Position numbers and translations under genes: made by a program
From: Myxococcales bacterium
GTDB taxonomy: Bacteria; Myxococcota_A; Polyangia; Polyangiales; Polyangiaceae
Length of the DNA stretch: 64,000 nt
Reading direction: 5' to 3'
NCBI GenBank assembly: GCA_005777185.1
Contig: SXNL01000007.1
Location: forward strand, 1-64,000
Part shown: one piece after another, positions 1 through 64,000 of the stretch
How the letters are laid out: each line of letters begins with the position of its first letter
Position numbering within the stretch: the first letter of the stretch is position 1
Notes under the pieces: model-generated
What the model saw: the letters and a program-made list of their open reading frames with translations, nothing else
The model's database searches: none
What the model was told of the DNA's origin: nothing

Positions 1-315
1 CCGCCAGTCGGCACGACCCGCGGGTTCGTTGCGCAGGAATCGGGCTCGGGCGCGGGCTCGGGCTCGGGCTCGAAAATGAGGGGATTCCTCAGGGCGCGGG
101 TAGATGCGCTGCCCGCCGACGGGCGAGTCGAAACGGTCGACGACGTAGTTCGCGAACGCGTTCGGCGAGAGGTTCGCGATGTAGAGCCCGCGGACCTCGC
201 CCGAGCGGATGACCTCGGCCGCGATGCGGCGGACGTCCGCGTCCGAGACGCGGTGGTCGAGCTCGACCGCGTAGTCGGCCGACATGCCGTTGTAGCTGAT
301 GTTGAGGATCGCCAT
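1..315 (-). CDS. Small conserved hypothetical protein (MAILNISYNGMSADYAVELDHRVSDADVRRIAAEVIRSG...), runs off the left edge
   Basis: ATG at 315 on the minus strand preceded by a strong SD (aaaaggagaa). Open frame to position 1. Absent from the ORF track because it is truncated. C-terminal part runs through a GAGCCC hexanucleotide repeat, so that end is uncertain. Confidence 0.6.
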   Translation of the reverse strand, partial: MAILNISYNGMSADYAVELDHRVSDADVRRIAAEVIRSGEVRGLYIANLSPNAFANYVVDRFDSPVGGQRIYPRPEESPHFRARARARARARFLRNEPAGRADWR

Positions 316-329
316 GGTCGTTCTCCTTT

Positions 330-668
330 TCAGGTCTTCATGCCGGACGCACGCCGGAGGAGCGCGGCCCACCAGGGCTCGGGCTCGACGGGCGTATCCA
401 CGTTTCGTGCACCCCGCCTCTGACGGCGGATCATGCCGTCCGGAGCGGCGACGGAGAATGCAAGCCGCGGGCCGAGCGCACCGTGCAGCGCCTCCATGGT
501 CGTCTCGTCCTCGTGCGAGAACGCGCGGGGGCCGACCGGGTGGCTGTGCGCGATCTCGACGAGCTTCTCGATCGCCTTCTCCCAGCGCGCGCGGATCTCG
601 GGCCAGCCTCCTCGAAAGAAGAGCTCAGCCCACCGCGAACCTAGACGAATAGATAGGTCCTGAATCCT
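330..668 (-). CDS. JAMM/MPN (JAB)-type metalloprotease-like reading frame, start codon unresolved
   Basis: Manual minus-strand translation gives ...WAELFFRGGWPEIRARWEKAIEKLVEIAHSHPVGPRAFSHEDETTMEALHGALGPRLAFSV...GMKT*. HSHPVGPRAFSHED fits HxHx7SxxD exactly. No ATG/GTG/TTG between the upstream in-frame stop (669-671) and the motif. Confidence 0.55.
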   Translation of the reverse strand, partial: RIQDLSIRLGSRWAELFFRGGWPEIRARWEKAIEKLVEIAHSHPVGPRAFSHEDETTMEALHGALGPRLAFSVAAPDGMIRRQRRGARNVDTPVEPEPWWAALLRRASGMKT

Positions 669-1185
669 TCAGGATATCATCCGGCCCGTCGTTGGCGGGC
701 GCGTGCCCCAGGATGGAGGTCGCCTGCAGGAACTTCAGCCCGAGCACGCAGCCCCCCTGCTCCTCCTGCACCCAGACCACCTTCGCCTTGCGCTGCCAGG
801 CGCAAGCGTCTTCTCGCACCTCGACCGTCATCTCCAACCCCCGCGTGACGACGGCGTCCTCGACGAGCACGCGGAGCCCCCCATCGCTCACGTTGAGGGT
901 CCAGCCGCCATGGCTCTCGTGCAACGACCAGATCGTCATGCGCGCCGAGAGCGGCCGCCTCGGGCTCACGCGGCGGTGGCTCTCCCGGATCGACCGCTCC
1001 GGGCCCTTCACGGCCGGGCGCTCCCCGGACCCGGGCGCCTCGGTCTGCGCAGGTGGCCGCACCGTGTCGGGGAGCGGCACGCGGGGCAAGGGGGCCGGCC
1101 GCCTCGCGCGTTGCGGCAACGCGACCAGCGTGTGAATCGGGATGTCCTCGGCCTCGAGGGTCTCCAGCCTGTACGCGTACCGCAT
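625..1185 (-). CDS. PilZ-like domain protein
   Basis: ORF MRYAYRLETLEAEDIPIHTLV... with C-terminal PilZ-like segment (LNVSDGGLRVLVEDAVVTRGLEMTVEVRE...VVWVQEEQGGCVLGLKFL). Confidence 0.7.
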   Translation of the reverse strand: MRYAYRLETLEAEDIPIHTLVALPQRARRPAPLPRVPLPDTVRPPAQTEAPGSGERPAVKGPERSIRESHRRVSPRRPLSARMTIWSLHESHGGWTLNVSDGGLRVLVEDAVVTRGLEMTVEVREDACAWQRKAKVVWVQEEQGGCVLGLKFLQATSILGHAPANDGPDDILKDSGPIYSSRFAVG

Positions 1186-1276
1186 GAGCGAAAAAACGAC
1201 CGCCCGCGCGGGGGATTAACGTCCGGGTTCTCTCGCCCGTCCTGTCGTGAGAAGGTATCCTTCCTTGTCGCCCCCC

Positions 1277-2677
1277 ATGGATCGCACCCTGCCCCGGCCC
1301 GGTGACGTCGTCGCCGGCAAGTACGAGATCGAGCGCATCGCCGGCGAGGGCGGCATGGGCGTCGTGTACGCGGCGAGGCACGTGGTGTTCAACCAGCGGG
1401 TCGCCCTCAAGGTCCTCTTCGCCGAGACGGCCGCGAGGGACTCCGCGGTGGAGCGCTTCGCCCGCGAGGTGCAGGCCGCCGCCCGCATCAAGAGCGCCCA
1501 CGTCGCGCACGTCATGGACGCGGGGGCGATCGAGAACGGGCTGCCGTTCCTCGCGATGGAGTTCCTGGAGGGCGAGAACCTGGAGCAGTTGCTCGAGCGC
1601 AAGGCTCGCCTCCCGATGGAGGACGTGGCGAGCTACATCCTCCAGGCCCTCGAGGCGGTCGGCCTCGCCCACGCGCAGGGGATCATCCACCGCGACCTCA
1701 AGCCGCCGAACCTTTTCATCGCGATCCAGCCCGACGGCTCGAAGATCCTCAAGATCCTCGACTTCGGGATCTCGAAGACGATGAAGAAGGCGGACCGAAA
1801 CGACAAGGTCCTCACGAACGACGGCAACATCCTCGGCTCGCCAGCGTACATGTCGCCCGAGCAGCTCCGCGATCCCAGGCTGATCGACCACCGCGCCGAC
1901 ATCTGGTCGCTCGGCGCCGTCATGTACGAGCTCATCACGGGGGTGATGCCGTTCGATGCCGACGGAGGCATCGGTGAGGTCTTCGCGGCGATCCTCGAGA
2001 AGGACCCGATCCCGCCCCGCGCGAGGAACCCCGAGGTCCCCGAGGGCCTCGAGAGGGTCGTGCTGCGTTGCCTCCAGAAGTCGCCGGACGCGCGCTTCCA
2101 GTCCGCCTACGCCTTCGCGACCGAGCTTGCGCCCTTCGCGCACGAGTCCTGGCGCCACATCCCGCTCAAGCTCGACACCATCGTCGCGCGCGAGAGCATG
2201 AGGGACCTGCCCACACCCGGCTACGGCATCGAGGCGGTGAGCTTCGTGCGGCCCGATTCGCGCGCCTCGGTGCCAGGCCTGGGGCCGCTCCGCCCCGTCG
2301 CGCCGTCGTCCCCGACGCTGCCCGAGGGATCGCAGCCGGGGTTCACGGTGCCCACCCCCGAGGGCAAGCGCCCTGGCCGCACGCGCGTGATCGTCGCGGC
2401 GGTCGCCGTCGCGGTCGCCGGATCGCTCGCGCTCGGGTTCCTCCTCCTTCGCCAGCCGCCGATCCAGGGCGCGATCCGCTCGGCGCCGCCACCCGCGCAG
2501 GACCTGACGAGCGAACCCATCAGCTTCTCGAAACCGGCGACCACTGCCCCCGCGCCCAGCGACTCCGTGACCGAGCCAGCGGAGGTGCCGGCGGCGAGCG
2601 CGGACTCGGGCGCGCCGAAGGTCGCCGGCCCACAAAAGAAGCCGCTGCGCCCGAAGTTCCTGCATACTCCGGACTAG
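1277..2677 (+). CDS. Serine/threonine protein kinase (Hanks type) with C-terminal TM segment
   Basis: GKYEIERIAGEGGMGVVYAARH (P-loop), HRDLKPPN, DFG, SPAYMSPEQ; hydrophobic VIVAAVAVAVAGSLALGFLLL. Confidence 0.93.
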   Translation: MDRTLPRPGDVVAGKYEIERIAGEGGMGVVYAARHVVFNQRVALKVLFAETAARDSAVERFAREVQAAARIKSAHVAHVMDAGAIENGLPFLAMEFLEGENLEQLLERKARLPMEDVASYILQALEAVGLAHAQGIIHRDLKPPNLFIAIQPDGSKILKILDFGISKTMKKADRNDKVLTNDGNILGSPAYMSPEQLRDPRLIDHRADIWSLGAVMYELITGVMPFDADGGIGEVFAAILEKDPIPPRARNPEVPEGLERVVLRCLQKSPDARFQSAYAFATELAPFAHESWRHIPLKLDTIVARESMRDLPTPGYGIEAVSFVRPDSRASVPGLGPLRPVAPSSPTLPEGSQPGFTVPTPEGKRPGRTRVIVAAVAVAVAGSLALGFLLLRQPPIQGAIRSAPPPAQDLTSEPISFSKPATTAPAPSDSVTEPAEVPAASADSGAPKVAGPQKKPLRPKFLHTPD

Positions 2678-2756
2678 CGCCGGTTCGCCGCAGACCTCAC
2701 CCTCCCGGCCTGCCCTCCGAGAAAGGGAGGGGAGGAGCGCTACCGGCCCGTGCCTC

Positions 2757-3764
2757 ATGGTCTCACGCCGTTTCCTCGCCCGGGGATTGCTCGCGCTCGC
2801 GCTACCCTCCTCCGCTCTCGCGGAGGTGCCCGCGGAGGGCACCCATGCGCCCGCGCGAGAGAGCCCCGAGGCGCGCGCGGAGCGGCTGTTCCACCAGGCC
2901 GAGCGCCACTTCGACGCGGGCGAGATCGCCCCCGCCTGCCAGGCGTGGTCGGAGAGCCTGAAGCTCGCGCCCAAGCTCGGCACGCTGCTCAACCTCGCGC
3001 TCTGTCACGAGACCCAGGGCAAGACCGCGACCGCGTGGACGGAGTACCACTACGGCGCGGCGTGGGCGGCCCAGAACGATCAGAAGGAGCGGCAGGAGTT
3101 CGCGCATGATCACGCGCGCGGCCTCGAGCGGAAGCTGCCGCGCATCCAGCTCCAGCTGCCCGAGGACCGGCAGATCGCGGTCATCGAGATCGACGGGGAG
3201 CCCCTGCCAGAGCCCTACTGGTTCCTGCCGCACTACCTCGACCCGGGCGATCACACGATCACGGTCTCCGCGCCGGGCAAGGTGCGGAGAACGATCGAGG
3301 TCCACGTCCTCGCGGGGCTGAGCGCGCAGAGCGTGCCCATCCTGCCGCTCGACGATGCGCCGCTCCCGGCCACGCCGCGCGGGGCAGCGCCTTCGCCGCC
3401 AGCGGGGACGCAGCGGTGGGACACGCGGTGGCGCACCGTCGGCTACGGCACCCTCGGCGCGGGCCTCGTCGGCATCGGCATGGGGTCCGTGTTCGGGATC
3501 CGCGCGATATCCCTGCGCGACGACATCGGCTCGCGCTGCGCGGGGAGCGCGTGCACGCCTGAAGGGGCCGCGATCCGGGACGACGCGCGGACCAGTGCCA
3601 CGATATCGACGGTGTCGTTCGCGGCCGGCGCGGTCGCGCTCGGCGTCGGCGCGTTTCTCGTGGTCACCGGGAAGCGTCCGGTGCCCGACGCTTCCACGCG
3701 GGCGGCGCTCGTTCCCTTCCTGGATCCAGGCATGCGCGCCGTGGGCGTTCGAGGCGCCTTCTGA
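2757..3764 (+). CDS. TPR-like/PEGA-type secreted or membrane protein
   Basis: Signal peptide, then AERLFHQAERHFDAGEIAPACQAWSESLKLAPKLGTLLNLALCHETQGKTATAW (TPR-like) and a later TM segment. Confidence 0.8.
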   Translation: MVSRRFLARGLLALALPSSALAEVPAEGTHAPARESPEARAERLFHQAERHFDAGEIAPACQAWSESLKLAPKLGTLLNLALCHETQGKTATAWTEYHYGAAWAAQNDQKERQEFAHDHARGLERKLPRIQLQLPEDRQIAVIEIDGEPLPEPYWFLPHYLDPGDHTITVSAPGKVRRTIEVHVLAGLSAQSVPILPLDDAPLPATPRGAAPSPPAGTQRWDTRWRTVGYGTLGAGLVGIGMGSVFGIRAISLRDDIGSRCAGSACTPEGAAIRDDARTSATISTVSFAAGAVALGVGAFLVVTGKRPVPDASTRAALVPFLDPGMRAVGVRGAF

Positions 3765-4309
3765 TGCGCCGCGAGGGGGCGGCGGCGCTCGTGCTCTCCG
3801 CGGCGGCGGGCTGCTCCTACCTCATCGGCGTCTCCGGGGACGCAACCTTGCTTCCGGCCGAGGGCGATGCGAGCGACGCCGGGCACGCGCAGGATGGCCT
3901 CGCGCCCGTCCTCGACGCGGGCCTCGCGATGCCCGACGCCGATGGAATGTCGCCGTTCTCGTCTCCGGGCGTGATCGCGTGCGCGGGCGGCACGTGCGCC
4001 GTGCCCGACAACGCCTGCTGCCACCCACCGGAGGCCGGCGCGGCGTGCCAGCCCGAGAGCACGCCCTGCGCGGGCCCGGAGCGCGTGTGCGACGAGACCG
4101 AGGACTGTCCCGAAGGCGAGGTGTGCTGCGTCGTCGAGGTGCGGACCACCGCGTTCGGCACGGCGTGCCGCGAGGCGTGCGATCCGGGACAGCCGCGGGC
4201 CTGCGCGAGGCCGTCGGAGTGCGACGGGAGGCCGTGCGTCGAGATCGCTTGCGCGGGAACGCGTGTGCGGACCTGCAACGGCGAGGGGGCGGAGGCCGGC
4301 TGCAAGTAG
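3764..4309 (+). CDS. Cys-rich putative lipoprotein
   Basis: ORF overlaps the upstream stop (TGATGC junction); lipobox-like AAAGCSYLIG; multiple Cys. Confidence 0.7.
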   Translation: MRREGAAALVLSAAAGCSYLIGVSGDATLLPAEGDASDAGHAQDGLAPVLDAGLAMPDADGMSPFSSPGVIACAGGTCAVPDNACCHPPEAGAACQPESTPCAGPERVCDETEDCPEGEVCCVVEVRTTAFGTACREACDPGQPRACARPSECDGRPCVEIACAGTRVRTCNGEGAEAGCK

Positions 4310-4333
4310 GGGCGGAACTTTTCGCCCACCCGG

Positions 4334-5077
4334 TTGTCACGCCGGCGGATGAAAGACCCGCGCGCCAGGCCCGTGGCCGGCGCGGCCGGCGCCGGTTCGA
4401 CCCCCGCGGCCGACCCCGCGCTGGCGTCCACCCTTACCCATTTACCTCCGAAGCTGGCACGATGGCTCGACGTGGCCCTCCCTGACGAAGTCGAAGCGCG
4501 GCTCGTGGAGCGCCTCGTGGCGCGCGACGAGCGAGCCTTCAACGAGCTCGTCCGCACCTACGAGCGGCGGGTCGTGGGGCTGGTCACCCGCATGCTGAAC
4601 AACCGCGCGGAGGCCGAGGAGGTCAGCCAGGAGGTCTTCGTCCAGGTGTTCAAGGGCATCGGGTCGTTCCGCCGCGACGCGAAGCTATCGACGTGGATCT
4701 TCTCCATCACGATGAACCTCACGAAGAACCGCTCGAAGTACCTCGCGCTCCGCAAGACACGCCAGCAGGACGAGCTCGGCGGCGTCATCGAGCGCGCGGC
4801 CTTCGGTGACTCCGCCAAGACCAACGCGAGCCGCATCGAGCGGCCCGACGAGGCGCTCGCCGGCAAGCAGATCGAGACCATCGTCCAGGAGGCCATGCTG
4901 GAGATCGACCCCTCCTTCCGCGAGTGCCTCATTTTGCGCGACGTCGAGGAGTTGAGCTACGAGGAGATCGAGACCATCACGGGCCTTCCCGCGGGCACCG
5001 TGAAGAGCAAGCTGTTCCGTGCGAGGAACAAGCTGCGCGAGATCGTCGAGGAGCGACTCGGAGAGAAGCTGAGATGA
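4334..5077 (+). CDS. ECF-type RNA polymerase sigma factor
   Basis: Sigma region 2 (FNELVRTYERRVVGLVTRMLNNRAEAEEVSQEVFVQVF) and region 4 (ELSYEEIETITGLPAGTVKSKLFRARNKLREIV). Confidence 0.93.
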   Translation: MSRRRMKDPRARPVAGAAGAGSTPAADPALASTLTHLPPKLARWLDVALPDEVEARLVERLVARDERAFNELVRTYERRVVGLVTRMLNNRAEAEEVSQEVFVQVFKGIGSFRRDAKLSTWIFSITMNLTKNRSKYLALRKTRQQDELGGVIERAAFGDSAKTNASRIERPDEALAGKQIETIVQEAMLEIDPSFRECLILRDVEELSYEEIETITGLPAGTVKSKLFRARNKLREIVEERLGEKLR

Positions 5078-5373
5078 GCGACCAGGACCCCCCCGACTCC
5101 GCCGACGACCGCCTGATGAAGGACCTCATCAAGCGCTCGCTCGGCGCGCGCGACGACGACCCGCTCGCCCCCACACCGGGCCATCCGGAAGGAAAGAGCC
5201 TGCTTCCCGCGGTGCAGAAGAAGCTCCGGGTCCGGTCGAAGGGGAAGTTCTACGGGGACGGCTGGTCCACGTCGCAGAGCAAGATCAGCTACGCGGTGAT
5301 CGCGCTCGTGATGCTGCTCGTGATCGCCCTGTGCTGGTTCGCCCTCGGCCCCACCGGGGTCACGGGGCACTGA
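5074..5373 (+). CDS. Small single-pass membrane protein, candidate anti-sigma partner
   Basis: ATGA overlap with the sigma gene; MSDQDPPDSADDRLMKDLIKRSL... with TM segment YAVIALVMLLVIALCWFAL. Confidence 0.7.
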   Translation: MSDQDPPDSADDRLMKDLIKRSLGARDDDPLAPTPGHPEGKSLLPAVQKKLRVRSKGKFYGDGWSTSQSKISYAVIALVMLLVIALCWFALGPTGVTGH

Positions 5374-5390
5374 CGCGGACGCGAACCTGA

Positions 5391-6200
5391 CTACGCCACC
5401 CAGCGGGCGAGCACGACCGTGATGTTGTCGGGGCCGCCGTTCTCGTTCGCACGCTCGATCAGCCGTGAGGCGGAGCGCTTCAGGTCCTGGCCCTGCCCCT
5501 CGGTCACGATCTCGAGGATCTCGTCGTCGGTGACCGGACCGGAGAGGCCGTCCGAGCAGAGCAGGTACAGGTCGTCGGCCCGCGGCTGCTCGAAACGCGT
5601 GTCCACCTTGACGGTGTCCTTCATGCCGAGGGCGCGCACGATGACGTTCTTGTGCGGGAAGTTCGCGATCTCCTCGGGCGTGAGGCGACGCATCTTGATG
5701 TAGTCGTTGAGGAGCGAGTGGTCCTCCGTCAGGAGCTCGAGCTTGGCGTCGCGCGCGCGGTACACCCGGGAGTCCCCGACGTGGGCCACGTAGACGCCGC
5801 CCTCCACGGCGAACATCGTGACGAGCGTGGTGCCCATTCCGCGCTGTTTGGCGTCGCGCTGAGCGCTCTCGTAGATCCGGAGGTTGGCGAGCTTGATGGC
5901 CGTGATCAGACGGTTTTCCTCGTAGCCCTTGGAGCGGTCCATCTTGTAGGGCCATGTGCGCTCGGGATCGTCGGCCGTCGCGACGAAGAACTCGCGCATG
6001 GCGTCGACCGCCATCTTGCTCGCGACCTCGCCCGAGGCGTGGCCCCCCATGCCGTCCGCAACGATGTACAGGCCGCTCTCCTCGATGATCGAGAAGTTGT
6101 CCTCGTTGTGGTTGCGCTTCATGCCGACGTTCGTCTCGCCGGCGACCTCGATTCGAAGGGCCACGACCCCATCCTTCCAAGAAGGATGGAGCCGTGTCAA
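5391..6200 (-). CDS. PP2C-family Ser/Thr phosphatase
   Basis: RIEVAGETNVGMKRNHNEDNF, VADGMGGHASGEVAS, HVGDSRVYR, LLCSDGLSGPVTDDEI, GGPDNITVVLA. Confidence 0.93.
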   Translation of the reverse strand: MTRLHPSWKDGVVALRIEVAGETNVGMKRNHNEDNFSIIEESGLYIVADGMGGHASGEVASKMAVDAMREFFVATADDPERTWPYKMDRSKGYEENRLITAIKLANLRIYESAQRDAKQRGMGTTLVTMFAVEGGVYVAHVGDSRVYRARDAKLELLTEDHSLLNDYIKMRRLTPEEIANFPHKNVIVRALGMKDTVKVDTRFEQPRADDLYLLCSDGLSGPVTDDEILEIVTEGQGQDLKRSASRLIERANENGGPDNITVVLARWVA

Positions 6201-6203
6201 CCG

Positions 6204-7193
6204 CTACTTCTCCGGAGGTGAGCGCAGGATGACCGACACGTCGCGGAACTTTCCGTCGCCATAGACGAGCAGCTTCACGTTCTGGCCGATCTGCTTGGTC
6301 GCGATGACCTCGGCGAGGCCCTCGAATGTGTCGATCGGCTTCCCGTCCACGGCGACGATGAGGTCCCCGTTCTCGCCGGCGCGCAGGCCCGCCTTCTCGG
6401 CCGGGCTCTGCGGCATGACGCCAAGGACGCGGACTCCCTTCACATTTCCGTGCGCGGCCGGCGCCACGCCGAGCCCGAGCCAGGGCGCGGGCCGCACAGC
6501 CGAGGCGGGGGTACGCATGAGGAACTGGCGGATCACCGAGATGGGGACCCCGATCGTGACGGGGACGCAGGGGCCGTCGCCGACCTTGCAAGCCCGCGCG
6601 AGCAACGCGACCACGCTGCCCGACGGATCCAGGATGGGTGTCCCCGCGGCGGAAGGGCTCCCCTTGAGGTCGAGGTCGAGGACGTTGCCGAGGGTCTCGC
6701 CCTCCTTCGTCCTCGCGTCCGTCCGCATCTTCAGGAGGACCGGTACGAGCGCCGGCACCTTTCCCCGGAGGGGAGTCGCGGTCTTGAGCTCGATCGCCGT
6801 GGGATCGGCGTCGCTCGCGACCAGGCCGTCCTTCCACGTCCCGCTCTGCGGCACGAGAAGGGCGAGATCCCACGCGGGATCGCGGTGCCCGACCTTGACC
6901 CTGACGACGCTCCCGTCGGCGTACCTGAGGTCGGCCACGTCCGACCCCGCGAGCGGGGAGAGCGCCGTCACCACCCGCCCGTCCTTCGCGAGGATGGTGC
7001 CGATCGCGAGCGGGCGACCATCACGCTCTATCAGGGCAAGGCCCTTGTGGAGGGGCGTCTCCAGCGGCGGCTGGGGTGCCGCCGTGGCCTGCCCCGGCGG
7101 CGGCAACGGCGGCGGTGGCGGAGGCGCCGCGTGCACGACCGTCGAGAGGGCGACGACGGCGACGGCGGCGAGCGGGCGGGTGGGGTTGCGCAT
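6204..7193 (-). CDS. HtrA/trypsin-like-fold protein with C-terminal PDZ domain, possibly catalytically inactive
   Basis: Start at MRNPTRPLAAVAVVALSTVVHA (signal peptide). PDZ segment GVRVLGVMPQSPAEKAGLRAGENGDLIVAVDGKPI. Protease-like part lacks recognisable catalytic His and Ser. Confidence 0.78.
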   Translation of the reverse strand: MRNPTRPLAAVAVVALSTVVHAAPPPPPPLPPPGQATAAPQPPLETPLHKGLALIERDGRPLAIGTILAKDGRVVTALSPLAGSDVADLRYADGSVVRVKVGHRDPAWDLALLVPQSGTWKDGLVASDADPTAIELKTATPLRGKVPALVPVLLKMRTDARTKEGETLGNVLDLDLKGSPSAAGTPILDPSGSVVALLARACKVGDGPCVPVTIGVPISVIRQFLMRTPASAVRPAPWLGLGVAPAAHGNVKGVRVLGVMPQSPAEKAGLRAGENGDLIVAVDGKPIDTFEGLAEVIATKQIGQNVKLLVYGDGKFRDVSVILRSPPEK

Positions 7194-7341
7194 GACGGAT
7201 CCCTCCGGCTGAGAGCAAGACGGGGGCCAGGGGCCGGGCGCGGCGCGCTGGCGTGAAGGCACGCGCGAGCGTGCCAAAGTCGAGCATAGCAGGCGGGCCT
7301 GCGCTTGACAGGAGCGGACGGGTGTAGTTCAGAGTTCACGC

Positions 7342-7623
7342 ATGGCGACCAGCGGTAGTCACAGTCACGGGCCTCCGCCCCTGCCCGAGCCGAGGACGCC
7401 CGCCTGGCTCACGGCGCTGGGCGGCCTCCTCTTCGTGGGCGTGGCCGTCTGCTGGGCCTCACGTCCGACGGAGCCGGGCGCGACGGAGACGAAGGCGACC
7501 ACGGGCACGGCCACCGCCACCGCCACCGCGCTGCCCGCGGGCAACGCGTCCGCCCCGCCTCCCCCGGCCGGCGCCGCGAGCGCCCTGCAGCGCGCGCTCC
7601 ACCCGCGCCGCCCCGCGCACTGA
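7342..7623 (+). CDS. Small single-pass membrane protein
   Basis: MATSGSHSHGPPPLPEPRTPAWLTALGGLLFVGVAVCWA...; immediately upstream of argC. Confidence 0.5.
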   Translation: MATSGSHSHGPPPLPEPRTPAWLTALGGLLFVGVAVCWASRPTEPGATETKATTGTATATATALPAGNASAPPPPAGAASALQRALHPRRPAH

Positions 7624-7630
7624 GCCGATC

Positions 7631-8608
7631 TTGTCCACGGAGCGCGTCCGCGTCGGGGTCGTCGGTGCCTCGGGCTACTCCGGGACGCTCGCCGCGCGCA
7701 TCCTCGCGCGTCACCCGCGGTTCGAACTCGCGTTCGCCACCTCGGATCTCCGCCGCGGCCGACCCCTGGCGCACCTCGGCATCCGCGGCGCCGGCGTCCT
7801 CGTCGCGAACGGCGAGGCTTGCGATCGCGCGTCGGACTGCGGCGCCGTCGTGCTCGCGACGCCACCCGAGGTGTCGCAGAAGCTCGCTCCGGAGCTGCGC
7901 CGCCGCCACTCGGCGGTCGTCGTCTGCGATCTATCGAACGCTTTCCGGCTCGGCGACGAGGCGCACTACGGCCTGCCCGAGCTCTTCGGCCGCCCCGTGA
8001 GCATGCTCGTGGCCAACCCCGGGTGCTACCCGACGGCCACGCTGTGCCTGCTCGCGCCGCTCGTGGCGTCGGGCCTCGTCGAGCCCGAGATCGCCGTCGA
8101 CGCCAAGAGCGGCACGACGGGCGCTGGCCGCCAGGCGAAGGAGGAGCACTCCTTCGCCGAGGTGGACGAGAACCTGCGCGCGTACAAGATCCACAACCAC
8201 CAGCACGAGCCCGAGATCGCCGCTCACCTCGCGCGCCGTGGGGGCACGGGCGTCGAGATCACGTTCGTGCCGCACCTCTTGCCCGTGCGGCGCGGCATCC
8301 TCATCACCGCCTACGCGCGCCTCCGCGCGGGGATCCCGGTGGCCGCGCCCGAGGAGGCGTTACGTGCATTCTACAAGGACTCGCGCTTCGTGCGCGTCGT
8401 GGCGCCACACGAGGTGTCGCTCGCGGAGGTCGTGGGCACGAACGACGTCGCGGTCGCGGTGTCGGTCCGCGGTCGGAGCGTGGTGGGCCTCGCCAGCATC
8501 GACAACCTGCTCAAGGGTGCGTCCGGCCAGGCCGTGCAGAACCTGAACCTCGCCTTCGGTCTCGCCGAGGACGCGGGCCTCGATCACCTCGAGCGGAGCG
8601 CCCCGTGA
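7631..8608 (+). CDS. argC: N-acetyl-gamma-glutamyl-phosphate reductase
   Basis: GVVGASGYSGTLAARIL, NPGCYPTATLCLLAPL, KSGTTGAGRQAKEE; TTG start. Confidence 0.95.
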   Translation: MSTERVRVGVVGASGYSGTLAARILARHPRFELAFATSDLRRGRPLAHLGIRGAGVLVANGEACDRASDCGAVVLATPPEVSQKLAPELRRRHSAVVVCDLSNAFRLGDEAHYGLPELFGRPVSMLVANPGCYPTATLCLLAPLVASGLVEPEIAVDAKSGTTGAGRQAKEEHSFAEVDENLRAYKIHNHQHEPEIAAHLARRGGTGVEITFVPHLLPVRRGILITAYARLRAGIPVAAPEEALRAFYKDSRFVRVVAPHEVSLAEVVGTNDVAVAVSVRGRSVVGLASIDNLLKGASGQAVQNLNLAFGLAEDAGLDHLERSAP

Positions 8609-10695
8609 GGGTGCCGAAGGGCTTCTCGTTCGCGGGGATCAACGCGGGCATCAAGGCGTCGCGCAGGGACGTGGCGCTCGTGTACAGCGAGGTCCCCGCC
8701 ACCGCCGCCGGCGTCGTGACCGTGAACAAGGCCCAGGCCGCACCGATCACCGACGCCCGGCAGAGGCTCCCCGGCACGGGCTTCCGCGCGATCTTCGCGA
8801 ACAGCGGCAACGCGAACGCCCTCACCGGCCCCGCCGGGATGGAGGACGTCCGCGCCATACGCGCACGACTCGGGCGCGCGCTCGGCATCGACGAGGGAGC
8901 GGTGCTCACGGCGTCCACGGGCGTCATCGGCGTACCGCTGCCGATGCCGAAGCTCCTCGCCGCGTGCGACGCCGTCGCCAAGGCGCGGAGCGAGCACATC
9001 ATGGCCGCCGCCGAGGCCATCATGACGACCGACACGCGCGTCAAGCTCACGAGCCGCGTGCTGCAGGTGGGCGGCGTCCCCGTCACGATCGCGGCGATGG
9101 CGAAGGGGTCGGGGATGATCGCGCCCCAGCTCGCCACGATGCTCGCGTTCGTCGTGACCGACGCCTCCGTGGACCCCAAGACGCTCCAGGGCATGCTCGC
9201 TCGCGCGACCGCGCAGAGCTTCGACAACCTCACCGTCGACGGTGACATGAGCACCAACGACGCGGTGTTCTGCCTGGCCAACGGCGCCGCGGGCGCGCCC
9301 CCCCTCCGCGACAAGGGTGAGCTCGCGAGCTTCGAGGCGCACCTCGTGTCGGTCTGCGTGGAGCTCGCCCGCGCGATCGCGGAGGACGGCGAGGGCGCGA
9401 CGAAGCTCGTCGAGGTCACCGTCACGGGACTCGAGGATCGCGCCGTGGCGGAGGATCTCGCCCGTTCCATCGCCGGCTCCAGCCTCGTGAAGGCCGCGAT
9501 CTTCGGCGCCGATCCGAACTGGGGCCGCGTGCTCGCCACCGTGGGCGCGCGCGCCGGATCGCGAGGCTTCGCGGTGGACCCGTTCGGCGCCACGGTCGAG
9601 ATCCAGGGTGTCACCGTGTACGCGAACGGCGGCCCCGCGCCCCACGAACCGGGACAGCTCCGCGCGAAGATGAAGGAGCCCACCGTGGCCATCCAGGTCC
9701 GGCTCGGTCCCGCCGACACGCGCGCCGTCGCGTGGGGGTGCGATCTCTCGTACGACTACGTCAAGATCAACGCCGATTACACGTCGCTCACGAGCGCCGC
9801 ACCCGACGGCACCGTGACGAAGGACGACCGGCTGGGAAACTACAGCCCCTCGTTCAAGCGGGCGCTCCTCGTCGAGGCCCTGTCGTACATCTCCCGGTTC
9901 AAGGGCAAGCGCACCGTCATCAAGTACGGGGGCGCGGCGATGATCAAGGAGGGGCTCAAGGCGAGCTTCGCGAACGACGTGAACCTGCTGCGCTCGGCAG
10001 GCCTCCTCCCGATCGTCGTGCACGGCGGCGGTCCGGAGATCTCTCGAACGCTCGAGAAGCTCGGCAGCGGGAAGAGCGAGTTCATCGACGGCGTGCGCGT
10101 CACCGACGCCGCCGACGTCAAGGTCGTCGAGATGGTGCTCACCGGAAAGGTGAACACCGAGATCGTCTCCTTGCTCAACCAGCTCTCGTGCCACGCGGTG
10201 GGCCTCTCGGGGAAGGACGCGGGCCTCCTGCGCGCGCGGAAGCTCCTGGCGAAGGACGGCCGCGACCTCGGGAGAGTCGGCGAGATCACGCAGGTGAACC
10301 ACGAGCTGGTCGAGGTGCTGCTCGAGAAGAGCTACCTCCCGGTCATCTCCCCCGTCGGCCTCGGCGAGGACGGCGAGGGTTACAACATCAACGCCGACAC
10401 GGCGGCCGCCGAGATCGCGATCGCGCTCCAGGCCGAGAAGCTCATCTACCTCACCGACGTGCCGGGCCTCCTCGACGGTGACGACCTCGTGAGCGAGATC
10501 ACCGTGCCCGAGCTCGAGGCGAAGCTCGCGACGGGCGCCATCAAGGGCGGGATGGCCGCCAAGATCGAGAGTGTCCTCCGGGCCTTGCGCGGGGGCGTGC
10601 GGAGCGTACACATCGTGGATGGGCGCACCCCGCACAGCCTCGTCGCCGAGCTCTTCACGGACAGGGGCATCGGCACCCTGATCAAGAGCGAGTGA
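8605..10695 (+). CDS. argJ-argB: Bifunctional fusion: glutamate N-acetyltransferase/ornithine acetyltransferase (ArgJ) plus acetylglutamate kinase (ArgB)
   Basis: GTG start overlapping the argC stop (GTGA). One uninterrupted frame of about 696 aa. ArgJ motifs KGSGMIAPQLATMLAF and WGCDLSYDYVKINADY are followed after a short linker by ArgB motifs SRFKGKRTVIKYGGAAM, VVHGGGPEIS, NINADTAAAEIA, GGMAAKIES. Confidence 0.93.
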   Translation: MRVPKGFSFAGINAGIKASRRDVALVYSEVPATAAGVVTVNKAQAAPITDARQRLPGTGFRAIFANSGNANALTGPAGMEDVRAIRARLGRALGIDEGAVLTASTGVIGVPLPMPKLLAACDAVAKARSEHIMAAAEAIMTTDTRVKLTSRVLQVGGVPVTIAAMAKGSGMIAPQLATMLAFVVTDASVDPKTLQGMLARATAQSFDNLTVDGDMSTNDAVFCLANGAAGAPPLRDKGELASFEAHLVSVCVELARAIAEDGEGATKLVEVTVTGLEDRAVAEDLARSIAGSSLVKAAIFGADPNWGRVLATVGARAGSRGFAVDPFGATVEIQGVTVYANGGPAPHEPGQLRAKMKEPTVAIQVRLGPADTRAVAWGCDLSYDYVKINADYTSLTSAAPDGTVTKDDRLGNYSPSFKRALLVEALSYISRFKGKRTVIKYGGAAMIKEGLKASFANDVNLLRSAGLLPIVVHGGGPEISRTLEKLGSGKSEFIDGVRVTDAADVKVVEMVLTGKVNTEIVSLLNQLSCHAVGLSGKDAGLLRARKLLAKDGRDLGRVGEITQVNHELVEVLLEKSYLPVISPVGLGEDGEGYNINADTAAAEIAIALQAEKLIYLTDVPGLLDGDDLVSEITVPELEAKLATGAIKGGMAAKIESVLRALRGGVRSVHIVDGRTPHSLVAELFTDRGIGTLIKSE

Positions 10696-10698
10696 CCG

Positions 10699-12198
10699 AT
10701 GAGGAAGGCCGAGGAGATCCCCCCCTGCTGCGAGGGCCACGACGGACAGGAGAGCATCGCGCGCACGAACGCGACCGGGACGACGCCCATGCTGCCGGTC
10801 CTCGCGAGCTGGTCGTCGTCCTTCGTCGACGATCTCGCGCTCGCGCGTGAGGATCTCCTGGGGAGCCTCGCCCACGTGACGATGCTCGGCGCGGTGGGCC
10901 TCCTGACGCCGGGGGACTGCGCGCGACTCCGCGACGCCCTGTTCGACATGCTCGACCGCGCCGATCGCGACGAGCTCCACCTCCCACCCGGCGAGGAGGA
11001 CGTCCACATGGCCATCGAGGGCGAGCTGACGCGGGCCCTCGGCGACGTGGGCAAGCGCGTGCACACGGCGCGCTCGCGAAACGATCAGGTGTCGACTGCC
11101 CTCCGCCTGCACGTGCGCGATCGCTGCGCCGCCATGCTGCGCGAGGTCGCCGCGCTCCTCGCCGATCTCGCGCAGTGGGCCGACGAGGAGACGGCGATCG
11201 TCCCCGCGTTCACGCACCGGCAACGCGCGCAGCCCGTGTCGGCGCGGTTCCTCCTCGTCGCGTGGGCGATGCCCATCGCGCGGGCGGGCGAGGCCCTGCG
11301 CTTCGCGCTGACCCAGATGTCCGCGTGCCCGCTGGGATCGGGGGCGTGCTCGGGCACGTCGCTGCCGATCGACCGCGCTCTCACGGCGCGCCTCCTCCGC
11401 TTCGACGCGCCCACCGTCAACGCGCTCGACACCGTCGGCGACCGCGATTTCGAGCTCGACTTCGCATGGGCGGGCGCGCGGGTGCTCCTCGCGCTGTCGC
11501 GGCTCGCGGCCGACGTGATCGACTTCTCGTCGCAGGAGTTCGGGTACGTCCGACTGGGCGACGCGATCAGCGCGGGGTCGTCGATGATGCCGCAGAAGAA
11601 GAACCCGGACATCTTCGAGCTCGTCCGGGGTAAGAGCGCGCTCGGCGTCGCGAACCTCGTCCACCTGCTCACGCTCGTGAAGGGGCTGCCCACGGGGTAC
11701 AACCGCGATCTGCAGGACGACCGGCGGGCGGTGCTCGGCACCGCGCCGCTCGTGCTGGGCGCCCTCGGGGCCGTGCGCGCGGCGATCCCCCACCTCTCGT
11801 TCGACGACGCCCGCTGCCGGGCGGGGCTCGCGGACGGCGCGACGCAGGCGACCGATCTCGCGGAGGCGCTGGTGAAGCGGGGCGTTCCCTTCCGTGAGGC
11901 GTACCGCGCCGTCGGTGCCGTCGTACGGGCGGCACGTGACGGTGGGACAACGCTCGCGACCGTGGGCGCCGTTCGCGCCCGCGAGGCGCACCCGGGGCTC
12001 GACGACGAGGCCCTCGGTGTGCTCGTCCCGGAGCGCGCCGTCGAGGCCAAGCGCAGCACCGGAGGCACGAGCTCCGAGGTGACGGGCACGCAGGTCGGAC
12101 ACCTGCGCGCGGTGGCGCACGAGCTCTCGTTCGCCGCACAGGAAGTGCCCAGCCTGGCTGCGCTCGCGGCCGGGCTTCGGGAGGAGGGAGTTCCATGA
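10699..12198 (+). CDS. argH: Argininosuccinate lyase
   Basis: TARSRNDQV, THRQRAQP, GSSMMPQKKNPD signature; starts 3 nt after the argJ-argB stop. Confidence 0.93.
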   Translation: MRKAEEIPPCCEGHDGQESIARTNATGTTPMLPVLASWSSSFVDDLALAREDLLGSLAHVTMLGAVGLLTPGDCARLRDALFDMLDRADRDELHLPPGEEDVHMAIEGELTRALGDVGKRVHTARSRNDQVSTALRLHVRDRCAAMLREVAALLADLAQWADEETAIVPAFTHRQRAQPVSARFLLVAWAMPIARAGEALRFALTQMSACPLGSGACSGTSLPIDRALTARLLRFDAPTVNALDTVGDRDFELDFAWAGARVLLALSRLAADVIDFSSQEFGYVRLGDAISAGSSMMPQKKNPDIFELVRGKSALGVANLVHLLTLVKGLPTGYNRDLQDDRRAVLGTAPLVLGALGAVRAAIPHLSFDDARCRAGLADGATQATDLAEALVKRGVPFREAYRAVGAVVRAARDGGTTLATVGAVRAREAHPGLDDEALGVLVPERAVEAKRSTGGTSSEVTGTQVGHLRAVAHELSFAAQEVPSLAALAAGLREEGVP

Positions 12199-13118
12199 GC
12201 AAGCGCGATTTCCTGAGGCTCACCGATCTCTCGCTCGCGGAGTGCAGCGAGGTGTACGGGCTCGCGACCGTCGTCAAGCGCGACCCCCGCGGCGAACGCA
12301 AGCGCGCGCTGGACGGACGGTCGGTCGCGATCGTCCTCGAGAAGGCGAGCACGCGCACGCGCGCCTCGTTCGAGGTGGGGGTCTCCCAGCTGGGCGGACA
12401 CCCGGTCGTCATCTCGCTCGAGGGGAGCCAGCTGGCGCGGGGGGAGCCCGTCGCCGACACGGCGCGGGTCCTCGAGCGCTACTGCGACGCGATCGTGTAC
12501 CGCACGTCGAGCTCCGATCGCATGACGGAGATGGCGACCGCGCGCGTGCCCGTGATCAACGCGCTCACCGACACCGGACACCCGGTGCAGGTGCTTTGCG
12601 ACGTCTTCACGATGGAGGAGGTCCTCGCCGCGAACGGCAAGGGACCGCGACTCCGCGGCCGCAAGGTCGCGTTCGTGGGCGACGGCTCGGGAAACATGGC
12701 CCGGTCCATGATCGAGGCCGCCCGCCTGTTCGAATTCCAGCTGCACCTCTGCGCGCCGCCGGGCTTCCGGCCGCCGGCGTACGAGGTCGCGAAGGCCGCC
12801 GAGCTCGTGGTCCTCCACGACGATCCCAGGAAGGCCCTGCGGGACGTGTCCTTCGTCCACACCGACGTGTGGGCGAGCATGGGACAGGAGGGCGAGGCCG
12901 AGACGCGGCGCAAGGCCTTCGCCGGGTTCACGCTGGACGCTCGGCTCCTCTCGGCCGCCCCACCGGACGCCTGGGTGATGCACTGCCTTCCCGCGCACCG
13001 GGGGGAGGAGATCGACGACGCGACGCTGGAGGGTCCCCGCTCGATCGTGTGGCAGCAAGCGGAGAACCGCCTGCACGTGCAGAAGGCGCTGCTCCTCTTC
13101 CTCCTCGGCCTTGCGTGA
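12195..13118 (+). CDS. argF: Ornithine carbamoyltransferase
   Basis: EKASTRTRASFEVG, ALTDTGHPVQVLCD, HCLPAHRGEEI; ATGA overlap with argH. Confidence 0.92.
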   Translation: MSKRDFLRLTDLSLAECSEVYGLATVVKRDPRGERKRALDGRSVAIVLEKASTRTRASFEVGVSQLGGHPVVISLEGSQLARGEPVADTARVLERYCDAIVYRTSSSDRMTEMATARVPVINALTDTGHPVQVLCDVFTMEEVLAANGKGPRLRGRKVAFVGDGSGNMARSMIEAARLFEFQLHLCAPPGFRPPAYEVAKAAELVVLHDDPRKALRDVSFVHTDVWASMGQEGEAETRRKAFAGFTLDARLLSAAPPDAWVMHCLPAHRGEEIDDATLEGPRSIVWQQAENRLHVQKALLLFLLGLA

Positions 13119-13217
13119 GTCACCGCGGGGAGCTCGCCGGGGCCCTCTCCGCCTCCGCGTACCCGCTTGAGACTGAACGCCTGGCGCCCTCCCGCCCGAG
13201 CTGGCACGACGTGTGTT

Positions 13218-13718
13218 ATGCTTGGTGCTCGAGTGGCCAAAGATCGACCTACACCCGCGGTGGGGGAGGTTCAGGACTCCTCGAAGAGCACCAACCCGAC
13301 CATCATCCCTCCGTACGACGTGGAGGGCTACGCGCGGGCGGAGGCCATGCGCGAGAAGGTCAGTACGCTCACCGACGAGGAGGAGCTCGAGTTCGCGCGC
13401 CAGCAGTCGATGAAGGGATCGGTCGCCCCGCCCGCCCCGCGGGGCGAGATCGCGGAACCGTCGGGGGAGATGGTCGTGGAGGGCGATCCTGTGGCGATCC
13501 TCGGCTCCCTCGAGCAGATCCCGCGCCTCGCCGTCACGACCGACGAGCTCTTCGATCTGCACCTCGATCACCACATGGGGTTCATCCTCACGCTGATCGA
13601 TGGGGTCCTCGACTTCGAGACGATCGTGGACGTGTGCGGCATGCCTCGCCACGAGGCGATCCGCGTGCTCGCGATGCTGGTACGTCGTCGCGTCATCACG
13701 GCCCGCCTCCCCCGCTGA
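13218..13718 (+). CDS. Conserved hypothetical with a C-terminal helical (winged-helix-like) domain
   Basis: ORF with ATG at 13218; DLHLDHHMGFILTLIDGVLDFETIVDVCGMPRHEAIRVLAMLVRRRVI. Confidence 0.7.
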   Translation: MLGARVAKDRPTPAVGEVQDSSKSTNPTIIPPYDVEGYARAEAMREKVSTLTDEEELEFARQQSMKGSVAPPAPRGEIAEPSGEMVVEGDPVAILGSLEQIPRLAVTTDELFDLHLDHHMGFILTLIDGVLDFETIVDVCGMPRHEAIRVLAMLVRRRVITARLPR

Positions 13719-13722
13719 CGCG

Positions 13723-14523
13723 ATGAGGCCGCGCGTCGTCGGGCTCCTCGAGCCGTGGCTGGGCGTGCTCGCACGCCACGTGGTTCCCGGGTACGCGGCC
13801 ATGCTGGGCCTCGCCTGTCTCGTGGGCACACTCGTCGTGGTCGATGAGACCGGGCGCGCCGGGTTCGCGCGCTCGCTCGCGCTGCGCGCCATGCTGGCCG
13901 CCTACGTGATGGGGCTCGCCGGGGCCGGGACGATCCCGCTCGTCCAGGGCGCGATCCGGTGGTGGGCGACGGGGAGCGCGGCGGGCGGCGCCGGGTTCGC
14001 CGCGTATGGCGGCATCCTCGGCGGGCTCGCGGGCACGGCGGTCGTGGTCTGGCGCGCGAGGGCGCCGGTCCTGCCGTTCCTCGACGCCGGCGTCCCGGCG
14101 ATCGGCGTGGGCTACTTCATCGCGCGCATGGGGTGCTTTCTCGCCGGCTGCGACTACGGCAAGCCCACCGCGCTTCCGTTCGCAGTCGTCTTCCCGCGGG
14201 ACAGTCACGCGTGGCGCGATCACGTCGCGCGCGGCTGGATCTCCGCGGAGACGCCGCTGTCCCTGCCGGTGCATCCGACGCAGCTCTACATGGCCCTGTG
14301 CGGGCTCGCCCTCTACCTCTTGACCAGGAAGATGTCCGTGGGCGCGGGGGCTCGCTTCGCCGCGTTCATGGCTGGCTACGCCGTGCTGCGCTTCCTGGTC
14401 GAGCTCCTGCGCGGCGATGCTTCGCGGGGATCGGCGCTCGGGCTGTCGACGTCCCAGCTCATCGCGCTCGCGGTGGTCGCGACGCTCGCGGTGTGGCGCG
14501 TGCGTGTACACGGCGCGCGTTAG
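13723..14523 (+). CDS. Prolipoprotein diacylglyceryl transferase (Lgt)-family membrane protein
   Basis: Multi-TM; YGGILGG, RMGCFLAGCDYGKPT, HPTQLYM, RFLVELLRGD. Confidence 0.78.
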   Translation: MRPRVVGLLEPWLGVLARHVVPGYAAMLGLACLVGTLVVVDETGRAGFARSLALRAMLAAYVMGLAGAGTIPLVQGAIRWWATGSAAGGAGFAAYGGILGGLAGTAVVVWRARAPVLPFLDAGVPAIGVGYFIARMGCFLAGCDYGKPTALPFAVVFPRDSHAWRDHVARGWISAETPLSLPVHPTQLYMALCGLALYLLTRKMSVGAGARFAAFMAGYAVLRFLVELLRGDASRGSALGLSTSQLIALAVVATLAVWRVRVHGAR

Positions 14524-14540
14524 GTGTAACCTCGCGATCG

Positions 14541-15038
14541 ATGGAGGCCACGCGGCACGACGCCGTCGAGCGACGTCTGGCGCGCGCGATCCCGCCCACC
14601 GCGGTCGGGGCCGCGCTCGCGTTCGGCGGGATGGTCTGGGCCATGGGGCCCCCGCAGGGAATGCCGCCTGGCTGGGGGCCGCCTCAGGGCCCGCCGCCTG
14701 GCTGGGGGCCGCCGCAGGGCCCGATGCGGGCTGGCCCCCCCGGTCCACCCCCCGCCCCGCCGCCGCCCACGATGTGCGTGAGCTGCGAGCCGCGTTGCGA
14801 CGCCTGCGTCGCGGACACGGCGTGTACGCTGTGCGAGAGCGCGGATCTCTGCGCGTCGTGCGTCGAGTGCGTCGGATCCCTCGACGGTTGCAGCGGCATC
14901 GACTGCAGCCCCGCGAGGGCCAGGGCCAGCGCCAGCGCGGGCTCCTCGGCGCTGTGGCTGCTCGCCCCGATCGCCGTGCTCGTGGCGTGGCGGAGACGCG
15001 CGCTCCGGGTAGAAAACGATGTTATTTCAAGCACATAG
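14541..15038 (+). CDS. Pro/Gly repeat plus Cys-rich protein with C-terminal TM and basic tail
   Basis: PPGWGPPQGP repeats, CVSCEPRCDACVADTACTLCESADLCASCVECVGSLDGCSGIDC, SSALWLLAPIAVLVAWRRR. Confidence 0.65.
   Translation: MEATRHDAVERRLARAIPPTAVGAALAFGGMVWAMGPPQGMPPGWGPPQGPPPGWGPPQGPMRAGPPGPPPAPPPPTMCVSCEPRCDACVADTACTLCESADLCASCVECVGSLDGCSGIDCSPARARASASAGSSALWLLAPIAVLVAWRRRALRVENDVISST
14661..14720 (+). repeat. 30-bp tandem repeat, two copies, encoding (M/P)PPGWGPPQG
   Basis: atgccgcctggctgggggccgcctcagggc then ccgccgcctggctgggggccgccgcagggc. Confidence 0.85.
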
Positions 15039-15115
15039 ATATTACGTTTCCAGCGACGCGAAAAAATTTGCCCGCCGCGGGTTGCCGACCGGCACCTGGC
15101 TGGTACGGAGAACGG

Positions 15116-15550
15116 ATGGCGGCAGCGCTCGAGCTCGAGATCGACATCGAGGAGGTGGATCCCCTCGACGAGAAGGACTGGATGGTGTGGACGAAGGGCG
15201 GCGATCCGGTCGGCCCGGTCTCGGCCACCCAGATCGCGCGCGGCATTCGCGCCGGCCGGGTTCCGAGCGACGCGCGCGTCCAGCGGAAGGGGGACGTGTT
15301 CTGGAGCGACGTCCTCGCACAGCGCGACGTCATCGCAGCCCTCAAGGTGGTCGCGCCGGCTCCGGCCACGAAGTGGTTCGTCTGGGCCGAGGGCGGGCAG
15401 GTCGTCGGCCCGGTGACCGCGTCGCAGATCGCCCGCGGCGTGCGCGCGGGCCTCGTGCCTTCGGACTCGCAAGTGCAGCGCGTGGGCGGTTCGGGGTGGG
15501 CCGAGATGCTCGACGAGCGCGAGATCATCGACGCGCTCAAGTCCGCCTGA
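15116..15550 (+). CDS. Two tandem GYF_2-like domains
   Basis: WMVWTKGGDPVGPVSATQIARGIRAGRVPSDARVQRKGDVFWSDVLAQRDVIAALK and WFVWAEGGQVVGPVTASQIARGVRAGLVPSDSQVQRVGGSGWAEMLDEREIIDALK are clear internal duplicates. Confidence 0.8.
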   Translation: MAAALELEIDIEEVDPLDEKDWMVWTKGGDPVGPVSATQIARGIRAGRVPSDARVQRKGDVFWSDVLAQRDVIAALKVVAPAPATKWFVWAEGGQVVGPVTASQIARGVRAGLVPSDSQVQRVGGSGWAEMLDEREIIDALKSA

Positions 15551-15618
15551 TCCCACCAGACCTCTGGATGGCTCGGGCGTGGAGTCAGGGCCGGGCCCTC
15601 GCGCAAGCGAGAGGAGCC

Positions 15619-17019
15619 TCAGGGTGAGGGGGGAGTGGGCGGTGAGGCCTGCGAGGACGCGCCAGGCCTCTGCGGGCGGGCACTCACCTTCATGCTCGGT
15701 GAGGACACGCCAGGCACCTTCTGTCCGGCGAAGAACGAACGCAGCATGTCGCGCGCGACGGTGTTGGCCTTCACGGTCCAGGTGGCCTGGTTGACCACGA
15801 GCACGGCAATCGCAACCTGCCGCTGGCCGGCCTCGGGGTGGGTCGGCGCGAACCCGGTGAACCACGTGTAGAAGCGCCCCTTCTCGGCGTCCGTGAGCGT
15901 CCCCGTCTTTCCGGCGACCGCCACGCCGGGGAGGAAGGGAGTGCGCCTCGCGTCGTGGAACGCGCGGTAGCTCGTCCCCTCGGTCACCGTGCGCTCCATC
16001 ATGCTCGTGACCAGCGCCGCCGTCTCGGGCTTGATCGCGCGCCGGAGGACCTGGACGCCCGGCGAGGTCCACGCCACGTCGCCGGTCGCCTCCTCGACCT
16101 GCCTGACGATCTGGGGCCGGATGACCTCACCCCCGCGCGCGACGGTCGCGCTCAGCATCGCCGCGTGGAGCGGGGAGAGCGTGGTGTTCCAGAACCCCGC
16201 CGCCGTCCGCGCGAAGGCGAGGCCGTCCTCGGGCATCTTGACCGCGCTCGCTTGGACCGGCACGTCGAACGCGACGGAGCTCCCGAAGCCGAAGCCCTTC
16301 GCCACGTCCTCGAGCTGCGCGGGCTTCAGGGACCGGAGCGCGAGGCGCGCGAAGACGGTGTTGATGCTCCGGCCCATCGCGCCGCCGAGCGTCGTGCACC
16401 ACCGGTCGCGCGCGGGGTTCGGCTCGAGATCCTGCGGCGTGATCCGCTGCTCGCCGCCCGAGTAGCACTCCTTCGCGTCCGGGTTCACGCTCGCGAGCTC
16501 GACGAGCGCGGCGCCCGTCACGATCTTGAACACGCTCGCCGCGGGCGAGGTCGCCTCGACGCAGAGATCGCGCACCGCGCCCTTCTCGACGTGACTCGCG
16601 TAGGCCAGGACGTGTCCCGTCGGGACGTCGATCATGACGACAGCCGCCTCCGGTACGTGATGGATCGCCATCAGCGTCTTCGCTGTCCGCTGGAGGGTCG
16701 GGTCGACGTGAAGCCGCGCGACACGCCCGTCGGGCAAGCTCGTGAGGGCTCCGACGTCGTCGAAGCCCACGCGGGAGAGATCGATACCCTCGACCGGTGC
16801 CGCGCGGTGGGCCCGCACGAGCGCCATGGGGTCGAGCACGTCAGGGGTGCCGGGCCTCTTCGCCACCTCGGCGTGGAGCGTTCGCCGCGACGCGGGGATC
16901 AGGATGAAGGCGAGGAGCACCGCGAGCGCGACGAACGGCCCAGCGAGGACGGGCAGACGGAGTCGACCCGTCAGCCTCGGGACCCACAGCGGAGCTCTCC
17001 ACCACCGGCGCATGCCCAT
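15619..17019 (-). CDS. Penicillin-binding protein transpeptidase-family protein
   Basis: SPAASVFK (SxxK), SIN (SxN), AGKTGT (KTG) in order; N-terminal TM anchor. Confidence 0.9.
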   Translation of the reverse strand: MGMRRWWRAPLWVPRLTGRLRLPVLAGPFVALAVLLAFILIPASRRTLHAEVAKRPGTPDVLDPMALVRAHRAAPVEGIDLSRVGFDDVGALTSLPDGRVARLHVDPTLQRTAKTLMAIHHVPEAAVVMIDVPTGHVLAYASHVEKGAVRDLCVEATSPAASVFKIVTGAALVELASVNPDAKECYSGGEQRITPQDLEPNPARDRWCTTLGGAMGRSINTVFARLALRSLKPAQLEDVAKGFGFGSSVAFDVPVQASAVKMPEDGLAFARTAAGFWNTTLSPLHAAMLSATVARGGEVIRPQIVRQVEEATGDVAWTSPGVQVLRRAIKPETAALVTSMMERTVTEGTSYRAFHDARRTPFLPGVAVAGKTGTLTDAEKGRFYTWFTGFAPTHPEAGQRQVAIAVLVVNQATWTVKANTVARDMLRSFFAGQKVPGVSSPSMKVSARPQRPGASSQASPPTPPSP

Positions 17020-17052
17020 CGTGTGGCATAGTGCTCCGACGCGGGCCAAGAA

Positions 17053-19509
17053 ATGGGCGCCCGCGTGTCCGCCCGAGCACCGAGTCCAATGATCCGTCCA
17101 ACGATCCGTCAGGGGTTGCTCGCCGCCAGCTTGGTCGCGGCCGTCGCGCCGCGCGCGAGGGCGACCCCGCTCGCGGAGGCCGCGCCGGCCACGGTGTCCG
17201 ACGGCGTGACCACGGCGACCGTGGACGTGAACGCGAAGGCCGGGGTCGTCCGGAGGCGCGGCCCGGGCGGCGCCGAGGAGAGGCTCCCGCTCGCGCTGCG
17301 GGCGGGGGACCAGCTGGACGCGAGCGCGATCTCCATCACGACGGTCGCCATCGGACACGCCCGATCTGTCGCCCACGTGCGCGTCGGCCTCGCGAACACC
17401 GCCGATCGCGCCTACGAGGCGATCGTCCCCGCCACCGGCGCCCCGGTCTTCCTGGGCCCCACCGGCTGGGTGACCGGGCAGGAGGGCGAGCGCACCGGCG
17501 AGGTGATCCAGATCGTGCGCCGCGACGATGGCTCGAGCGTCGTGACGATCGCGGAGGTGCGCGAGGATCGCCGCCTCTGCGGTCAACGCTTCACCGCGCT
17601 CGCGCCGCGCGGTCTCGACGCGAGCACGATGCTCCTCCGCGGCGCGACGCTGCAGCGGCTCGACGCCGCGGAGCGCGCGCGTGCGCGGACGATCGTGGCG
17701 ATTGCGCGCGGCAAGGACGTCGCCGCGCCGCTCGCGCGCGCCCTCCGCGCCGACTTCGCGAGCAGCGGGGACGCCGCCCGCGTTTCCGACGGCGACCTGA
17801 CCACGGCGTGGCGCGAAGAGCGGCCCTCCGACGGGCGGGGGGAGTTCGTCGTGATGCGGGCGCCGCCGGAGGTGGCGATCGAGCGCCTGTTCGTCGTCCC
17901 CTCGCCCTCCGCGAGGTCGCCCTTCGCGGCCCCGAGGACGTTCTTCCTTCTGGCGGGCGGCGCCACGTTCCGGGTGACGCTCCCCGAGGACGCCGCCATG
18001 CACCCGGGCGACCACTACGAGATCCCGCTGCCGGAGCCGGCGCGAGGGGGGTGCGTGGCGATCGTCCTCGACGAAGCGTACGGGGCGGGCGCTCACCCCG
18101 AGGTCGCCGTGGCCGAGCTGTTGGCCCACACCGAGCACGACCGACCCGGTGCGACGATCGAGGGTGTCGTGCGATCGCTCGGCGGCGGCGGGCCCCGTGC
18201 GGAGTCCGCCGCGGCCCTCCTCCAGCGGGCCGATCCGGTGGCGGTCGTCCCGGCGCTCGAGCGCTCGTGGGCCGGGCTCGACGCGCCGGGCCGCGGCCTC
18301 GCGATCGCCGTCGCTTCGGGCATGCCCGGGTGCGCAGAGGCGGCGCCGATCTTCGTGCGGGCGCTCGCCGATCGCGACCTTGCGGTCTCGAACAAGGCTC
18401 GCGGGCGGCTCGAGCGCTGCGGCGCGAAGTCCGGCCCCGCCCTCGTGGGCGCCGTCCAGGGGGCCGACCTCGACATGCGGAGACGCGCCGCGCCCGTGCT
18501 CGCGCTGGTCGCGCCGAGCGCGGCGCTCGAGCCCCTGCTGGCCGCGCTCGGGGACGGGGACGCGGAGACCCGCCGAAGCACGCGCGGGGCGTTCGCCCTC
18601 GCCGCGAGATCCGCGCCCGCCGAGCGCATCGCCGCGATGCTCGAAGCGACGACCGATGACGCCCGACGCGCGGAGCTCCTGCGCGCCGCGAGGGCGCGGC
18701 TCGCCGATCTCAGGGGTCCGGCGGAGCGGAGCCTCGCTCCCCTCGTCTCCTCCGAGCGGCCGATGGCCACGCGCTACCTCCTCCTCGAACCCATCGCCGC
18801 GCTCGCCGAGCCCGGGACCTGGAGCCACGGCGCCCTCCTCTCCTCCCTGCGGTCGGCGCCCGAGTGGCCGATCCGTGCGCGCGCCGCAGAGCTCGCGGCG
18901 GCCCGACCATCCCTCGTCGACGCGCTCGTGCTCGCCGGCGAGGATCCAGAGCCGCGCGTGCGCGAGGCGGCGATGCGGTCGCTGGCGGAGCTCGGCTCCC
19001 CGCGTGCCGCGCCCACCCTGCTCGCCCGGCTCGAGGACGATCCATGGACCTTCGTCGCCGTGGCCGCCGCCGCCGCCCTCGCGCGGACGCCACCCGACGC
19101 GGCGATCGATCTCCGCCTCGCGAAGCTCCTCGACGATCCTCGCCCGCGGGCGCAGTCCGATGCGCTCCACGTCCTCGGCGTCCACCGCGCGCTGCCCGTC
19201 CGCCGTGCTGTCGAGATCGTGGGCGACAAGGCCCGCGATCCGGACGTCCGCCGGCGCGCGGTCGTCGCCCTCGGCGCAGCCTGCGCAGCGGACGCCGTGG
19301 GCGAGCTCACGTCGCGCGCCCGCGCGCTCGCCGTGCCGATGCCGATGGAAATCGATCTCGCGCTCGGCATCGCCGCGATCGAGGCCCTCGGGAGGATCCA
19401 CCCAAGGGATCTGGCCGACCGCCTCGCGCCGCTCCTCGCGAGGGGGTCGAGGGGAGAGGCGGCGCGGCTGGCGGAGCGCGCCATCGCGGAGCCGGGAGCG
19501 TGCCCGTGA
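17053..19509 (+). CDS. Secreted HEAT-repeat protein
   Basis: Signal peptide (MIRPTIRQGLLAASLVAAVAPRARA), later repeated HEAT units (EPRVREAAMRSLAELGSPRAAPTLLARLEDDPWTFVAVAAAAALAR). Confidence 0.8.
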   Translation: MGARVSARAPSPMIRPTIRQGLLAASLVAAVAPRARATPLAEAAPATVSDGVTTATVDVNAKAGVVRRRGPGGAEERLPLALRAGDQLDASAISITTVAIGHARSVAHVRVGLANTADRAYEAIVPATGAPVFLGPTGWVTGQEGERTGEVIQIVRRDDGSSVVTIAEVREDRRLCGQRFTALAPRGLDASTMLLRGATLQRLDAAERARARTIVAIARGKDVAAPLARALRADFASSGDAARVSDGDLTTAWREERPSDGRGEFVVMRAPPEVAIERLFVVPSPSARSPFAAPRTFFLLAGGATFRVTLPEDAAMHPGDHYEIPLPEPARGGCVAIVLDEAYGAGAHPEVAVAELLAHTEHDRPGATIEGVVRSLGGGGPRAESAAALLQRADPVAVVPALERSWAGLDAPGRGLAIAVASGMPGCAEAAPIFVRALADRDLAVSNKARGRLERCGAKSGPALVGAVQGADLDMRRRAAPVLALVAPSAALEPLLAALGDGDAETRRSTRGAFALAARSAPAERIAAMLEATTDDARRAELLRAARARLADLRGPAERSLAPLVSSERPMATRYLLLEPIAALAEPGTWSHGALLSSLRSAPEWPIRARAAELAAARPSLVDALVLAGEDPEPRVREAAMRSLAELGSPRAAPTLLARLEDDPWTFVAVAAAAALARTPPDAAIDLRLAKLLDDPRPRAQSDALHVLGVHRALPVRRAVEIVGDKARDPDVRRRAVVALGAACAADAVGELTSRARALAVPMPMEIDLALGIAAIEALGRIHPRDLADRLAPLLARGSRGEAARLAERAIAEPGACP

Positions 19510-19886
19510 AGGTGTCCCCGACGGAGGCCCACCGCCTCATGGTCGAGGAGGGGTTCGTCTACGTGGACGTCCGAAGCGCGCCCGAGTTCGCGGAGGGCAG
19601 GCCGGCGGGCGCCGTGAACGTACCGATCGCGAACATGACCGTGACGGGCCTCGAGCCCAACCCGTCCTTCGTCGAGCACGTGCGCGGGCTCTTCCCGGAC
19701 CTCGCGACGCGGCTCGTCGTGGGCTGCAAGGGAGGGGGGCGGTCGGCTCGAGCCCGCGAGCTCCTGGCCGCCGCGGGGTACACGACCGTGCACGATCAGC
19801 GCGCGGGCTGGGACGGCGCGCGCGGGGTGTTCGGAGAGATCACGGAGGCTGGCTGGCGTCGGACGTCCCTGCCCCGGGAGCCCTAG
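19506..19886 (+). CDS. Rhodanese-like domain protein
   Basis: GTG start in a GTGA overlap; YVDVRSAPEFAEGRPAGAVNVPI, active loop CKGGGRS. Confidence 0.88.
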   Translation: MKVSPTEAHRLMVEEGFVYVDVRSAPEFAEGRPAGAVNVPIANMTVTGLEPNPSFVEHVRGLFPDLATRLVVGCKGGGRSARARELLAAAGYTTVHDQRAGWDGARGVFGEITEAGWRRTSLPREP

Positions 19887-20481
19887 GGGCAGGCGGGTTG
19901 CGCGAGCGATCGGCCGCGTAGTCCTCGGCCGCGGCCTTCACCATCGCGAGATCGCGCGAGGCGCGTTCGGCCTCGGCGAGCAGGTCGGCGGTGAAGATCG
20001 TCAGGCCCCAGATCCCGTTGTCGCGCCGCCGGAAGGGATAACGCGTGCCGCGCGCCGTGACGACGGTCGCGCGCTCGCCCTCGACCTCGATGGCGACGGC
20101 GCCGGAGAGGTCGCGTCGCAGGCGCGAGCGCCACCCGCGGCGATCCGCCACGATCGCGAACACGTCGCTCCCGTCCTTCGCCTCCGCCTCGACCCGATAC
20201 GCGGCGGACAGCTCCGACCGCTGGGGCTCCGGGTACGCGGCGAGGACCGTGTCGCGTGCCGCGCGACGCATGTCGCGGACCGTGTAGGAGGCCCACTGGG
20301 CTTCCGTCTCCAGGTACGGGAACGCCTCCTCGATCCTCCCCGTCGTGACGCTCCTCGCGATCCGCATGTAGGCTCCCTCGGGCGTCTTGTCCGACGGGAA
20401 CGGTCTCCACAGCCTGAGGATGATGGCCGCGCCCACCGCGAGGAGGCCCAGCGCGATGGCCACCTTGACCCGTCGGCTCAC
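19840..20481 (-). CDS. Hypothetical membrane-anchored protein
   Basis: N-terminal TM (VAIALGLLAVGAAIILRLW); convergent overlap with the rhodanese gene; ATGA-type junction with the upstream kinase gene. Confidence 0.7.
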   Translation of the reverse strand: MSRRVKVAIALGLLAVGAAIILRLWRPFPSDKTPEGAYMRIARSVTTGRIEEAFPYLETEAQWASYTVRDMRRAARDTVLAAYPEPQRSELSAAYRVEAEAKDGSDVFAIVADRRGWRSRLRRDLSGAVAIEVEGERATVVTARGTRYPFRRRDNGIWGLTIFTADLLAEAERASRDLAMVKAAAEDYAADRSRNPPAPRAPGAGTSDASQPP

Positions 20482-21857
20482 GCCGATCCCTCGGTGGTCG
20501 ACGGCGCGGGGGCCCGCGGGAGCCGGGCCACGAACACGGCGCCGCTCGCTGCCGCCGGCGCGAGACGCAGCTCCCCTGCGTGGGTCCGCGCGATCTCGCG
20601 CGCGATCGCGAGGCCGAGCCCGGCGCCGGGGCCCACGCGCTCACGATCCTCCGCGGCGCGGAAGAAGGGCTCGAAGATCCGCTCCCGATCCGCCTCCGGG
20701 ACGCCCGACCCCTCGTCGGCGACGCGGACCTCGGCCTCGTCCGTGCCCGCCTGGCGCACGGTGACCGTGACCGTCAGGCCGGGATCCGAGTGCGCGACCG
20801 CGTTCTCGATCAAGTTGCGCACCAGCCGTACGAGATCTCCGCGACGCCCTCGCACGACGACCGGCTCGGCCTGGACCTCGACGGCGACCCCCTTCGAGGC
20901 GGCCTCCTGGGCGATCTGCGCGATCGCGTCGTCGACGACATCCCGCAGGCCGACATCCCCGCTCTCCGGCTGCGCCTGCGTGCCCAGCCGCGCGAGGACG
21001 AGCAGCTCCTCCGTGAGCGTCTTGAGGCGGCGGGATGCGTTGAGCGCCTCCGCGATCGCGCTCCGGTACTCCTCGACCGAGCGCTCCTTCCGACTCGCGA
21101 GCTGAAGCTCGCCGTACAGCGCCGTGAGCGGCGAGCGGAGCTCGTGGGCGGCGTGCGCGACGAATCGTCGTTGCGACGTGACCAGGGTCTCGACGCGGGA
21201 GATCATGTGGTTGACATCCCGCGTGAGCGCCACGACGTCGGCGTCGTTCGACAGGGTCTCGACCCGGGCCGCCAGATCTCCGTCGGCCACGCGGTGGGCC
21301 GTCTGCGCGATCGCCTCATGCTGGCGCGTCAAGCGGCGAACGAGCAGCGTCGTGACGAGCGTCGCCGTGCCCACGGCGAGCGCGAGCGCGAGCGCGAGGG
21401 TGCGCCGGAGGTAGAGCGCGTCGGCCTCCAGGTTCGTACGCGGCACCCCCACGAGCAGGCGCGCGTCGGTCCTCCGGGGCACGGCCACCACGAGCGCTCG
21501 CACGCGCACGGCCCCGCAGGAGACGTCGTGGGGGTGCGCCACGGCGAGATCGGGGGGGTCCGCGCACGCCGCCGCGAAGGCCGCGCTGGCCGACGCGCGC
21601 CGCCCGCCGAGGTAGAGCGCGACGTACCGTTCGAGCGGAGTCGCGTCGTCGCCGAGCGGGCCGGCCGCCGCGCCGAGCTCGAGGCCCGGCACCTCCCTCA
21701 GCGCGCGCACCTCGTCGCGCGCGGCCTCGTGGAGGGCGTCGTCGAGCTCGCGCTCCTCGCTGCTGTCCACGAGGACCGAGACCGCCCCGAAGGCGCTCCC
21801 GAAAGTGACGGCGGTGGTGACGGACAGCGCGGCGACGAGTCGGGTGCGAAACTTCAC
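20478..21857 (-). CDS. Two-component sensor histidine kinase
   Basis: GTG start; FVAHAAHELRSPLTALYGEL (H-box), NLIENAVAHS (N-box), GAGLGLAIAREI (G-box). Confidence 0.92.
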   Translation of the reverse strand: MKFRTRLVAALSVTTAVTFGSAFGAVSVLVDSSEERELDDALHEAARDEVRALREVPGLELGAAAGPLGDDATPLERYVALYLGGRRASASAAFAAACADPPDLAVAHPHDVSCGAVRVRALVVAVPRRTDARLLVGVPRTNLEADALYLRRTLALALALAVGTATLVTTLLVRRLTRQHEAIAQTAHRVADGDLAARVETLSNDADVVALTRDVNHMISRVETLVTSQRRFVAHAAHELRSPLTALYGELQLASRKERSVEEYRSAIAEALNASRRLKTLTEELLVLARLGTQAQPESGDVGLRDVVDDAIAQIAQEAASKGVAVEVQAEPVVVRGRRGDLVRLVRNLIENAVAHSDPGLTVTVTVRQAGTDEAEVRVADEGSGVPEADRERIFEPFFRAAEDRERVGPGAGLGLAIAREIARTHAGELRLAPAAASGAVFVARLPRAPAPSTTEGSA

Positions 21858-22522
21858 GAGGGCGGCGAGGAGCGTAGGCGATAGCCCGCTCCGCGCACAG
21901 TCTCGATCATCCAGGAGAAGGAGCCGAGCTTCTCGCGCAGACGACTCACGTGCACCTCGATCAGGTTCGAGCCCGGATCGAAGTTGGTCTCCCACACGCG
22001 CGACAGGAGGTCGGTGCGGGTCACGACGCGATCTGCGTGGTGAACGAGGTGGAGGAGCAGCGCGTACTCGCGGCTGGTCAGCGGCAGCGGCATGCCGGAC
22101 AGGAGCGCGCGATGGCCGACGCGATCGATCTCGACGTCCCCGCAGCGCAGCTTGCCGAAGCCGTGTGTCCGCCGGAGCAGCGCGCGGACCCGGGCGGTGA
22201 ACTCCTCCACCTCGAATGGCTTGACCATGTCGACGTCGGCGCCAGCGTCGAGGCCGAGCACCTTCTCGTGCGTCTCCCCGCGCGCCGTCAACATCAGGAT
22301 CGGGGCCAGCGTGCCCCGGCGACGTAGCTCGCGGCACAGCGAGAGGCCGTCGAGGCCGGGCAGCATCCAGTCCAGGATGATCGCGTCGTAGGTCCCCACC
22401 TCGGCCTGACGCGCCGCGTCAGTGCCGCTCGTGGCCGCGTCGACGACGTAGCCTTCCTCGCTCAGCACCCGTACCAGAAAACTGTTCAGCTTCTTGTCGT
22501 CTTCGATGACGAAGATCTTCAT
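21854..22522 (-). CDS. OmpR-family response regulator
   Basis: MKIFVIEDDKKLNSFLVRVL, LDWMLPGLDG, C-terminal wHTH ending ETVRGAGYRL. Confidence 0.93.
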   Translation of the reverse strand: MKIFVIEDDKKLNSFLVRVLSEEGYVVDAATSGTDAARQAEVGTYDAIILDWMLPGLDGLSLCRELRRRGTLAPILMLTARGETHEKVLGLDAGADVDMVKPFEVEEFTARVRALLRRTHGFGKLRCGDVEIDRVGHRALLSGMPLPLTSREYALLLHLVHHADRVVTRTDLLSRVWETNFDPGSNLIEVHVSRLREKLGSFSWMIETVRGAGYRLRSSPPS

Positions 22523-22616
22523 CTCCAGGTGAAGGTACCGACAGGAAGCGATATCAGGCGCGAATTTCGCGCTTCTCCGGCACGGAACGGCCGTGCAGTC
22601 CGCGCGTCCGGCGGTG

Positions 22617-24050
22617 TCACGACTGGCTCGGGCGTGGGTCTCCGGAGGGACGCCGGGTGGGCTCGGGCGGCAGCGTGACGGAGAACCGCGTGCCCTCGCC
22701 GACGACGCTACTCACGCGGACGCTGCCCCCGAAGGCCTCGGCGAGGTGCTTCACGATGGCGAGCCCGAGGCCCGTACCCCCTGCGGCCCGCGAGCGCCCG
22801 GCGTCGACACGATAGAAGCGCTCGAAGAGGCGCGGCAGGTGCTCCGCGGCGATCCCGGGGCCCGTGTCCGCGACCTCGATCAGCGTCGCGCCGCCACCGT
22901 CGTCGCGCGCATCGACCGCGATCGTCGCGCCGTCCTGGCAATACTTCACGGCGTTGTCCACGAGGTTCACGAGCAGCTGCTCGAGCGCGCGAGGATCGGC
23001 CCAGACCTCACGCCCCTCGGGCACGTGGCTCACGAGATCCATGCGCTTCGCGTCGGCGCGCTCGCGCGACATCCCGAAGACCTGCTGGATCACGTCGGAG
23101 AGCGGCACGAGGTCCGGGTGCAGCTCGAGCTGTCCGCTCTCCAGGCGCGCGAGGTCGAGCAGGTCCTCGACGAGGCGGTGGAGGCGCTCGGCGTTGCGAT
23201 CGATGATCTCCAGGAACCGGGACGCGGAGGACGGGTCCTCCCGCGCTCCGCCGCGCAGGGTCTCGACCGAGGAGCGGATGCTGGTGACGGGCGTGCGGAG
23301 CTCGTGCGACACGTTCGCGACGAAGTCGCGGCGCAGCGACTCGAGGCGGCGTATCTCCGTGACGTCGACGAACACGGCGAGGATCTGCCCCTCCCGGGCT
23401 GCCGCGCGGACGAGCACGCGGCGTGGCTTCTCGCCAGGGATCCCGATCTCGCGCGTCACGAGGCGCTTCTTGCGCGCGAGCTCGACGATCTCCTCGAGGC
23501 CGGAGCCCATGGCCACCCGGACGAGCGGGGAGCCCACGACGTCCTCCGCGAGCGCGAGCATCTCGCGGAGCGCGCGGTTGACGATCAGGATGTTCCCCTC
23601 GACGTCGAGGAGGAGCACGCCCTCCTGCATGCCTTCGAGGATCGTCTTCTGCAGATCCCGCTGCGCGCGGAGCTCGTTCATCGTCGCGGTCATCGCCCGT
23701 GACAGGCGCTCGAGCTCGCGCGAGAGCTCCCCGAGGTCCGGCGAGCCGACGGGCCGGACGTCGAGGTCGCCCTCGCCCAGGCTGCGCGCCGCCTGCGTGA
23801 GCGGCTCGACCGCGCTCGCCACCCAGCGCCCGACCTGCAGCGCGACGACAATCGCGGCCGAGGCGGCCACGGCGAGCGCGACCAGCGTGACCCTGACGTG
23901 GAGGCGCGCACCGTCGGTGGTGTTCATCACGGCCTCCGCCTCGTCGATGGAGACGCCGACGCCGGCGAGGAACAGGAACATCACCACGCCGAAGGTGAGG
24001 ACCAAGACCTTCAGGCGGATCCCGAGCGGCGCGCGGGCCGGGCGGGTCAA
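22617..24050 (-). CDS. PhoR-like sensor histidine kinase (HAMP-like/PAS)
   Basis: TTG start in a TTGA overlap; FVANVSHELRTPVTSIRSSVETL, NLVDNAVKY, GTGLGLAIVKHL. Confidence 0.9.
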   Translation of the reverse strand: MTRPARAPLGIRLKVLVLTFGVVMFLFLAGVGVSIDEAEAVMNTTDGARLHVRVTLVALAVAASAAIVVALQVGRWVASAVEPLTQAARSLGEGDLDVRPVGSPDLGELSRELERLSRAMTATMNELRAQRDLQKTILEGMQEGVLLLDVEGNILIVNRALREMLALAEDVVGSPLVRVAMGSGLEEIVELARKKRLVTREIGIPGEKPRRVLVRAAAREGQILAVFVDVTEIRRLESLRRDFVANVSHELRTPVTSIRSSVETLRGGAREDPSSASRFLEIIDRNAERLHRLVEDLLDLARLESGQLELHPDLVPLSDVIQQVFGMSRERADAKRMDLVSHVPEGREVWADPRALEQLLVNLVDNAVKYCQDGATIAVDARDDGGGATLIEVADTGPGIAAEHLPRLFERFYRVDAGRSRAAGGTGLGLAIVKHLAEAFGGSVRVSSVVGEGTRFSVTLPPEPTRRPSGDPRPSQS

Positions 24051-24754
24051 GACTCCTCGTCGGTGCGCCTGTCGGGGCTCTCCGCGAAGCGGTACCCGAC
24101 CCCCCGCACGGTCTGCACGTAGTCGCCCGCGGCCCCGAGCTTCTCGCGGAGGCGCTTGACGTGCGTGTCGACCGTGCGCGTCGTGATCTCCGCGTCGATG
24201 CCCCACACGTCGGAGAGCAGCCGCGAGCGTGTCTGCACGCGGTTCTTCCGGTCGTAGAGCGTGACGAGGAGCTTGAACTCGAGGGCCGTGAGCTCGACGA
24301 CCTCGCCCGAGACACGTACCCGGTGGGCGTCGCGATCGACCGAGAGGACGCCGAAGTCGAAGGCGGGCCCGGGCTCGTCGGGGGCGGCGGCGCGGCGGAG
24401 GAGGGCCTGCACCCGCAGGAGGAGCTCGCGGACGCTGAAGGGTTTCACCACGTAGTCGTCGGCGCCGAGCTCGAAACCGACGACGCGGTCGATCTCCTCG
24501 CCCTTCGCTGTGAGCAGCATGACGCACGCGGTCCGGAGCGAGGGCTCCTGGCGCATCGCCCGGAGCACCTCGGTCCCGGGAGTATCGGGGAGCATGATGT
24601 CGAGGAGGATCAGGTCCGGCCGTTTCTCGCGGGCGAGGCGCAGCCCCTCCTGCCCGTGCGTGGCGAGCGTCACCTTGTGGCCGGCCTCGCGCAGGTTGAA
24701 CTCGAGGACAGCCTGGATGTCCGGATCGTCCTCGACCACCAGGATGCGCGCCAT
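24047..24754 (-). CDS. PhoB/OmpR-family response regulator
   Basis: MARILVVEDDPDIQAVLEFNL, LLDIMLPDTPG, GADDYVVKPF, TVDTHVKRLREKLG, QTVRGVGYRF. Confidence 0.93.
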   Translation of the reverse strand: MARILVVEDDPDIQAVLEFNLREAGHKVTLATHGQEGLRLAREKRPDLILLDIMLPDTPGTEVLRAMRQEPSLRTACVMLLTAKGEEIDRVVGFELGADDYVVKPFSVRELLLRVQALLRRAAAPDEPGPAFDFGVLSVDRDAHRVRVSGEVVELTALEFKLLVTLYDRKNRVQTRSRLLSDVWGIDAEITTRTVDTHVKRLREKLGAAGDYVQTVRGVGYRFAESPDRRTDEES

Positions 24755-24799
24755 GACCGTCGGTTCTAGGAGCTTGCTCTGGATAGCACAAGCGGACGC

Positions 24800-25558
24800 G
24801 TGGCAGACTGGGTGCCTATGCTCGGAACGTCGCGGGTCGTGGTCGTCGTGCCGGCGTTCCGCGAGGCGCTGCACATCGGGGCTGTGCTGCGCGCGATGCC
24901 CGCGTTCGTCGATCGCGTCCTCGTCGTGGACGACCAGAGCCCCGACGCCACCTGCGAGGCGGCCCGCGCGGTGCCCGATGCGAGGATCGAGATAGTGCGC
25001 CACGAGCAGAACCGAGGCGTCGGCGCGGCGATCGTCACGGGGTACCGGCGTGCGCTCGAGACCCCGGGCGGCCCGACGGACGCCCTGTGCGTGATGGCGG
25101 GTGACGGCCAGATGGATCCCGGCGACCTCGCACGCGTCGCCGCCCCGGTGACGACCGGCGAGGCCGACTACGTCAAGGGCAACCGCTTCCTTCGCCTCGA
25201 TACCCTCCGCGCGATGCCGCCAGGCAGGATCCTCGGGGGCCTCGCGTTCTCCCTCGCCACCCGATGGGCCACCGGACTCCCCATCTGGGACTCCCAGTGC
25301 GGGTACACCGCGCTCGCGCGCGCCGCCGCGGCGCGCCTCCCCCTCGGGGAGGTGTGGCCGGGTTACGGATACCCCAACGACCTCCTCGGGCACGCCGCGG
25401 TCCTCGGGCTCCGCGTCGTGGAGGTGCCGGTCCGCGCCATTTATGCCAGCGAGACCAGCAAGTTACGCGCGCACCATCTCGTGGGTATCGCGCGCGTCGT
25501 CGGACGCGCGTGGCGGCGGCGGAGGGGAAGGCCGCCCCTCAAGGATCCGCCCCGTTGA
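24800..25558 (+). CDS. Family 2 glycosyltransferase
   Basis: VVVVVPAFREALHIGAVLRAMP, VLVVDDQSPDAT, MAGDGQMDP. Confidence 0.9.
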   Translation: MADWVPMLGTSRVVVVVPAFREALHIGAVLRAMPAFVDRVLVVDDQSPDATCEAARAVPDARIEIVRHEQNRGVGAAIVTGYRRALETPGGPTDALCVMAGDGQMDPGDLARVAAPVTTGEADYVKGNRFLRLDTLRAMPPGRILGGLAFSLATRWATGLPIWDSQCGYTALARAAAARLPLGEVWPGYGYPNDLLGHAAVLGLRVVEVPVRAIYASETSKLRAHHLVGIARVVGRAWRRRRGRPPLKDPPR

Positions 25559-25573
25559 CCGTTTGTAGGAGCG

Positions 25574-26457
25574 ATGAGGTCCGCCGGAGCCCGCTCGCGC
25601 GTCACGCCGCTGGAGGTGCAGGCGGCCACGGCCGAGCGTGAGCGTGAGCGAGAGCACCTCAAGCGCCTGCTGATCACGACGTTCTGGTCCGACACGTACG
25701 AGCCGCCGCTCCTCCCGCGCTCGTCCTGGAGATCCTGGCGGTCACCCGGAACCCCGAAGCCACCGTCGACGAGGTGGTGCGCGTCGTGTCCCACGATCCG
25801 TTCATCGCGGCCCAGGTGCTGCGGCGCGCGCGTTCGGCGTTCTACTCGCGCGGCAACCCGGTCACGTCTCTCCGGCACGCGGTCGTGCGGCTCGGGATGG
25901 ACGTCGTCCGCAACATCTTCGTGCTCGCCTGTGTGGAGTCGCACGTCTTCAAGGCCACGCGCTTCGAGGGATCGATGGAGATGCTACGCAAGCACGCCGT
26001 CGCGACCGCGCACGCGGCCGACCTCGTCGCGAGGCGCTCGGGCGCGACGGTCGACGGGTTCCTCCTCGGTCTCCTGCACGACATCGGCTTCGCGGCCTGC
26101 TATGTCGCCGTCGCCGAGAGCGTCGGTCGTGGCGAGGTGCCGCCAGCACCCTCCCTGAGCGAGGCGGCCAGCCACGTGCACGCCGCCGTCGGGGAGATGC
26201 TGTGCCAGAAGTGGAAGCTGCCCGAGGGGCTCGGCGCGGCCATCCGCGATCACCACGCCCAGGACTTCTCGGCGCCGGCCCTCGCCATCCTCGCCATCGC
26301 CGAGCTGAACGCCGGGGAGTGCGGCTACCCGGGCCTCGAGGCGATCCCCGAGCGCGACGAGCCGCTGGAGAAGGCCTACCGGGCGCTCGGCCTGGCGCCG
26401 TTCGACGAGGATCTCGCCAGGGCGATCGCGGACCGGCTCTCCAAGCAGGAGATCTGA
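25574..26457 (+). pseudogene. HDOD-domain protein interrupted by an apparent -1 nt frameshift near 25715-25719
   Basis: Frame A gives MRSAGARSRVTPLEVQAATAE...LITTFWSDTYEPPLLP; frame B continues ALVLEILAVTRNPEATVDEVVRVVSHDPFIAAQVLRRARSAFYS...HDIG...AAIRDHH. Total span is 884 nt, one short of 295 codons. Confidence 0.8.
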
Positions 26458-26472
26458 CGGGCCGGGCGGGCG

Positions 26473-27771
26473 CTACGCGCGGAGGGCGCGCTCGACGATC
26501 GCGGGCGCATGGCGGAGCGCGTGCTCAAGGTCGAAGCACGCCTCGACCCGACCCGGTGGGAGCCTCGCGGCCACGGCCGGATCGCCGAGCAAGTTCGCCT
26601 TGAACGCGCCGTCTCCCGACCAGGCGCGCATCGCGCTTCGCTGGACGAGCACGTACGCGTCCTGCCGCGCCATTCCGGCCTCCACCAGCGCCAGGAGGAC
26701 CGCCTCCGAGAAGTACAGCTCGCCGGCGCGCTCGAGGTTCTTCCGCAGGTGATCCGGATACACGACGAGGCCGTCCACGAGGCCCGCGGCGCGCTCGAGC
26801 ATGAACGCGAGCGTCGACGTCGCGTCCGGCAGGAGCATGCGCTCGACCGAGGAGTGTGAGATGTCGCGCTCGTGCCAGAGGGAGACGTCCTCGAGCGCGG
26901 GCGCGACCGCGGCGCGGACCACGCGCGCGAGGCCGCAGAGGTTCTCGCTCAGGATGGGGTTGCGCTTGTGGGGCATCGCGCTCGACCCCTTCTGCCCGGC
27001 CGTGAACGCCTCCTCGGCCTCTCCCACCTCGGAGCGTTGCCAGTGGCGCACGTTGGTGGCGAGCCGCTCGATGCCCGCGGCGAGGAGCGCCATCGCGGCG
27101 AAGAACGCCGCGTGGCGATCGCGCGCCACGACCTGCGTGCTCGCGGTCTCCGGGACGAGGCCGAGCTCGCCGAGCGCGGCGGCCTCGATCGCCGGAGAGA
27201 GGTGCGCGTAGGTGCCCACCGCGCCGGCGAGCTTGCCGCAGGCGATCTCTCCCTCCGCGGCGGCGAGGCGCGCCTTCCCGCGGGCGATCTCCGCGTGGTG
27301 ACCCGCGAGGGCGAGGCCGAACGTGACGGGCTCCGCGAAGATGCCGTGACTCCGGCCGATCATCGGCGTCCGCGCGTGTTCCCGCGCACGCCGGGCGAGG
27401 GCCTCGAGGAGGGCCTCCACGCGGGTGAGCAGACCGCGCGAAGCGCGCCGCATGAGGATCGCGAGCGCCGTATCGAGGACGTCGCTCGAGGTCATGCCGC
27501 GGTGGAGCCAGCGCGCGTCCGGGCCGGCGAGCTCCTCCACGTGCGTGAGGAAGGCGATGACATCGTGCTTCACCGTGCGCTCGATGGCGTCGACGCGCGC
27601 GGCATCGAGCTGGAGATCCCTCGCGCGGAGGCTGGCGGCCGTCCCGGCGGGGACGAGGCCCTCGGTCTCCATCGCGGCGCATGCGGCGAGCTCGACCTCG
27701 AGCCACACCGCGAGCTTCGTCTCGACCGACCACAACGCGGCAAAATCCGGCGGCGTGTAACGGGGGATCAC
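26473..27771 (-). CDS. purB: Adenylosuccinate lyase
   Basis: [41 protein letters not shown] signature; GTG start. Confidence 0.95.
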
Positions 27772-27825
27772 GGGCCCAGGACCATACTTCTTTCTTCGCG
27801 AAATGTGTGGTAGTTCGGTGGGTCC

Positions 27826-28269
27826 ATGCCGACGCTGACCGAGATCCTGACGGGCGAATCCAAGAAGAAGAGCGTCATCGCCGACTGCCTGGTCCTGATC
27901 GACGCCGAGGTCGCCGACAAGAGCGGCATCTCGGGCCTCGCCATCAAGGCCGGCTATGGCACCGTGAAGAAGATCAAGCCGGGCTTCGTGGAGCACGCCG
28001 TCGAGGATCTGCTGCCCGAGTTCGCGAAGGTGCTCGACCCGCTCTACGAGGAGGCCAAGGGCAAGGGGAAGTCGGTCAGCGACTACTTCCGCGACAACTC
28101 TGGCCGCGCGGCCGACGCGCTCCTCTCGATCACGGACGCGAAGGCCGCCCGCGCGAAGAGCGGCACCGCGAAGGGCGCGTACGACAAGCTCCGCAGCACC
28201 GCGAAGAAGAACGTCGAGGCCGCCGTCCCTCGCCTCGGCAGGCTGATCGAGAAGTACGAGGCTGGCTGA
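27826..28269 (+). CDS. Conserved hypothetical (DUF6918-like, recognised by eye)
   Basis: [54 protein letters not shown]... Confidence 0.75.
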
Positions 28270-29699
28270 CGGCCCTCCGCGCGGCGCTCCTCGGGACGCT
28301 CGCTGTCGGGTTGGTCGTGGCCTGCGCGCACCGGCGGGCGGGCGGCCCTCTGCCGGTCGTCGGCTCCGCCCCGCGCGCCGCGCTCGAGTACGATGTGGTC
28401 CACGACGGCGCCGGAACGCTCGACGTCGAGGCGAGCATACCCCCCGGCTTCGCGCGACCGTTCTCGGTCGACGGGCCCGCGATCCCGTTCGTGCGCGACG
28501 TCGCCTTCGTCGAGGACGGACGGACACGCGCCGCGCCCCGCGTGGGCGGCGCGTGGGATCTCTCGAGCTGCTCCGCCGGGTGCCGCGTCCGCTACCGCGT
28601 GGCGCTCGCGGAGGCTTGCGAGACGATCGGGGACATCTCCACGGCGCAGGCCTTCCACGGGCTGCAGGAGGCGCCGCCATCGACCTGGCTGCTCGCGCCG
28701 ACCGACGCGGACGAGGCGACGCGGATCGCGTTCCGCGTACGCACACCTCCGCCGCTCGTCTTCGTTACGGGGGTCTTCCGGTCGCCGGAGGGCGGTGGCG
28801 TGCACGCGCTGACGTGGGGCGATCTCCAGACCTCGCCGTACTCCGGCTTCGGCGGCGTGCGGACACTCGAGATCCCGGTTCCGGGCGCATCGATCACGCT
28901 CGCGCTCGACGGCCCGTTCGACGTGGGCGATGGCGCGCTCGCCGGGTGGGTGAAAGCGAACGCGGAGGCGGTCGCAGGCTGGTTCGGACGCTTCCCCGTG
29001 CCGCACGCGCTCGTGATCCTCGTGTCGGGCGGAGCGGCAGACATCGACTTCGGCAAGTCCCTCTCGGGCGGCGGCGCGAGCGTCTTCCTGCGCGTGGGCG
29101 CGCGCGCCGGGCGCCAGGATCTCGCGCGCGACTGGGTGCTCGCACACGAGCTCGTGCACCTCGGTTTCCCGGCCCAGCCGAGGTACCGCGACTGGATGGA
29201 GGAGGGCCTCGCGACGTACGTGGAGCCGCTCGCGCGAGCGAAGGCGGGCCTCCTCGACGACGCGGCCGTGTGGCGCGGTTTCCTGACAGGGATGCACTTC
29301 GGGCTGCCGGAGCGCGGCGACCGCGGCCTCGACCGGACGCACACGTGGGGCCGCGTCTACTGGGGCGGCGCGCTCTTCTGGCTCGTGGCGGATCTCGAGA
29401 TCCGGCGCCGGACGGCGGGCGCGAGGTCGCTCCGTCACGCGCTGGCCGCGATCGTCGCGGCGGGAGGGAACAACGCCGTCCGCTGGGCGGCGCCGGAGGC
29501 GTGCCGGGTCGGTGACGCGGCGACGGGGACGACCGTCCTCGCGGAGATGTTCCAGGCCTGGAGCGAGGGACCGGTCGATCCGCAGCTGGATGCAGTCTAC
29601 ATGTACCTCGGCGTCGCGCTGGGCGACGGTGGCGAGGTGCTCCTCGACGACCGTGCGCCGGGCTCTGCCACGCGGCGCACCCTCACGCGGGCGCCGTAG
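28266..29699 (+). CDS. Putative zinc metallopeptidase (gluzincin-like) lipoprotein; start codon probably CTG
   Basis: [20 protein letters not shown] signal/lipobox; [32 protein letters not shown] (HELVH plus downstream E). CTG overlaps the previous stop (CTGA). Confidence 0.72.
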
Positions 29700-32600
29700 G
29701 CGCGGGCGCGGGCGCGGGGGGACCTCCCGGTTGCGGCGCGGACGCGCCCGCGGGCATCGGCGGTGGGCGCGGCGGGGACCGCTTCCAGAGGCCCCCCGTC
29801 CCGAACGCCGACCATCCCCACCGGAGCCAGCCGAGGAGCGCGAGCGCGATCCAGAGCGCCCACGCGAGCATCGCCGCGCGGTACACGAGGAGCGGGACGG
29901 AGACGACCCACGGCGTCGTGAGCGTCGCGGCGCTCCGATCGGAGAACCACACGAGCGACGACGCGGTGGAGCCGTTCCCCTTCACCTGCATCTCGGGCGC
30001 GCCGAGGAGACCCTCGTGGATCGCCGCGGCGAGGATGGCGAGGGCGATCGCCGTGAGCAGGACGAGCCCCATCTGTCGAAGGTCGAACACCCAGGGCCGC
30101 ATCGTGTCCGCGTTCGCGCGCGTGCGACGGTGCCCGAGCGCGAGCAACCAGCCGACGACGACAGCCCCGAGGACGATCGGGATCTGCGACAGCCCGATCG
30201 CGAGGAGCAGCCAGTCGTACCACCCGAGCGGGGTCGTCCTGACGCGCCCGAGCACGACGGCGACGACGCCCAGGATCGCCAGCAGACTCCAGAACAGGAC
30301 CACCGGGCCGACGTCGAGGCCTCCCGCGAAGAGGAGCCACCGCCCCCGAGGCACCTCGAGCCGCGTCGTCGCGTTGACGGACGGCGCGCCGAGATCGACG
30401 GGGCTCACCCGGAACAGCGGGGCGATCCCCGCGGGTTCGCGCCACGTGAGCGCGAGCGTCTGCGCGCCTGGCACGAGCGGCACGAGCACCCGGGCACCCT
30501 CCTGCCGGAGCGGCTGCGTCCTCCCGTCCACCGCGAGCGACTCGAGCGTCGCACCCGGCGGGAGCGTGATGGCGTGCTCGCCGCCGCGACTCGAGCGCAT
30601 CGCGACCGTCAGGGTCACGTCCGTCGCCCGCAGGCCCGGACGTACCGCGAGCGTCGAGTTGTCGATCGTCGACGTCTGCCCCGCGACGCCCGCGGGCCGG
30701 TCGAGCGCGACGAGCACCTCCTCGCCCGGCCACGGGCGGAAGGTCGGGACGCGGACGTTGGCGGTGGGCTGCGTGCGGACGGGCGGGATGCCCCCGAAGG
30801 ACGCGTGCCAGATCGGCCCGACGTCCACCTGCCACACCTCGGTCCACGCGGTCTGTCGCGACGCGAAGAGCCGCACGGGCGACCTCTGCTCCAGGACCGA
30901 GTGCCACGCGGCCTCGGTCACCTGTGGGCCCATGTTCACCAGCGCCTTGCCCCCCACGACGCGCACGTCGGCGGTCGTCACGTTCTCGCCGGGGAGGAGC
31001 GGGATCTCCAGCACGACGGCGGCCCCCGTGGGCGTCGTCCGGATCACCCGCGTGTCCACCTGCCAGTCGAGCCCCACCTGGAGCGTGCGCTCGACGCGCA
31101 CGAACGGGGGGAGGACGCCGGGCTGCAGCGCCGCGGCCTTGCCGCCCTCGGCTCGAATACGTGTACACTGCACGTTCTCGTCCGCGAGGTCGTCCTCGTG
31201 GATGCCCTCGACGGTCCAGTCCTGGAGATCCGCGAGCACGCGGTGTGGCCGCAGCGGGAGCGGGAGCTGGACGGTCTCGCGATCCGGGAACGCCCCGTCG
31301 AGCGTCACCTCGTGGTTGCCCTCCGGGACGAGCAGCCACAGCACCGCGCCGTCGACGCGCACCAGGCCCTTCGCGGGGTGGCCGTCGAGGAGCACCTCGC
31401 GCGGTGTCCACTGCGCGAGGGAGCCCGGCAAGGGGACCGCCGTCTCCGCCGCGGCGTCGACGGCCATGCGCACGCGGAGATCGTTGCCGCGTGTCTCGAG
31501 GGTCATGTGCGAGCTCGACGCGCAGTGCGGGGCGCACGGTGGCTTGCGCAGCAGGCGCTCGGAGAGATCGTCGAGGACCTTCGGATCGGGCTTGTCCGCG
31601 CGCGCCTCGTGGGGCGAGAGGGCGAGCCCCCCGAAGAGGAGGATCGACGCGGCGACCGTGTGCGACGCGGGCGTGGGCCCGCCCGGCGATCCCCAGCCTC
31701 CAGGCAGGCGGCGTGCGATGAACGGCAGCACGCGCAGCACCACGAAGAGGAGCAGCACGGCCCGGACGATCGCGAGCACGAGGTTCGCGCGAGGCGAGAG
31801 GAGCAAGAGGCGCATCCTCTGCGCGGCCTGGACGGGCCCGCTCCACCGGAGGTCGAGGCTCGTCCAGCTCCAGCGCGGGAGGCCGGGACCGGTCTGCACG
31901 ATCGCGGCGGGGTCGTACACCTGCGCGTTCGACTGCATGTAGCCCCGGGTCGCCAGGCTCCCGTGCTTCTTCCCCCACGCGCTCGCGACCGCGGGTGGCG
32001 ACGCGGGCTCGCGGTTGCGAGCGCGTTCGTCCTTCAGCGCCTCGGTGGCGTCCTGCTCGTGCTCGCCGCGCTTCTCGGCGCCCTGGTCGGGGGACCGCTT
32101 CGCGTTCTCCTGGTCGGTGGGCGCGTCGATCGTGTCGAGGGTGTTCTGCGCCTTCGGGTGCGCCGGTCTAGGCGCCGATTTCTCCATCGGGGCGCGCTCC
32201 TCGCCGGTCGTCGCCTCGAAGCGACCGCCGACGTCCGCGCCCTCACCGATCGCGACGTTCGGGTTTGCGAGCGCAGGGTAGATGCCCTCGCGCACGTGCT
32301 CGACGACGAAGCCGAGGGCGATCAGCGCCACCAGGATCGCGGACGCGAACCGGGTCACCGAGAAGACCGTCTTCAAGCGCCACCCCTCGGGCACCAGGCG
32401 AAAGAGCGCCTCCGAGACCAGGAGGGGGATCCACGCCCACTTCGGCGCGCCCTCCTCCGGCACCGTGAGCGCGAGGAGCACCACGGCCACGCCGCCCCAC
32501 CTCGGGCCGTAGAGGCGACCGATGGCCGCGGCGAGGACGAGCGCGAGGAAGATCTCCAGGAGCGACCAGTGCTTGAGCCACGTCCCGGACGCGTCGTCGA

Positions 32601-33990
32601 CGCCGATCGCGTGCAGGAGCCGCCACCCAGGCGGGAGGTGCAGCGTCCCGGAGACCTGGTGGAAGTCGTGCGCCCAGCCGACGGCCGGCAGGTCGGGCCC
32701 TCCGGGAATGCGGCTGTCCGCCTCGACGACGATCTGACCGTGGCGCACCTCGACGCCCGTCTTCCCCGGGTCCTGCGTGTGCGTGATGAACTGGTCCTTG
32801 CCACCTATCGCGACGCGCCCGAGGACCGAAGGCGCGCTCATGTCGATCCGCGTGTCGCGGTTCAGCGTGCCCGTCAGGGTGTCGCGCGCGGTGTAGCCGC
32901 GACCGTCGAAGTCGAGCCACAGCCTGCGGTCCAGGGTGAGCTGGTTGGGCGGCGGCTCCGCATCGCCGCGCCGCGTCTCGACCAGCTGGAGTGTATCCTG
33001 CACCTTCATCGGGTACGCGGGCAGGGTCTTCCACGCGTCGGGGAGGGTCGTCTGCTGCGGATCGATCGACACGACGCCCGCGACGGTCACGACGCGGAGA
33101 TCCGGGCGCGCCTCGAAGACCCAGACCTCCTCGCCCTCGCGCCACGGTCCGTCGGGAGGCGGCCGCGAGAGCGCGTTCACCGGTCCGTCGCTGCGGGCCG
33201 CGAGCTGCAGCGTGAACACCCCGGGCCGGGCCTGCACGCGGAGCCTTCCGTCAGGCTCCAGGCGCGCCGGGATGGGGGATTCGAGCGACGTCGGGACGAA
33301 ACCGGGCGGCAGCGCCCTGCCGGTCACGAGCTCGCGGTTCTTCCCCGACACGTGCATCTCGACGCGCGTGACGAGGGTGAGCGGGATGTCGTCGGTCACC
33401 TTGCGGTGGACCACGAGCTCCAGACGATCGCCCTCCTCGCCCGCGGCGCGCGCCTTCTGGAGCCAGACCGTGCCCGACGCGTCGCGGTTGGGCGCGGCGA
33501 TCGCTTGGCCGCGCACGGTCAGCGACAGAAGGCCGGTCTCCTGCGGCACCTTGAGGGACCCGGGAAGCGAGTCCCACGTGAACGTCCCCGTGAGCGTCGC
33601 ATCCCCGCGGGCGAGCTCGACGTGCGGCCCGTTCCTCTCGAACACGATGGCACGTGTCGCGCCGACCTGGACGCCTTCGGGCCAGCGCTTGCCGTCGCCG
33701 GGGAGCGGCACGGCGAGCCGCGGCGCGTCGACCCGCCAGCGCTGCGTGAACTTTCCGCCCTTGTCGTCGAGGACGAGGTCGAGCCGCGAGGGCCACGCAC
33801 ACCGCGTGAGGTCCGCCTTCCCCTCGAAGATGGCGCAGGTGGATCGCCCGTCGAGCGCCCAGCCCACCCACGGCTTCAGGGCATCGGGCACCCCCTTGGG
33901 ATCGAGGCGGTCCGCGCGTGCAGGAAGCGGCGCGAGGAGCGACATCATCGCGACGACGAGGAGGAGGAACCGCCGGGCGACGCGTGTCAT
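29683..33990 (-). CDS. Very large (about 1435 aa) polytopic membrane protein of unknown function
   Basis: ATG at 33990, signal peptide MTRVARRFLLLVVAMMSLLAPLPARA; alternating hydrophobic clusters and predicted soluble beta-rich segments. Confidence 0.85.
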   Translation of the reverse strand: MTRVARRFLLLVVAMMSLLAPLPARADRLDPKGVPDALKPWVGWALDGRSTCAIFEGKADLTRCAWPSRLDLVLDDKGGKFTQRWRVDAPRLAVPLPGDGKRWPEGVQVGATRAIVFERNGPHVELARGDATLTGTFTWDSLPGSLKVPQETGLLSLTVRGQAIAAPNRDASGTVWLQKARAAGEEGDRLELVVHRKVTDDIPLTLVTRVEMHVSGKNRELVTGRALPPGFVPTSLESPIPARLEPDGRLRVQARPGVFTLQLAARSDGPVNALSRPPPDGPWREGEEVWVFEARPDLRVVTVAGVVSIDPQQTTLPDAWKTLPAYPMKVQDTLQLVETRRGDAEPPPNQLTLDRRLWLDFDGRGYTARDTLTGTLNRDTRIDMSAPSVLGRVAIGGKDQFITHTQDPGKTGVEVRHGQIVVEADSRIPGGPDLPAVGWAHDFHQVSGTLHLPPGWRLLHAIGVDDASGTWLKHWSLLEIFLALVLAAAIGRLYGPRWGGVAVVLLALTVPEEGAPKWAWIPLLVSEALFRLVPEGWRLKTVFSVTRFASAILVALIALGFVVEHVREGIYPALANPNVAIGEGADVGGRFEATTGEERAPMEKSAPRPAHPKAQNTLDTIDAPTDQENAKRSPDQGAEKRGEHEQDATEALKDERARNREPASPPAVASAWGKKHGSLATRGYMQSNAQVYDPAAIVQTGPGLPRWSWTSLDLRWSGPVQAAQRMRLLLLSPRANLVLAIVRAVLLLFVVLRVLPFIARRLPGGWGSPGGPTPASHTVAASILLFGGLALSPHEARADKPDPKVLDDLSERLLRKPPCAPHCASSSHMTLETRGNDLRVRMAVDAAAETAVPLPGSLAQWTPREVLLDGHPAKGLVRVDGAVLWLLVPEGNHEVTLDGAFPDRETVQLPLPLRPHRVLADLQDWTVEGIHEDDLADENVQCTRIRAEGGKAAALQPGVLPPFVRVERTLQVGLDWQVDTRVIRTTPTGAAVVLEIPLLPGENVTTADVRVVGGKALVNMGPQVTEAAWHSVLEQRSPVRLFASRQTAWTEVWQVDVGPIWHASFGGIPPVRTQPTANVRVPTFRPWPGEEVLVALDRPAGVAGQTSTIDNSTLAVRPGLRATDVTLTVAMRSSRGGEHAITLPPGATLESLAVDGRTQPLRQEGARVLVPLVPGAQTLALTWREPAGIAPLFRVSPVDLGAPSVNATTRLEVPRGRWLLFAGGLDVGPVVLFWSLLAILGVVAVVLGRVRTTPLGWYDWLLLAIGLSQIPIVLGAVVVGWLLALGHRRTRANADTMRPWVFDLRQMGLVLLTAIALAILAAAIHEGLLGAPEMQVKGNGSTASSLVWFSDRSAATLTTPWVVSVPLLVYRAAMLAWALWIALALLGWLRWGWSAFGTGGLWKRSPPRPPPMPAGASAPQPGGPPAPAPAPTAPA

Positions 33991-34047
33991 CCACGAAGGC
34001 TCGACCAATGGACCGCGGCGGTCAAGGGGCGGTGCTACCCTCCCCGC

Positions 34048-34686
34048 GTGCTCCTTCGCTTCGCAGCGGCCCTCACCGCGCTTGCGGCGGCAAGCTGCGC
34101 CCCCACGCGCGCTCCTCCCCCCGGTCCGCCCCCGGCGGCGACCCGCGCGTCCGTCCCCGAGTATCCGCAGCGCCAGCCCCTCGCCGACGCGGCCGCGCCT
34201 CCGGACGCCGCGATCCACCCCCGGAGCGACGCGGACGCGGGCACCCCTCTGCCCAGGCGCGCCTCGAGCACGTGCCCCGAGAGCTCCAGCTGGAACGGCA
34301 AGCTCTGCCGCGGCGCGGGGTTCGACGCCTGCCCCGCGGGCATGCACATGGAGGGCGACGCGTGCCTCGCCGCGGACGCGCCCGCTCCGCCGAGGAAGCC
34401 CCCGGCGAGGAAGCCGAGCCGCGACAAGCCCGAGCCGGCGCCGGAGCCGGAAGACGACGCAGACGACGACAGCTCGAGCGTCATGGGATCCGGCACGGGC
34501 GTCTCCTCCTGCGACAGGTTCCTCCAGCGTTACGCCGCGTGCAATGCGCTGCCGGCGCAGACCAAGGACGTGCTCGACGGGCTGGCGCGCGCGTGGCGCA
34601 CCGTGGGCAGGGATCCGCGGCAGCGCGCCGCGATGCAGACCGCGTGCGCGCAGATGGAGCACACGCTTCGCTCGGCGTGCCCTTGA
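34048..34686 (+). CDS. Hypothetical lipoprotein
   Basis: GTG start; LLRFAAALTALAAASCAPTR lipobox. Confidence 0.72.
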   Translation: MLLRFAAALTALAAASCAPTRAPPPGPPPAATRASVPEYPQRQPLADAAAPPDAAIHPRSDADAGTPLPRRASSTCPESSSWNGKLCRGAGFDACPAGMHMEGDACLAADAPAPPRKPPARKPSRDKPEPAPEPEDDADDDSSSVMGSGTGVSSCDRFLQRYAACNALPAQTKDVLDGLARAWRTVGRDPRQRAAMQTACAQMEHTLRSACP

Positions 34687-34689
34687 AGG

Positions 34690-35745
34690 TCACGCGCCGT
34701 GTGGGCCTGTCTCCTCGAAGATCGCGCGGAGGAGCGGCACGCCCATTTTCCTCTCTCCGCGCGCGAGCTCCCAGACCGTCCGCTGCACGACGTCGTTCAC
34801 GGGCGTGGCGATCCCGTGCTTCTTCCCGCGAGCCGTGATCTCACCGTTCAGGTAGTCGATCGCGGGGGGACGGCCGCGCTCGATCGCGGACAGCATCGAG
34901 CTCCGCATCCTGCGGAAGCGGAGGCCCACGGCGAGCAGCAAGCTGTGCTTCGCGAAGAGGCCGGGCGAGCCCGCGGCGGCCTTCTCCTCCTCCGTGAGCG
35001 CGATCCAGTCGAGGTCGATCGTACCCGACACCTTCTCGAGCCGGATCTCCTCGGCGCGGGAGACCTCCACGACCTCGGTCATGATCTCGAGCGCCAGGCG
35101 CCTCACGAAGCGGTTCGGCATGAGCGCGCCGAGCCGGTCGCCACCGAGCGTGCCCAAGGATGAGATGGCGCAGTTGATCGCGAGCTTGCTCCAGCGCTTG
35201 CCCGCCAGGTTATCGGTGATCTCGATGGGGCCGATCGCCTCGAGCGCGCGCGACAGCGGCTCGAGGGCCGGATCGGGCGCCTTCCCGCGCGCGAGCGAGC
35301 CGAGCGTGAACCCGCCCGCCGCCGTGCGATCGTACACCCCCGGGTCGAGCATGGCGGCCCCCCACGCGACGACGCCGCCGAGGACGCGGGCGGGGCCACA
35401 GATCTCCGCGACGCGATCCTCGCAGAGGCCGTTCTGGAAGCAGACCATCCTGCCGTCGTCGGCCAGCGCGGGGAGCGCCGTCCGGGCGGCTTCCTCGACC
35501 TGGGGCGGCTGCGTCGCGAGGAGGACATAGTCGAACGCGCGCGCCGGCACGCCGACCGAGATGGCGCCGCGCACGGTACGCCCGCCCCCCTCGCCGCGGA
35601 GCACGAAGCCGTTCTTCTCGATCGCCGCGGCGATCTCCGTGTTGGTGGTGACGGCGGTGACGTCGTACCCCGTCTCGACGAGGCTCGCCGCGACGATGCC
35701 ACCGATGCCGCCGCAGCCCATGACGAGGAAGCGAGGTTCGCCCAT
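34690..35745 (-). CDS. Ketopantoate reductase-family oxidoreductase
   Basis: MGEPRFLVMGCGGIGGIVAASL (Rossmann), FQNGLCED, KLAINCAISSLGTL. Confidence 0.88.
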   Translation of the reverse strand: MGEPRFLVMGCGGIGGIVAASLVETGYDVTAVTTNTEIAAAIEKNGFVLRGEGGGRTVRGAISVGVPARAFDYVLLATQPPQVEEAARTALPALADDGRMVCFQNGLCEDRVAEICGPARVLGGVVAWGAAMLDPGVYDRTAAGGFTLGSLARGKAPDPALEPLSRALEAIGPIEITDNLAGKRWSKLAINCAISSLGTLGGDRLGALMPNRFVRRLALEIMTEVVEVSRAEEIRLEKVSGTIDLDWIALTEEEKAAAGSPGLFAKHSLLLAVGLRFRRMRSSMLSAIERGRPPAIDYLNGEITARGKKHGIATPVNDVVQRTVWELARGERKMGVPLLRAIFEETGPHGA

Positions 35746-35794
35746 GCGTGGTGGCGGTGTAGCACCAACGCGGGCGGGCTGGTACGGTGTGCCG

Positions 35795-36646
35795 ATGCTC
35801 GGGCGTGGCCTCACGGGGATCGCCGGCCGGCCCTTCGTCGATCTGGAGCCCTTCATCGACCTGACGGCCCTCGCCTCCCTCGACGACGAGATCTGCTATG
35901 CGCTCGCGCAGATCCCGACCGACTACACGGGGGGCTGCCACCGTTCGATGGGCATCATGCCCGAGGCCTTCGCCAAGGAGCCCTGGGCGGACCACGGCGA
36001 GGTCATCCGCGCGATGACCGACAGGGAGTTCCTCGTCTTCGCGTCGCTCTCCGACGCGCCGCATCTCCTCGACCCCGCGCGCCGCGCGGAGTTGACGTTC
36101 GGGGAGGAGCGTGCTGTACCGCTCTCGCGGCGCCAGATGCTGCACCTGGAGATGAAGCACGGCGTGTACTTCCCGTGGAAGGTCTACGTCGAGCTGATGC
36201 CTGGCGGCCCGTGGGAAAAGAAGAGCGATCCCGCGGGGAAGCGGTGGACGCGGGACGCCCTCGTGCACCTCCCGCGCACCGTGGAGTTCGTGCGGCGGCT
36301 CCCCTTCGCGAGCGTCGGGAGCGTGAAGCTCCTCGGCCTACGCGCCAACGATCACGGCACCGTCCACCGGGATGCGGATCCGGCCGTGAAGACGACGGTC
36401 GACCCGTTCATCACCTTCTGCCCGGGCCGCAAGAAGAGGCTGTTCCTGTGGGACGACGTGGAAGGGACGCGCACGCACATCGACGCGCGCGCTTTCTGGT
36501 TCAACGACAGCGACTACCACGGGGTCGAGGCGGATCCCTGGTTCCGCTACTCGATCCGCGTCGATGGCGCCTTCGCCGGGGGATTCCTCGAGCGAGCCCT
36601 CGGCTCGCTCAACGCCGGATCGGCAGCGACTTCGACGCGGGGTTGA
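35795..36646 (+). CDS. Putative 2-oxoglutarate/Fe(II)-dependent aspartyl/asparaginyl hydroxylase-like protein
   Basis: GTVHRDADP (HxD) ... WFNDSDYHGVEADPWFRYSIRVDG (distal H and R). Confidence 0.65.
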   Translation: MLGRGLTGIAGRPFVDLEPFIDLTALASLDDEICYALAQIPTDYTGGCHRSMGIMPEAFAKEPWADHGEVIRAMTDREFLVFASLSDAPHLLDPARRAELTFGEERAVPLSRRQMLHLEMKHGVYFPWKVYVELMPGGPWEKKSDPAGKRWTRDALVHLPRTVEFVRRLPFASVGSVKLLGLRANDHGTVHRDADPAVKTTVDPFITFCPGRKKRLFLWDDVEGTRTHIDARAFWFNDSDYHGVEADPWFRYSIRVDGAFAGGFLERALGSLNAGSAATSTRG

Positions 36647-37928
36647 AGGCTGGCATGCCGAGGCCGATCCCCGCCGCCTGCTCGCCGATGCCGACCGTGC
36701 CGGCGAACGTGGGCGTGGCCGACGCCATGTCGACGACGTGCGACAGCGCGTTCTTGCCGGCGACCTCGGCGCTCAGCCAGCCCGCGCCCGCGTTGGCGAA
36801 CGCGAGGCCGTGGAAGGTGCCGCCCGCCGGAGGCGCCACGCTGCCCGTCGGAGGCGCGTCGACCTCGCCCATCATGGCCGAGATGAACGCGGCGTCGTAG
36901 CGAAGCGCGCCTGGCCCGGTGTCCTGCGTGATCCAGAGGCTCCCGGTGGCGTCGAACGCCAGGCCGGAGGGCCGCGTGAGGCCCGTCGCGACGCCGCGCA
37001 GGAGCGCGCGCGGCGCCGGGTTCGAGGCCGTGAGCGTGGCCGCCGCATAGAGGGCCACGCCCGCCGGATCCCTGAGGCTGACGAGCAGGTTGCCGGCCGC
37101 GTCGAAGGCGACGGCACGCGGCGTCCCATCGACGCGGATCGCGCGCCGCCTCGTGGGTGTTCCGTACACCACGTCCCCGTAATGGACGACCTCGCGCGAT
37201 CCCGCCGCGCAGATCCACAGATCACCCCTCGCGTCGAACGCCATGCCCTGGGGCGTGTCGAGGTTCGTGATGGTCTTCGAGGGGACCATCACCTTGCTGG
37301 ATCCGAGCTCGTCCATCGGCACGAGGATGGCCCGGCCCTCCTTGGAGAGAGCGACCCACATGTTGCCGCGCGGATCGAACGCCACCGCGTCGGGGCTGCT
37401 GCCCTTCGGCGCCGCGAGCTCGAGGCCGGGCGCGGCGTGGCGCACGAGCTCGTCGTCGCTGAACGCCACCACGCGATCGGCCGCGGCGAGCGGCACCCAG
37501 AGGCGACCGCTCGCGGGCTCGAGCCCGAAGCGAACCTCGACCTTCGCGCCGCGCGCGGTCACGCGGGCGGGGCTCCCCACGACGACGCCGCTCCAGACCG
37601 CGTCCACGACCGCCTGCGGGACGCGCGTACGACGGTCGGCGATCCGCACGTTGTACTCGCCCTCTGGCAGGCGAGAGAGCACAGATCCCTTCCGGATGGT
37701 CGTGCTGAACTTGTTGGGCCCCGTCACGAGGATCTCGGGATCCACGCCCGGGGGGCCCTCCACCGAGATCGTCAGGGTCGGTCCCGGGTCGGCCGGTCCA
37801 CACCCCGTGGCGATCGCGCCCAGGATCAACCACGTGACGCCGAGAGCGCCAGCGCGTTGACGCGCGGTCGAGGCCGGCGTGCAGGATCTCCGGTCGGTCA
37901 GGCTCTTCTTCGGGTGCAGCTGGCTCAT
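36609..37928 (-). CDS. NHL/beta-propeller lipoprotein
   Basis: LGAIATGCGPADPG lipobox; repeated AFDPRGNMWVA / AFDARGDLWIC / AFDAAGNLLVS / AFDATGSLWIT. Confidence 0.85.
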   Translation of the reverse strand: MSQLHPKKSLTDRRSCTPASTARQRAGALGVTWLILGAIATGCGPADPGPTLTISVEGPPGVDPEILVTGPNKFSTTIRKGSVLSRLPEGEYNVRIADRRTRVPQAVVDAVWSGVVVGSPARVTARGAKVEVRFGLEPASGRLWVPLAAADRVVAFSDDELVRHAAPGLELAAPKGSSPDAVAFDPRGNMWVALSKEGRAILVPMDELGSSKVMVPSKTITNLDTPQGMAFDARGDLWICAAGSREVVHYGDVVYGTPTRRRAIRVDGTPRAVAFDAAGNLLVSLRDPAGVALYAAATLTASNPAPRALLRGVATGLTRPSGLAFDATGSLWITQDTGPGALRYDAAFISAMMGEVDAPPTGSVAPPAGGTFHGLAFANAGAGWLSAEVAGKNALSHVVDMASATPTFAGTVGIGEQAAGIGLGMPAFNPASKSLPIRR

Positions 37929-38039
37929 GCCCAGCACGCGTAGCGAGGACCGTGCCGCGCTGTCGTCAGCGCTTCGACACGCGGCGGAACGAGGACGTCC
38001 TTCGGGGAATCGCACCCCTTCGCCCCGCGAGACGAGGGC

Positions 38040-39308
38040 CTACAGGTTCCTCTTGGCCTCGGGAGGCGTGTTCTTGTGCTGCAGGATCAATTTGCGGATG
38101 GCCTGGTTGCGGCGAACCATCGGCTGCTTGGCGAGGTGCGCGAGGATCGTCGGCGGCGTCGCGGGGAACCGCGCGAGGTTGCGGATGAACACGATCGATC
38201 CGTACTGGCGCGACGCGAGCGCCTGCGTCGTGCGACCGTCGAACGTGCAGCCGATGAGGAGCGCGAGGCACCGCCCCTCGGTCTTCACGATGAGCTCGAC
38301 GCGCTCGTCCGGCTGGGCCATCCGCGTGAAGCGCGCGCGCAGGATGCCGCGGGCGCGCGTCCGCGTCAGCTGGGGGACGTCGCGGTCCATCGCCGTACGG
38401 AAGATCTCGACCATCCGCTTGTGCTGGAGGATGCGCCGGAGGAGCGCCTCCGACGTGTGCGTGTTTCGCACGAGCCGGCGCTGGATGCCGCCGTCCTGGA
38501 CGAACTGAGGCTTCTTGGCGAGCAGGTCGAGCCCGGCGCTCGTCCCGTGCCACGTCGCGACGAACCGCGCCTGCGCGAAGCCGACGAGCCCGTTGGCGAG
38601 CAGGGCCGCGATGACCGAGGGGTCCGGATCGAACGCCAGCGCGAACAGGTCCTGCGGCGACGCCGTGAGGGCCATGTGGGCCCGCGTCTGCGCCTCCAGC
38701 GGGCCGAACTTCATCGCGAACGTCTTCCGGTAGTTCTGCGGTTCGAGCACGCCTGCCGCGCGATCCTCCATGATCTCCGCCGCGCGCTGCGATCGGACCT
38801 CCTCGTCCTCGACGGCGGCGGCTGCCCCCTCGTCGTCCGCGTCCACCTCCTCGGTGACCGCGCCCGCGTCTTCCGCGCCTTCGCTCGCGCTCCAGGCCTT
38901 GCTGCCCCCGTCTTCTTCGCCCTCCCCCGCGCCCCCGAGGTCGGCGATCGGCTCCTCGCCCGTGGGCCACTCCTTCTCGAACCCCCGCATCCACGCGGCG
39001 TCCTCGCCCCCCTCGCCGAGATCGCTCACGTCCTGCACCGTCGGCGGGCCCCCCGTCGCGGCGACCATCGGGCGCCAGCTCTTCCGGCGCGCCCGCAGCG
39101 GCGTCGCGCCCGGGATCTCCACGGCCCCCTTCTCGGCGAGGCTGTCCACGATCGACTCCACGCGCTGCGGCTGGATGCCGGTCAGATCCCCGAGGTCCTC
39201 GAGCGAGAGCCGCCCGTCGATTCGCGTGAGCACGAAGTTCTCCTCGGAGGTGAGCTCGAGCTGCGAGGCGTCGGTCGGGATGCGCTGGGGGCGATCTGTG
39301 GGGGGCAC
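38040..39308 (-). CDS. Conserved hypothetical with N-terminal winged-helix-like domain and acidic linker
   Basis: Long ORF; SEENFVLTRIDGRLSLEDLGDLTGIQPQRVESIVDSLAEKGAVEI; HEAT-like C-terminal helices. Confidence 0.75.
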   Translation of the reverse strand: MPPTDRPQRIPTDASQLELTSEENFVLTRIDGRLSLEDLGDLTGIQPQRVESIVDSLAEKGAVEIPGATPLRARRKSWRPMVAATGGPPTVQDVSDLGEGGEDAAWMRGFEKEWPTGEEPIADLGGAGEGEEDGGSKAWSASEGAEDAGAVTEEVDADDEGAAAAVEDEEVRSQRAAEIMEDRAAGVLEPQNYRKTFAMKFGPLEAQTRAHMALTASPQDLFALAFDPDPSVIAALLANGLVGFAQARFVATWHGTSAGLDLLAKKPQFVQDGGIQRRLVRNTHTSEALLRRILQHKRMVEIFRTAMDRDVPQLTRTRARGILRARFTRMAQPDERVELIVKTEGRCLALLIGCTFDGRTTQALASRQYGSIVFIRNLARFPATPPTILAHLAKQPMVRRNQAIRKLILQHKNTPPEAKRNL

Positions 39309-39312
39309 GCGT

Positions 39313-39999
39313 CTACTTTCGCGAGAGGGCCAGATCCATCGTAGCGCGCCTCTTGGATCGTTTCCCGCGCGGCGTGGGAGGGATGTACGCCGACAGGTAC
39401 GCGAGCAGCGCCTTCTTGGTTTCCTCGAGGAGCCGCGGTCCGATCTTCCGGCGGTGGGCGGCCACCGCGAGCATCGCCGACACGAGCTCGACGGTGAACG
39501 TGGTCACGACCCTCGCGTCCCCCGCCGACATGGCGGGCGCGTGGTGCAGCACCACGGCCTCGAGCCGCATCGCGTTCTCGCGGTTGAGCGCCTCGCCCTC
39601 GACGAGGAGCTGATCGGTCATGTGGAGGGTCCGGAACACCGCGCGAAACGCGGGCTCCGTCTCGTGGAAGCGCGCGTACATGTCCACGCCACGCGAGATG
39701 AGCTCCTCCCACGGTGTCCCGAGGACGTCCTCGCTCAGGAGCCCGGCGAAGAGCGCGCGGGACTTCTCGAGGTACGACGCGATGAGGGCCTCGAGGAGGG
39801 CGCGCTTGTTCGGGAAGAACCGGTAGACGCTCCCGATCGACGTGCGGGCCCGCTCGGCCACGGCCTCCGTGGTCGCTGCCTCGTACCCGACCTCCGCGAA
39901 CACGTGCGCGGCCGCGTCGAGGATGCGCGCCCGCCGCTCGCGGCTCCGCGACTGGAGGGGGACGGCGCGGGGGGGGGAGGACGGCATCGCGGGAGCCAT
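39313..39999 (-). CDS. TetR-family transcriptional regulator
   Basis: RERRARILDAAAHVFAEVGYEAATTEAVAERARTSIGSVYRFFPNKRALLEALI. Confidence 0.94.
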   Translation of the reverse strand: MAPAMPSSPPRAVPLQSRSRERRARILDAAAHVFAEVGYEAATTEAVAERARTSIGSVYRFFPNKRALLEALIASYLEKSRALFAGLLSEDVLGTPWEELISRGVDMYARFHETEPAFRAVFRTLHMTDQLLVEGEALNRENAMRLEAVVLHHAPAMSAGDARVVTTFTVELVSAMLAVAAHRRKIGPRLLEETKKALLAYLSAYIPPTPRGKRSKRRATMDLALSRK

Positions 40000-40020
40000 T
40001 GTCGCACAGGCGGCGCGCGG

Positions 40021-40042
40021 AACATGAGGAAAACCTCACGTT
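40021..40042. promoter_or_regulatory. TetR operator-like pseudo-palindrome, site 1
   Basis: aacatgagg-aaaa-cctcacgtt; 22 bp upstream of the tetR start. Confidence 0.7.
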
Positions 40043-40088
40043 CCGTGGCGGGTGTCGGCCGCCCGACGTCCGCTGCTACGCTCCTGCC

Positions 40089-40868
40089 GTGCACCGTCTG
40101 ATCACCATCCGCTTCTCCCACTACAACGAGAAGGCGCGCTGGGCGCTCGATCGTTGCCGCGTCCCCTACCGGGAGGAGGCGTACATGCCGACCTTCCACT
40201 TCCTGCCCACGCTGGCGCTCGCGATCCGGTACGGGCTCGGAAGGAGCGACGTCGCGTCCACGCCCTTCTCGACCCCGGCCCTCGTCACGGACGGCGGTGA
40301 ATGCCTTCGCGACTCGTCCGACATCGTGCGCTGGGTCTCCGATCGACACGCCGGCGGGGCGCTCCATCCGACGGACGAGGCCGCCGCGCTCGAGCGTCGC
40401 TTCCACGACGAGCTTGGACCCCACGCGCGCCGCGTGGCGTACTTCCATGCCTTCAGGGATCCGTCGCTGCTGGGCAAGATGGCGGATCACAACGTCGGGC
40501 GCACGCAGGCCACGTTGTTCAAGGCGCTCCAGCCCTTCGCGAAGGCCGGCATCCAGAAGGGCCTCCGCGTGACGCCGGAGGGGGCGGCGCGCTCGACCGC
40601 GAAGGTCCGCGCGATCTTCGACGAGATCGGCGTGCGCGTTCGCGGGAGACGCTACCTCGTGGGGGACACCTTCACCGCGGCGGATCTCGCCTTCGCGTGC
40701 ATGGCCGCGCCTGCGCTCCTGCCGAGCCCGGCGGAGGGGTACGCCGCGTGGTTCCCGCCGATCGACGAGGTGCCACGGGCGGTCGGCGATCTCGTGCGCG
40801 AGCTACGGGCGAGCGAAGCGGGGGCGTACGCGCTGCGGATGTTCGCGACGGAGCGGCGCCCGGGTTGA
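40089..40868 (+). CDS. Glutathione S-transferase-family protein
   Basis: LITIRFSHYNEKARWALDRCRVPYREE, TPALVTDGGECLRDSSDIVRWV, GDTFTAADLAFACM. Confidence 0.9.
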   Translation: MHRLITIRFSHYNEKARWALDRCRVPYREEAYMPTFHFLPTLALAIRYGLGRSDVASTPFSTPALVTDGGECLRDSSDIVRWVSDRHAGGALHPTDEAAALERRFHDELGPHARRVAYFHAFRDPSLLGKMADHNVGRTQATLFKALQPFAKAGIQKGLRVTPEGAARSTAKVRAIFDEIGVRVRGRRYLVGDTFTAADLAFACMAAPALLPSPAEGYAAWFPPIDEVPRAVGDLVRELRASEAGAYALRMFATERRPG

Positions 40869-40993
40869 GCCGGCCGGCGGACACCGGGCACGGACTGCTC
40901 GAGGTCCCCATCGACGGCACCGCTTCCCGCGGGTGATCGCGCGGTACGCCCGCATGCCAGCCGTCGGCGCGTCCTCGCGCGCGTCCTCCGCGC

Positions 40994-42331
40994 CTACTCC
41001 TCGTGGCCCGCCACGATCACCGGCCGGCGACACTGCCTGAGCACGGCGCGAGCGACCGACGGCGCGACCAGGCCGGAGCGATCGTACTGACCGAGGCACA
41101 CGACGTCGACGGACTCGCGCTCGGCGGCGTGACAGATCTCGTCGGCGATCACGCCTTCGAGCGCCTCCACGTCCACCTTCACGTCGGGATGCGTCACGCC
41201 GGCCTCGGCCACCCTTCGAAGACGCTGATGGATCTCCGCCTTCACGGCGGCGCGCTCCTCGGGCGTTCCGCGCACCGTGGGCAGGAGATCGCCCACCGGC
41301 GTCTGGCCCATCGCGGGTGGCAGCACGTGCACGAGGTGCAGCCGACCCCCGTTGGGGAGGAGGGCCACGGCGAGCGAGAGGGCACGATCCCCCGCCTCCG
41401 AGAAGTCCGTGGCCGCGAGGACGCGGTGGATGTCCGGCACGCGTCGCTCGTGCGGGCCACGTGGCGTCGGCACCGCCGCGACGCTGATGGGGGCGAGGTG
41501 CGCGACCCCTCGTGAGACGGATCCGTGCCAGATGCGTCCGAGGAGGGAGCGCTGGTGCGTCCCGACGACCAGGAGATCGGCGCCGAGCTCGCCGGCGAGC
41601 GTGACGAGCGTGTGATCGATTCCGCCCGCGGCCTGGCGCACGACGTAGCGCGGGTCGAGATCGCCCAGGAGCGCGCCCACCTTGGCGTGGAGATCGCGCA
41701 GGATGCTCCGCTCGACCTCGGGGTCCACCTTGTCGAAGTCGAACGTCGCCTTGACGCCCAGGCGCTCCACGTCGTCGATCGGGCTCGCGATCGCCGCGAC
41801 GGTCACGTGGCACGGCCCGAACGCGAGCAGCTCGCGGATCCACCCCACCGCCGCGTCCGACGACGCGGATCGGTCCGCCGCCACGAGGACCTCGAGCGGG
41901 CGCTCGCCGCGAAGCCAGCGCTCGAAGGGCGCGGCGTCGCGCACGATCATGACCGGCACGCGGGACTGGCGCGCGAGCCTGTCCGCGACGCTCCCGAGGA
42001 GCCACCGCGCCGGCGCCCGCAGGCCCAGGGAGGAGACGACCGCGAGGCGCGCCTCGTTCGGGCCCGTCATGCTCGCGAGGACGTCCCCGACACGGCCGAA
42101 CGCGAGCTCCTCGTCGACCTCCACGCCTGTCGAGCGGACGCGCGCGGCCGCGTCGCGGAGCGAACCGAGGAGCGGCCCCTTCGCGTCCTCGACGTTGATG
42201 GTGACGGTCGCGAGGTCGTCGAACACGTGGACCAGGCGGAGGCGCTCGTTCGCGCGCTTCGCGAGGAGCGCGGCGGTCGTGACGGCCTGGCTGGCGGGCA
42301 TGGAGAAGTCGGTTCCGCAGAGGATGGTCAT
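40994..42331 (-). CDS. Universal stress protein with three Usp-like domains
   Basis: MTILCGTDFSMPAS..., LEVLVAADRSASSD...VVGTHQRSLLGRIWHGSVSRGVAHLAPISV, HRVLAATDFSEAGDRAL...RRPVIVAGHEE. Confidence 0.88.
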   Translation of the reverse strand: MTILCGTDFSMPASQAVTTAALLAKRANERLRLVHVFDDLATVTINVEDAKGPLLGSLRDAAARVRSTGVEVDEELAFGRVGDVLASMTGPNEARLAVVSSLGLRAPARWLLGSVADRLARQSRVPVMIVRDAAPFERWLRGERPLEVLVAADRSASSDAAVGWIRELLAFGPCHVTVAAIASPIDDVERLGVKATFDFDKVDPEVERSILRDLHAKVGALLGDLDPRYVVRQAAGGIDHTLVTLAGELGADLLVVGTHQRSLLGRIWHGSVSRGVAHLAPISVAAVPTPRGPHERRVPDIHRVLAATDFSEAGDRALSLAVALLPNGGRLHLVHVLPPAMGQTPVGDLLPTVRGTPEERAAVKAEIHQRLRRVAEAGVTHPDVKVDVEALEGVIADEICHAAERESVDVVCLGQYDRSGLVAPSVARAVLRQCRRPVIVAGHEE

Positions 42332-42485
42332 GATGCGATCGAGCCAAGCAGGAAGCCTGCCATTGGGCGCCCCCGCGCGGCCTCGTGCGACGGTCCAGAC
42401 AACTGCAGCAATCCAGGCTGCGCGAGCGCGGCGACCACCCGCAGTTCCTGCATGTGGTGCAGGACGTGCGCGACTGCACTTGACA

Positions 42486-42507
42486 AATGTGAGACGACCC
42501 TCACATT
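42486..42507. promoter_or_regulatory. TetR operator-like pseudo-palindrome, site 2
   Basis: aatgtgaga-cgac-cctcacatt, same half-site spacing as sites 1 and 3. Confidence 0.7.
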
Positions 42508-42515
42508 CTGGGCCC

Positions 42516-42537
42516 AACGTGAGGGTCGCCTCACTTT
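42516..42537. promoter_or_regulatory. TetR operator-like pseudo-palindrome, site 3
   Basis: aacgtgagg-gtcg-cctcacttt, 30 bp downstream of site 2 and 17 bp before the P450 ATG. Confidence 0.7.
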
Positions 42538-42554
42538 TTGTCCTGGAGGATGCG

Positions 42555-44045
42555 ATGTCGGTGCCGGCCCGAGCAGCCAACGAGATCAAGGACGCCAGCG
42601 CGAACCGCCCGCGCGTCTCCCCGGACAGGGAGTCGGGGCGCGCCCTGCACGCGGACGCGGAGGCACCTCGGGGCTCGGCCCCTGCCGGGCCTCCGAAGCG
42701 GGCGCCGATCCCGCCCGGGGTCTTCTTCTTCGGCAGCGTGTTCGAGGGATGGAGGGATCCGCTCGGCCTCTTCCTGCGGGGCCGGGCGCAGTACGGCGAC
42801 GCCGTCCAGTACAGGTTCGGGTGGTACCGCTACTTCCTGTTCAACGATCCGGCGGCCATCAAGCACGTCCTCACCGACAACGCCAGGAACTACACCAAGA
42901 GCCGGAACTACCAGGGTCTCAAGGTCATCTTCGGCAACGGCCTCCTCACGAGCGAGGGCGAGTTCTGGAAGCGCCAGCGGCGCCTGTCGCAGCCGGCGTT
43001 CCACCGCGACCGCCTGGTGGGGTTCGCGAACACGATGGCGAGCGAGACCAACCGCATGCTCGCGCGCTGGCAACACCTCCCGCGCTCGAGCGACGGGCAC
43101 GCGCCGGTCCTCGACGTGCACGCCGAGATGATGCGCCTCACGTTCGCGATCGTCGGGCAGACGCTGTTCACGACCGACGTGGACGGCGACTCGAGCGCCA
43201 TCGGCGAGGCGCTCCAGTACAGCCTCGAGTGGGCGAACGACTACGCGGAGTCGATCGTCCGTGTGCCGCCGTGGGTGCCGACACCGCGAAACGCCGGGTT
43301 CAAGAAGGCCGTCCGCACGATCGACGACCTGTTCACGCGCATCATCGACGAGCGACGCCGCTCCGGCTCGGACGGGGACGACCTCCTCGGCATGCTGATG
43401 AGCGCGCGCGGCGACGACGGGAAGGAGCGCATGACCGAGCGCCAGCTACGCGACGAGGTCCTGACGCTCGTGCTGGCGGGCCACGAGACGACGGCGAACC
43501 TGCTGGCCTTCACGTTCCACCTCCTCTCGTGCCACCCCGAGTGGGAGCGTCGCGTGGTGGCCGAGGTGCGGCAGGTGATCGGGGAACGCGAGATCCGCTT
43601 CGAGGACGTGCGCCGCCTGGAGATCACGCGGATGGTGCTCGAGGAGGCGCTCCGGCTCTACCCGCCCGCCTGGACGTTCGAGCGGCAGGCCGTGGAGGAC
43701 GACGTGGTGGCGGGGTACGCGGTGCCGAAGGGGAGCATCGTCGGGATCTCACCCTACTCGCTGCACCGCCACCCGGGGCTGTGGGAGAACCCGGAGGGGT
43801 TCGATCCGGAGCGCTTCACGCCCGAGCGGAAGGAGGCGCGGAACAAGTACGCGTACCTGCCCTTCGGCGGCGGTCCCCGCACATGCATCGGGAACGCGTT
43901 CGCGATGATGGAGGCCCAGATCATCCTCGCGAAGGTCCTGAGGGATCACACGCTCGCGCGGGTGCCCGCGAGGCCGCTCGAGTTGAGCCCGCTGATCACG
44001 CTCCGGCCGAAGCATGGGATCTGGGTGGAGGTCGGTGGCCGGTGA
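42555..44045 (+). CDS. Cytochrome P450
   Basis: I-helix [10 protein letters not shown], Exx[10 protein letters not shown], heme loop [19 protein letters not shown] ctggagga. Confidence 0.96.
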
Positions 44046-44095
44046 CCCGACGCCGGACACCCCGCGGACCGTCCTGGCGGCGACGGAGCGTCGCT

Positions 44096-44118
44096 ATTGT
44101 TGCTCATGTCACAACAAT
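44096..44118. promoter_or_regulatory. Perfect 7-bp inverted repeat ATTGTTG-N9-CAACAAT, candidate operator
   Basis: attgttgctcatgtcacaacaat upstream of the pirin gene. Confidence 0.6.
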
Positions 44119-44184
44119 CCGTCGCCGCGCCCCCACCTTCATCCGCAGGCCCCGCGGCCGCATGATGTGCGCGAGGAGAACCCG

Positions 44185-45036
44185 ATGACCACGCACGACA
44201 CCACGGCCACGATCCCCCGCGCCATCACCCGGACCACGCGCGGGATCCCCACCAGCGACGGCGCGGGCGTCAAGCTCACCCGCGTCATCGGTACGCCCGC
44301 GATCCGCAACCTCGATCCCTTCCTGATGCTCGACGAGTTCCGCTCGGACGAGCCCCAGGACTACCTCGCCGGGTTCCCCGATCACCCGCACCGCGGCTTC
44401 GAGACCATCACGTACATGCTCGCGGGTCGCTTCCGCCACAAGGACAACCAGGGCCACGAGGGCCTGCTCGACGCAGGAGGCGCGCAGTGGATGACCGCGG
44501 GCCGCGGCATCGTGCACTCCGAGATGCCCGAGCAGGAGGAGGGCCTCGTGTGGGGTTTCCAGCTCTGGCTCAACCTGCCCGCGTCCGAGAAGATGCGCAC
44601 GCCCACGTACAAGGACCTTCAGGCCGCCGACATCCCGTGCGTCGCGCTCGGCGCCGCGACCGCGCGCGTGCTCGCCGGATCCGTCGGCGGCGTGACGGGC
44701 CCCATCTCGGGGCGCGCGACGGAGCCCGTGTTCGTGGACGTCGCGATCCCCGCGGGCCAGGCGGCGACGGTGCCGGTGCCGCGGGGCCACGAGGGGTTCG
44801 TCTACCCGTTCGAGGGCACGGTCGCGATCGGCGGCCGGATCCTCGCGCGCGGTGAGATCGGGGTCCTCGGCGACGGCGACGCGATCACGCTCGCCGCCGA
44901 GGGTGGACCCGCGAAGGCGCTGATCGTCGCGGGCAAGCCGCTCGGAGAGCCGATCGTGCAGTACGGGCCGTTCGTGATGAACACCCGCGCGGAGGTCGAG
45001 CAGGCCGTGATGGACTTCCGGGCGGGGCGGTTCTGA
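44185..45036 (+). CDS. Pirin-family protein
   Basis: NLDPFLMLDEF, FPDHPHRGFETITYML, HKDNQGHEGLLDAGGAQWMTAGRGIVHSE. Confidence 0.95.
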   Translation: MTTHDTTATIPRAITRTTRGIPTSDGAGVKLTRVIGTPAIRNLDPFLMLDEFRSDEPQDYLAGFPDHPHRGFETITYMLAGRFRHKDNQGHEGLLDAGGAQWMTAGRGIVHSEMPEQEEGLVWGFQLWLNLPASEKMRTPTYKDLQAADIPCVALGAATARVLAGSVGGVTGPISGRATEPVFVDVAIPAGQAATVPVPRGHEGFVYPFEGTVAIGGRILARGEIGVLGDGDAITLAAEGGPAKALIVAGKPLGEPIVQYGPFVMNTRAEVEQAVMDFRAGRF

Positions 45037-45051
45037 GGGGGACCGCCGGCC

Positions 45052-45909
45052 TCACCCCGCCAGCGTCTCGACCATCTCCCGAGCCGCGTATTTCCCCGGC
45101 GCGTCACGCCCCACCCGCGCCGCGGACCACCGCGGATCGTGCGTGAAGAACGTCCTGCCCTCCTCCGCGATCACGCGGTCGAGCACGGCCCTCTTCTCGT
45201 CGATCAACAGCTCCGGGTAGCGGTCGTACCCCATCGTGATCGGCAGGTGCACCCACGGCACGCCCGGGACGAGATCGCCCATGAACGTGATCGGCCCCGA
45301 GCCGTGGCCCTCCACACGCGTGAGCATGAGCCCGGGCGTGTGCCCCTCCGAGAACGTGAACGAGTAGCCGGCCCCCAGGGTCTCGCTCGTCTCGCCCTTG
45401 ACCCGCTCGACCCGCCCGGTCGCCTCGAGGAGCGGCACGAGCTCCGGGATGAAGCTCGCCCGGTCGCGCGCATGCGGGCTCCTCGCGCGCTGCCACGCGC
45501 GCTCGCCGATCACCCACCGCGCCTTCGGGAACACCAGCTCGAGCGGCGCGTCGGAGCGATGCGCCGTCAGGACGCCCCCCGCGTGATCGAAGTGCAGGTG
45601 CGAGAGCACCACCACGTCGATGTCGCCAGGCCCGACGCCGATCTGCGCGAGCGACGCGAGCAGGACGTGCTCCTCCTCCTCCACACCGAAGCGCTCGCGG
45701 AGCTTGCGGTCGAAGAACGCCCCGATGCCGGCCTCGAGGAGCACGTTGCGCCCCCCCGCCTCGCGGACCAGGAGCGCGCGGCACGCGAGCGAGATCCTGT
45801 GACGCTCGTCGGGGGGCGCCCACTTCTCCCACACGGGGCGCGGACAGTTGCCGAACATCGCGCCCCCGTCGAGGCGCTGCGTGTTGCCTGGGACGCTGAA
45901 GAGCTGCAT
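45052..45909 (-). CDS. MBL-fold metallo-hydrolase
   Basis: [33 protein letters not shown]. Confidence 0.93.
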
Positions 45910-45962
45910 CGCTCAGCGGGTATAGCGGATCGGTCCCTCGCCGCCACGTCCTATCGGCGAGG

Positions 45963-47180
45963 TCAGCCGGGGCCCGAGTAGCGGATCTCGAGCGTCTCGA
46001 TGATCTTCTTGATGAGGGCCTTCACCCCGTCCGTCTGGGGGTGCCGGACGACGACGTAGCCGTCTCCCTCGTAGCTGTCGCTCTTCGGCGCGCCGATGGT
46101 GGGGAGCTTCGCCTCGACGAGCCACTTGTGGATGGCCTCGTGGGTCTCCCGCACGCCGCGGATCGACACCACCCGGCCGTGGCCCATGCCGCGGATGTAG
46201 GCGCACCCGGCCGCGTACTTACGCTCCCACGGCGCGTCGAGCTCACCGTCCACCACGGCGCGCGCCCACGCCCGGTACACGTCGATCCCGTGGGCGAGTC
46301 CGGTCATCTGGCAGAGCTGCGGCCCGGGCGGACGCGCGGCGATCTCGCCGATGGCGAGCGTGCCGTCGGGGCGCTCGAACCACTCCATGTGGGTCATCCC
46401 GTCCTCGAGGCCGAGCGCGCGGATGGCCGCGAAGCCGGCCTCGCGGGCGCGCGCGTAGCGGGCGTCGTCCGTCTCGCGCGGGAGCACGACCGCCCACTGG
46501 ATCCACGGGTTCTCGAGCACCTCGAGGCATCCCGGGAGGTAGTCCGACACGGACCACACGCGCGGGACGCCGCCCACGGTGATGGTCTCGAAGCTGTGCT
46601 CGCTCCCCCGCAGCATCTCCTCCGCGAGGATCGGGGCGCCGGGGCGCGCGCTCATGGATCGCACGGCGTCGATGAGCTCCTCGCGTGAGCCGACGCGGAA
46701 GGTGGCCTTCGCGCCCATGCCCGCGGGGGGCTTCACCACCACGGGGAAGCCGACCTCCTCCGCGAAGGCCGCCGCGTCGCGCTCCGACGCGATCAGACTG
46801 TGGCGCGCGACGGGCAGCCCGGCCGCGCGGAGGGCGTCCTTCATGCGCGCCTTCTCGCGGAAGAGCTCGGCGGTTCGCACGCTCGTGCCGACGACACCGA
46901 AGCGCTCGCGGACCTGCGCGAGCTCGACCATCATGGCCTCGAGCACGCCGAGGATGCGGTGCGGCGCGCCGTGGCGCTGGCGGAGGGCCTCGACCGCGGC
47001 CGAGACGTGCTCGACGTTCTGCGGCTCGGTCACCCGGACGACGTCGTCGTACACATCGTCCTCGGGCGGCGTGTGAACGACGCCGAGGAGGCGCACGCGG
47101 TCGAGACCGCGCGTCGCGCGCACGAACCGCATCGTCGCGTCGGTAGGGAACGGCGCGACGAAGATCACGTTGCGGAGCAT
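45963..47180 (-). CDS. ATP-grasp-family protein
   Basis: KDALRAAGLPVARHSLI, GFPVVVKPPAGMGAKATFRV, MEWFERPDGTLAIGEIAARPPG. Confidence 0.88.
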   Translation of the reverse strand: MLRNVIFVAPFPTDATMRFVRATRGLDRVRLLGVVHTPPEDDVYDDVVRVTEPQNVEHVSAAVEALRQRHGAPHRILGVLEAMMVELAQVRERFGVVGTSVRTAELFREKARMKDALRAAGLPVARHSLIASERDAAAFAEEVGFPVVVKPPAGMGAKATFRVGSREELIDAVRSMSARPGAPILAEEMLRGSEHSFETITVGGVPRVWSVSDYLPGCLEVLENPWIQWAVVLPRETDDARYARAREAGFAAIRALGLEDGMTHMEWFERPDGTLAIGEIAARPPGPQLCQMTGLAHGIDVYRAWARAVVDGELDAPWERKYAAGCAYIRGMGHGRVVSIRGVRETHEAIHKWLVEAKLPTIGAPKSDSYEGDGYVVVRHPQTDGVKALIKKIIETLEIRYSGPG

Positions 47181-47314
47181 CCGCCCTAGAATCACGCGAC
47201 GGTGGTTGCCTCGTCAATGGACCACGCCGCTGGACCGCGGTCCCCGTCCGCGGTCCGGCGGCCGTGGTCCGCTCTTTCCGGGAACAAAACCTCCCGCCCG
47301 TCGTTCCGACCAGG

Positions 47315-48157
47315 ATGGCCACCCAGACCACCGTGCCGGCGTGGCGCAGGGCCGGCGCCTCGCTGGCGATGGGCGCGACCGCGGTGGGCGTGGGCGTCAT
47401 GGTCGCACGCTCCCCGTTCCTTGGCGGGTACGACATGCTCCCTGCCGCGGTGATGGCGGTCGCGGCGGTCGGCCTCTCTCGACGCGGGCTCGTGACCCAG
47501 GCGCTCTCGCGCGGCACCGCCTGGGTCGTGTTCGCCCCGACGCTCATCGTCACGATCGCGTCGCTGTGGATGTCCCATCGGGTCGAGCACGAGGCCGCTC
47601 TGATGGCCGCGGGCACCGGCGCCGCCCTCGCGCTCGGTCACCCGATGCTGAACACCGACGAGGCGCGCGCCGCCTTCTCGCCGGTCCGCTTTCGACGCTG
47701 GGTCCTCGCCTCGATGACCGCCACCGCGGCCGCGTTCCTCTCGGGGGGCTACTTCGCGCTCGACGCCGCCCGCGGCTCGCACGTGGGCGCCGCGGTGGGG
47801 CTCGGCGCCCTTTGCCTGTCCCTCCTCGCCTCGCTCGTCGGCATCGCGCGGATGCGGGGGTGGGGGCCCCTGCTCGCGGGCGTGACGTCCGTCGCGGCGC
47901 TCCTGGCCGCGGCGATCCTCGGCGGCGCGACCGGGGTCGGCGTCGCGCTCGCCGCGGTGCCCGGCCTGCTCATGACCGCGCCGCTCATCCTCTCGCGACT
48001 GAGCCCCGCCCCCGCGTCGGCGCCGGGCCCCGTTGCGACACGCGTCGCGCTCGACACCCCCGAGCCCCCGACACGCGTGCGCGTCGCACCGATCGTGGAC
48101 GCGGAGGCCACCGCCTCGGCCGAGGCGCCCCTGCGCGCGCTCGCGCGACGGGGCTGA
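47315..48157 (+). CDS. Multi-pass membrane protein, unknown function
   Basis: ATG at 47315; several hydrophobic segments. Confidence 0.7.
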   Translation: MATQTTVPAWRRAGASLAMGATAVGVGVMVARSPFLGGYDMLPAAVMAVAAVGLSRRGLVTQALSRGTAWVVFAPTLIVTIASLWMSHRVEHEAALMAAGTGAALALGHPMLNTDEARAAFSPVRFRRWVLASMTATAAAFLSGGYFALDAARGSHVGAAVGLGALCLSLLASLVGIARMRGWGPLLAGVTSVAALLAAAILGGATGVGVALAAVPGLLMTAPLILSRLSPAPASAPGPVATRVALDTPEPPTRVRVAPIVDAEATASAEAPLRALARRG

Positions 48158-48166
48158 CCGGGCCGA

Positions 48167-48892
48167 TCACGGCCCGCAGCCGGTCCCCTCGGTGGTGATC
48201 TTGCACGTGTCCTTCGCGCGGCACTTCTCGACCACGACGAACTTGGCGGCGTCGCACTTGAGGACGCTCTTCGCGTCGAGCGAGCACGCGAAGTGATCCT
48301 CGTTGGCCTTCTTCTCGCAGGCGTCGCCGACCTCGGCGACCGTGTCGTCGCACTGGATCGCGCCGGGCGCGACGGCGCACCCCTTCGGGCCCCTGCAGAG
48401 GGTCGACGCCTCGAACTTGCCGCCCTTGCATACGAGCGAGCTCTTCCTGTCCGGGGCACACGCGTAGTCCTTGTCGACGAGGCACGGGTCATCCGGCGAG
48501 GCGATCGAGTTGTCGCAGCTCACGTCCTTCGCGGCGCGCTGGCAGCCCTTCGCACCACCGCACGCCGCCTCCCTCGCCCACTTGCCCTTCCTGCACGCGA
48601 CCACCGCCTTCTGGTCGGGGGTGCAGGCGTGGTCGCTCTCGATCACGCAGACCTCGCCCGCCTCGGCGATCGCCTGATCGCAGTCGCCCTCCCCCTGGAC
48701 CGCGACGCACCCCTTCGGACCGCGACACTTGACGGGGGTCCACTTGCCGGACTGGCACACGAGGGCCGCCTGCTTGATCTCGCAGACCTGCTTGGCTTCG
48801 AGCTTGCACTTCTCGCCTGACTTGGCCTTCCCGCCGCAAGCCGCGAGGACCACCGTGAGGATCGCACAGGCGAGGTACAGCCCCTTCGTCAT
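48167..48892 (-). CDS. Lipoprotein with four tandem Cys-rich modules
   Basis: LTVVLAACGG lipobox; repeating C..GK(W/F)...CRGPKGC......CD..(I/V)AE.G..C pattern. Confidence 0.85.
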   Translation of the reverse strand: MTKGLYLACAILTVVLAACGGKAKSGEKCKLEAKQVCEIKQAALVCQSGKWTPVKCRGPKGCVAVQGEGDCDQAIAEAGEVCVIESDHACTPDQKAVVACRKGKWAREAACGGAKGCQRAAKDVSCDNSIASPDDPCLVDKDYACAPDRKSSLVCKGGKFEASTLCRGPKGCAVAPGAIQCDDTVAEVGDACEKKANEDHFACSLDAKSVLKCDAAKFVVVEKCRAKDTCKITTEGTGCGP

Positions 48893-48953
48893 GGCCGCAC
48901 CACGATAGTCGAAGCGGCCGCCGGCTGCCCACTTTCGCCAGGCCCCCGGTGCG

Positions 48954-50171
48954 TCAGCGCCGCCCTCCCCTGCGCGCGTCGGGGAGCCTCTGCGCGTGCG
49001 GGACCACCACGTCCGCCTCCTCCAGCAGGGAGGCGAGGGTCCCGCTGGCCTCGCCGAAGCGACGTTTCATCTGCAAGCGCACCGCTTCCAGGCGCTCCTG
49101 CTTCTCCCGGGAACGATCGTCGAACAGCGCTCGCTGCCCGCGCCCGCGGGCGGCGAGATCGGAGACGGACACGCCGGTGAGGCGCACGCCGAGCGCCCCG
49201 AGGTCGAAGCGCGCGAGCAGCTCTAGCGCAGCTTCGTGGATGGATCGCGTGTCGCTCACCGGTGCGTCCAGCGTGACCCTCCGCGAGACGAGCGAGAAGT
49301 CGGCGTACTTCAGCTTCACGACGACCACGCGGCCGGCGAGGCCCCCCTCCGTGAGCCGCTCCGCGACGCGCGACGCGTGGGCGAGCAACGTCCGCGCGAT
49401 GTCCTCGCGGTCCACGAGATCGTGCTCGTACGTCGACTCGGCGCCCATCGACCTCGCCTCCCCGTCCGGCTCGACCGACCTCGGATCGTCCCCGCAGGCG
49501 AGCCTCCGTGCCTCGGCGCCCCACGAGCCGAGCGCGCGCTCGAGGACGCGGGCATCGGCCGCCGCGAGGTGCGCGAGGGTCGTCAGGCCCAGTCCCCGGA
49601 GGAGCGGCGCGGTCTTCGCGCCCACTCCCCACATCCGCTCGATCGGGAGCGGCGCGAGGAATGCCCTGGCGTCCTCGGGCACGACGACGAGACCGTCGGG
49701 CTTCTCGAGATCGCTCGCGATCTTCGCGACGAACTTGCAGCGCGCGACGCCAGCCGAGGCCGTGAGGCGGGTCTCCTCGCGAATGGCGTCCTTGATGGCG
49801 CGCGCGATCTCCACCCGGTCGCCGAAGAGGGACTCGCTCCCCGTCACGTCGAGGAACGCCTCGTCGAGGCTCAGACCCTCGACGAGCGGCGTGTACCGGC
49901 GGAAGATCTCGAAGACGGCGTGGCTCACCTCGGCGTAGCGCCCGCGCCGACCCTCCACGACGACCGCGTGGGGACATCTCCGGAGCGCCTCGTGCATGGG
50001 CATCGCGCTGTGCACGCCGAACTTCCGGGCCTCGTACGAGGCAGCCGCCACGACGCCGCGGCGCGAGCGCCCACCGACGAGCACGGGCTTCCCCCGCAGC
50101 GATGGATCGTCGTGCTGCTCGACGGACGCGAAGAACGCGTCCATGTCGACGTGGAGGATCGCGCGTCGCAT
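48954..50171 (-). CDS. dinB: DNA polymerase IV (Y-family)
   Basis: ILHVDMDAFFASVEQHDDPSLRGKPVLVGG, GLSLDEAFLDVTGS, SAGVARCKFVAKIASDLEKPDGL. Confidence 0.95.
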   Translation of the reverse strand: MRRAILHVDMDAFFASVEQHDDPSLRGKPVLVGGRSRRGVVAAASYEARKFGVHSAMPMHEALRRCPHAVVVEGRRGRYAEVSHAVFEIFRRYTPLVEGLSLDEAFLDVTGSESLFGDRVEIARAIKDAIREETRLTASAGVARCKFVAKIASDLEKPDGLVVVPEDARAFLAPLPIERMWGVGAKTAPLLRGLGLTTLAHLAAADARVLERALGSWGAEARRLACGDDPRSVEPDGEARSMGAESTYEHDLVDREDIARTLLAHASRVAERLTEGGLAGRVVVVKLKYADFSLVSRRVTLDAPVSDTRSIHEAALELLARFDLGALGVRLTGVSVSDLAARGRGQRALFDDRSREKQERLEAVRLQMKRRFGEASGTLASLLEEADVVVPHAQRLPDARRGGRR

Positions 50172-50327
50172 GGGGCGACGTGAGCGTAGCCGAGCATGGC
50201 CAGAGGTCGGGCGGCAGAGTTGGCGGCCCCGTGGGCTCGCGCGCGGTACACTTGTAACGGTGCGTATCTCCTTGTCCTTCCTTGTGGGAAGCCGGAAGCC
50301 ACGCCCCGCATGTGCCGTTCCTTCGAC

Positions 50328-51500
50328 ATGGACCTCGCCTCCCCGCTCCCCGCCGCCGCGAACGCCGTGAGCCCCTCCCGCAGGCCGAGCGCACGCCCAC
50401 TCTTCGTCTTCGTCCTCTTCCTCCTGGGCCTGGCCGTCGAGCCCCCCGTGGCGAGCCACGTGCGCGCGGCGAGGTTGCTGCTCGCCTTCCAGGACGCCGG
50501 CGCCGCTACGGCGGGCGGCGTCCGGGAGGAGATCCTCACGTTCGCAGCGCCGCGAGGCGAAGTGCGCGCGCGCGTGTTCGTGCCCGAAGGCGCCGTTCGA
50601 CCGCCGGCGATGGTCCTCATCCATGGCGTCCACAGGAAGGGCATCGACGAGCCGCGCCTCCTCCGGTTCTCGCGCGCGCTCTCCCGCGCGGGCGTGACGA
50701 TCCTGACCCCCGAGGTGGTCGAGTTCTCCGACTACGTGGTCGAGGCCCGCTCGATCGACACGGTGGGCGCGGCGATGGTCGCGCTGGCGCTGCGCACGGG
50801 ACACGAACGGGTCGGCGTGATGGGGATGAGCTTCGGCGGTGGCATCGCGCTCCTCACGGCCGCCGATCCACGCTACCGCGACGTGGCGTCCGTGGTTGTG
50901 GCGGTGGGTGCGCACCACGACATGGCCCGCGTGTCGCGGTTCTTCGCGGGCCAGCCGGCGACCGGACCAGACGGAGCGACGTCGCCGGTGCAGCCGCACG
51001 CCTACGGTGGCATGGTGCTCCTCCACGCGCGCGTCGCGGAGTTCTTCCCGGCCGAGGACGTGCCGGCCGCCCGGGAGTCGATCAAGCTGTGGCTCTGGGA
51101 GGAGCGCGACCGCGCGCGCGCCGAGGCGAAGAAGCTCTCGCCGTCGAGCCAGGCGCGGGTCGAGACTCTCTTCGCGGGGGACCTCGAGGGCGTCCGTCCT
51201 ACCCTGCTACACGCCATCGACGGGCACGCCGCGGAGATGGCGGCGGTCTCGCCGCGCGACAAGCTCGCCGACATCCAGGCGGACGTCTTCCTGCTGCATG
51301 GCGCCGGCGACACGGTCATCCCGGCGACCGAGACCGCGTGGCTCGCGCGCGAGGTCCCGCCCGCGCGCCTGCGTCAGGCGATCGTGAGTCCCGCGATCGT
51401 GCACGTGGAGCTCGAGGGCACGCCCACGACCGCGCAGAAGTGGCAGCTCGTCCACTTCATGGGCGATGTCCTGCTCGCCGCGGACCGACGCGGCCGGTGA
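50328..51500 (+). CDS. Alpha/beta hydrolase (dienelactone-hydrolase-like), membrane-anchored
   Basis: VGVMGMSFGGGIALL nucleophile elbow; FLLHGAGDTVIP; N-terminal hydrophobic segment. Confidence 0.85.
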   Translation: MDLASPLPAAANAVSPSRRPSARPLFVFVLFLLGLAVEPPVASHVRAARLLLAFQDAGAATAGGVREEILTFAAPRGEVRARVFVPEGAVRPPAMVLIHGVHRKGIDEPRLLRFSRALSRAGVTILTPEVVEFSDYVVEARSIDTVGAAMVALALRTGHERVGVMGMSFGGGIALLTAADPRYRDVASVVVAVGAHHDMARVSRFFAGQPATGPDGATSPVQPHAYGGMVLLHARVAEFFPAEDVPAARESIKLWLWEERDRARAEAKKLSPSSQARVETLFAGDLEGVRPTLLHAIDGHAAEMAAVSPRDKLADIQADVFLLHGAGDTVIPATETAWLAREVPPARLRQAIVSPAIVHVELEGTPTTAQKWQLVHFMGDVLLAADRRGR

Positions 51501-51503
51501 GGC

Positions 51504-52499
51504 TCACGGCGGCACGCACTTGACGACGGTGATCGTGGAGCCCTGTCCTTCCGGAAGTCCGATGTAGCCCGTCCCGTCCCCCAGCCAGCCGACCGCCTCG
51601 GTGCCGGATCCCGCGGAGGGCACGATGCAGGGAGCGCCCAGGAGCGACTTCCCCGCCGACTGTCCCGGGGCGCTCTTGAAGTAGTACGTGTGCGAGTACG
51701 TGCGGACGAGGACGCCGTGGCCGCCTGGATGCACGTCGCCGCCCGTGTACTGGACGTCGCCGGTCGTCGGCTGGACCTTTCCGACGCTGACGAGCGTGGC
51801 GACCTTCCCTGGCGTGAGCGGCATCGGGAACTCGAAGATCTCCGAGGGCCCGCTCGGGACCTTCGTGACGATCGTGATCACCCCGGTGACGGGGTGGACG
51901 AACATCGTCTCGCTGTTCGGGAAGGCGCTCGGGTACCGGTAGGGAAAGGCGACCGCGGCCGTCGTGTGGGTGCCTGGACCATGCGTCTCCGGCTCGGCCA
52001 CGCGGTAGATCACGTAGTCCTTGGCGTTCCCTCCGTTGTTGCCGATGTCGCCGAGGAAGATGCACGCGCCGGGCTGGCCCGGCTCGCACGGCCCGAGCGA
52101 GATGTCCTCCCAGTCCTGCGCCTTGGCCCCCGTCACGTTCCAGGTGCCCTTGTCGGCGCCCGTCGCGTCGATCGCGAAGAAGCGCGGGCTGTCCCCCGCG
52201 TCGTTGTGAATGTAGAAGATGCCGGGGTGGGCCCTGCTCGCGACGATGCCGGACGCCTCGAGGACCACGCTGAGCGCGACCACCCCGCTCTTCGCCGCCT
52301 TCCCGCAGTTCTTGCAGAAGTCGATGTCCGGGAAGGACGGGCCCGAGTCCTCCTCCGCGCGCGCGCCCGCTTCCACCTCCTCGACGGGAACGCCAGCCTC
52401 CGGTGCGTCGACCGGTGGCGGGGGAGCGCCCCGCTGGGTCTCGCTGCAAGCGACCACGACCGCAACGAACGGCCACCAGCCCGGACGAACGACGCGCAT
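51504..52499 (-). CDS. Putative lipoprotein with beta-propeller-like repeats
   Basis: WWPFVAVVVACSET lipobox; ASRAHPGIFYIHNDAGDSPRFFAIDATG, GDIGNNG. Confidence 0.7.
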   Translation of the reverse strand: MRVVRPGWWPFVAVVVACSETQRGAPPPPVDAPEAGVPVEEVEAGARAEEDSGPSFPDIDFCKNCGKAAKSGVVALSVVLEASGIVASRAHPGIFYIHNDAGDSPRFFAIDATGADKGTWNVTGAKAQDWEDISLGPCEPGQPGACIFLGDIGNNGGNAKDYVIYRVAEPETHGPGTHTTAAVAFPYRYPSAFPNSETMFVHPVTGVITIVTKVPSGPSEIFEFPMPLTPGKVATLVSVGKVQPTTGDVQYTGGDVHPGGHGVLVRTYSHTYYFKSAPGQSAGKSLLGAPCIVPSAGSGTEAVGWLGDGTGYIGLPEGQGSTITVVKCVPP

Positions 52500-52625
52500 C
52501 CAGCCGAACACTAGCACTACTGCGGGGAGGTCCGCGCAAGCCGTGGCACTTTCTGGCGCGCGCCGATCTCCGGCGGCGGCGGATCCCGCAGGGGTCTGGC
52601 ATCCCGCCGTGCTAAGGTCCGCCCC

Positions 52626-53210
52626 ATGAGCGCGACACAGCCCGCCGGCGGCTTCGGCGCGCCCGGCGGACCGCCGCCGCCGGACGTCCGGCCGCCCGTG
52701 CCCCCCTCGAAGGGCACGAGCATCGGGACCGTGATCGCGCTCTCGGTCGGCACCTTCCTGGTCGTCCTCCTCGGGACGCTCGTCGTGCTCGCGTTCGTCG
52801 GTTTTCGCAGGTACGTGGGCAACGCGAAGCGCGCGGAGGTGCTCAACACGGTCGGACTGATCTCGAAGCAGGCCGCTGCGCGCTACGAGGCCGACGAGGT
52901 GCTGTGCCCGAGCGCCGTCGGCGCAGTGCCCGTCGACGAGAAGCAGGTCGGCGGCCAGAAGTACGCTTCGGCCCGCTCGGACTGGCACCCCGAGCGGAAG
53001 GACGTGGGCTTCGGGTGCCTCCGTTTCAGCTTCGACTACCCCCAGTACTACCAGTACGACTACCGCTCCACGGGGAGCTCGTTCGAGGCGATCGGGCGTG
53101 GCGACATCGACGGCGACGGGATCTGGTCGCGACACGTGCGCGGCGGGCGGGTCGTGGGGAGGGAGGTCGAGCTGGACGGGCAGCTCCGATCGGAGAACGC
53201 GGAGGAGTAG
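52626..53210 (+). CDS. Pilin-like single-pass membrane protein
   Basis: TM GTVIALSVGTFLVVLLGTLVVLAFVGFRRY followed by AKRAEVLNTVGLISKQAAARYE and a globular tail. Confidence 0.65.
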   Translation: MSATQPAGGFGAPGGPPPPDVRPPVPPSKGTSIGTVIALSVGTFLVVLLGTLVVLAFVGFRRYVGNAKRAEVLNTVGLISKQAAARYEADEVLCPSAVGAVPVDEKQVGGQKYASARSDWHPERKDVGFGCLRFSFDYPQYYQYDYRSTGSSFEAIGRGDIDGDGIWSRHVRGGRVVGREVELDGQLRSENAEE

Positions 53211-53284
53211 CGATCAGCGCGCGAGAGGGGCTCCGCTACGGCTGCGATACGCGGAGGCTTCCGGAGCCCCTCCGCGCGCGTTTC

Positions 53285-54061
53285 GTGGAGCTCGGCCCGG
53301 ACGCGGAGACGGAGACGTTCCTCGCGTGGCTCCCCTCGGGGAGGCACGGTCTGGCGACGACGCGGCTCAACCATGCGCTCAAGCGCTTCGCGTCGGATTT
53401 CGACGTCAACGGTGCGCTGGGGATGTACCGGATGCACCTCCTCGGCACCGAGCAGTGGCGGCGCTTGCTCGGCCCCGCACGCATCGCGCGCTGCCTCGAC
53501 GTCGGCGCGGGGTCGGGCGACGTCACCGCGTGCCTCGCGCCGCTGTGCGGCGCGGTGCACGCGACCGAGGTCTCGCGCGCGATGGCCTGGCGGCTCCGGC
53601 GCCGCGGCTTCCCGTGCTCGCGCGTGGACGTGGCGGCGGCGGGGGTACGCGCCGGGGAGTGGGACCTCGTGACGTGCCTCAACGTGCTCGATCGCTGCGC
53701 GCGGCCGAGGGCCCTGCTCGAGGCGCTGCGGCGGGCGCTCGGCGCCGAGGGAAGGCTCGTCGTGTCGCTGGTGCTCCCCTACGATCCGTTCTACTTCGAC
53801 GGGGCACGGACGCCGGATCCCGAGGAGCGGCTGGGGTGCAGAGCCCGGAGCTGGGAGGCGGCCGCCGGGGAGCTGCTCGCCGGGGAGCTACCGAGGTTCG
53901 GGTTGGGAGTCGACGTCTTCACGCGAACGCCGTACCTCTCCGTCGGGGACTCCGCGCGCGCGCACTACGTGCTCGACGCGGTGGTGGCAGTGTGTCGGAG
54001 GGTCACCGCCGAGCGCGAGGGTGCGCCGCGTCGTACGCCCGACGCACGTGATCCCGGTTGA
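53285..54061 (+). CDS. METTL9/DREV-family methyltransferase; homology extends upstream of the first canonical start
   Basis: CLDVGAGSGDVTACLAPL, ATEVSRAMAWRLRRRG, LVTCLNVLDRC, VVSLVLPYDPFYF, FTRTPYLSVGDSARAHYVLDAVVAV. The in-frame upstream segment REGLRYGCDTRRLPEPLRARF looks coding but has no ATG/GTG/TTG. Confidence 0.8.
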   Translation: MELGPDAETETFLAWLPSGRHGLATTRLNHALKRFASDFDVNGALGMYRMHLLGTEQWRRLLGPARIARCLDVGAGSGDVTACLAPLCGAVHATEVSRAMAWRLRRRGFPCSRVDVAAAGVRAGEWDLVTCLNVLDRCARPRALLEALRRALGAEGRLVVSLVLPYDPFYFDGARTPDPEERLGCRARSWEAAAGELLAGELPRFGLGVDVFTRTPYLSVGDSARAHYVLDAVVAVCRRVTAEREGAPRRTPDARDPG

Positions 54062-54893
54062 CCCGCGTGTAGATCTCCGTCGTGCCGAGATCGGCGTGCC
54101 CAAGCATCGCCTGGACCGCGCGGAGATCCGCGCCACGGGCGAGGAGGTGCGTCGCGAACGAGTGTCTGAGCTTGTGCGGAGAGATCGGCGTCGTCACGCC
54201 GGCTGCCGCGGCGTTGCGCTTGAGGAGCTTCCAGAACCCCTGGCGCGTGAAGCCGCCGCCCCTCGGGGAGAGGAACAGCACCTTCGATCTGGCCGCGTGG
54301 GGGTGATCCGCGCGTACCGCGAGCCACCGTGTCACGAGGTCGATCGCGACCTCACCCATGGGCACGATGCGCCGCTTCCCTCCCTTGCCGAGGGGCCTCA
54401 CCAGGCCGCGCTCGAGATCCACGTCGGACACGCCGAGCGTCACGAGCTCGGTGACGCGCAGGCCGCACGCGTACATCACGTTCATCATCGCCGCGTGGAG
54501 GAGCCCGCGCGGGCGCTCCAGATCGGGCAGCACCAGCAACCGCTCGACCTCCTCGAAAGACAGCACGCGCGGCAGCTTGCGCGGGAGGCGGGGGCGGTCG
54601 ACGAGCCGCGTCGGGTCCTCCGGCGTGGCCCGCTCACGAACGAGGAACCGGAAGAAGCCGCGCAGCGAGGAGAGCATGCGCGCCGTCGATCGCGCCGACA
54701 GCCCTTGGTCCAGGCTCTTCTTCAGCAGGTCCGTGATGCCGGCGAGATCGATCCGCGCCACGTCGACGTCCTCGGGCAGGCAGGCCGCGAGCCTGGAGAG
54801 ATCGCGCGCGTAGGCCTCCAGCGTGTTCCTCGACAGGGCGCGCTCCACGCGCAGGTGATCGAGGTAGGCGTCGATCCAGCCGTGGAGATCCAC
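54003..54893 (-). CDS. xerD: Site-specific tyrosine recombinase, XerD type
   Basis: SPHKLRHSFATHLLARGADLRAVQAMLGHADLGTTEIYTRV; N-terminal SAM-like domain. Confidence 0.92.
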   Translation of the reverse strand: MDLHGWIDAYLDHLRVERALSRNTLEAYARDLSRLAACLPEDVDVARIDLAGITDLLKKSLDQGLSARSTARMLSSLRGFFRFLVRERATPEDPTRLVDRPRLPRKLPRVLSFEEVERLLVLPDLERPRGLLHAAMMNVMYACGLRVTELVTLGVSDVDLERGLVRPLGKGGKRRIVPMGEVAIDLVTRWLAVRADHPHAARSKVLFLSPRGGGFTRQGFWKLLKRNAAAAGVTTPISPHKLRHSFATHLLARGADLRAVQAMLGHADLGTTEIYTRVNRDHVRRAYDAAHPRARR

Positions 54894-54915
54894 GGGTGGA
54901 GTCTAGGTTCGGAGG

Positions 54916-57123
54916 CTACCGCGAGGCCAGTCTCTTGAGGACCTCGCGCACGGCCTCACGCTTCTTCTCGACCTCGCGCGAGGCCGTCTCCTTGTTCCTT
55001 CGCGCCTGGTCTAGCCGGTCCTCGGCGTCGATCACGCGCTTCACGAGGGGCCCCGCCGCGGTGCCCGCCCCGCCCTTGTCCCCGCCGAGCGCCTTCATGT
55101 GCTCGCGCAGCCGCTCCAGATCGCTCTCGATGTCGGACGCGACCTTTTCGGCCGCCGCCGCGCGCGCCTGCTCGCCCTCGAGATCGCGGATCCTGGGCTC
55201 GGCCTGCGCGAGCACCGCGACCTCGGCCGCCGGCAGGGACGGTCGCTGCGCGAGCTCGTGGACGGGCTTGCTCGCGAGCGAGCCGAGCGTCGTCGCGCGG
55301 GACAGGCCCTCCACGACGGTGAACGTGCGCGCCGTCTTCTTGCGCGGCGGTGCGTCGAAGATCGCGATGGGGTGGCCCTTCGCCTCGTCGAAATCGACGC
55401 GATCGGTGCCCGTGATCTTGGCGTTCCTGTGCACGTCCATCCCCACGTGGAACGTGCGCGCCGCGCCTCCGCGATTCTCCAGGTCCCACGTCAGTTCGGT
55501 CGTCGCGAGGAAGTGCTCCTCGAGCTGGTCGTGCTGGAACGTCACCCGCTTCGACTCCTCGCGCCGCACGGCGTCCTTCGGCGTGACCTCGGCGTCGAGA
55601 TCGTTTCCCACCTGGAGGAAGCGCCGCTCGCCGGGCTTCAGCCGGTCGAGCGTGGTCTCGCCCGCGAAGCCGGCGGATCCGAAGACCGCGATCGTCCCGG
55701 CGGGGAGCGTCTGGCCCGTCGTGTTGACGAGGCGAACGGCCGCCCGCGCCGAGGCGCCTGCCGACGCGAAGAGCGCGATCGTCTCCGTGCGCACGCGGTG
55801 GCTCACGAAGGGGACGAGCGCGCTCGCGTGGGAGTCGAGGGAGAAGCCGCCAGGGAGCGCGTACGTGAAGAACGCCCCGTTCTCGACGCCGCTCGCCTGT
55901 ACGAGCTCGGCCAGGTTGCCGACGGCCAGCACCGAGCTCGGGCGCACGGACGTGCCGCTCACGCTCGTCGCCCCCATCCGGATGCTGGGCACGCCGACCC
56001 TGTGGCTGCCCGATATGTGCCCCTCCGCGGAGCCATACCCGATCGAGCCCCCTCCCCCATGGCCGACGCTGTCGGTGTGGTCGCCCCACATCGCGTCGGC
56101 CGTGGTGCCCTGCAGCTGCGGCAGCGTGGAGAGCGGCTCGTCCGGGTGGAGGAGGGATCGCCGCGCGTACCGGGGCGCGGCGAGCGGGAACAGGAAGGAG
56201 TCGGGCTCGCCGTTGACCAGCTCGAGGCGCACGGCGGCCCAGCGCTCGTCCGTGTCGTTGTGCACCAGCGCCCAGCCCTGGAGCTCGGCGTCGGCCTTCG
56301 CGTCGGCCGCCTGGACGAGGCGGTACGTCGCGCGCCAGATCGGCGTCTCGGCGATGTAGCCGAACGTGATCTGCCCGCTCGCGTCGCCGAGGAGCTGGAC
56401 GGCGCGCGCGTTCTGGGCGCTCCGCGTGGAGAGCGCGTCCAAGGCCGCGTCGAGGCGCGCGCGGAAGGCGGGATCCGCCGGCTGGATCTCGAGGATGTCG
56501 GCGGCCTCGATCACGCGGACCTCGCCGCGATCGCCGATCAGCGTGAGCGTGAGCGTGAGCCGCTTCGGATCGGGCCGCGCGCCGTCGCCCTCCCCGGGCT
56601 TGCGCTCGCGGACGGACTGGGCGCGGAGGGCGACCTCGTCGATCTCGTGGGTGACCTCGATGACCCGCCCGGCGACCGGGACGCGCGACGCGCGCGTCGC
56701 GATCGTGACCTTCTCGCCTTTCATGCTGGCCAAGAGGTCACGAAACCCGATCGCCTGGTCGGGGTCGGACGGCAGCCCCGCGCGCACGCGCGCCGTGGCG
56801 CGGCTCACGCTGCTGGCGAAGGCGACGCCACCGACCTTGCCTCCAGCGCCGGCGTTCAACACGACGAGCGACTTCAGCGCGTCGTCGAGGTGCCCCGCAG
56901 GCACCGGCAGCGACGTGATCGCGCGCCCGGACGCGGCGCCTGATCGCTCGAAGTAGCCCACGCCCGTCTCGTAGAGGCGGAGCGAGCGGAGCGGCAGGAT
57001 CGCGGGAGCGCGCGCGACGGCGCGGGTCGGCGCGGCGGGATCGGGCGCGCAGCCCCCGAGAACGCAGAGCAGCGCGGGGACGAGGATGGAGGTGCGTGCG
57101 TGGCCGGCGAGGTACGGAGTCAT
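54916..57123 (-). CDS. DUF4139-like lipoprotein with C-terminal coiled coil
   Basis: LVPALLCVLGGCAPD lipobox; YIAETPIWRATYRLVQ..., LQGWALVHNDTDERWAAVRLELVNGEP; helical C-terminus. Confidence 0.78.
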   Translation of the reverse strand: MTPYLAGHARTSILVPALLCVLGGCAPDPAAPTRAVARAPAILPLRSLRLYETGVGYFERSGAASGRAITSLPVPAGHLDDALKSLVVLNAGAGGKVGGVAFASSVSRATARVRAGLPSDPDQAIGFRDLLASMKGEKVTIATRASRVPVAGRVIEVTHEIDEVALRAQSVRERKPGEGDGARPDPKRLTLTLTLIGDRGEVRVIEAADILEIQPADPAFRARLDAALDALSTRSAQNARAVQLLGDASGQITFGYIAETPIWRATYRLVQAADAKADAELQGWALVHNDTDERWAAVRLELVNGEPDSFLFPLAAPRYARRSLLHPDEPLSTLPQLQGTTADAMWGDHTDSVGHGGGGSIGYGSAEGHISGSHRVGVPSIRMGATSVSGTSVRPSSVLAVGNLAELVQASGVENGAFFTYALPGGFSLDSHASALVPFVSHRVRTETIALFASAGASARAAVRLVNTTGQTLPAGTIAVFGSAGFAGETTLDRLKPGERRFLQVGNDLDAEVTPKDAVRREESKRVTFQHDQLEEHFLATTELTWDLENRGGAARTFHVGMDVHRNAKITGTDRVDFDEAKGHPIAIFDAPPRKKTARTFTVVEGLSRATTLGSLASKPVHELAQRPSLPAAEVAVLAQAEPRIRDLEGEQARAAAAEKVASDIESDLERLREHMKALGGDKGGAGTAAGPLVKRVIDAEDRLDQARRNKETASREVEKKREAVREVLKRLASR

Positions 57124-57161
57124 CGGGCGCGTGGACACACGCACCCGGGAGAAGTTCCGGA

Positions 57162-58640
57162 CTATTTCCAGCCGACGCGCTCGACGAGGACCTCGAGCTT
57201 CACACGCGCGATGGGAGGACCGCCGCAGACGCCGACGAGCGCCGACGGGCCGCCGATCGCGACCGCGACCCCGACCGGGCCCGTACCGGCGGGGGCCGCG
57301 ACGTCGAGGTCGAGCCACGTGGTGCCGAAGCTCATGCCGTCGATGGACGTCGCCAGCTTCGGCATCTTGACGTCGCTCGGCCGTACGATCGTGTCGACCG
57401 GCTGCCCGCCCTGGCGAGCGAGCTCGAGCGTCACGAGGTCCGAGTGCACGAACAGATCGCCGGGGTTCTCCGGTTCGGCAAGGACACGGTACCGGAGGCC
57501 AACCTTGGTCTTCGTCGCGTCGCTCGCCAGGATCCCCGCGAAGCCGGCGCGCGTGGCGTCGCAGACGCCGAACGAGGCGGGACCGATCTTCACGCAGCCA
57601 CCCGCCTCGCAGCGGGGGTCGGTGGCGCCGGTGAACCCGCCCCCGAGGAAGCGGCTCTCGCCCCACAGACTCGCGAACACGACGTCCGAGTCGAAGCCGA
57701 TCTCGGGCGCCGCGAAGCCGAGCTGCAGGAACTTCAAGGGCGTCGACAGCGGCGCCGCCGCGAGCCCGACGAGGTCCTTGATGGAGCTCGACGTGTTCGC
57801 GACCACCCACGGCTGGCCGTTCATCACGGACGCCCAGCTCGACACGCGCCCCGTGTACGCGACCTCGCCCGCCCACGAGTCCGGGCGCGCCGCCTTTTCG
57901 AACACGAGCGGCACCGTGGTCGTCGGCCCCGCGATGACGGTCACGTCGCGCACGGGCGCAGGCGTCACGGGCTCCGCCGCCTGGACGCGGATGGGATCCC
58001 ACGGAAGCATGCGATCGCCAGGTCCGATCGGTGACACCACGCGCGAGCGGAGCTCAGGCGCCGTCGCGTCGGCCGCGAGCGTCGCGCCGCCGACGAGCGT
58101 TCCGCTCCAGACGACGTCGCCCTGGAAGATGCTCTCGTCGCCGGAGGCCTTCACGTCGCCCGTGAGCTTGCCGGTCGCGTCTCTCGCGAGCGTGAGGGTC
58201 TTCCAGGTGTCGGTGGCGCCACCGACGCCGCCACCGGCGGCGCCGTGCACGCGTGCCTCGCCCTTGAGCACCAAAGCCGCGGCGGTCTCCGACACCGCGA
58301 GGGAGGCAGGCGTGCCCCACCGCGGCGTGAACAGGGCCTCCCACGCGCTGCCCGCCCGGCGCAGATCCAGGCGCGCGGGCGTGGCGAGCGAGGGCGGCGG
58401 CGCCGGGGGCGCGGGCGGTCCTCCCGGCAGCAGGTTCACGGTCGCGAACGTGAACGTGACGTCGTAGCTGCCCTCCACGACAAGCGTTCCTGTCGTGGCG
58501 TCACTGCCGGCGGCAGCGTCGGCGGGCGTCGTCGTGCTCGAGCCGCCATCGACCCCGCCGGGTTGCGCGGGCGCGACGGCGCCGCAAGCCGCGAGGAGCA
58601 GGGAACCCGAGGCGGCAAGGAAGACGGTGGAGCGTCGCAT
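57162..58640 (-). CDS. Hypothetical lipoprotein
   Basis: MRRSTVFLAASGSLLLAACGA lipobox; long ORF. Confidence 0.8.
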   Translation of the reverse strand: MRRSTVFLAASGSLLLAACGAVAPAQPGGVDGGSSTTTPADAAAGSDATTGTLVVEGSYDVTFTFATVNLLPGGPPAPPAPPPSLATPARLDLRRAGSAWEALFTPRWGTPASLAVSETAAALVLKGEARVHGAAGGGVGGATDTWKTLTLARDATGKLTGDVKASGDESIFQGDVVWSGTLVGGATLAADATAPELRSRVVSPIGPGDRMLPWDPIRVQAAEPVTPAPVRDVTVIAGPTTTVPLVFEKAARPDSWAGEVAYTGRVSSWASVMNGQPWVVANTSSSIKDLVGLAAAPLSTPLKFLQLGFAAPEIGFDSDVVFASLWGESRFLGGGFTGATDPRCEAGGCVKIGPASFGVCDATRAGFAGILASDATKTKVGLRYRVLAEPENPGDLFVHSDLVTLELARQGGQPVDTIVRPSDVKMPKLATSIDGMSFGTTWLDLDVAAPAGTGPVGVAVAIGGPSALVGVCGGPPIARVKLEVLVERVGWK

Positions 58641-58744
58641 GGATCCAGGACGCAGCAGCAAGCCTCGTGCCGATCACGGTTCACCGCGTGATCGCAACCG
58701 CGAGGACGACATGCCGATCCGGGTTGACACACTCCGGCACCGCA

Positions 58745-60697
58745 TCACGCCATCGGGACGAGCCGGACGCGCTCGTCGTAGAGGGCACCGCCCTCGCCGA
58801 GGTCGGTCGTCGCGGCGCGGATGAGGACGTTCGGGCAGCGACCGTCCCTCAGGTGCCCGCCCTTCGGCACGATGGCGACGTCGCGGCGTTGCTCGGCGTC
58901 GTGCTTCACGCGCACGGTCATCGACCCGATGCGAGACTCGAGCCGGCCTTCTCCCCCATCGGCGATCCCGGAGGCGGCGTCGGGGTGAACCGTCACGACG
59001 GCAGGACCCCTGGGCTCCTTCGCCCACTGAGACGACTGGGAGCGCTCGGTCGAGAGGGACATCAGGACAAGCGGGTAGCTCACGTCGCCGGGCTCGGCGC
59101 TCGGCCTCGCGGGCGGCTCGGTGATGAGGTTCACGCGACCGCTCGGGGTCGGAAAGCGTCGGTCGGCGAAGAGGATCCGGGGCGCGAGCGGATTCTTCAC
59201 CGGACCGCGATCCAGCGTCTCGAGCGTGACCCCGGCGGGCTCCATCCTGGAGCCGAGGAGGCGCCGCTTCCACGACGCGGCGTCCCCGTCGATCGCGTCG
59301 CCGAGGCCCACGCGGGACGCGAGGGCCTGCATGATCTCCAGGTCGCTCCGTACGTCGGCCGGGGGCGCAACGACCGGGCGCGCCGAGCCCAGGTAGTGGT
59401 GACCGTAGGCGCCGAGGAGATCGTCGGCCTCCAGCAGCGTGGTCGTCGGCAGGACCAGGTGCGCCTCGCGCGCGGTGTCGGTGAGGAACGCGTCGACCAC
59501 GACCACGAGCTCGCGCGTCGCGAGCGCCTCGCGCGTCGTGTTCGAGTCCGGCAGCATCGCGACGGGGTTGCCCGCGGTGATCCACACGGCGCGGATCGGC
59601 GGATCTCTCGCGGCCAGCACCTCCCTCCCGAAGAGCGGCTCGCACACCGAGCGCGGCGCGGCGCTGAGCCCACGCACGAAGGAGGTGTCGAACGCCCCGC
59701 GGCGCTTGTAGTAGAACGACACGCCGCCGCCCGGGATCCCGATGTTGCCGCTGAGGGCCGCGAGCGCGTCGAGCGCGCGGACGATGGCCGCCCCGTTCGC
59801 GCGGCGGCCCATGCCCCACCCGACGAGGATCGCCGTCGGCTTCTCGGGCCCGAGCCTCCTCGCGAGATCCTCCGCGCACGCCGGCGGCACGTCCGCCTCC
59901 TCGCACCACGCCTCGACGGATCGTGCCTCGCACATGCGGCGGAAGTCGGGCACATGATCGCAGTACCGCTCCGCTTCGCGGTCGATCCACCCCCGCTCGA
60001 ACAGCACCCGCGCGACGGCCATCGCGAGTGCGAAGTCACCGGCGGGGCGCGGCTGGAAGAAGACGTCGCAGTGGCTCCGCGTCTTGTGACTCACGGGATC
60101 GATCAGCACGAGCTGTGCGCCGCGCGCCCTCGCCTCGAGGAGCACAGGCAGCACGTGCGGATTGGACACCGTGACGTTCTTCCCCCAGACGAGGATGTGC
60201 CGAGCGTTCAGGAGATCGTGGAGATCGTTCGAGTCCTCGTCTCCGAAGTCGGTCGCCTGTGCGGCGTCCCCCGCGCCCGAGCAGATATCGCCGCGCTTCA
60301 CCGTCACGGGCCCGAAGCGCTCGAAGAACAGGTCGGTGAGGCTCTTCAGGAGACCGAGCGATCCGCCGCTCCTGTAGTGGAAGATCGCCGCGGGCCCGGA
60401 CTCGCGACGGATCGCGAGGAGGCGCTCCGCAGCGAAGTCGAGCGCCCGCTCCCACGACACCGGGCGGAGCTCGCCGTCGATGCGGAGGAGGGGCGACGAC
60501 AGCCTGTCCAGCGAGTACTGCCTCCCGAGGAAGTGCTGCGTCCGGTAGCAGAGGAACCCGCGCGTGATGGGGTGAGCCGGGTCGCCGGCGATGCGCGTCA
60601 CCTTCCCGTCCTCGACGGTGGCGACGATGCCGCACGCGTCGGGGCAGTCGCGGTTGCAGACGGTCTTCCTCGTCTCGGGCATGCCTCTTTCGCTCAC
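58745..60697 (-). CDS. Molybdopterin-dependent oxidoreductase with N-terminal 4Fe-4S motif
   Basis: VCNRDCPDACGIV...RGFLCYR; ILVWGKNVTVSNPH; AVWITAGNPVAMLPDS. Confidence 0.92.
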   Translation of the reverse strand: MSERGMPETRKTVCNRDCPDACGIVATVEDGKVTRIAGDPAHPITRGFLCYRTQHFLGRQYSLDRLSSPLLRIDGELRPVSWERALDFAAERLLAIRRESGPAAIFHYRSGGSLGLLKSLTDLFFERFGPVTVKRGDICSGAGDAAQATDFGDEDSNDLHDLLNARHILVWGKNVTVSNPHVLPVLLEARARGAQLVLIDPVSHKTRSHCDVFFQPRPAGDFALAMAVARVLFERGWIDREAERYCDHVPDFRRMCEARSVEAWCEEADVPPACAEDLARRLGPEKPTAILVGWGMGRRANGAAIVRALDALAALSGNIGIPGGGVSFYYKRRGAFDTSFVRGLSAAPRSVCEPLFGREVLAARDPPIRAVWITAGNPVAMLPDSNTTREALATRELVVVVDAFLTDTAREAHLVLPTTTLLEADDLLGAYGHHYLGSARPVVAPPADVRSDLEIMQALASRVGLGDAIDGDAASWKRRLLGSRMEPAGVTLETLDRGPVKNPLAPRILFADRRFPTPSGRVNLITEPPARPSAEPGDVSYPLVLMSLSTERSQSSQWAKEPRGPAVVTVHPDAASGIADGGEGRLESRIGSMTVRVKHDAEQRRDVAIVPKGGHLRDGRCPNVLIRAATTDLGEGGALYDERVRLVPMA

Positions 60698-62367
60698 TTC
60701 GGGGCTGCACCCGCGACGAGCTCGGCGGCCTTCTTGCGCTCCTCGGCGCGCTTCTGCAGCGCGGGATCGGAGAACGCCGCGGCCGCGCGCCCGAAGCGCG
60801 CCGCCACGTCCTGGAAGTACGCGGCCCTCGCGTCGTCGGGCGGGGCGAGCGCGAGCAACACGGCCGCGTCGTACTCGGCCATCGCGCCGACGGTCGGATC
60901 CTTCGCCAGCGCCTCGAGCGCCTTCACGTCGCGGATCTGGAGCTCGCCGGGGCTCTTCGCGTGCATCATCTGCACCGCGTCGTCGGGCCCGCGGCTGAGG
61001 GCGTCCACGAGCGCGCCGAGGAGGCGGGCGGCGGGATCCGCATCGCCCGCGTGGTGCAGGATGTCGCGGACCGCGTCGAAGTCTGCGCCGCGCCAGTGCG
61101 TGCGCCCGAGGTCGAATCGCACCCGGGTGTACTGCCTCCTCAGGACCGGGTCCGCGAACCGCCGGGGATCCTGGTCGAGCGCGGCGCGCACGGTCCAGGG
61201 CACGCCGCGCTGGAACACGCGGGACAGGACGGACGGGTCCGTCGTGTCCCTCGCCGGGAGGAGAAAGCCCGCGTAGAACGTGGAGAGGACGCCGAGGAGG
61301 GCGCCGTCGTCGGCGGTCACCGGCGGGAGGATGAGATCGTCGAGCATGTCGATCCTTCGCCCCGCGTACATGCGCGCGAGGGTCGCGCGCGCGCGCGTGA
61401 CGCGTGCATCATGCACGAACCCGACGCTGGCCAGCTCGCGCAGGCCGAGGAGGACCGCGTCGCGTGCGCGAGCCTTCCGTGGTTCGAGCGCCTGCTCGAG
61501 CGTCACGAAGTAGGCATCCTTCAGCTCGGGATCCTTGTTCCACTCCTCGGGCACGGGGATCTGGCGCGTCCCCTCGATGAAGCGCAGCTCGGCGAGGCCC
61601 GCCTCGATGGCGACGATCGCGCGGCCGTAGAACGCGAGCTTGGCGCCCGCGAGGGAGATCTCCTCGACGATGCGCGCCTGCTCGACGTACCAGTCCTTGA
61701 TGAGCGCCTGCGTGTGGGCGAGCACCCGGTCCTTGGTGAACGGGGGCGCGAGCCTCGGCATGGGGCGCGGCGTGCGGCTGATCCGCGCAGCGAGCGAGAG
61801 CCCCGCCAGGGTGTGACTCAGGAGCGGCGACGTGCCCGCCTCGGGCTTGCGGATCGCAGCATCGGCGATCGCGTCCGCGCACTCCAGCGGCGCGAGATCG
61901 GCGCGAAGCGTTCGCACGAAGCCCGCGGGCCATGGCTGCTCCACGGTGAACCCCGGACAGCGCTCGAGCGCGGCGAGCTGTGCGTCCCGCTTGCCGGGAT
62001 CGGCCTCCTTCAGGGCGCGCTCGAGGGCAGGACGCGGGAGCGGGCAGTCCTTCCCCGTCGTCAGGCGCGTCGCATAGGCCGCGCACGTCGCGGGCGCCGG
62101 TGGCACGCCCTTCACCTTCGTGGCGCGCTCCCACTCGGCCATGTCGGGCGCCACGATCGGCAGCGCGTACCCGGGCTCCTTCCTGGCGGGCGGCGGCTTC
62201 ACCGCGACCTTCGGCGCCTCCGCGGGCGGTGCGGCCGAGGCCGTGGCGACCGGCGCGCTCGCGGCGAGCGCTGGCGCCTCGGGCACCTTCGGCGGAGGCG
62301 TGGGAGCCTCGCCACACGCGAGGGCGAGCCCACAAAGGGAGAGACACCCGAGGAGCACGTTTCTCAT
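60694..62367 (-). CDS. Hypothetical lipoprotein
   Basis: MRNVLLGCLSLCGLALACGEA lipobox; ATGA junction with the molybdopterin gene. Confidence 0.78.
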   Translation of the reverse strand: MRNVLLGCLSLCGLALACGEAPTPPPKVPEAPALAASAPVATASAAPPAEAPKVAVKPPPARKEPGYALPIVAPDMAEWERATKVKGVPPAPATCAAYATRLTTGKDCPLPRPALERALKEADPGKRDAQLAALERCPGFTVEQPWPAGFVRTLRADLAPLECADAIADAAIRKPEAGTSPLLSHTLAGLSLAARISRTPRPMPRLAPPFTKDRVLAHTQALIKDWYVEQARIVEEISLAGAKLAFYGRAIVAIEAGLAELRFIEGTRQIPVPEEWNKDPELKDAYFVTLEQALEPRKARARDAVLLGLRELASVGFVHDARVTRARATLARMYAGRRIDMLDDLILPPVTADDGALLGVLSTFYAGFLLPARDTTDPSVLSRVFQRGVPWTVRAALDQDPRRFADPVLRRQYTRVRFDLGRTHWRGADFDAVRDILHHAGDADPAARLLGALVDALSRGPDDAVQMMHAKSPGELQIRDVKALEALAKDPTVGAMAEYDAAVLLALAPPDDARAAYFQDVAARFGRAAAAFSDPALQKRAEERKKAAELVAGAAPK

Positions 62368-62410
62368 CGGGTGCCATGAAAGCACACGACCCGCGAGAGC
62401 GGATCGGCGA

Positions 62411-63058
62411 TCAGCACATCGCGCCGCGAGGCACGCACGCCATCCGGCCCCAGCAGGCCTGGCAACTCCCGCTGCTCGCGCAGCCGTTCGTCCGGCAGTC
62501 GGCGACGCAGTCGTAGCTCGTCGTGCAGCCATCGGCGTCCTGCTTCGGGACGATGCGGCCGCGTGGGCAGAAGCTCGGTCCCGGTGGGACGAGCGCGGGG
62601 CACGACTTGCCGATGACCTTGATGGTGAGCTCGAAGGTGTCGGCGGGCGTGCCGTTCGCGCCGCGCTTGTACTCGAGCCGGATCTTGTGCTCGCCCACCA
62701 TGTCGAGCGGGCCGGTCAGCTTCCACGTCATCTTCTGGACGCCACCCGATCCCACGGCCCCGCCGTTCGAGACGTACTTCTCGGTCGGGTAGCCGAAGGT
62801 CCGGTCGGTCGAGACGACCTGCCACTTGTAGCCCGTCGTCGCGTTGCTCTTCAGGTTCAGGAGGACGTTCTGACCCATGGGGACCGTGACGGTCCTGCCG
62901 TCGTCGGCCTCGGTGAACGTGCGCGCCCTGATCTCGTCTGCGCCCGACACGTCCTCGTCGCTGTTCGCGGGCTCGGCGCCATCGTCGGCGCTGGCGCACG
63001 CGAGGGGAGAGAGGGCGAGGGCGAGGGCGGCAGCGGCGAAGAACGGGGAGAGGCGCAT
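62411..63058 (-). CDS. Chagasin-like (I42) cysteine protease inhibitor with Cys-rich C-terminal extension, secreted or lipoprotein
   Basis: SPLACASAD signal; VLLNLKSNATTGYKWQVV, AVGSGGVQKMTWKL, IRLEYKRG match the chagasin NPTTGY.W / GxGG / YKRPW loops. Confidence 0.85.
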   Translation of the reverse strand: MRLSPFFAAAALALALSPLACASADDGAEPANSDEDVSGADEIRARTFTEADDGRTVTVPMGQNVLLNLKSNATTGYKWQVVSTDRTFGYPTEKYVSNGGAVGSGGVQKMTWKLTGPLDMVGEHKIRLEYKRGANGTPADTFELTIKVIGKSCPALVPPGPSFCPRGRIVPKQDADGCTTSYDCVADCRTNGCASSGSCQACWGRMACVPRGAMC

Positions 63059-63280
63059 GACGGCTCCTTGTCGAGGTGTGCCGATGTGAGTGCACGCCGT
63101 ATGCCCGCACTTGCACTCAATGAAATCAATGCTTTGTCGCATCGGCCCAGGAGGGTTGTTCACTTACCTGGTGGGATAATTACTCACCCGCTCTCTCCCT
63201 CGTCGGCACCAGGTGACCCGGAAATGTCGAGGAAACCGGCACGTCCGGCGCGGCACGGTTGGTGCGTCGGAGCAGCGCCC

Positions 63281-64000
63281 ATGCGCTCGCGACGTCCCGC
63301 CCTCGCCCTCCTGTTCGCCCTCGCGAGCACGCCCCTCACCGCTGGCTGCGCCGCCGAGGTCGACGAGGTCGAGTCCAGCGAGGAGGGCCTCACGCGGGTC
63401 ACCGAGGCCGAGCGCGCGGCCGCGCAGGCGACTCCCATCGATGGGTTCGCCTACGATCGCCTCACGCCGACCAGCGCGCGCATGATGCGCGCCGCGCGGT
63501 GGTGGATGGGGGCGCAGGACGAGAGTCCCCGCTACCCCAAGCCGCGCATGTGCGCGACCAACGTCTCCAAGGTGCTCTTCCTGTCGGGCATCACGTCGTT
63601 CGATCAGGAGGGCGTGCGCGCCATGCTCGCGGACGTCGCGGCCGGCGGCGCGCGCGTCCACAAGTTGCCGATGGCCCACGCCGACTTCGTCGCCGCCCTC
63701 AACACCATCGACGGCGGCCACATCCCCGCCGGCACGCTGGTGGCGGGGATGAACATCCACACCTCGAGACCCGGCGACCAGCACATCGGCATGATCGGCC
63801 ACACCGACCCCGACGGCACGGTGTGGATCTACCACAACAACTGGTACCGGCCCGAGAACGAGGCGGGCCTCCGCAAGGACCACATGATCTCCGACGAGAA
63901 CCTCCGGCGCGGCTTCCCCCGCCAGTGGATGGCGACGCCGTGGCTGCGCGTCACGCGTGACGCGAGCGGGAAGATCACCCGCGCGACGTCGCTCTTGCCC
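63281..64000 (+). CDS. Secreted cysteine-peptidase-like protein (CHAP/NlpC-like by motif), truncated at the right edge
   Basis: Manual translation: MRSRRPALALLFALASTPLTAGCAAEVDE...YPKPRMCATNVSKVLFLSG...GDQHIGMIGHTDPDGTVWIYHNNWYRPENE...; lipobox TAGC; Cys then His order. Confidence 0.7.
   Translation, partial: MRSRRPALALLFALASTPLTAGCAAEVDEVESSEEGLTRVTEAERAAAQATPIDGFAYDRLTPTSARMMRAARWWMGAQDESPRYPKPRMCATNVSKVLFLSGITSFDQEGVRAMLADVAAGGARVHKLPMAHADFVAALNTIDGGHIPAGTLVAGMNIHTSRPGDQHIGMIGHTDPDGTVWIYHNNWYRPENEAGLRKDHMISDENLRRGFPRQWMATPWLRVTRDASGKITRATSLLP

What the first reader, a model, noticed from the sequence alone, without database searches (positions are those of the whole stretch)
62411..64000. 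Divergent pair: chagasin-like cysteine-protease inhibitor and secreted cysteine-peptidase-like protein
The minus-strand product carries the chagasin loop signatures (NATTGYKW, GSGGVQ, LEYKRG in place of YKRPW) after a signal peptide, plus a Cys-rich tail. The divergent plus-strand product has a lipobox and the ordered elements MCATNVSKVL (candidate nucleophile Cys), GDQHIGMIGH (candidate His) and VWIYHNNW. Inhibitor and candidate target share a 222-bp intergenic region. This suggests an enzyme/immunity-like or self-protection module, possibly a secreted effector. Functional pairing is inference.
Basis: partly seen in the sequence, partly recalled or inferred. Interest (0 to 1): 0.7.

Follow-up and report, generated by a model that had tools for sequence, protein, structure and literature searches.

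The report
Chagasin beside unrelated orphan lipoprotein
Two secreted proteins really do sit back to back here, a standard bacterial cysteine-protease inhibitor and an undescribed lipoprotein that probably has a papain-type enzyme fold, but relatives do not keep them together; in related bacteria, chagasin-type inhibitors instead sit next to genuine papain genes.

Summary
Window 62411-63058(-) is a chagasin-family inhibitor (Pfam I42, E=6.5e-13) with a Cys-rich tail. The divergent gene 63281-64084(+), whose stop lies 84 bp past the window, is a 267-aa lipoprotein. It belongs to an unnamed family: no Pfam, NCBIfam or PDB sequence match, 9 members found. Lipobox Cys23, Cys91, His168 and HNNW(185-188) are invariant. 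AlphaFold2 gives a confident model (pLDDT 91, pTM 0.90). Its best structural matches are papain-like enzymes, led by CHAP lysins, but all are weak (best E=3.5e-3). "Papain-like cysteine hydrolase" is therefore likely, not shown.

The inhibitor/target pairing is not supported. Of 8 other genomes with the lipoprotein, none has an I42 gene nearby. Four have no I42 at all; in the other four, including the same-genus genome, it is on another contig.

Across 108 genomes of the bacterial family, 7 of 36 I42 genes lie within 2.5 kb of a true papain (Peptidase_C1) gene on the same strand (0.04 expected). The enzyme-inhibitor module therefore exists in these bacteria, with papain as partner. The window genome encodes its own papain-like lipoprotein on another contig. 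Best reading: two independent envelope lipoproteins, adjacent by chance.

The parts
62411..63058 (-). Chagasin-family (I42) inhibitor, predicted lipoprotein/secreted, 215 aa, with Cys-rich C-terminal tail (about 60 aa)
   Evidence: Pfam PF09394 49.2 bits, E 6.5e-13; orthologues with the same tail in G233, G298, G286, partly G192
63059..63280 (.). 222-bp divergent intergenic region
   Evidence: sequence; the divergent arrangement is not found in any relative
63281..64000 (+). Orphan-family predicted papain-like cysteine-hydrolase lipoprotein, first 240 of 267 aa; stop at window-equivalent 64084 outside the window (L005 7282-8085)
   Evidence: AlphaFold2 pLDDT 91.1 / pTM 0.90 for the mature domain; Foldseek top hits CHAP/papain-like, best E 3.5e-3
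60694..62370 (-). Next gene downstream of the inhibitor on the same strand (40-bp gap), uncharacterised predicted lipoprotein; not conserved beside the orthologous inhibitor in the same-genus genome
   Evidence: no Pfam match over cut-off; the gene after the G233 orthologue is a different one

Best explanation
Two independent exported lipoproteins that happen to be neighbours. The minus-strand protein is a chagasin-type (I42) inhibitor that blocks C1 papain-family proteases. Its target is either the cell's own C1 papain-like lipoprotein, encoded elsewhere in the genome (contig C80), or proteases of other organisms. It would work by wedging its three loops (NATTG, GxGG, and the altered KRG in place of RPW) into the papain active-site cleft. 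The plus-strand protein belongs to an undescribed family of envelope lipoproteins with a papain-like (CHAP/NlpC-like) fold. It probably uses Cys91 as nucleophile, His168 as base and Asn187 (or His185) as third residue to hydrolyse an amide bond, perhaps in peptidoglycan or protein. Shown: I42 membership, residue conservation, a confident model, lack of conserved pairing. Inferred: fold class, catalysis, substrates and targets.
For: Inhibitor: I42 E 6.5e-13. [quoted passage not shown] The own genome has a C1 gene, PF00112 5e-13, 571-aa predicted lipoprotein. No conserved pairing: I42 is absent in G231 and G221 and in G444 and G471, and on other contigs in G233, G192, G286 and G227. tblastn of the window chagasin finds nothing significant in the stretch held around each of the 8 lipoprotein loci, most of them about 10 kb each side but some limited by short contigs. 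Within genus g4 there is no association: I42 in 2 of 4 carriers and 4 of 8 non-carriers, P=1. True module: 7 of 36 I42 genes lie within 2.5 kb of and co-oriented with a C1 gene, 0.04 expected. Plus-strand protein: invariant Cys/His/HNNW. In the model Cys55 (=91) is in the first turns of helix 52-65, His132 (=168) starts strand 131-139, and H149/N151 (=185/187) end strand 144-151, which is the papain-like order. Foldseek hits: PlyPy (CHAP), phytochelatin synthase, LysGH15 CHAP, TseH, interpain.
Against: Presence of I42 and of the lipoprotein family is mildly associated over the whole bacterial family (5 of 7 carriers versus 29 of 108; P=0.015), though not corrected for phylogeny or genome size. 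No Foldseek hit reaches E<=0.001, and profile-profile comparison with local CHAP domains is not significant (Prob 0.4%, E 0.15). Active-site distances could not be measured because coordinates are not returned. The window inhibitor has an altered L6 loop, so papain inhibition is not certain.
Confidence: 0.75

Rival explanations
1. One reading: a recently formed enzyme/inhibitor (immunity-like) module in which the chagasin protects the cell from the neighbouring cysteine hydrolase.
For: Divergent adjacency with a 222-bp shared region; both are exported; mild presence/absence association across the family, P=0.015; I42-enzyme neighbour pairs do occur in these bacteria.
Against: Not adjacent in any of 8 other carriers, 4 of which lack I42; no association inside genus g4; the plus-strand protein is not a C1 protease (no PF00112 match), and no chagasin is known to inhibit another class (PMC5014320). 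An orthologue of the same tailed inhibitor occurs in G298, which lacks the lipoprotein.
Confidence: 0.05
2. The plus-strand protein is not an enzyme: the conserved Cys/His/HNNW residues are structural or metal/ligand binding in a non-catalytic lipoprotein.
For: No significant sequence or fold match to any enzyme family.
Against: Invariant Cys at a helix start, His at a strand start and Asn on the next strand is the papain-like order, and the leading fold hits are mostly papain-like cysteine enzymes.
Confidence: 0.2
3. The tailed chagasin lipoprotein acts outward, shielding the cell against papain-like proteases of prey, predators or competitors, as proposed for soil Pseudomonas chagasins and shown for Cip1 against tomato proteases.
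For: Exported, Cys-rich tail, not linked to C1 genes in any of the tailed orthologues examined; G298 and G226 carry I42 but no detected C1 gene; precedent PMC5014320.
Against: The window genome does encode a C1 papain-like lipoprotein, and 87 of 108 family genomes do, so an own target is equally possible. G298 is only 72% complete.
Confidence: 0.4

Closest known systems
Chagasin / inhibitor family I42 (T. cruzi chagasin; Pseudomonas Cip1)
   Same: Same domain by HMM, L2 and L4 motifs, exported like Cip1
   Different: L2 NATTG instead of NPTTG, L6 KRG instead of RPW/F, Cys-rich C-terminal tail, predicted lipoprotein anchor
CHAP and NlpC/P60-type papain-like hydrolases (PlyPy, LysGH15, TseH)
   Same: Order Cys (helix start) - His (strand start) - Asn/His on the next strand; leading fold-search hits
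   Different: No significant sequence or profile match, conserved HNNWYRP, QWMxTPW and DDMDP blocks of its own, lipoprotein anchor, extra N-terminal helices
Papain-chagasin (Peptidase_C1 + I42) gene pairs of the same bacterial family (e.g. L101, L104, L106)
   Same: I42 inhibitor next to a cysteine hydrolase
   Different: True C1 papain, co-directional (4 to 22 bp gaps or a 19-bp overlap in the three examples), recurrent in 7 genomes; the window pair is divergent, unique, and its enzyme is not C1
Staphopain/staphostatin operons (from own knowledge)
   Same: Bacterial cysteine protease with a neighbouring dedicated inhibitor
   Different: Unrelated inhibitor fold; not compared here

Membership tests
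Inhibitor I42 (chagasin), minus-strand protein | Pfam PF09394 over the curated cut-off | tested here: met
   49.2 bits vs 27.2, E 6.5e-13
Inhibitor I42 (chagasin), minus-strand protein | L2 NPTTG and L4 GxGG loops | tested here: met
   NATTG (P to A) and GSGG in the window protein; most relatives NPTTG/GSGG; motifs defined in PMC2607524
Inhibitor I42 (chagasin), minus-strand protein | L6 RPW/F motif | tested here: not met
   KRG in the window, KRA in G233; RPW or RPF in 5 of the 8 aligned sequences. W93A left cruzipain inhibition intact but cost 100-fold for cathepsin L in chagasin (PMC2607524), so this variation is within the family and changes expected affinity rather than membership
Inhibitor I42 (chagasin), minus-strand protein | Inhibits a C1 papain-family protease | not testable with these tools
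   needs an assay
CHAP (PF05257), plus-strand protein | Pfam CHAP HMM match | tested here: not met
   no Pfam family for the window protein or 6 homologues even at E<=10 apart from one spurious hit; own genome has no CHAP hit
CHAP / papain-like fold, plus-strand protein | Papain-like fold in a structure comparison | tested here: inconclusive
   best hits PlyPy E 3.5e-3, prob 0.84; LysGH15 CHAP TM(target) 0.41; none at E<=0.001; hhalign vs CHAP E 0.15 but His and Asn in register
CHAP / papain-like fold, plus-strand protein | Conserved Cys, His and Asn/Asp/Glu in order | tested here: met
   Cys91, His168, H185/N186/N187 invariant in 9, placed at helix start, strand start and next strand
CHAP / papain-like fold, plus-strand protein | Catalytic residues close together in space | not testable with these tools
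   model coordinates are not returned
Peptidase_C1 papain (PF00112), plus-strand protein | PF00112 match | tested here: not met
   no match; the only C1 of the genome is on C80
Enzyme/inhibitor (immunity) gene pair | Adjacency conserved in relatives | tested here: not met
   0 of 8 other carriers; 4 lack the inhibitor

The most novel reading that the evidence does not exclude
A chagasin-fold inhibitor has been recruited to control a non-C1, CHAP-like cysteine hydrolase lipoprotein of a previously undescribed family, a target class not known for any chagasin.
Probability: 0.04. Interest if true: 0.65.

Novelty: new variant of a known kind. Interest (0 to 1): 0.33.

Why it matters
The window pair itself is modest: one more bacterial chagasin and one small undescribed family of probable papain-like lipoproteins. 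The useful by-product is a set of co-directional papain (C1) + chagasin (I42) gene pairs in at least three architectures in the same bacterial family. A 2016 paper states that the role of bacterial chagasins had not been elucidated (PMC5014320); these pairs name specific endogenous targets and make the question directly testable.

Tried and rejected
Amidase_6 (PF12671) as the plus-strand family: no match in the own genome. Phage, plasmid and viral collections: no homologue. The genome-contig scan failed three times by machine error and then counted as used, so homologues outside the phylum sample are unknown. PDB sequence search with the family profile: only chance hits. PHROGs: one member each at E 0.02-0.4, some labelled endolysin, treated as chance. 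Weak hits in G176, G246, G173, G281 and G255: the G176 and G246 hits are unrelated proteins on inspection; the others match only the N-terminal quarter of the profile. The family-wide co-occurrence signal (P=0.015) was rejected as evidence of pairing because it vanishes within genus g4 and both f60 carriers lack I42.

Full report
OBSERVATION. The two genes are as described. On the minus strand, 62411-63058 encodes a 215-aa exported protein with the loops NATTGYKW, GSGGVQ and LEYKRG and a Cys-rich tail. Pfam assigns it to the chagasin family I42 well over the cut-off (49.2 vs 27.2 bits). On the plus strand a lipoprotein starts at 63281, leaving a 222-bp divergent gap. The window cuts it; on the contig it runs to window-equivalent 64084, 267 aa.

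PLUS-STRAND FAMILY. Whole-genome searches found homologues in 6 other genomes of the same bacterial family (7 of 108 with the window genome) and in 2 of 3 genomes of another family of the phylum. None was found in plasmids, phages or viral contigs. No Pfam, NCBIfam or PDB sequence match exists. The alignment shows an invariant lipobox Cys23 (7 full-length rows) and, over 9 rows, invariant Cys91, His168, HNNW 185-188, WM.TPW and DD.D. Three homologues (L019, L044, L045) carry an extra C-terminal region with Cys-rich repeats that match no family.

FOLD. AlphaFold2 on the mature domain with 9 sequences gives mean pLDDT 91.1 and pTM 0.90. Cys91 lies near the start of a helix, His168 at the start of a strand, and H185/N187 at the end of the next strand. 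This is the order seen in CHAP, NlpC and papain-type enzymes (family knowledge). Foldseek's first hits are the CHAP lysin PlyPy (E 3.5e-3, prob 0.84), a phytochelatin synthase, the LysGH15 CHAP domain, TseH and interpain, but none reaches E 0.001. A profile-profile comparison with CHAP domains from related genomes is not significant, though it puts His168 and Asn187 opposite the CHAP His and Asn. I conclude 'probable papain-like cysteine hydrolase of an undescribed family'; catalysis is inferred. Its substrate is open, with peptidoglycan or protein the likeliest.

PAIRING TEST. In G231 and G221 the lipoprotein exists without any I42 gene; likewise G444 and G471. In G233 (same genus), G192, G286 and G227 both exist but on different contigs. 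tblastn of the window inhibitor against the stretch held around each lipoprotein locus finds nothing significant; most stretches reach about 10 kb either side, but G227 (5 kb), G471 (3.3 kb) and G233 (10.9 kb) are whole short contigs. The same-genus orthologue of the inhibitor (62% identity, same tail) is preceded by other genes over the 7.8 kb available. Over the bacterial family, presence is mildly associated (5 of 7 carriers have I42; P=0.015). Within genus g4 it is 2 of 4 versus 4 of 8, P=1. So the pairing is not supported.

WHERE CHAGASINS DO PAIR. Comparing the places of I42 and Peptidase_C1 in 108 genomes showed 7 of 36 I42 genes within 2.5 kb of a C1 gene on the same strand; 0.04 expected by random placement (the seven are not fully independent by descent, so the formal P-value overstates). 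Six have the papain first and the inhibitor after it: L101 (19-bp overlap), L104 (4-bp gap), L106 (22-bp gap), L105, L102 and L103. The C1 domain is full length in the four scanned (L101, L103, L104, L106: PF00112 E 1e-45 to 2e-44), and both genes pass Pfam in L101, L104 and L106. The seventh, L107, is an IrrE-like (M78) protein fused to I42, followed by a partial C1 domain. These are real enzyme-inhibitor neighbours. The window genome's single C1 protein is a 571-aa predicted lipoprotein on contig C80, unlinked to its inhibitor. Published work says chagasins so far target only C1A proteases and that the role of bacterial ones was not elucidated (PMC5014320); L2/L4/L6 roles are in PMC2607524. 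My literature searches found no report of papain-chagasin operons or of chagasins in myxobacteria, but the library is open-access only.

VERDICT. Observation confirmed; chagasin identity confirmed; papain-like enzyme plausible; inhibitor-target pairing not supported. The window inhibitor's L6 loop is altered (KRG instead of RPW/F), so its affinity should be measured rather than assumed.

Noticed in passing
L101 2395-5177, L102 2623-5329, L103 796-3515, L104 2377-5206, L105 2609-5433, L106 2808-5385: Papain (Peptidase_C1) genes followed, same strand, by a chagasin (I42) gene, in several architectures (TPR-like or DUF346 repeats on the papain). Genuine enzyme-inhibitor gene pairs.
   Followed up: partly
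L107 3-1455: A protein with an IrrE-like M78 domain fused to an I42 chagasin domain, followed by a small ORF with the second half of a Peptidase_C1 domain.
   Followed up: partly
L073 6588-7340 and L074 1738-2511: Chagasin lipoproteins with a different Cys-rich tail; the L074 one weakly matches the NCBIfam 'eight-cysteine-cluster' domain (TIGR04289, below cut-off).
   Followed up: no
L019 9097-10389, L044 8835-10196, L045 192-1508: Homologues of the plus-strand lipoprotein carry about 150-170 extra C-terminal residues with repeated GPF...C...GGG..C...RWS units that match no Pfam or NCBIfam family.
   Followed up: partly
L005 10808-13673 (beyond the window) and L017 9380-13006: A helicase-like gene and its neighbour, about 3 kb downstream of the plus-strand lipoprotein in the window genome, lie directly beside the lipoprotein gene in G286, the clearest sign of a conserved neighbourhood.
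   Followed up: no
window 60694-62370: Uncharacterised predicted lipoprotein downstream of the inhibitor on the same strand, no Pfam match over cut-off.
   Followed up: no
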